The translations under genes were made by a program, and so were the position numbers. 12,690 nucleotides of DNA from Deltaproteobacteria bacterium RBG_13_61_14 (GTDB lineage Bacteria > RBG-13-61-14), in assembly GCA_001797815.1 (NCBI GenBank), contig MGQK01000082.1, positions 56,672 to 69,361 of the forward strand, in the 5' to 3' direction. The notes beneath the pieces are model-generated. The model had not been told where the DNA came from and did not search any database. It saw only the letters and a program-made list of their open reading frames with translations. The number at the start of each line of letters is the position of its first letter. The first letter of the stretch is position 1. Below, in pieces: positions 1 to 12,690 of the stretch.

Positions 1-410
1 TGGTAGAGGGCTTGGTCCTGACCTTGGCTGGAAAGCACCAGGGTCAGGGCCGAAGGTTCTCGAAGGTCCGGGACCTTGATCACCGCCTGATTCTTGCCGG
101 GATGCAAAGGGAGCGCAGTCTGGGAACTGAGACCGTCCGGCCGCTCGACCCGTACCTCGGCGGTCAGGCTTTGGCCGCTTACGTTTTCAACCTGGAGCTT
201 GACCAGTTGCTGAAGTTTGCCGGCTTCTTCCACCAAAAGGAAGGTGGGAATGATCTCAATCAGCTGGACTTGCGCTCCGGCAGAAAGAGAAGCTTTCGGG
301 AGAGGGATCGCCTGTATAAAGGTATTTAAAGCAGAATCCACGATTGGGTCGGCCACTGCTGCGGCGGAAAGAAGCGCAATTCCTATGAGCGCGAGGAAGA
401 ATTTTTTCAT
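1..410 (-). CDS. Exported protein of unknown function, N-terminal part (runs off the left edge)
   Basis: An open frame starts at the ATG ending at position 410 and stays open to the window edge, giving 136 residues of a longer protein. It opens with a clear Sec signal peptide (MKKFFLALIGIALLSAAAVA, then DP), so the mature protein is probably periplasmic or secreted. The rest, residues about 40-136, alternates hydrophobic and polar residues in a beta-sandwich-like pattern, with segments such as KLQVENVSGQSLTAEVRVER that resemble an N-terminal adhesion or NEW3-like domain of a larger secreted enzyme. A GGGAGAG ribosome site sits 4 bases before the ATG. It is the last gene of the minus-strand operon, 31 bases after the Fe-S protein. 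No catalytic motif lies inside the window, so the function is unknown. An N-terminal domain of a glycoside hydrolase is one possibility, but I cannot show it. Confidence 0.75.
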   Translation of the reverse strand, partial: MKKFFLALIGIALLSAAAVADPIVDSALNTFIQAIPLPKASLSAGAQVQLIEIIPTFLLVEEAGKLQQLVKLQVENVSGQSLTAEVRVERPDGLSSQTALPLHPGKNQAVIKVPDLREPSALTLVLSSQGQDQALY

Positions 411-441
411 AACACTCTCCCGGTAGAACTGGAGGTTCGAA

Positions 442-1629
442 TTAATCGGCGAGAATATCTTCCAACATCATCACCGCTGGATCGCTGTCCTGGCGAGCTG
501 ACCCCAGCAGGTCCCGGCACCCGGCGCAGGCCGTAATCAAGGTCTTGGCGTCTGCCGCCCTGGCATCGGCCAGTCTGCTCCTGGCAACCTCTTTGCCCAA
601 TGCCGGGTCCTTCAGGGCAAGGCCGGCGCCGGCTCCGCAGCAGGGCGCGCGGTCGCCGGACTCCGCCATCTCCTTTAGCTCCACTCCCAGACGACGCAAG
701 ACCTCGCGCGGCTCCTGGATCAGGCCGCAGCCGCGGGCCAGGTGGCAGGGGTCGTGAAACGCGACCGGGGTCGGGATGTCCCGGGCCTTGGTTCCGGAAG
801 GAATCCTTTCCGCAAGGATCTCCGCCAGGTGGCTCACTTCCACCTTGTCTTTGAGCGCCGGGTTTCGCCGGAGCGCCTCGGTGCAATGGGGGCAGACGGT
901 GAGGACTTTTTTCGGACCGGCCGCGAGGATTTTTTCGCTGACGGCCGGAGGCGGGTCCAGGCCCAGGGTTTCCGGCACGCCGCCACAGCAGGACTCGTCC
1001 ACTCCGGTAACGCGGATGGCCAGGCGCTCGAGGAGTTTCAGCCGTTGCTGGACGCGCTCCGGCGCCATCCGCTCGCGGCAGCCCAGGAAAAGGGTGAACT
1101 CGGCATCCGGCCGGCGGGGCAGGGCGAGCGCCGGGGCCTGGCCGTAGATGTTGCCATGCTGAGCGAGGTTGTGGGCCGCGGCCTGGATCGGCTGGGGCAT
1201 GACGGCGGGCGCGACCCGCCGGATCATGCTGCGCATGTGCATGGCCATGCGGGCGACCGGCACCTGCTCCGGGCAATCCGGCTCGCACTGGCCGCAGACC
1301 GCGCAGAGGTAGAGGGAAGGAGCGTCGGAAGCGAACTCGGGCTGAGAGCGGCTGGCGGAAGCGGCGAGGTGTTCGGGTCCCAGGAATTTTCCGGCGGAGG
1401 TTGCCATGACCCGGCAGTGGGAGGAACAGATCCCGCAGAGGGTGCAGCTTTCAAATTCCAGGATGGCCCGGTGTTCCTCGGGGGTGAAGCTGGTGATCCG
1501 GTCGGGCCGGAAGTAGCTTCGGAACTTTTCCGCCTGGTCTTCCTGGCGCCGCGGAACCGCGGCCCGCAACAGGTGCAGGCCGAAGTTCCAGCCCAGGACC
1601 GAGAGGGCCTTCAACTGCTTAAGGTCCAT
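442..1629 (-). CDS. (Fe-S)-binding protein with two 4Fe-4S motifs and two CCG domains, HdrD/GlpC-like
   Basis: This 395-residue protein has two ferredoxin-type cluster motifs: C62-x2-C65-x2-C68-x3-C72, and C109-x2-C112-x2-C115-x3-C119 followed by Pro. Two cysteine-rich CCG domains follow: C184, C214-C215, C246 and C249; then C295, C330-C331, C368 and C371. This order is that of the HdrD/GlpC/LldE/DsrK group. In that group CCG domains bind a noncubane cluster or act in thiol-disulfide or quinone electron transfer. There is no membrane segment and no flavin domain, so it should need a partner redox subunit that is not in this window. The ATG is preceded by AAGGAAG, which lies inside the end of the upstream TIM-barrel gene; the two genes are 6 bases apart and clearly co-transcribed. 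Sharing an operon with a CcdA-like thiol transporter suggests a thiol-reduction role, which is inference. The family is certain, the substrate is not. Confidence 0.9.
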   Translation of the reverse strand: MDLKQLKALSVLGWNFGLHLLRAAVPRRQEDQAEKFRSYFRPDRITSFTPEEHRAILEFESCTLCGICSSHCRVMATSAGKFLGPEHLAASASRSQPEFASDAPSLYLCAVCGQCEPDCPEQVPVARMAMHMRSMIRRVAPAVMPQPIQAAAHNLAQHGNIYGQAPALALPRRPDAEFTLFLGCRERMAPERVQQRLKLLERLAIRVTGVDESCCGGVPETLGLDPPPAVSEKILAAGPKKVLTVCPHCTEALRRNPALKDKVEVSHLAEILAERIPSGTKARDIPTPVAFHDPCHLARGCGLIQEPREVLRRLGVELKEMAESGDRAPCCGAGAGLALKDPALGKEVARSRLADARAADAKTLITACAGCRDLLGSARQDSDPAVMMLEDILAD

Positions 1630-1635
1630 GAATGA

Positions 1636-2472
1636 TTACTTCCTTTTCAGGGCCTGATACGTCTTTTGGAGCAGGAGCGCGTCCTTTTCCAGGCTGGGAC
1701 TCTCGCAGATGCAGAAGCCCTCGACCCCATAGTCCGCCAGCGCGCGCAAAAGCTCCTTCCAATTGAAATCCGATTTTTCCAGCTCCAGGTGTTTGCGCTC
1801 GCCCTTGGGCGTGTAATCAATGCCGGAGACGTGCAGGTGCATGCGCTTTAGAATGCCCGGGCCCAGCCCTTTGCTCAGAGCTTCGAGCATGGCCGCGAAT
1901 TCGGCGTAGGTGTTGTTCCGGCCCGCGCTACGCGCATAGTTGTGAGAGAAATCCACACAGGGGAGCACGCCCTTGACCTGTTGGGAGATCCCGATGATCT
2001 CTTCCAGGCTCCCGAACTGGCTGGGCTTGCCCGAAAGCTCGGGCCGCACATCCACCTTCAGCTTCTCTTTTTTCAGAGCGGCCAGGATCTCGCGGAACCG
2101 CTCCTTGACTTCGGCAAAGATTTCATCCGCGGGCCGGCCCTGGAAAAAGGCGGCGTGAAAGGTGATGCTCTCGGCCCCGCACTGATAGCCGCGGCGGGCG
2201 GTGTCGAGCACGCGCTGGACGCTGGCCGCGACCTTGTCCGGCTCTTTCGAGCAGAGGTTGATGTAGTAAGGGCCGTGCGCGGTCAGGCGCACGCCGGTCT
2301 CTTTGACCGCCTGCTTGACCTTGGCCGCGGCCGGCTCGGTCATGCGCACGCCATAGACGAACTCCAGTTCCATACAATCCAGGCCCAGGCGCCGGCATTC
2401 GCGCACGCCGTCTTCCGGCTTGCCGCTCTTGACGGAAAGCGGGATGCCGGCCGGGCCGAAGCGCAGCGGCAT
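1636..2472 (-). CDS. Endonuclease IV-like / xylose isomerase-like TIM-barrel protein
   Basis: A 278-residue TIM barrel of the AP endonuclease 2 superfamily. Most expected metal ligands of endonuclease IV can be placed: H66 (LTAHGPYY), H106 (ITFHAAFF), E145 (RPELSG), D174 and H177 (VDFSHNY), H214 (MHLHVSGI), H228 (ERKHLEL) and E256 (ICESPS). The aspartate that normally sits two residues before the H228 equivalent is replaced here (R226), so one metal site may differ. The GIDYTPKGERKHLELEKSDF region and the ICESPSLEKDALLL ending recall the shorter archaeal-type branch rather than E. coli Nfo. DNA repair at abasic sites is therefore possible but unproven; a sugar isomerase-like role is the alternative. 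I chose the ATG at 2472, which overlaps the ccdA TGA as TGATG and has AGGTGG five bases upstream. A GTG at 2481 would add three residues. Confidence 0.87.
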   Translation of the reverse strand: MPLRFGPAGIPLSVKSGKPEDGVRECRRLGLDCMELEFVYGVRMTEPAAAKVKQAVKETGVRLTAHGPYYINLCSKEPDKVAASVQRVLDTARRGYQCGAESITFHAAFFQGRPADEIFAEVKERFREILAALKKEKLKVDVRPELSGKPSQFGSLEEIIGISQQVKGVLPCVDFSHNYARSAGRNNTYAEFAAMLEALSKGLGPGILKRMHLHVSGIDYTPKGERKHLELEKSDFNWKELLRALADYGVEGFCICESPSLEKDALLLQKTYQALKRK

Positions 2473-3215
2473 CAACCCCACCTCTGCGGGAATTCGGGCA
2501 CGAGGCGCTGGAACAAGAGCTTGACGGTATGGAACTCGCCCAGGACCATGACCAGTCCCATCAGGACGAGGAAGACTCCGGCGGCGATTTCGATTTTGTG
2601 AAAATGGTTTTTGATCCGCTCAAACAGCGTGAAGAAGTGGTTGACGGCGAGGCCGGTGAGGAAGAAAGGCACGCCCAGACCCAGGGAGTAGGCGGAGAGC
2701 AGCCAGATGCCTTGGCCCACGGTGTCTTCGCGGACGGCCAGGGTCAAGATCGCGCCCAGGATCGGGCCGACGCAGGGGGTCCAGCCAAAGGCGAAGGCGA
2801 GCCCGAGGAGGAAAGCGCGGAGCGCGCCGCCGGCCTGGGAGCCTCCCTGGAAGCGGGCCTCGCGGTAGAGGAAGGGGATGCGGAAGACTCCGAGCATGTG
2901 CAGGCCGAGCACCAGGATGATCGCCCCTCCGATTTGGGCCAGGAGCGGCTTGTATGCGGCCAGGTAGTGACCCAGGCTGGTGGCCGCGGCGCCCAGGCTG
3001 ACAAAGACCAGGGAAAAGCCGAGGATGAAGCTGAGCGTGGTCACCATCACCGGGTATAAGGTTTCCCGCTTGTGCTCATGCGAGCGCATGTCCTTTAGCG
3101 ACTGGCCGGAAATAAAAGAGAGATAGCCGGGAACTAAAGGCAGCACGCACGGTGTCAAAAAGGAAAGCACGCCGGCTATAAAAGCGGTCAGGAGATGAGG
3201 GGCCTGGGTAATCAT
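2472..3215 (-). CDS. ccdA: CcdA/DsbD-type cytochrome c biogenesis (thiol-reductant) transmembrane protein
   Basis: A 247-residue inner-membrane protein with about six hydrophobic helices. The two signature half-sites of the CcdA/DsbD transmembrane domain are present, each with its single redox cysteine: C23 in FLTPCVLPLVPGYLSF and C148 in FGWTPCVGPILGA. These cysteines pass electrons from cytoplasmic thioredoxin to periplasmic acceptors, for cytochrome c maturation or disulfide reduction. It has no thioredoxin domain, so a separate periplasmic partner is needed. The frame is open further upstream to 3305, but homology to the family begins at the ATG at 3215 (MITQAPHLLTAFIAG). A possible minus-strand promoter ends only 18 bases before that ATG, leaving a very short leader with no clear ribosome site. 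It leads the leftward operon and is joined to the TIM-barrel gene by a 1-base stop/start overlap. Confidence 0.92.
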   Translation of the reverse strand: MITQAPHLLTAFIAGVLSFLTPCVLPLVPGYLSFISGQSLKDMRSHEHKRETLYPVMVTTLSFILGFSLVFVSLGAAATSLGHYLAAYKPLLAQIGGAIILVLGLHMLGVFRIPFLYREARFQGGSQAGGALRAFLLGLAFAFGWTPCVGPILGAILTLAVREDTVGQGIWLLSAYSLGLGVPFFLTGLAVNHFFTLFERIKNHFHKIEIAAGVFLVLMGLVMVLGEFHTVKLLFQRLVPEFPQRWG

Positions 3216-3233
3216 GACCGGGTTATCGTTTTC

Positions 3234-3262
3234 AGAATATCGCATTTTTCGCATTCTGACAA
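3234..3262 (-). promoter_or_regulatory. Possible sigma-70-type promoter for the leftward ccdA operon
   Basis: Read on the minus strand, TTGTCA (3257-3262), a 17-base spacer and TATTCT (3234-3239) match the -35/-10 consensus at 5 and 4 of 6 positions. Transcription would begin near 3227, about 12 bases before the ATG at 3215. That supports the short ccdA start but gives almost no leader. Confidence 0.4.
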
Positions 3263-3282
3263 GGCCGCGCGGTTTCCAGGAT

Positions 3283-3311
3283 TTGACACTAGCCGGGGCT
3301 GGCATTACAAT
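3283..3311 (+). promoter_or_regulatory. Near-consensus sigma-70-type promoter for the lipid kinase/sulfatase-like operon
   Basis: TTGACA (3283-3288, perfect), a 17-base spacer and TACAAT (3306-3311, 5 of 6) point rightward. Transcription should start near 3318, giving a leader of roughly 55 to 80 bases depending on the start codon used. It lies back-to-back with the leftward promoter, the two -35 boxes being 20 bases apart. Confidence 0.72.
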
Positions 3312-3373
3312 AGCTACAATTTCGTTCCGACCGTCAACTTAAGCCCGCCAGGTCAAGACCAGACGCGGCTGTG

Positions 3374-4051
3374 ATGGACCAAGAAGCAGAAGAGACCATT
3401 ATGCAGGGATTGCCGACCTGGGCACGCGAACTTACCCGGAAGACCCTTCATATCGGAGTGATTGTCCTGGCCCTGCCCCTGCGCTGGCTGAGTTGGTGGT
3501 ATGGCCTGGGCTTTGCGCTAGGGGCTTTTCTCTGGAATTCCCTGGGCATGCCCCGCTACTTCCGCTTCACCTTCCGCGAAGATGAGCTCCGCGCCGGCTA
3601 TTCCGTGGGCATGCTCTCCTACCCGATCGTGGTGCTGGTCCTGACCGTGGTCTTTCCCCTGCCCATCGCCGCTTCGCAGTGGGCCGCGCTCAGCATCGGC
3701 GACGGCTTTGCCACCTTGTTCGGCGAGGCCTTGGGCAAAAAGAAACTTCCCTGGAACAAGGAAAAAAGCTATGCCGGAACCTTGGCCTTCATCTTCTTCG
3801 CCACCTTCGGCTCCACCTTTTTTTTCTTCTTCACTATCCCCAACGTCGCGGCCTCTTCCTTCCTCTGGCAGGGCAGCGCCATGCTCCAACACCTGACCAC
3901 CTTTTCCCTCGCCGAGATGTTCCTCATCTGCTTCATCTCCTCGGTCGCCGGCGCCCTCTTCGAAAGCTCGCCCTGGCAGCCCATTGACGACAACGTCTCC
4001 GCTCCTCTCTTCGGCGCGATCACCAAACTCCTGCTATGCTATCTCCTTTAA
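3374..4051 (+). CDS. CTP-dependent diacylglycerol/polyprenol (dolichol, phytol) kinase-like membrane protein
   Basis: A 225-residue polytopic membrane protein with about six hydrophobic stretches. Its motifs are those of the DGK1/Sec59/VTE5 kinase family, related to phosphatidate cytidylyltransferases. They are ELTRKTLHIG near the N terminus; S108-x-G109-D110-G with ATLFGEALGKKKLPW; K131-S132-Y-A-G135-T; and E197 followed by D205-D206-N207 in IDDNVSAPLFGA. Such enzymes phosphorylate diacylglycerol, dolichol or phytol with CTP on the membrane; which lipid is used here cannot be read from sequence. Starts at GTG 3371, ATG 3374 and ATG 3401 are all possible. None has a strong ribosome site, and the true N terminus may be at 3401 (MQGLPTWARELTRK). 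It is the first gene after the strong rightward promoter and overlaps the next gene by 16 bases, so the two are probably translationally coupled. Confidence 0.82.
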   Translation: MDQEAEETIMQGLPTWARELTRKTLHIGVIVLALPLRWLSWWYGLGFALGAFLWNSLGMPRYFRFTFREDELRAGYSVGMLSYPIVVLVLTVVFPLPIAASQWAALSIGDGFATLFGEALGKKKLPWNKEKSYAGTLAFIFFATFGSTFFFFFTIPNVAASSFLWQGSAMLQHLTTFSLAEMFLICFISSVAGALFESSPWQPIDDNVSAPLFGAITKLLLCYLL

Positions 4052-5886
4052 AAAGATTTGTGCCACCGGATTGCATCCGGTGGTCAATTTTCTTTTCGAT
4101 CCTCTTGATCGCTCTTTTTACCGCCTGTCCAAAACCGCCGGCGCCGGACATCGAAACCATCCTCCGCGCCCAGCCCCCGGCCCAGCTCCCGGCCCACTCC
4201 TTGCTCCAACCCGCGGTTCGACCCGGCTCACCGTCGGCGGCCGACCTGCTCCTGCGCCGCGTCAACCTCCTCGGCCAGATCCGCACCGCGCTCGCCCTCG
4301 CACCCGCGCAAACCCTTCCCCTCGTCCTCCCTTCGGAACCGCAGCCGCCGTGCTCGATCCGCTTCGCCCTCGGCCTTTTGCCGCAATACTGGGAACGCCA
4401 CCCGCAGCCGGTGAATTTTCAGATGGTCGCCGGGGATAAGACTCTTTGGGAGCAAACCCTGGCCCCGGCCCGGGATCTCGAACAGCGGAGCTGGCAAGAG
4501 GTGACTCTTGCTTGCGAGGCCGTGCCTGGCCAAAGCGCCGAATTAAAGAGCGATGCCCGGGATTATGGTGCGCTGGTTACTCCGCTCCAGGTTTCCAGAC
4601 CCGGTCCCCGGCCCAGTGTGATTTTCATTTTGGTGGACGCGATGCGGCCGGATCATCTCGGCGCCTATGGTTATTCCCGGCCGACCAGTCCCCATCTCGA
4701 TACCCTGGCCGCCTCCGGCGTCCGCTTCGAGAACGCCATCACCGCCTCGGTCTTTACCCTCACCTCGGTCGCCTCGATCTTCACCGGCCGCTACCCCTGG
4801 GAGCACGGCGTCATCTTTACCCGCAACCTGCACCTGCCCACCTCGCTCCCGGTCCTGGCCCAAGAGTTTCAAAAACAGGGTTACTTCACCGCGGCCTTTT
4901 CCGGCACCTACTTCCGCTTTTCCCTGGAAGGCTTTGACCGGGGCTTCCAGGTCTTTGACGAGTCCTGCGCCCAGGCCTTTTTCCGGGACAGCGCCGACTG
5001 CCTGAACCGCGCGGCGCTCCCCTGGCTGCAAGCCCATGCCCACCAGCCTTTTTTCCTCTACCTCCATTACGTGGACACGCACGCGCCCTATTATGCGCCC
5101 GAGCCTTTCCGTCATCGTTTCACCCAGGGCCACCGGCCGGACCACGACGCCGCCGGCCTGGGCGATGCCGCCCGCTTCGGCGACGGCCGCAAATGGTACC
5201 AGGTTCCTTTTCGCCTCACGCCCGCCGACCTGGAATACATGAAAGACCTCTACGACGGGGAGATCGCTTACGCTGACGCCAGGATCGGAGAGATTCTGGA
5301 CTTGCTGCGCCAAAGCGGACAGATGAATTCCACCTTGATCCTGGTCACCGCGGACCACGGCGAGTCCTTCACCGAGCACGGCGAGCTTGAGCACCGCAAG
5401 ACGCTTTACGACGAGGCGCTCAAAGTGCCGCTGATCCTGGCCGGCCCGGGTTTGCCTGCCGGGAAGGTGATTGCCGACCAGGTGCGCACCCTGGATTTCG
5501 GCGCCACCCTCTTGGGCCTGGCCTTTAGCGACCGAATTATTTTAGGAGAGGGCAGGAGCCTGAAACCTTTGGGAGAAGGATTGCCGCTGGCGCCGGTCTT
5601 CGATCCTGAGGCTCCGTTCGGCCTGAGCTCACGGCCGAAGGCAGACCGAAGGGAGCCGGCGCTGGCCGCGGCCTATTTGGGCAAGGAGCAGCGGATTTAC
5701 GCGCTGCGAACGTTGGAAAGGAAGCTGATCGTGCGCCATGCGAAGCCGCAGGTTGAGCTCTACGACTTGCGGCAAGATCCGGGAGAACAGCATGACCTGA
5801 GCCGGCTGAATCCCCTGGAGCGCGAAACCCTTTTCCGTCAGCTCCAGAGCTTATGTCCGGAGGTCAGATATTCAGGAGAGCAATAG
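4036..5886 (+). CDS. Lipoprotein of the sulfatase/alkaline phosphatase superfamily, threonine-type nucleophile
   Basis: This protein has 616 residues. Residues 16-31 form a hydrophobic signal ending LFTAC, a probable lipobox with C31 as the lipidated cysteine. A non-catalytic beta-type region (about 60-185) comes before the sulfatase fold (about 192-495). Metal-site motifs are seen: D201 in IFILVDAMRPDHLGAYGY, H344 to H349 in HYVDTHAPY, D440-H441 in VTADHGESF, and E452-H453. The usual sulfatase C/S-x-P-x-R signature is absent; the place is taken by FTLTSVASIFTGRYP, making T241 the probable nucleophile. That is closer to phosphoglycerol or phosphoethanolamine transferases and phosphodiesterases than to formylglycine sulfatases. 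It should act outside the inner membrane. The start overlaps the kinase gene by 16 bases and has no strong ribosome site. Residues about 527-540 are encoded by a palindromic insert. The class is sure, the substrate unknown. Confidence 0.87.
   Translation: MLSPLKRFVPPDCIRWSIFFSILLIALFTACPKPPAPDIETILRAQPPAQLPAHSLLQPAVRPGSPSAADLLLRRVNLLGQIRTALALAPAQTLPLVLPSEPQPPCSIRFALGLLPQYWERHPQPVNFQMVAGDKTLWEQTLAPARDLEQRSWQEVTLACEAVPGQSAELKSDARDYGALVTPLQVSRPGPRPSVIFILVDAMRPDHLGAYGYSRPTSPHLDTLAASGVRFENAITASVFTLTSVASIFTGRYPWEHGVIFTRNLHLPTSLPVLAQEFQKQGYFTAAFSGTYFRFSLEGFDRGFQVFDESCAQAFFRDSADCLNRAALPWLQAHAHQPFFLYLHYVDTHAPYYAPEPFRHRFTQGHRPDHDAAGLGDAARFGDGRKWYQVPFRLTPADLEYMKDLYDGEIAYADARIGEILDLLRQSGQMNSTLILVTADHGESFTEHGELEHRKTLYDEALKVPLILAGPGLPAGKVIADQVRTLDFGATLLGLAFSDRIILGEGRSLKPLGEGLPLAPVFDPEAPFGLSSRPKADRREPALAAAYLGKEQRIYALRTLERKLIVRHAKPQVELYDLRQDPGEQHDLSRLNPLERETLFRQLQSLCPEVRYSGEQ
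5617..5639. repeat. Palindromic (REP-like) element inside a coding region
   Basis: TTCGGCC (5617-5623) and GGCCGAA (5633-5639) are exact inverted arms around a GAGCTC core (5625-5630). In frame it reads FGLSSRPKADRRE, similar in style to the peptides produced by widespread CTTCG...CTCAGGCCGAA-type palindromes when they land in genes. It lies in a variable stretch after the catalytic domain. Confidence 0.6.
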
Positions 5887-5940
5887 ATTGGGGGCAGAGC
5901 TTCAGTTGTTAGTTTGCATTTATGTATAGAGGAGTGGCAG

Positions 5941-5961
5941 CCGCGGCCGAGGCCGTCGCGG
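5941..5961. repeat. Imperfect GC-rich palindrome in the hairpin island
   Basis: CCGCG (5941-5945) and CGCGG (5957-5961) pair, with an inner GCC/GGC pairing and a short bulge. It is a GC-rich hairpin of REP type; a role is not visible. Confidence 0.45.
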
Positions 5962-5982
5962 TCGGGGATGGTGATATGGATT

Positions 5983-6004
5983 GCGGCGGTTTACCGCCGC
6001 TTTT
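5983..6004 (+). terminator. Intrinsic terminator of the kinase/sulfatase-like operon
   Basis: GCGGCGGT and ACCGCCGC form a perfect 8-base inverted repeat (5983-5990, 5993-6000), effectively a 7-bp stem with a TTTA loop, followed by TTTT. It lies 97 bases after the sulfatase-like stop codon and points rightward. The U-tract is short, so termination may be only moderate. Confidence 0.6.
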
Positions 6005-6026
6005 GCTTCGCGGATTGATCGGCGGT

Positions 6027-6058
6027 CTTTGGCGGCAATGAATTGCCGCGAGCCAAAG
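6027..6058. repeat. Hairpin of 13 bp with a 4-base bulge
   Basis: CTTTGGC-GGCAAT (6027-6039) pairs with ATTGCC...GCCAAAG (6042-6047 and 6052-6058); the only interruption is the bulge GCGA (6048-6051). The loop is two bases, or four when the last pair opens. It has no U-tract on either side, so a repeat element is likelier than a terminator. Confidence 0.6.
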
Positions 6059-6075
6059 CGACAATCAATTATCGC
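6058..6075. repeat. Short hairpin abutting the previous one
   Basis: GCGACAAT (6058-6065) and ATTATCGC (6068-6075) pair over 8 bases with one mismatch and a 2-base gap. It shares its first base with the end of the neighbouring hairpin. Confidence 0.4.
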
Positions 6076-6135
6076 ACTCTCAAAGCGGCACAAAGCGCGG
6101 CATTCGGAAGATCGGGGTCAGATGCCAGACCGGAG

Positions 6136-6179
6136 AGACTCCGCCGAAGCGCTTCGTCCTCCGCGAAGGCGGAATGTCT
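6136..6179. repeat. REP-like bipartite palindrome
   Basis: AGAC-TCCGCC (6136-6145) pairs with GGCGGA-(AT)-GTCT (6168-6179), a 10-bp stem with a 2-base bulge. Inside lies a second perfect 12-base palindrome, CGAAGCGCTTCG (6145-6156). It begins 13 bases after a GGGGTCAGA. The element sits 17 bases beyond the carD stop codon and could also serve as a structured carD 3' end. Confidence 0.55.
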
Positions 6180-6195
6180 GTCCCTTGGTCGGGTT

Positions 6196-6678
6196 TCAGG
6201 CGTGGAAGATTTTTTCGATCTCCTGTTCGATTTTGAGGGGCTTGATGCGCTGGGCGATGCTCAGTTCCTTGACCAAGAGGTTGCGGGCGGTGTCGAGCAC
6301 CTTGCGCTCGCCGAAGCTGAGTTCCTTGTCGAGCTTGAGGAGGTAGAGGTCGCGGAGCACCGCGGCGATTTCGAAGACCGATCCGGTCCGGATTTTTTCC
6401 ATGTATTCCCGGTGCCGGCGGTTCCAGGTCTGGGAGTCCGAGACGGGAACCTTCTGGCGGAGCACCTTGAACACGGCCGGGATTTCCCGCCTGGAGATAA
6501 CAGTTCGGAGTCCGACGGATTCCACGCTCCCTTGCGGGATCATGATGGTGGTGTCGTTGTCGAGCATGCGCAGGATGTAAAAGATTTGGGTGTTGCCGGA
6601 GATCTGCCGGTTTTCAATCCCCTCGACCACGCCGACGCCATGCGCCGGATAAACTGCCTTGTCTCCGATTTTAAACAT
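6196..6678 (-). CDS. CarD/CdnL-family RNA polymerase-binding transcription regulator
   Basis: A 160-residue CarD/CdnL family protein. Residues 1-60 form the RNA polymerase-interacting domain, with the family start MFKIGDKAVYPAHGVGVVEGIE and the segment TTIMIPQGSVESVGLR. Residues 65-160 form the helical DNA-binding domain, including W85 in TWNRRHREYMEKI, matching the tryptophan that wedges into the -10 upstream edge in Thermus and mycobacterial CarD. These proteins bind the polymerase beta subunit and stabilise the open complex, often at rRNA and growth promoters. Length is typical of the family. The ATG is preceded by a GGGGATGG ribosome site. It is monocistronic on the minus strand, with a perfect consensus promoter about 400 bases upstream and a structured leader between them. 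No mobile or resistance context is apparent; it looks like a core regulator. Confidence 0.95.
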   Translation of the reverse strand: MFKIGDKAVYPAHGVGVVEGIENRQISGNTQIFYILRMLDNDTTIMIPQGSVESVGLRTVISRREIPAVFKVLRQKVPVSDSQTWNRRHREYMEKIRTGSVFEIAAVLRDLYLLKLDKELSFGERKVLDTARNLLVKELSIAQRIKPLKIEQEIEKIFHA

Positions 6679-7007
6679 GATCCATCCCCTTTTTGTTCCC
6701 TATAATCTTCATCCGGGGATTTGCATCCACCGGAATAGAGCAGGAGTGATGAGAGGAAAGGAGCGAGATCGGAATTACGATTAAGAGAGGACGATAAGGC
6801 AAAGAAGGAATAGCTGAACAGAGACCCGGTTGAAGAGCGATCCGGTAATGGGGTGATCCGGTTAGTCAATTTTACTCCCATTCCTCCAGACCCCGTAAAC
6901 CATTAAGCCTGAAAATTAAAAGTCTTCCCCCTACCGAAAGTGCATCCGCGAAGAGCCGAGTCTCAGAGCGTAAAGCGTAGGGAATGAGGGGATAAGCGTT
7001 ATAAGTC

Positions 7008-7026
7008 AAAAAGGCTTCCGGAAGCC
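7008..7026 (-). terminator. Terminator-like hairpin in the carD leader (possible attenuator)
   Basis: GGCTTCCGGAAGCC (7013-7026) is a perfect 14-base palindrome, forming GGCTT/AAGCC with a CCGG loop, and on the minus strand it is followed at once by TTTTT. It lies about 50-68 bases after the predicted start of carD transcription. The stem is short, so efficiency is uncertain. Confidence 0.5.
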
Positions 7027-7076
7027 GTTCTTGATGTCATTAACTACTGGAAATAGAACCTGTTTCACCTCATTTC
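7008..7076 (-). ncRNA. Candidate small RNA or attenuated leader transcript, about 69 nt
   Basis: A perfect consensus promoter immediately upstream and a hairpin with a U5 tract downstream together define a unit of about 69 bases, with no coding capacity beyond two codons. It could be a separate small RNA or the short, terminated form of the carD mRNA. No family is recognised. Confidence 0.33.
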
Positions 7077-7082
7077 AGAGGC

Positions 7083-7111
7083 ATTATAAACCAATATTTT
7101 AATTTTGTCAA
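7083..7111 (-). promoter_or_regulatory. Perfect consensus sigma-70-type promoter facing carD
   Basis: On the minus strand TTGACA (7106-7111), exactly 17 bases, then TATAAT (7083-7088) match the consensus at 12 of 12 positions inside an AT-rich block. Transcription would begin near 7076 and run toward carD. Confidence 0.8.
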
Positions 7112-7133
7112 TAGTTTTTTTGAGTTAGCGTTG

Positions 7134-7160
7134 AAAAAGTGAAGCAGGATACAAACTTCA
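7134..7160 (-). terminator. Weak candidate terminator of the aminotransferase gene
   Basis: Read on the minus strand, TGAAG (7160-7156) and CTTCA (7144-7140) pair over 5 bases with an 11-base loop, and TTTTT (7138-7134) follows after one C. It lies 25 bases beyond the aminotransferase stop codon. The stem is short and AT-rich. Confidence 0.3.
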
Positions 7161-7185
7161 ATAATGAGGATCAACTTTAAATATT

Positions 7186-8550
7186 CTAGCTAAGTTGCTT
7201 TTCCATCAAGGGAATTGCCTCTTCCAGCACCTTGACCATTTGATCGAGTTGCTTTTGGGTTACACTCAGCGGGGGTGCCAGCCCCACCACTTCCATGGTC
7301 GGCCGCATATAGACCCCGCGTTTCCAGGCCAACTCGCATACCGTGGTCGGGGCCCCGTGGGGCGGCTCGAAGGGGGCCTTGGTCTTTTTATCTTTCACAA
7401 ATTCCACTGCCGCCATCAGACCCAGGCCGCGCACGTCTCCCACCGAGTCAAATTTCCGCAGTTTCTCCAATTTATCCAATAGATATCGTCCCTTTTCCGC
7501 GGCCTTTTCGGGCAGGTTTTCTTTCTCAATGATGTCCAGGTTGGCCATGGCCGCGGCGCAGCCGACCGGGTGGTTCATGTAGGTGAAGCCGTGCATCAGG
7601 GGCAGTTGCTCGGGCAGGTTTTCAGCGATGGTGTCGTAAATCCGGTCCGAGACCACCGCGGCGCCGAGCGGGATATAACCCGAGGTGATGCCTTTGGCCA
7701 GGGTCAGCATGTCCGGCCGCACGCCCCAATGCTGGAAGGCGAACATCTTGCCGGTGCGGCCGAAGCCGGTGATGACCTCATCCAGGATCAGGAGCACCTG
7801 GTGCCGGTCGCAGATTTCGCGGAGCCTGGGGAAATATTCCTTGGGCGGGGGGATGATGCCGCCGGAGCCGATCACCGGCTCGGCCACCACCGCGGCCACG
7901 GTCTCCGGTCCTAGTTCCTCGATCAGCTCCTCCACGGCCTTGGCGCACGCCACCTGGCAGGCTGGATACTCCAGCTCCAGGTCGCACTGGTAACAGTAAG
8001 GGGCCACGACCTTCTCAAAGCCCTCGGGTATGGGGTCGTAGTTCCAGTGGAAGGGCACGATGCCGGTGGCGGCCAGGGCGCCGTAGCTCAAGCCGTGGTA
8101 GGACCAGTTGCGGGAGATGATTTTATTTTTTTCCTGCCTCCCTTGCAGGGCAAAGTAAAGCCGGGCGAACTTGAAATTGGTCTCGTTGGCCTCACTGCCC
8201 CCGCAGCAGAAGAGCACCCGGTTCAGCCCGTATTCCGGAGGGAACATGCCGGCCAGCCGGGCGGCCAGCTCCACCGAGGGCACATTGCCCAGGCCGAAGA
8301 AGCTGGTCGCGTAAGCGATCGTTTCCATCTGCTTCTTCACCGCCTGGATGATTTCCTGCCGGCCGTGGCCCACCACCACGCACCACAGGCCCGAGAACCC
8401 GTCCAGAATCTCGCGGCCGTCCAAATCGCGGAGCACCGCGCCCTGGCCGGAGACCACGATTTTCGGCCCGTGCGCGGCATGCTCGCGAAGATGGGTCATG
8501 GGATGGATCAGGTGGCGCAGGTCCTGCTTGAGCAAGGTTTCTTTATCCAT
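7186..8550 (-). CDS. Class III PLP-dependent aminotransferase (omega-transaminase-like)
   Basis: A 454-residue fold type I aminotransferase of class III, the usual length. Visible landmarks are D50 and G51 in ILDGFSGLWCVVVGHG, the phosphate-binding CGGSEANETNFKFAR (116-130), Y151-H152-G in WSYHGLSYG stacking on the cofactor, E224 in VAEPVIGSGG, D257 in ILDEVITGFGRTG, the PLP lysine K286 in TLAKGITSGYIPLGA, and T323 in GFTYMNHPVG. It should move an amino group between an omega-amine or amino acid and pyruvate or a keto acid; the substrate cannot be read. An insert at 184-202 carries C186-x2-C189-x8-C198-x3-C202, known to me from a subset of such aminotransferases. GGGGAGGA gives a strong ribosome site before the ATG. 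It is transcribed alone, away from the RAYT unit. Confidence 0.93.
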   Translation of the reverse strand: MDKETLLKQDLRHLIHPMTHLREHAAHGPKIVVSGQGAVLRDLDGREILDGFSGLWCVVVGHGRQEIIQAVKKQMETIAYATSFFGLGNVPSVELAARLAGMFPPEYGLNRVLFCCGGSEANETNFKFARLYFALQGRQEKNKIISRNWSYHGLSYGALAATGIVPFHWNYDPIPEGFEKVVAPYCYQCDLELEYPACQVACAKAVEELIEELGPETVAAVVAEPVIGSGGIIPPPKEYFPRLREICDRHQVLLILDEVITGFGRTGKMFAFQHWGVRPDMLTLAKGITSGYIPLGAAVVSDRIYDTIAENLPEQLPLMHGFTYMNHPVGCAAAMANLDIIEKENLPEKAAEKGRYLLDKLEKLRKFDSVGDVRGLGLMAAVEFVKDKKTKAPFEPPHGAPTTVCELAWKRGVYMRPTMEVVGLAPPLSVTQKQLDQMVKVLEEAIPLMEKQLS

Positions 8551-8570
8551 GCAAGTCCTCCCCGTCCTTT

Positions 8571-8600
8571 CTTATATCACAATTCCCAAGGCCCGGACAA
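8571..8600 (-). promoter_or_regulatory. Possible promoter of the aminotransferase gene
   Basis: On the minus strand TTGTCC (8595-8600), 18 bases and TATAAG (8571-8576) match the consensus at 4 and 5 of 6. It sits 21 bases before the ATG at 8550 and just outside the RAYT unit, so that unit did not break it. Confidence 0.35.
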
Positions 8601-8628
8601 TGAAATTTTGCAGGCCCTCGACGCCATA

Positions 8629-8655
8629 GGGGTCAGAGCTTAAGAATTAATAATT
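8629..8655 (+). repeat. Left terminal inverted repeat of the RAYT unit
   Basis: Starts GGGGTCAGAGCTTAAG and continues as an AT-only tail built from AATTAATAATT. It differs from the reverse complement of the right repeat only at its 16th base (G here, T there). Confidence 0.88.
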
Positions 8656-8692
8656 TACTTGACTTGCGGTCCGATTCGGGTTAATCTGCCTC

Positions 8693-9640
8693 ATGGCTCG
8701 CCCGTGGCGCATTCAGTTTCCCGGCGCGATTTATCACGTTACCTCCCGCGGCAACAACCGCCAGGCACTTTTCCTCCAGCGCCGGGATTATACCGATTGG
8801 TTAGACCTGCTCGCCCGCGGCCGGGACCGATTTCAGCTTCAAATCTTCGCCTTCTGCCTGATGTCCAACCATTATCACCTTTTCCTCCGCACCCCTCAAG
8901 CCAACCTGGCTGCCGCCCTGCAGTGGCTCAACACCACCTACGCCGTCCATTTTCACCTCCGCCATCGCCGCTCCGGTCATCTCTTCCAGGGCCGATACAA
9001 ATCTGTATTAGTGGCCGACGAAGCTCACTGGCTCCATCTCTCGATCTATCTCCACCTTAACCCGGTGCGGGCGGGATTGGTCACCGATCCGGTGGATTAC
9101 GAATGGTCGAGTTTCCGCGATTATACTCGCCATCCCTCGCGCTATGCCTGGCTCGATCCTGATCCGATCCTGTCCGCCTACGGAAGCCACCCGGCCCAAC
9201 GCCGCCGGCACTATCGCCGGGAATGCCTGGGCCTCTTGGGCCAACCGCCGTCGTTCTGGCAAGAGCTGAGAGAGGGAGTGATCCTGGGTACCATCGAGCA
9301 ACTGCGCGAGCTGGCCAGGCAGCACCCGCCCCGGGGCCGGCTCGAAGCGGTTTCGAGGTTTCGCCGCGCCGGCCGGACGCCGGTGATTTTGGACCAGGAA
9401 ATTGAGCGATTGGAGCATCTGTTCGGCGAAAAAATTCTTCAGCCGGTGAGGGGTCGGAGAGGCTTCTTGCCCCGACTAGCCGCGTATTATTATCTGGTGG
9501 AACACTGCGCCGTGGCAGTGACCCAGGTCGCCGACCGGATGGGCGTCAGCGCCGCGGCCGTCTCTCAAGGCATCGTCCGCTTCCAAGCGAAACTGCGGGA
9601 TGATAGAAACTTACGCTTGCGAATGGCGACTCTTCCTTGA
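8693..9640 (+). CDS. REP-associated tyrosine transposase (Y1_Tnp, RAYT / IS200-like)
   Basis: A 315-residue Y1 HUH-endonuclease. The start PWRIQFPGAIYHVTSRGNNRQALF is typical of RAYTs. The metal-binding HUH pair is H60-x-H62 in MSNHYHLFL. The catalytic tyrosine is most likely Y119 in LSIYLHLNPVRAGLV, matching the spacing of H61/H63 and Y115 in the E. coli enzyme. FQGRYKSVLV (98-107) is another family mark. A basic C-terminal part (about 200-310) ends in a helix-turn-helix, VTQVADRMGVSAAAVSQG (274-291), which probably reads the repeat DNA. All catalytic residues are intact and there is no frameshift, so it could be active. The enzyme nicks and joins single-stranded DNA at structured ends. The ATG has no clear ribosome site; TTGACT at 8659 could be a -35 box but the matching -10 is poor. 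Confidence 0.93.
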   Translation: MARPWRIQFPGAIYHVTSRGNNRQALFLQRRDYTDWLDLLARGRDRFQLQIFAFCLMSNHYHLFLRTPQANLAAALQWLNTTYAVHFHLRHRRSGHLFQGRYKSVLVADEAHWLHLSIYLHLNPVRAGLVTDPVDYEWSSFRDYTRHPSRYAWLDPDPILSAYGSHPAQRRRHYRRECLGLLGQPPSFWQELREGVILGTIEQLRELARQHPPRGRLEAVSRFRRAGRTPVILDQEIERLEHLFGEKILQPVRGRRGFLPRLAAYYYLVEHCAVAVTQVADRMGVSAAAVSQGIVRFQAKLRDDRNLRLRMATLP

Positions 9641-9666
9641 ATTATTAATTATTAAGCTCTGACCCC
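9640..9666 (-). repeat. Right terminal inverted repeat of the RAYT unit
   Basis: An AT-only tract is followed by TTAAGCTCTGACCCC, the inverted copy of the left repeat (26 of 27). Its first base is the A of the transposase TGA stop codon. Confidence 0.88.
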
Positions 9667-9679
9667 AAGGGAGGTCTCG
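9667..9679 (+). promoter_or_regulatory. Ribosome binding site directly abutting the RAYT right end
   Basis: AAGGGAGG (9667-9674) is a strong Shine-Dalgarno sequence five bases before the ATG at 9680. It starts at the first base after the terminal CCCC of the RAYT unit, so no native promoter DNA remains between the unit and the gene. Confidence 0.8.
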
Positions 9680-11062
9680 ATGAGTTTGACTTTGCAGATT
9701 TCGCGTCGGATCGCCAAGGTTCATTTTCCCCAATTACCGGCCGGAGCTTCGGCCATGGCCAAAGTGGCCATCCGCGATTTCTTCGCCTGCGCGCTGGCCG
9801 GGTCGCGCACCCCGGTGGCCGCCAGGATCCTGGCCTACGCCCAACGCCACGAGTCGCCTGGACCGGCGCCCATCATCGGTGTGCCCGGACTCCGGCTCGC
9901 GCCGGCCGTCGCGGCCTGGCTCAATGGCACCCTCGGCCATGCCCTGGACTACGACGACGTCAACTCGGTTGCCGTGGCCCATACCAGCGCGGCCCTGGTC
10001 CCGGCCATCCTGGCCCTGGCCGAGACCCGGCGCGCTTCGGGCAAGGACGTGATCACGGCCTATGCCGTGGGCTTTGAGCTGATTGTCCAACTCGGCCGCC
10101 GGCTCAACCCCGCCCTTTACGAGCACGGCTGGCACTCGACCCTCACCCTGGGCGCGCTCGGCGCCGCGGCCGCGGCCGGAAAAATCCTCCGCCTTTCGCC
10201 GGAAAAACTTTGCCACGCCCTGGGCATCGCCTCCTCCTTCGCCGCCGGCACCCGCCAGAACTTCGGCACCATGACCAAGCCCCTGCACGCCGGCAACGCG
10301 GCCCGCGCCGGTGTAACCGCGGCCCTGCTCGCGGCCGACGGCTTCACCGCGGACCCGGACATTTTGGGAGCGGGCTACGGCCTGGGCAAGATTCTGAGCC
10401 CGGGCCGGCCCAAGGACCTTTCCGCCCTGGCCGGGAAGTGGGGCCGGCCGTGGGAGCTGGTGGCCTCCGGCATCGCCATCAAGAAGTATCCCTGCTGCGC
10501 CGGCAACCACTCTTCCATCGATGCCATGATGCGGCTGGCGACTGAACACTACCTGAAAGCAGAGCAGGTGAAACGCATTACCTGCGAAGTGCCGGCCCTG
10601 GTCTTGGGCATCCTCCTCCGCCACCGGCCCCGCACCGCGTCCGAGGCCCGCTTCAGCCTGGAATTCGCCATGGCCGTGGCCGTGCTCGACCGAGCGGCCG
10701 GGCTCCGCCAATACACCGACCGTCGCGTCCAGGACCCCAGGGTCCAGCGGCTCCTGCTCAAGGTTATGACCCGAGAACTTCCCAAAGTTATGCAAAAGCG
10801 ACTCGGGGGCGGGGGGCTTAACGGCGCCCGGGTCACCGTGGAGTTGAAGGGAGGCGAAAAAATTCAGGCCGAGGCCGGCGCGGCCAGGGGACATCCCGGA
10901 GAGCCGCTCCGCGAGGCCGAGCATTGGGCCAAGTTCCAGGAGTGCGCGGCCGGGATTTTGCCCGTGGCTCGAGCGGCTAAACTTTTCCAGGAGTTGAGTC
11001 GCCTGGAAGTAATTTCTGAGCTAAAATATATAGCAGGAGATTTAGAACTGAAAGGGAGTTGA
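9680..11062 (+). CDS. MmgE/PrpD-family protein (2-methylcitrate dehydratase / cis-aconitate decarboxylase-like)
   Basis: A 460-residue protein with the two-domain MmgE/PrpD fold. The active-site residues known in the family can be placed: D90 and D92-D93 in GHALDYDDVN, H101 in AVAHTSAALVPA, H152 in GWHSTLTLG, K200 in TMTKPLHAGNAARAG, K268-K269 in IKKYPCCAGNH, and H277. The positions resemble those of cis-aconitate decarboxylase IRG1 (D93, H103, H159, K207, K272, H277). Members dehydrate methylcitrate or decarboxylate cis-aconitate, but many act on unknown substrates. No prpB, prpC or other methylcitrate-cycle gene is near, so the substrate is open. The start is fixed by the AAGGGAGG site. The stop is 2 bases before the arsM ATG, so the pair is co-translated. 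Its promoter has probably been displaced by the adjoining RAYT unit. Confidence 0.88.
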   Translation: MSLTLQISRRIAKVHFPQLPAGASAMAKVAIRDFFACALAGSRTPVAARILAYAQRHESPGPAPIIGVPGLRLAPAVAAWLNGTLGHALDYDDVNSVAVAHTSAALVPAILALAETRRASGKDVITAYAVGFELIVQLGRRLNPALYEHGWHSTLTLGALGAAAAAGKILRLSPEKLCHALGIASSFAAGTRQNFGTMTKPLHAGNAARAGVTAALLAADGFTADPDILGAGYGLGKILSPGRPKDLSALAGKWGRPWELVASGIAIKKYPCCAGNHSSIDAMMRLATEHYLKAEQVKRITCEVPALVLGILLRHRPRTASEARFSLEFAMAVAVLDRAAGLRQYTDRRVQDPRVQRLLLKVMTRELPKVMQKRLGGGGLNGARVTVELKGGEKIQAEAGAARGHPGEPLREAEHWAKFQECAAGILPVARAAKLFQELSRLEVISELKYIAGDLELKGS

Positions 11063-11064
11063 GA

Positions 11065-11865
11065 ATGAGCGATAGGAAGTCGGTAAAGGACCAAATCCGG
11101 GCGGATTATGCGCGAATGATCCAGGGCCGGTCTTCATGCTGTGGCCCGGCCGCATCCCCTGGCCTGGCCCGGACGATCGGTTACTCGGAAAAAGAATTGG
11201 CCTCGGCGCCGGAAGAGGCGGCCGCGGCCAGCTTCGGCTGCGGCAACCCGCTGGCCCTGGCGGAGTTGAAACCCGGGGAAGTGGTGCTGGACCTGGGCTC
11301 CGGCGCCGGGCTGGATGTCTTGCTCGCCAGCCAGCAGGTGGGACCTTCGGGCAAGGTCTATGGCCTGGACATGACGCCGGAGATGATCGCGCAGGCCCGC
11401 GCCAACCTGGCCCAGGCCGGAATCCAGAATGTGGAAATCCTGGAGGGCGACATCGAAGCGATCCCGCTGCCGGAGGCCTCGCTGGATTTCGTGACCTCCA
11501 ACTGCGTCATCAACCTGGCCCCGGACAAGGAGAAGGTGTTCCGGGAAATCTTCCGGGTGCTGCGCCCGGGCGGCAGGTTTTCGGTCTCGGACATAGTAAC
11601 TAAGAACCTGTCGCCGGCCGTGCGGGAAAAGCTCCCGGCCTCGGGCTGTGTGGCCTTGGCCCTGGAGGAGGAGGATTACTTGGAAGCCATCCGAGAGGCG
11701 GGGTTCAGAGAGTTGAAAGTTACCAATCGGGCGCCGTTCAATCTCTCAGTTGGCGGTCAATTGCTGTCCGCCGATTGTGGGTGCGGCTGCGGAGGGCATG
11801 ACTCGGCTGGCTCGTCTGCCGGGCAAATCATCAGCTTGACGGTGCAGGGGCGGAAAGCAGGGTGA
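11065..11865 (+). CDS. arsM: Arsenite S-adenosylmethionine methyltransferase (ArsM type)
   Basis: A 266-residue class I SAM methyltransferase of the ArsM family. The SAM site is VLDLGSGAGLDVLLA (74-88) with the acidic D102 in YGLDMTPEMI and D129-I-E131 before the motif IPLPEASLDFV. Family cysteines are C25-C26, C59 in FGCGNPLALAELKPGE, C147 in SNCVINLAPDKEKVF and C195 in SGCVALALEEEDY; in ArsM these or their equivalents bind As(III) for stepwise methylation. The C terminus adds a tight cluster, C238-x-C240-x-C242 then H245 and glycines, beyond the usual core. I chose ATG 11065, six bases after AAGGGAG; a TTG at 11059 is less likely. No arsR, arsB or acr3 gene lies in the window, so resistance or volatilisation would depend on other loci. 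Confidence 0.92.
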   Translation: MSDRKSVKDQIRADYARMIQGRSSCCGPAASPGLARTIGYSEKELASAPEEAAAASFGCGNPLALAELKPGEVVLDLGSGAGLDVLLASQQVGPSGKVYGLDMTPEMIAQARANLAQAGIQNVEILEGDIEAIPLPEASLDFVTSNCVINLAPDKEKVFREIFRVLRPGGRFSVSDIVTKNLSPAVREKLPASGCVALALEEEDYLEAIREAGFRELKVTNRAPFNLSVGGQLLSADCGCGCGGHDSAGSSAGQIISLTVQGRKAG

Positions 11866-11897
11866 AGAGTGAAGTGTGAAAGAAGAAACAAGGATGA

Positions 11898-12632
11898 TTA
11901 GCGTTTGACCAAGAGGCCGGCGTGGTCGGTGCCGGGAGAGGCGAAGGCCGCGGCCAGGTGGTCAAGGGGATAGAGCATCCCGGCGCTCCGGGCCGGGTCG
12001 TGGACTCGCGCCTGGGAGTCGGAAGCCCCGGTGAGCACCAGGCCGTGGCCGATGAACCGCCCCAGGTTTTGTTTGACCAGCACGTCCTCGTTGACGCAGA
12101 AAATAGTAGCCCAGCCCTGCCGGAACTTTTCCACCAACTCTTTCCATTCGATCTCGTGTTGGAAAAAAAGACCGGGCTTTAAAAACTGCCGCGACCAGGC
12201 CAGGGCCTGGAAATCAAGTTTTTGCGCCCCGCGTTTGCCATACCGTTTTTCCGCCAGTTCGGGCGTCAGCTCCGAGTAAGGAGTGGAAGCGTGCAGCTCC
12301 ACCTTTAGCTTGCGCTCCAAGAGCGGCAGCAAAAGCTGCGCTTCCAGGGTCCAATAGCCGGGCCGGTGATGAGTGAGACGGTTGAGTTCTGCCCGCGGAA
12401 ACTCTTCTTTCGGGAAAAAGTGTTTGAGCACCATGGCCAGGCAGGCCTGGTAGCAGTCGTCGCCCCCGGCCTGGTGCACGTAGGGAATGTCCATTTCCGA
12501 CCGCCCGGGCTGCGGATCGCGGGCCAAGGCTCGCCAGGCGGAAGTTCCAGCTAACCCGGACACTGGGATCAAAGAGAGAAAGCGCCGGCGAGAAAGGAGG
12601 AGTTTCTTCAAATCTTTCCCTACATACGACAT
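11898..12632 (-). CDS. Tat-exported C39-like cysteine peptidase domain protein
   Basis: 244 residues. A twin-arginine signal is visible: S14-R15-R16-R17-F18-L19-S-L-I-P-V-S-G-L-A-G, so the protein is probably exported folded. The mature part is a C39/papain-like fold: Q54 with D59-C60 in HQAGGDDCYQACLAMVLKHF (C60 nucleophile, C64 following), H196 in IGHGLVLTG and D212 in RVHDPA, a complete Cys-His-Asp set. C39 enzymes cut leader peptides at double glycine when fused to transporters. This one stands alone with no ABC domain, so it may instead be a periplasmic or surface peptidase or a non-peptidase relative. The ATG at 12632 falls inside a tandem heptamer repeat and lacks a ribosome site. A TTG at 12611 after AGGGAAAG would give MKKLLLSRRRFLSL, a more typical Tat start. 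Confidence 0.83.
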   Translation of the reverse strand: MSYVGKDLKKLLLSRRRFLSLIPVSGLAGTSAWRALARDPQPGRSEMDIPYVHQAGGDDCYQACLAMVLKHFFPKEEFPRAELNRLTHHRPGYWTLEAQLLLPLLERKLKVELHASTPYSELTPELAEKRYGKRGAQKLDFQALAWSRQFLKPGLFFQHEIEWKELVEKFRQGWATIFCVNEDVLVKQNLGRFIGHGLVLTGASDSQARVHDPARSAGMLYPLDHLAAAFASPGTDHAGLLVKR

Positions 12633-12648
12633 ACGATATACTACATAC
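12621..12648 (-). repeat. Tandem heptamer repeat, four copies
   Basis: Four contiguous 7-base units on the plus strand, TACATAC, GACATAC, GATATAC and TACATAC, follow one pattern (K-A-Y-ATAC). They are bordered by CCC on the left and TTTTCC on the right. The tract covers the annotated start codon of the C39-like gene. Seven is not a multiple of three, so the tract does not repeat as protein. Confidence 0.7.
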
Positions 12649-12690
12649 TTTTCCTACGAGGCATACGAGTGCAGCCCGGAGAGCAGGATG

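Follow-up and report, generated by a model that had tools for sequence, protein, structure and literature searches.

A TIRtron whose inverted ends carry tandem heptamers that co-vary with a DnaA-like helix of its transposase

Introduction

What kind of unit is a single Y1 transposase gene enclosed by long, nearly identical inverted repeats, is it mobile, and which part of its protein would recognize such ends? The locus that raises these questions lies in a window (the whole 12,690-nucleotide stretch of DNA analyzed here; contig 82, positions 56672-69361) of the 4.74-Mb draft genome of Deltaproteobacteria bacterium RBG_13_61_14. A preliminary description of the window considered the matched ends abnormal for Y1 enzymes. 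This view is out of date because elements of this kind were named in 2013 as TIRtrons and their transposases as TIRYTs, that is, Y1 genes with long inverted repeats and a GGGGWSAS motif (Di Nocera, De Gregorio and Rocco, 2013; PMC3733652). TIRYTs mostly correspond to TnpAREP subclass 2.1 (RAYT group 1 of Bertels 2017), whose members have a C-terminal helix-turn-helix, or HTH (PMC6006769). Whether the HTH reads the ends was left open in that study, whose comparison with DnaA boxes covered the GGGG head alone.

Our analysis identifies the unit as a TIRtron: IS-like, with a single gene that encodes a TIRYT, and of a known but little-studied kind. New here, from sequence comparisons, are the two-heptamer structure of the ends and their co-variation with the DnaA-like recognition helix of the transposase.

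Organization of the unit

The unit spans 1,038 bp, and 13 bases separate its right end from the ATG of the downstream MmgE/PrpD gene (Table 1). No Rfam match occurs anywhere in the window. For the DNA of the flanking genes, no ortholog was found among the compared genomes (two from the same order, none at genus or family level).

The 27-base ends agree at 26 positions, as first described, with a repeat score of 24.5 against a best of 12.5 among 300 Markov-shuffled versions of the flanks. Because shuffled flanks reach at most about half the observed score, the inverted ends are not due to chance. The right repeat does use the last base of the stop codon: in the TGA at 9638-9640, base 9640 doubles as the inner base of the repeat. 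This overlap is ordinary, being found in 156 of 165 relatives, and the head itself supplies the stop (TGACCCC) in 82 of these; in the window unit it is shallower than in most relatives. The tail was described as AT-only, but the left tail has one G, at the mismatch. Internally, each tail consists of two 7-base direct repeats. A literature search with the literal end sequence returned unrelated primers only.

In the relatives, a TTGAC motif peaks sharply 34-36 bases before the ATG, and it lies at 33-38 bases in 76 of the 165. Because of this spacing peak we regard the corresponding sequence just inside the left repeat as a putative promoter (Table 1), although it is not among the sites listed by a sigma-70 consensus scan. 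The predicted transcription start falls at about the ATG of the TIRYT gene, and the TTGAC peak suggests a promoter inside the left repeat together with a leaderless mRNA.

Table 1. Features of the TIRtron and its neighbors (window coordinates).
Feature	Position	Strand	Description or basis
Aminotransferase gene	7186-8550	-	Flanking gene
TIRtron unit	8629-9666		Inverted ends and one 315-codon gene
Left terminal inverted repeat	8629..8655	+	GGGGTCAGAGCTTAAGAATTAATAATT; sequence comparison
Left head	8629-8636		GGGGTCAG
Left spacer	8637-8640		AGCT
Left heptamer 1	8641-8647		TAAGAAT
Left heptamer 2	8648-8654		TAATAAT
Putative promoter	8659..8687	+	TTGACT, 17-base spacer, TAATCT; sequence
TIRYT gene	8693..9640	+	315-aa Y1 (HUH) transposase, RAYT/TnpAREP superfamily; ORF intact
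Catalytic Y1 core, residues 1-145	8693..9127	+	Fold closest to 4er8 and IS200/IS605 transposases
C-terminal DnaA-domain-IV-like HTH domain, residues 231-315	9383..9637	+	
HTH recognition helix and preceding turn, residues 285-298	9545..9586	+	Heptamer co-variation
Right terminal inverted repeat	9640..9666	-	Reverse complement GGGGTCAGAGCTTAATAATTAATAATT; sequence comparison
Right heptamer 2	9641-9647		TAATAAT
Right heptamer 1	9648-9654		TAATAAT
Right spacer	9655-9658		
Right head	9659-9666		
MmgE/PrpD gene	9680-11062	+	Flanking gene

The transposase and its classification

The catalytic residues named in the preliminary description (H60, H62, and Y119) are all present. The protein matches Pfam Y1_Tnp (1.2e-9) and scores 72.9 bits against NCBIfam REP_Tyr_transpos, just below the 80-bit cut-off. 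An AlphaFold2 model built on a 52-sequence alignment of family loci (mean pLDDT 88) predicts a Y1 core, for which the best solved match is TnpAREP 4er8 (E 1.6e-7), and a C-terminal HTH with helices at 258-271, 276-283, and 287-303. A profile of the family aligns with structures of DnaA domain IV, at E 1.5e-9 for the top chain and 1.6e-6 for 1j1v. Bac_DnaA_C is matched by 25 of the 52 aligned members; the window protein alone gives no match.

These features place the unit among the TIRtrons: a Y1 gene of the RAYT superfamily is bounded by 27-bp ends that are not GTAG REPs and that carry GGGGTCAG, and the long terminal inverted repeats and GGGGWSAS motif are shared with the elements of PMC3733652. 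In those elements, families of ends are reported to be scattered over the genome, in part as dimers; the window unit has a tail type of its own. The text of that paper makes no mention of the heptamer structure of the tails or of a link to the C-terminal domain. With TnpAREP subclass 2.1 the protein shares a length of about 315 aa, a Y1 core joined to a Bac_DnaA_C-like C-terminal HTH, and the absence of REPs nearby. The HTH that defines this subclass (related to Bac_DnaA_C, HTH_23, or HTH_28) is supported here by the family profile, the member matches, and the model.

Two other assignments were rejected. The unit is not a REPtron, as its flanks are matched repeats with GGGGTCAG heads and there is no GTAG hairpin. 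The E. coli TnpAREP/REPtron (4er8) has the closest solved core fold, and its REPINs are comparable to the short inverted derivatives described below; unlike the TIRYT, however, it has 165 aa, lacks a DnaA-like domain, and recognizes GTAG plus a hairpin. Nor is it an IS200/IS605 element, with 315 aa and an extra domain compared to about 130-150 aa for TnpA, and with inverted repeats as ends. Members of that group (IS608, ISDra2) share the Y1 HUH chemistry, but they use subterminal hairpins and guide sequences, whereas the TIRtron has matched inverted ends with tandem heptamers.

Tandem heptamers in the ends of relatives

Comparison of about 165 relatives shows one end plan: an invariant 8-base head, GGGGTCAG, then NNCT and two tandem heptamers, in inverted orientation to the left and right of the gene. 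Heptamers vary between elements and agree from left to right within an element. Across the 165, left-right identity is 0.98 for head and spacer, 0.89 and 0.78 for the two heptamers, and 0.30 past base 27. Coming right after that base, the drop to 30% sets the true length of the end at 27 bases.

The heptamer period is evident from identity at lag 7, which is 0.79 in 10 units of the same genome (0.31 when shuffled), 0.57 in 40 units from other genomes (0.30), and 0.51 in 91 further units fetched afterwards (0.29). The shuffles never reached the observed values and no other lag came close. At lag 7 the two heptamers also co-vary with one another: mean Z is 3.4 against a tree-simulated null, the top among lags, and positions 15 and 22 of the end reach a Z of 10.7. 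Such co-variation is what a single protein surface reading both heptamers would give.

Some relatives have no convincing ends, and three more distant ones (L056, L058, and L076) have an 8-base direct repeat instead of a 7-base one. Three others (L042, L046, and L205), as well as several solo sites in the genome of the window, combine the same head with palindromic, REP-like ends (GGGGTCAGRCCCC within a longer hairpin). Such palindromic ends might bridge the TIR and REP types.

Copies, miniatures, and mobility

The genome holds 12 full-length copies including the window unit, and 11 of the 12 have matched ends of the 27-base type, of the same design and with different tails. Among these paralogues, the tails of one element have an identity of 0.96, those of different elements 0.54. 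Ends of the GGGGTCAG type occur at about 100 sites, compared to one or two for a reversed control pattern. The head class is abundant, but the window tail, TAATAATTAATAATT, belongs to this unit only and occurs nowhere else in the genome. The window copy may be idle because its end type is single-copy. Ends paired as short elements, which the preliminary description proposed to look for, exist with other tail types: a 59-bp miniature inverted pair occupies four loci (L371-L374), and a 126-bp form another four (L360, L362, L363, and L364), with a diverged fifth (L361).

Two full units in another genome, G303 (L137 and L153), are 98.4% identical over 927 bp. Their identity ends at the heads, save for a 5-base GTCTT at the left, the right flanks differ, and no target duplication was found for the pair, a pattern that fits Y1-type insertion. 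The lack of target duplication and the common 5-base flank at the left end are also as in IS200/IS605 insertion. A draft-assembly artifact is a remote possibility for the pair, but its flanks differ on both sides. The G303 copies and the miniature families support mobility of the family. Of the earlier picture of a compact, mobile or recently mobile unit, what holds is that the unit is intact, that its terminal repeats are real, and that its kind appears mobile (paralogues, miniatures, G303); recent movement of the window copy itself is conjectural.

An unlikely alternative is that the gene is a domesticated, immobile RAYT-like gene kept for housekeeping, its ends being leftovers of an old insertion and its DnaA-like domain serving regulation or coupling to replication. 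RAYTs are usually regarded as domesticated, the window end type has no second copy, and the paralogues are each single-copy and 45-60% identical to the window protein, as in domesticated RAYTs, a finding that counts against a mobile element. Yet the catalytic residues are all intact, and the ends still match at 26 of 27 bases although intergenic sequence should decay. The left and right tails are likewise matched in 165 relatives, with identity stopping at the end of heptamer 2. The recent full-length copy in G303, the miniature families, and the co-variation of heptamer and helix (below) also speak against domestication.

Co-variation of the recognition helix and the heptamers

For each pair of a protein column and an end position, we computed mutual information and compared it with values from bases simulated along the protein tree. 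A plain permutation null was set aside because shared ancestry dominated its results. Tree and null model are both of a simple kind. Set 1 comprised 68 elements (75 under looser cut-offs) and set 3 comprised 90 elements from other genomes, with the regions fixed beforehand from set 1. The test-set genomes come from the same phylum as G395, which belongs to the Desulfobulbaceae.

In set 1 the strongest signal for heptamer bases 2-4 fell in residues 285-298, with an odds ratio of 8.1, compared to 5.3 in set 3 and 10.2 for the right ends of the union; these ratios are descriptive because column pairs are not independent. In set 3, p <= 0.01 was reached by 13 of 84 helix pairs vs. 57 of 1710 pairs outside the HTH, and the best region matched that of set 1 (14-residue windows starting at 282-284). 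In both independent sets, no 14-residue window anywhere in the protein surpassed the helix for tail positions. Head positions showed no preference for the helix and co-vary with the catalytic and middle regions. With regard to the comparison made in PMC6006769, it is the tail heptamers, not the head, that co-vary with the HTH in this family.

At residue 292, Lys occurs with G in 28 of 29 cases and Ser, Gly, or Met with C in 27 of 32; at residue 289, Ala occurs with A in 139 of 142. With Gln292 and Ala289 in its protein and A at both places in its ends, the window unit agrees with this pattern, Gln being a loose predictor. Base contacts of E. coli DnaA involve residues 432-435 and 438-439 (PMC5043019). 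In our alignment, residues 285, 286, 288, and 292 correspond to DnaA 432, 433, 435, and 439, so that the co-varying residues of this homologous HTH fall at base-contact positions. The TIRYT differs from DnaA in having two 7-base direct repeats with a variable second base as its sites, not a 9-base box, and in having no AAA+ domain. The co-variation supports a reading of the heptamers by the recognition helix, with one helix type per heptamer type.

We judge it improbable that this relation is a phylogenetic artifact in which related proteins simply have related ends. Related sequences do share both helix and ends, and N-terminal residues 77, 99, 116, and 117 also pair with tail positions, some at p < 0.01. 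However, the null was simulated on the tree, and the helix came out as the best window in two independent sets for tail, not head, positions. In addition, the residues coincide with the base contacts of DnaA, and from a chemical viewpoint Lys commonly pairs with G and Gln with A. Least probable is that the heptamers are host DnaA sites tying the element to replication and that their likeness to the TIRYT domain is incidental: some tails (e.g., TTCACATTTCACA) resemble the DnaA box TTWTNCACA, the heptamer core NAC[AT] resembles its CACA half, and the transposase domain is itself of the DnaA kind, but one DnaA cannot explain about a dozen heptamers per genome that track residue 292 of their own transposases.

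A model for end recognition

We consider it quite likely that the unit is a TIRtron whose DnaA-like domain reads the heptamers while its Y1 core acts at the head. In this division of labor, the Y1 core would most likely read and cut at the head; binding, cleavage, and movement are all inferred from sequence. Each end would be bound by two HTH domains in tandem, which would bring the Y1 core to the head. There, on single-stranded or hairpinned DNA, the tyrosine would cut at the outer G. The element would then rejoin at a new site without target duplication, in the manner of IS200/IS605. A private heptamer would keep paralogues in the same genome off each other's ends and let each drive its own miniature derivatives. 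A point against the model is the 7-base pitch, which sets neighbors about 240 degrees apart on B-DNA and gives no obvious fit for two domains on one end.

With somewhat less confidence, we favor a broader reading in which a captured DnaA-type domain reads tandem heptamers by a residue-base code, so that the dozen paralogues form insulated families and specificity can be read from the protein and perhaps reprogrammed. The code itself, which we hold on balance to be plausible, would pair residue 292 Lys/Arg with G, Ser/Gly/Met with C, Leu with T, and Gln often with A or T, and residue 289 Ala with A. The interest of the locus rests less on the window copy than on this heptamer-helix relation. 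It gives a computational answer to the question of the HTH left open in the literature, one that can be tested by binding assays and swaps, and offers an explanation for the many diverged Y1 paralogues sharing one genome. It also points to a second job for the DNA-binding domain of DnaA, in the recognition of transposon ends.

Solo ends and decaying copies

Elsewhere in the genome of the window, one locus (L045/L376, C45) is a truncated copy of paralogue L039, about 84-85% identical, which keeps the right end and is a decaying duplicate. The window itself has, at 5890-5916 (+) just downstream of a sulfatase gene, what is probably a relic solo end from this superfamily, GGGGGCAGAGCTTCAGTTGTTAGTTTGC following GATT. 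A second site, at 6108-6121 (+), reads AAGATCGGGGTCAG; its head has the AAGATC flank characteristic of solo ends of the A class, but no tail is recognizable. In this A class, 24 ends of the GGGGTCAGANCT class across the genome are preceded by a near-GAAGATY consensus, unlike those of the GGGGTCAGGTC class; the consensus may be a motif at the target or belong to a longer repeat.
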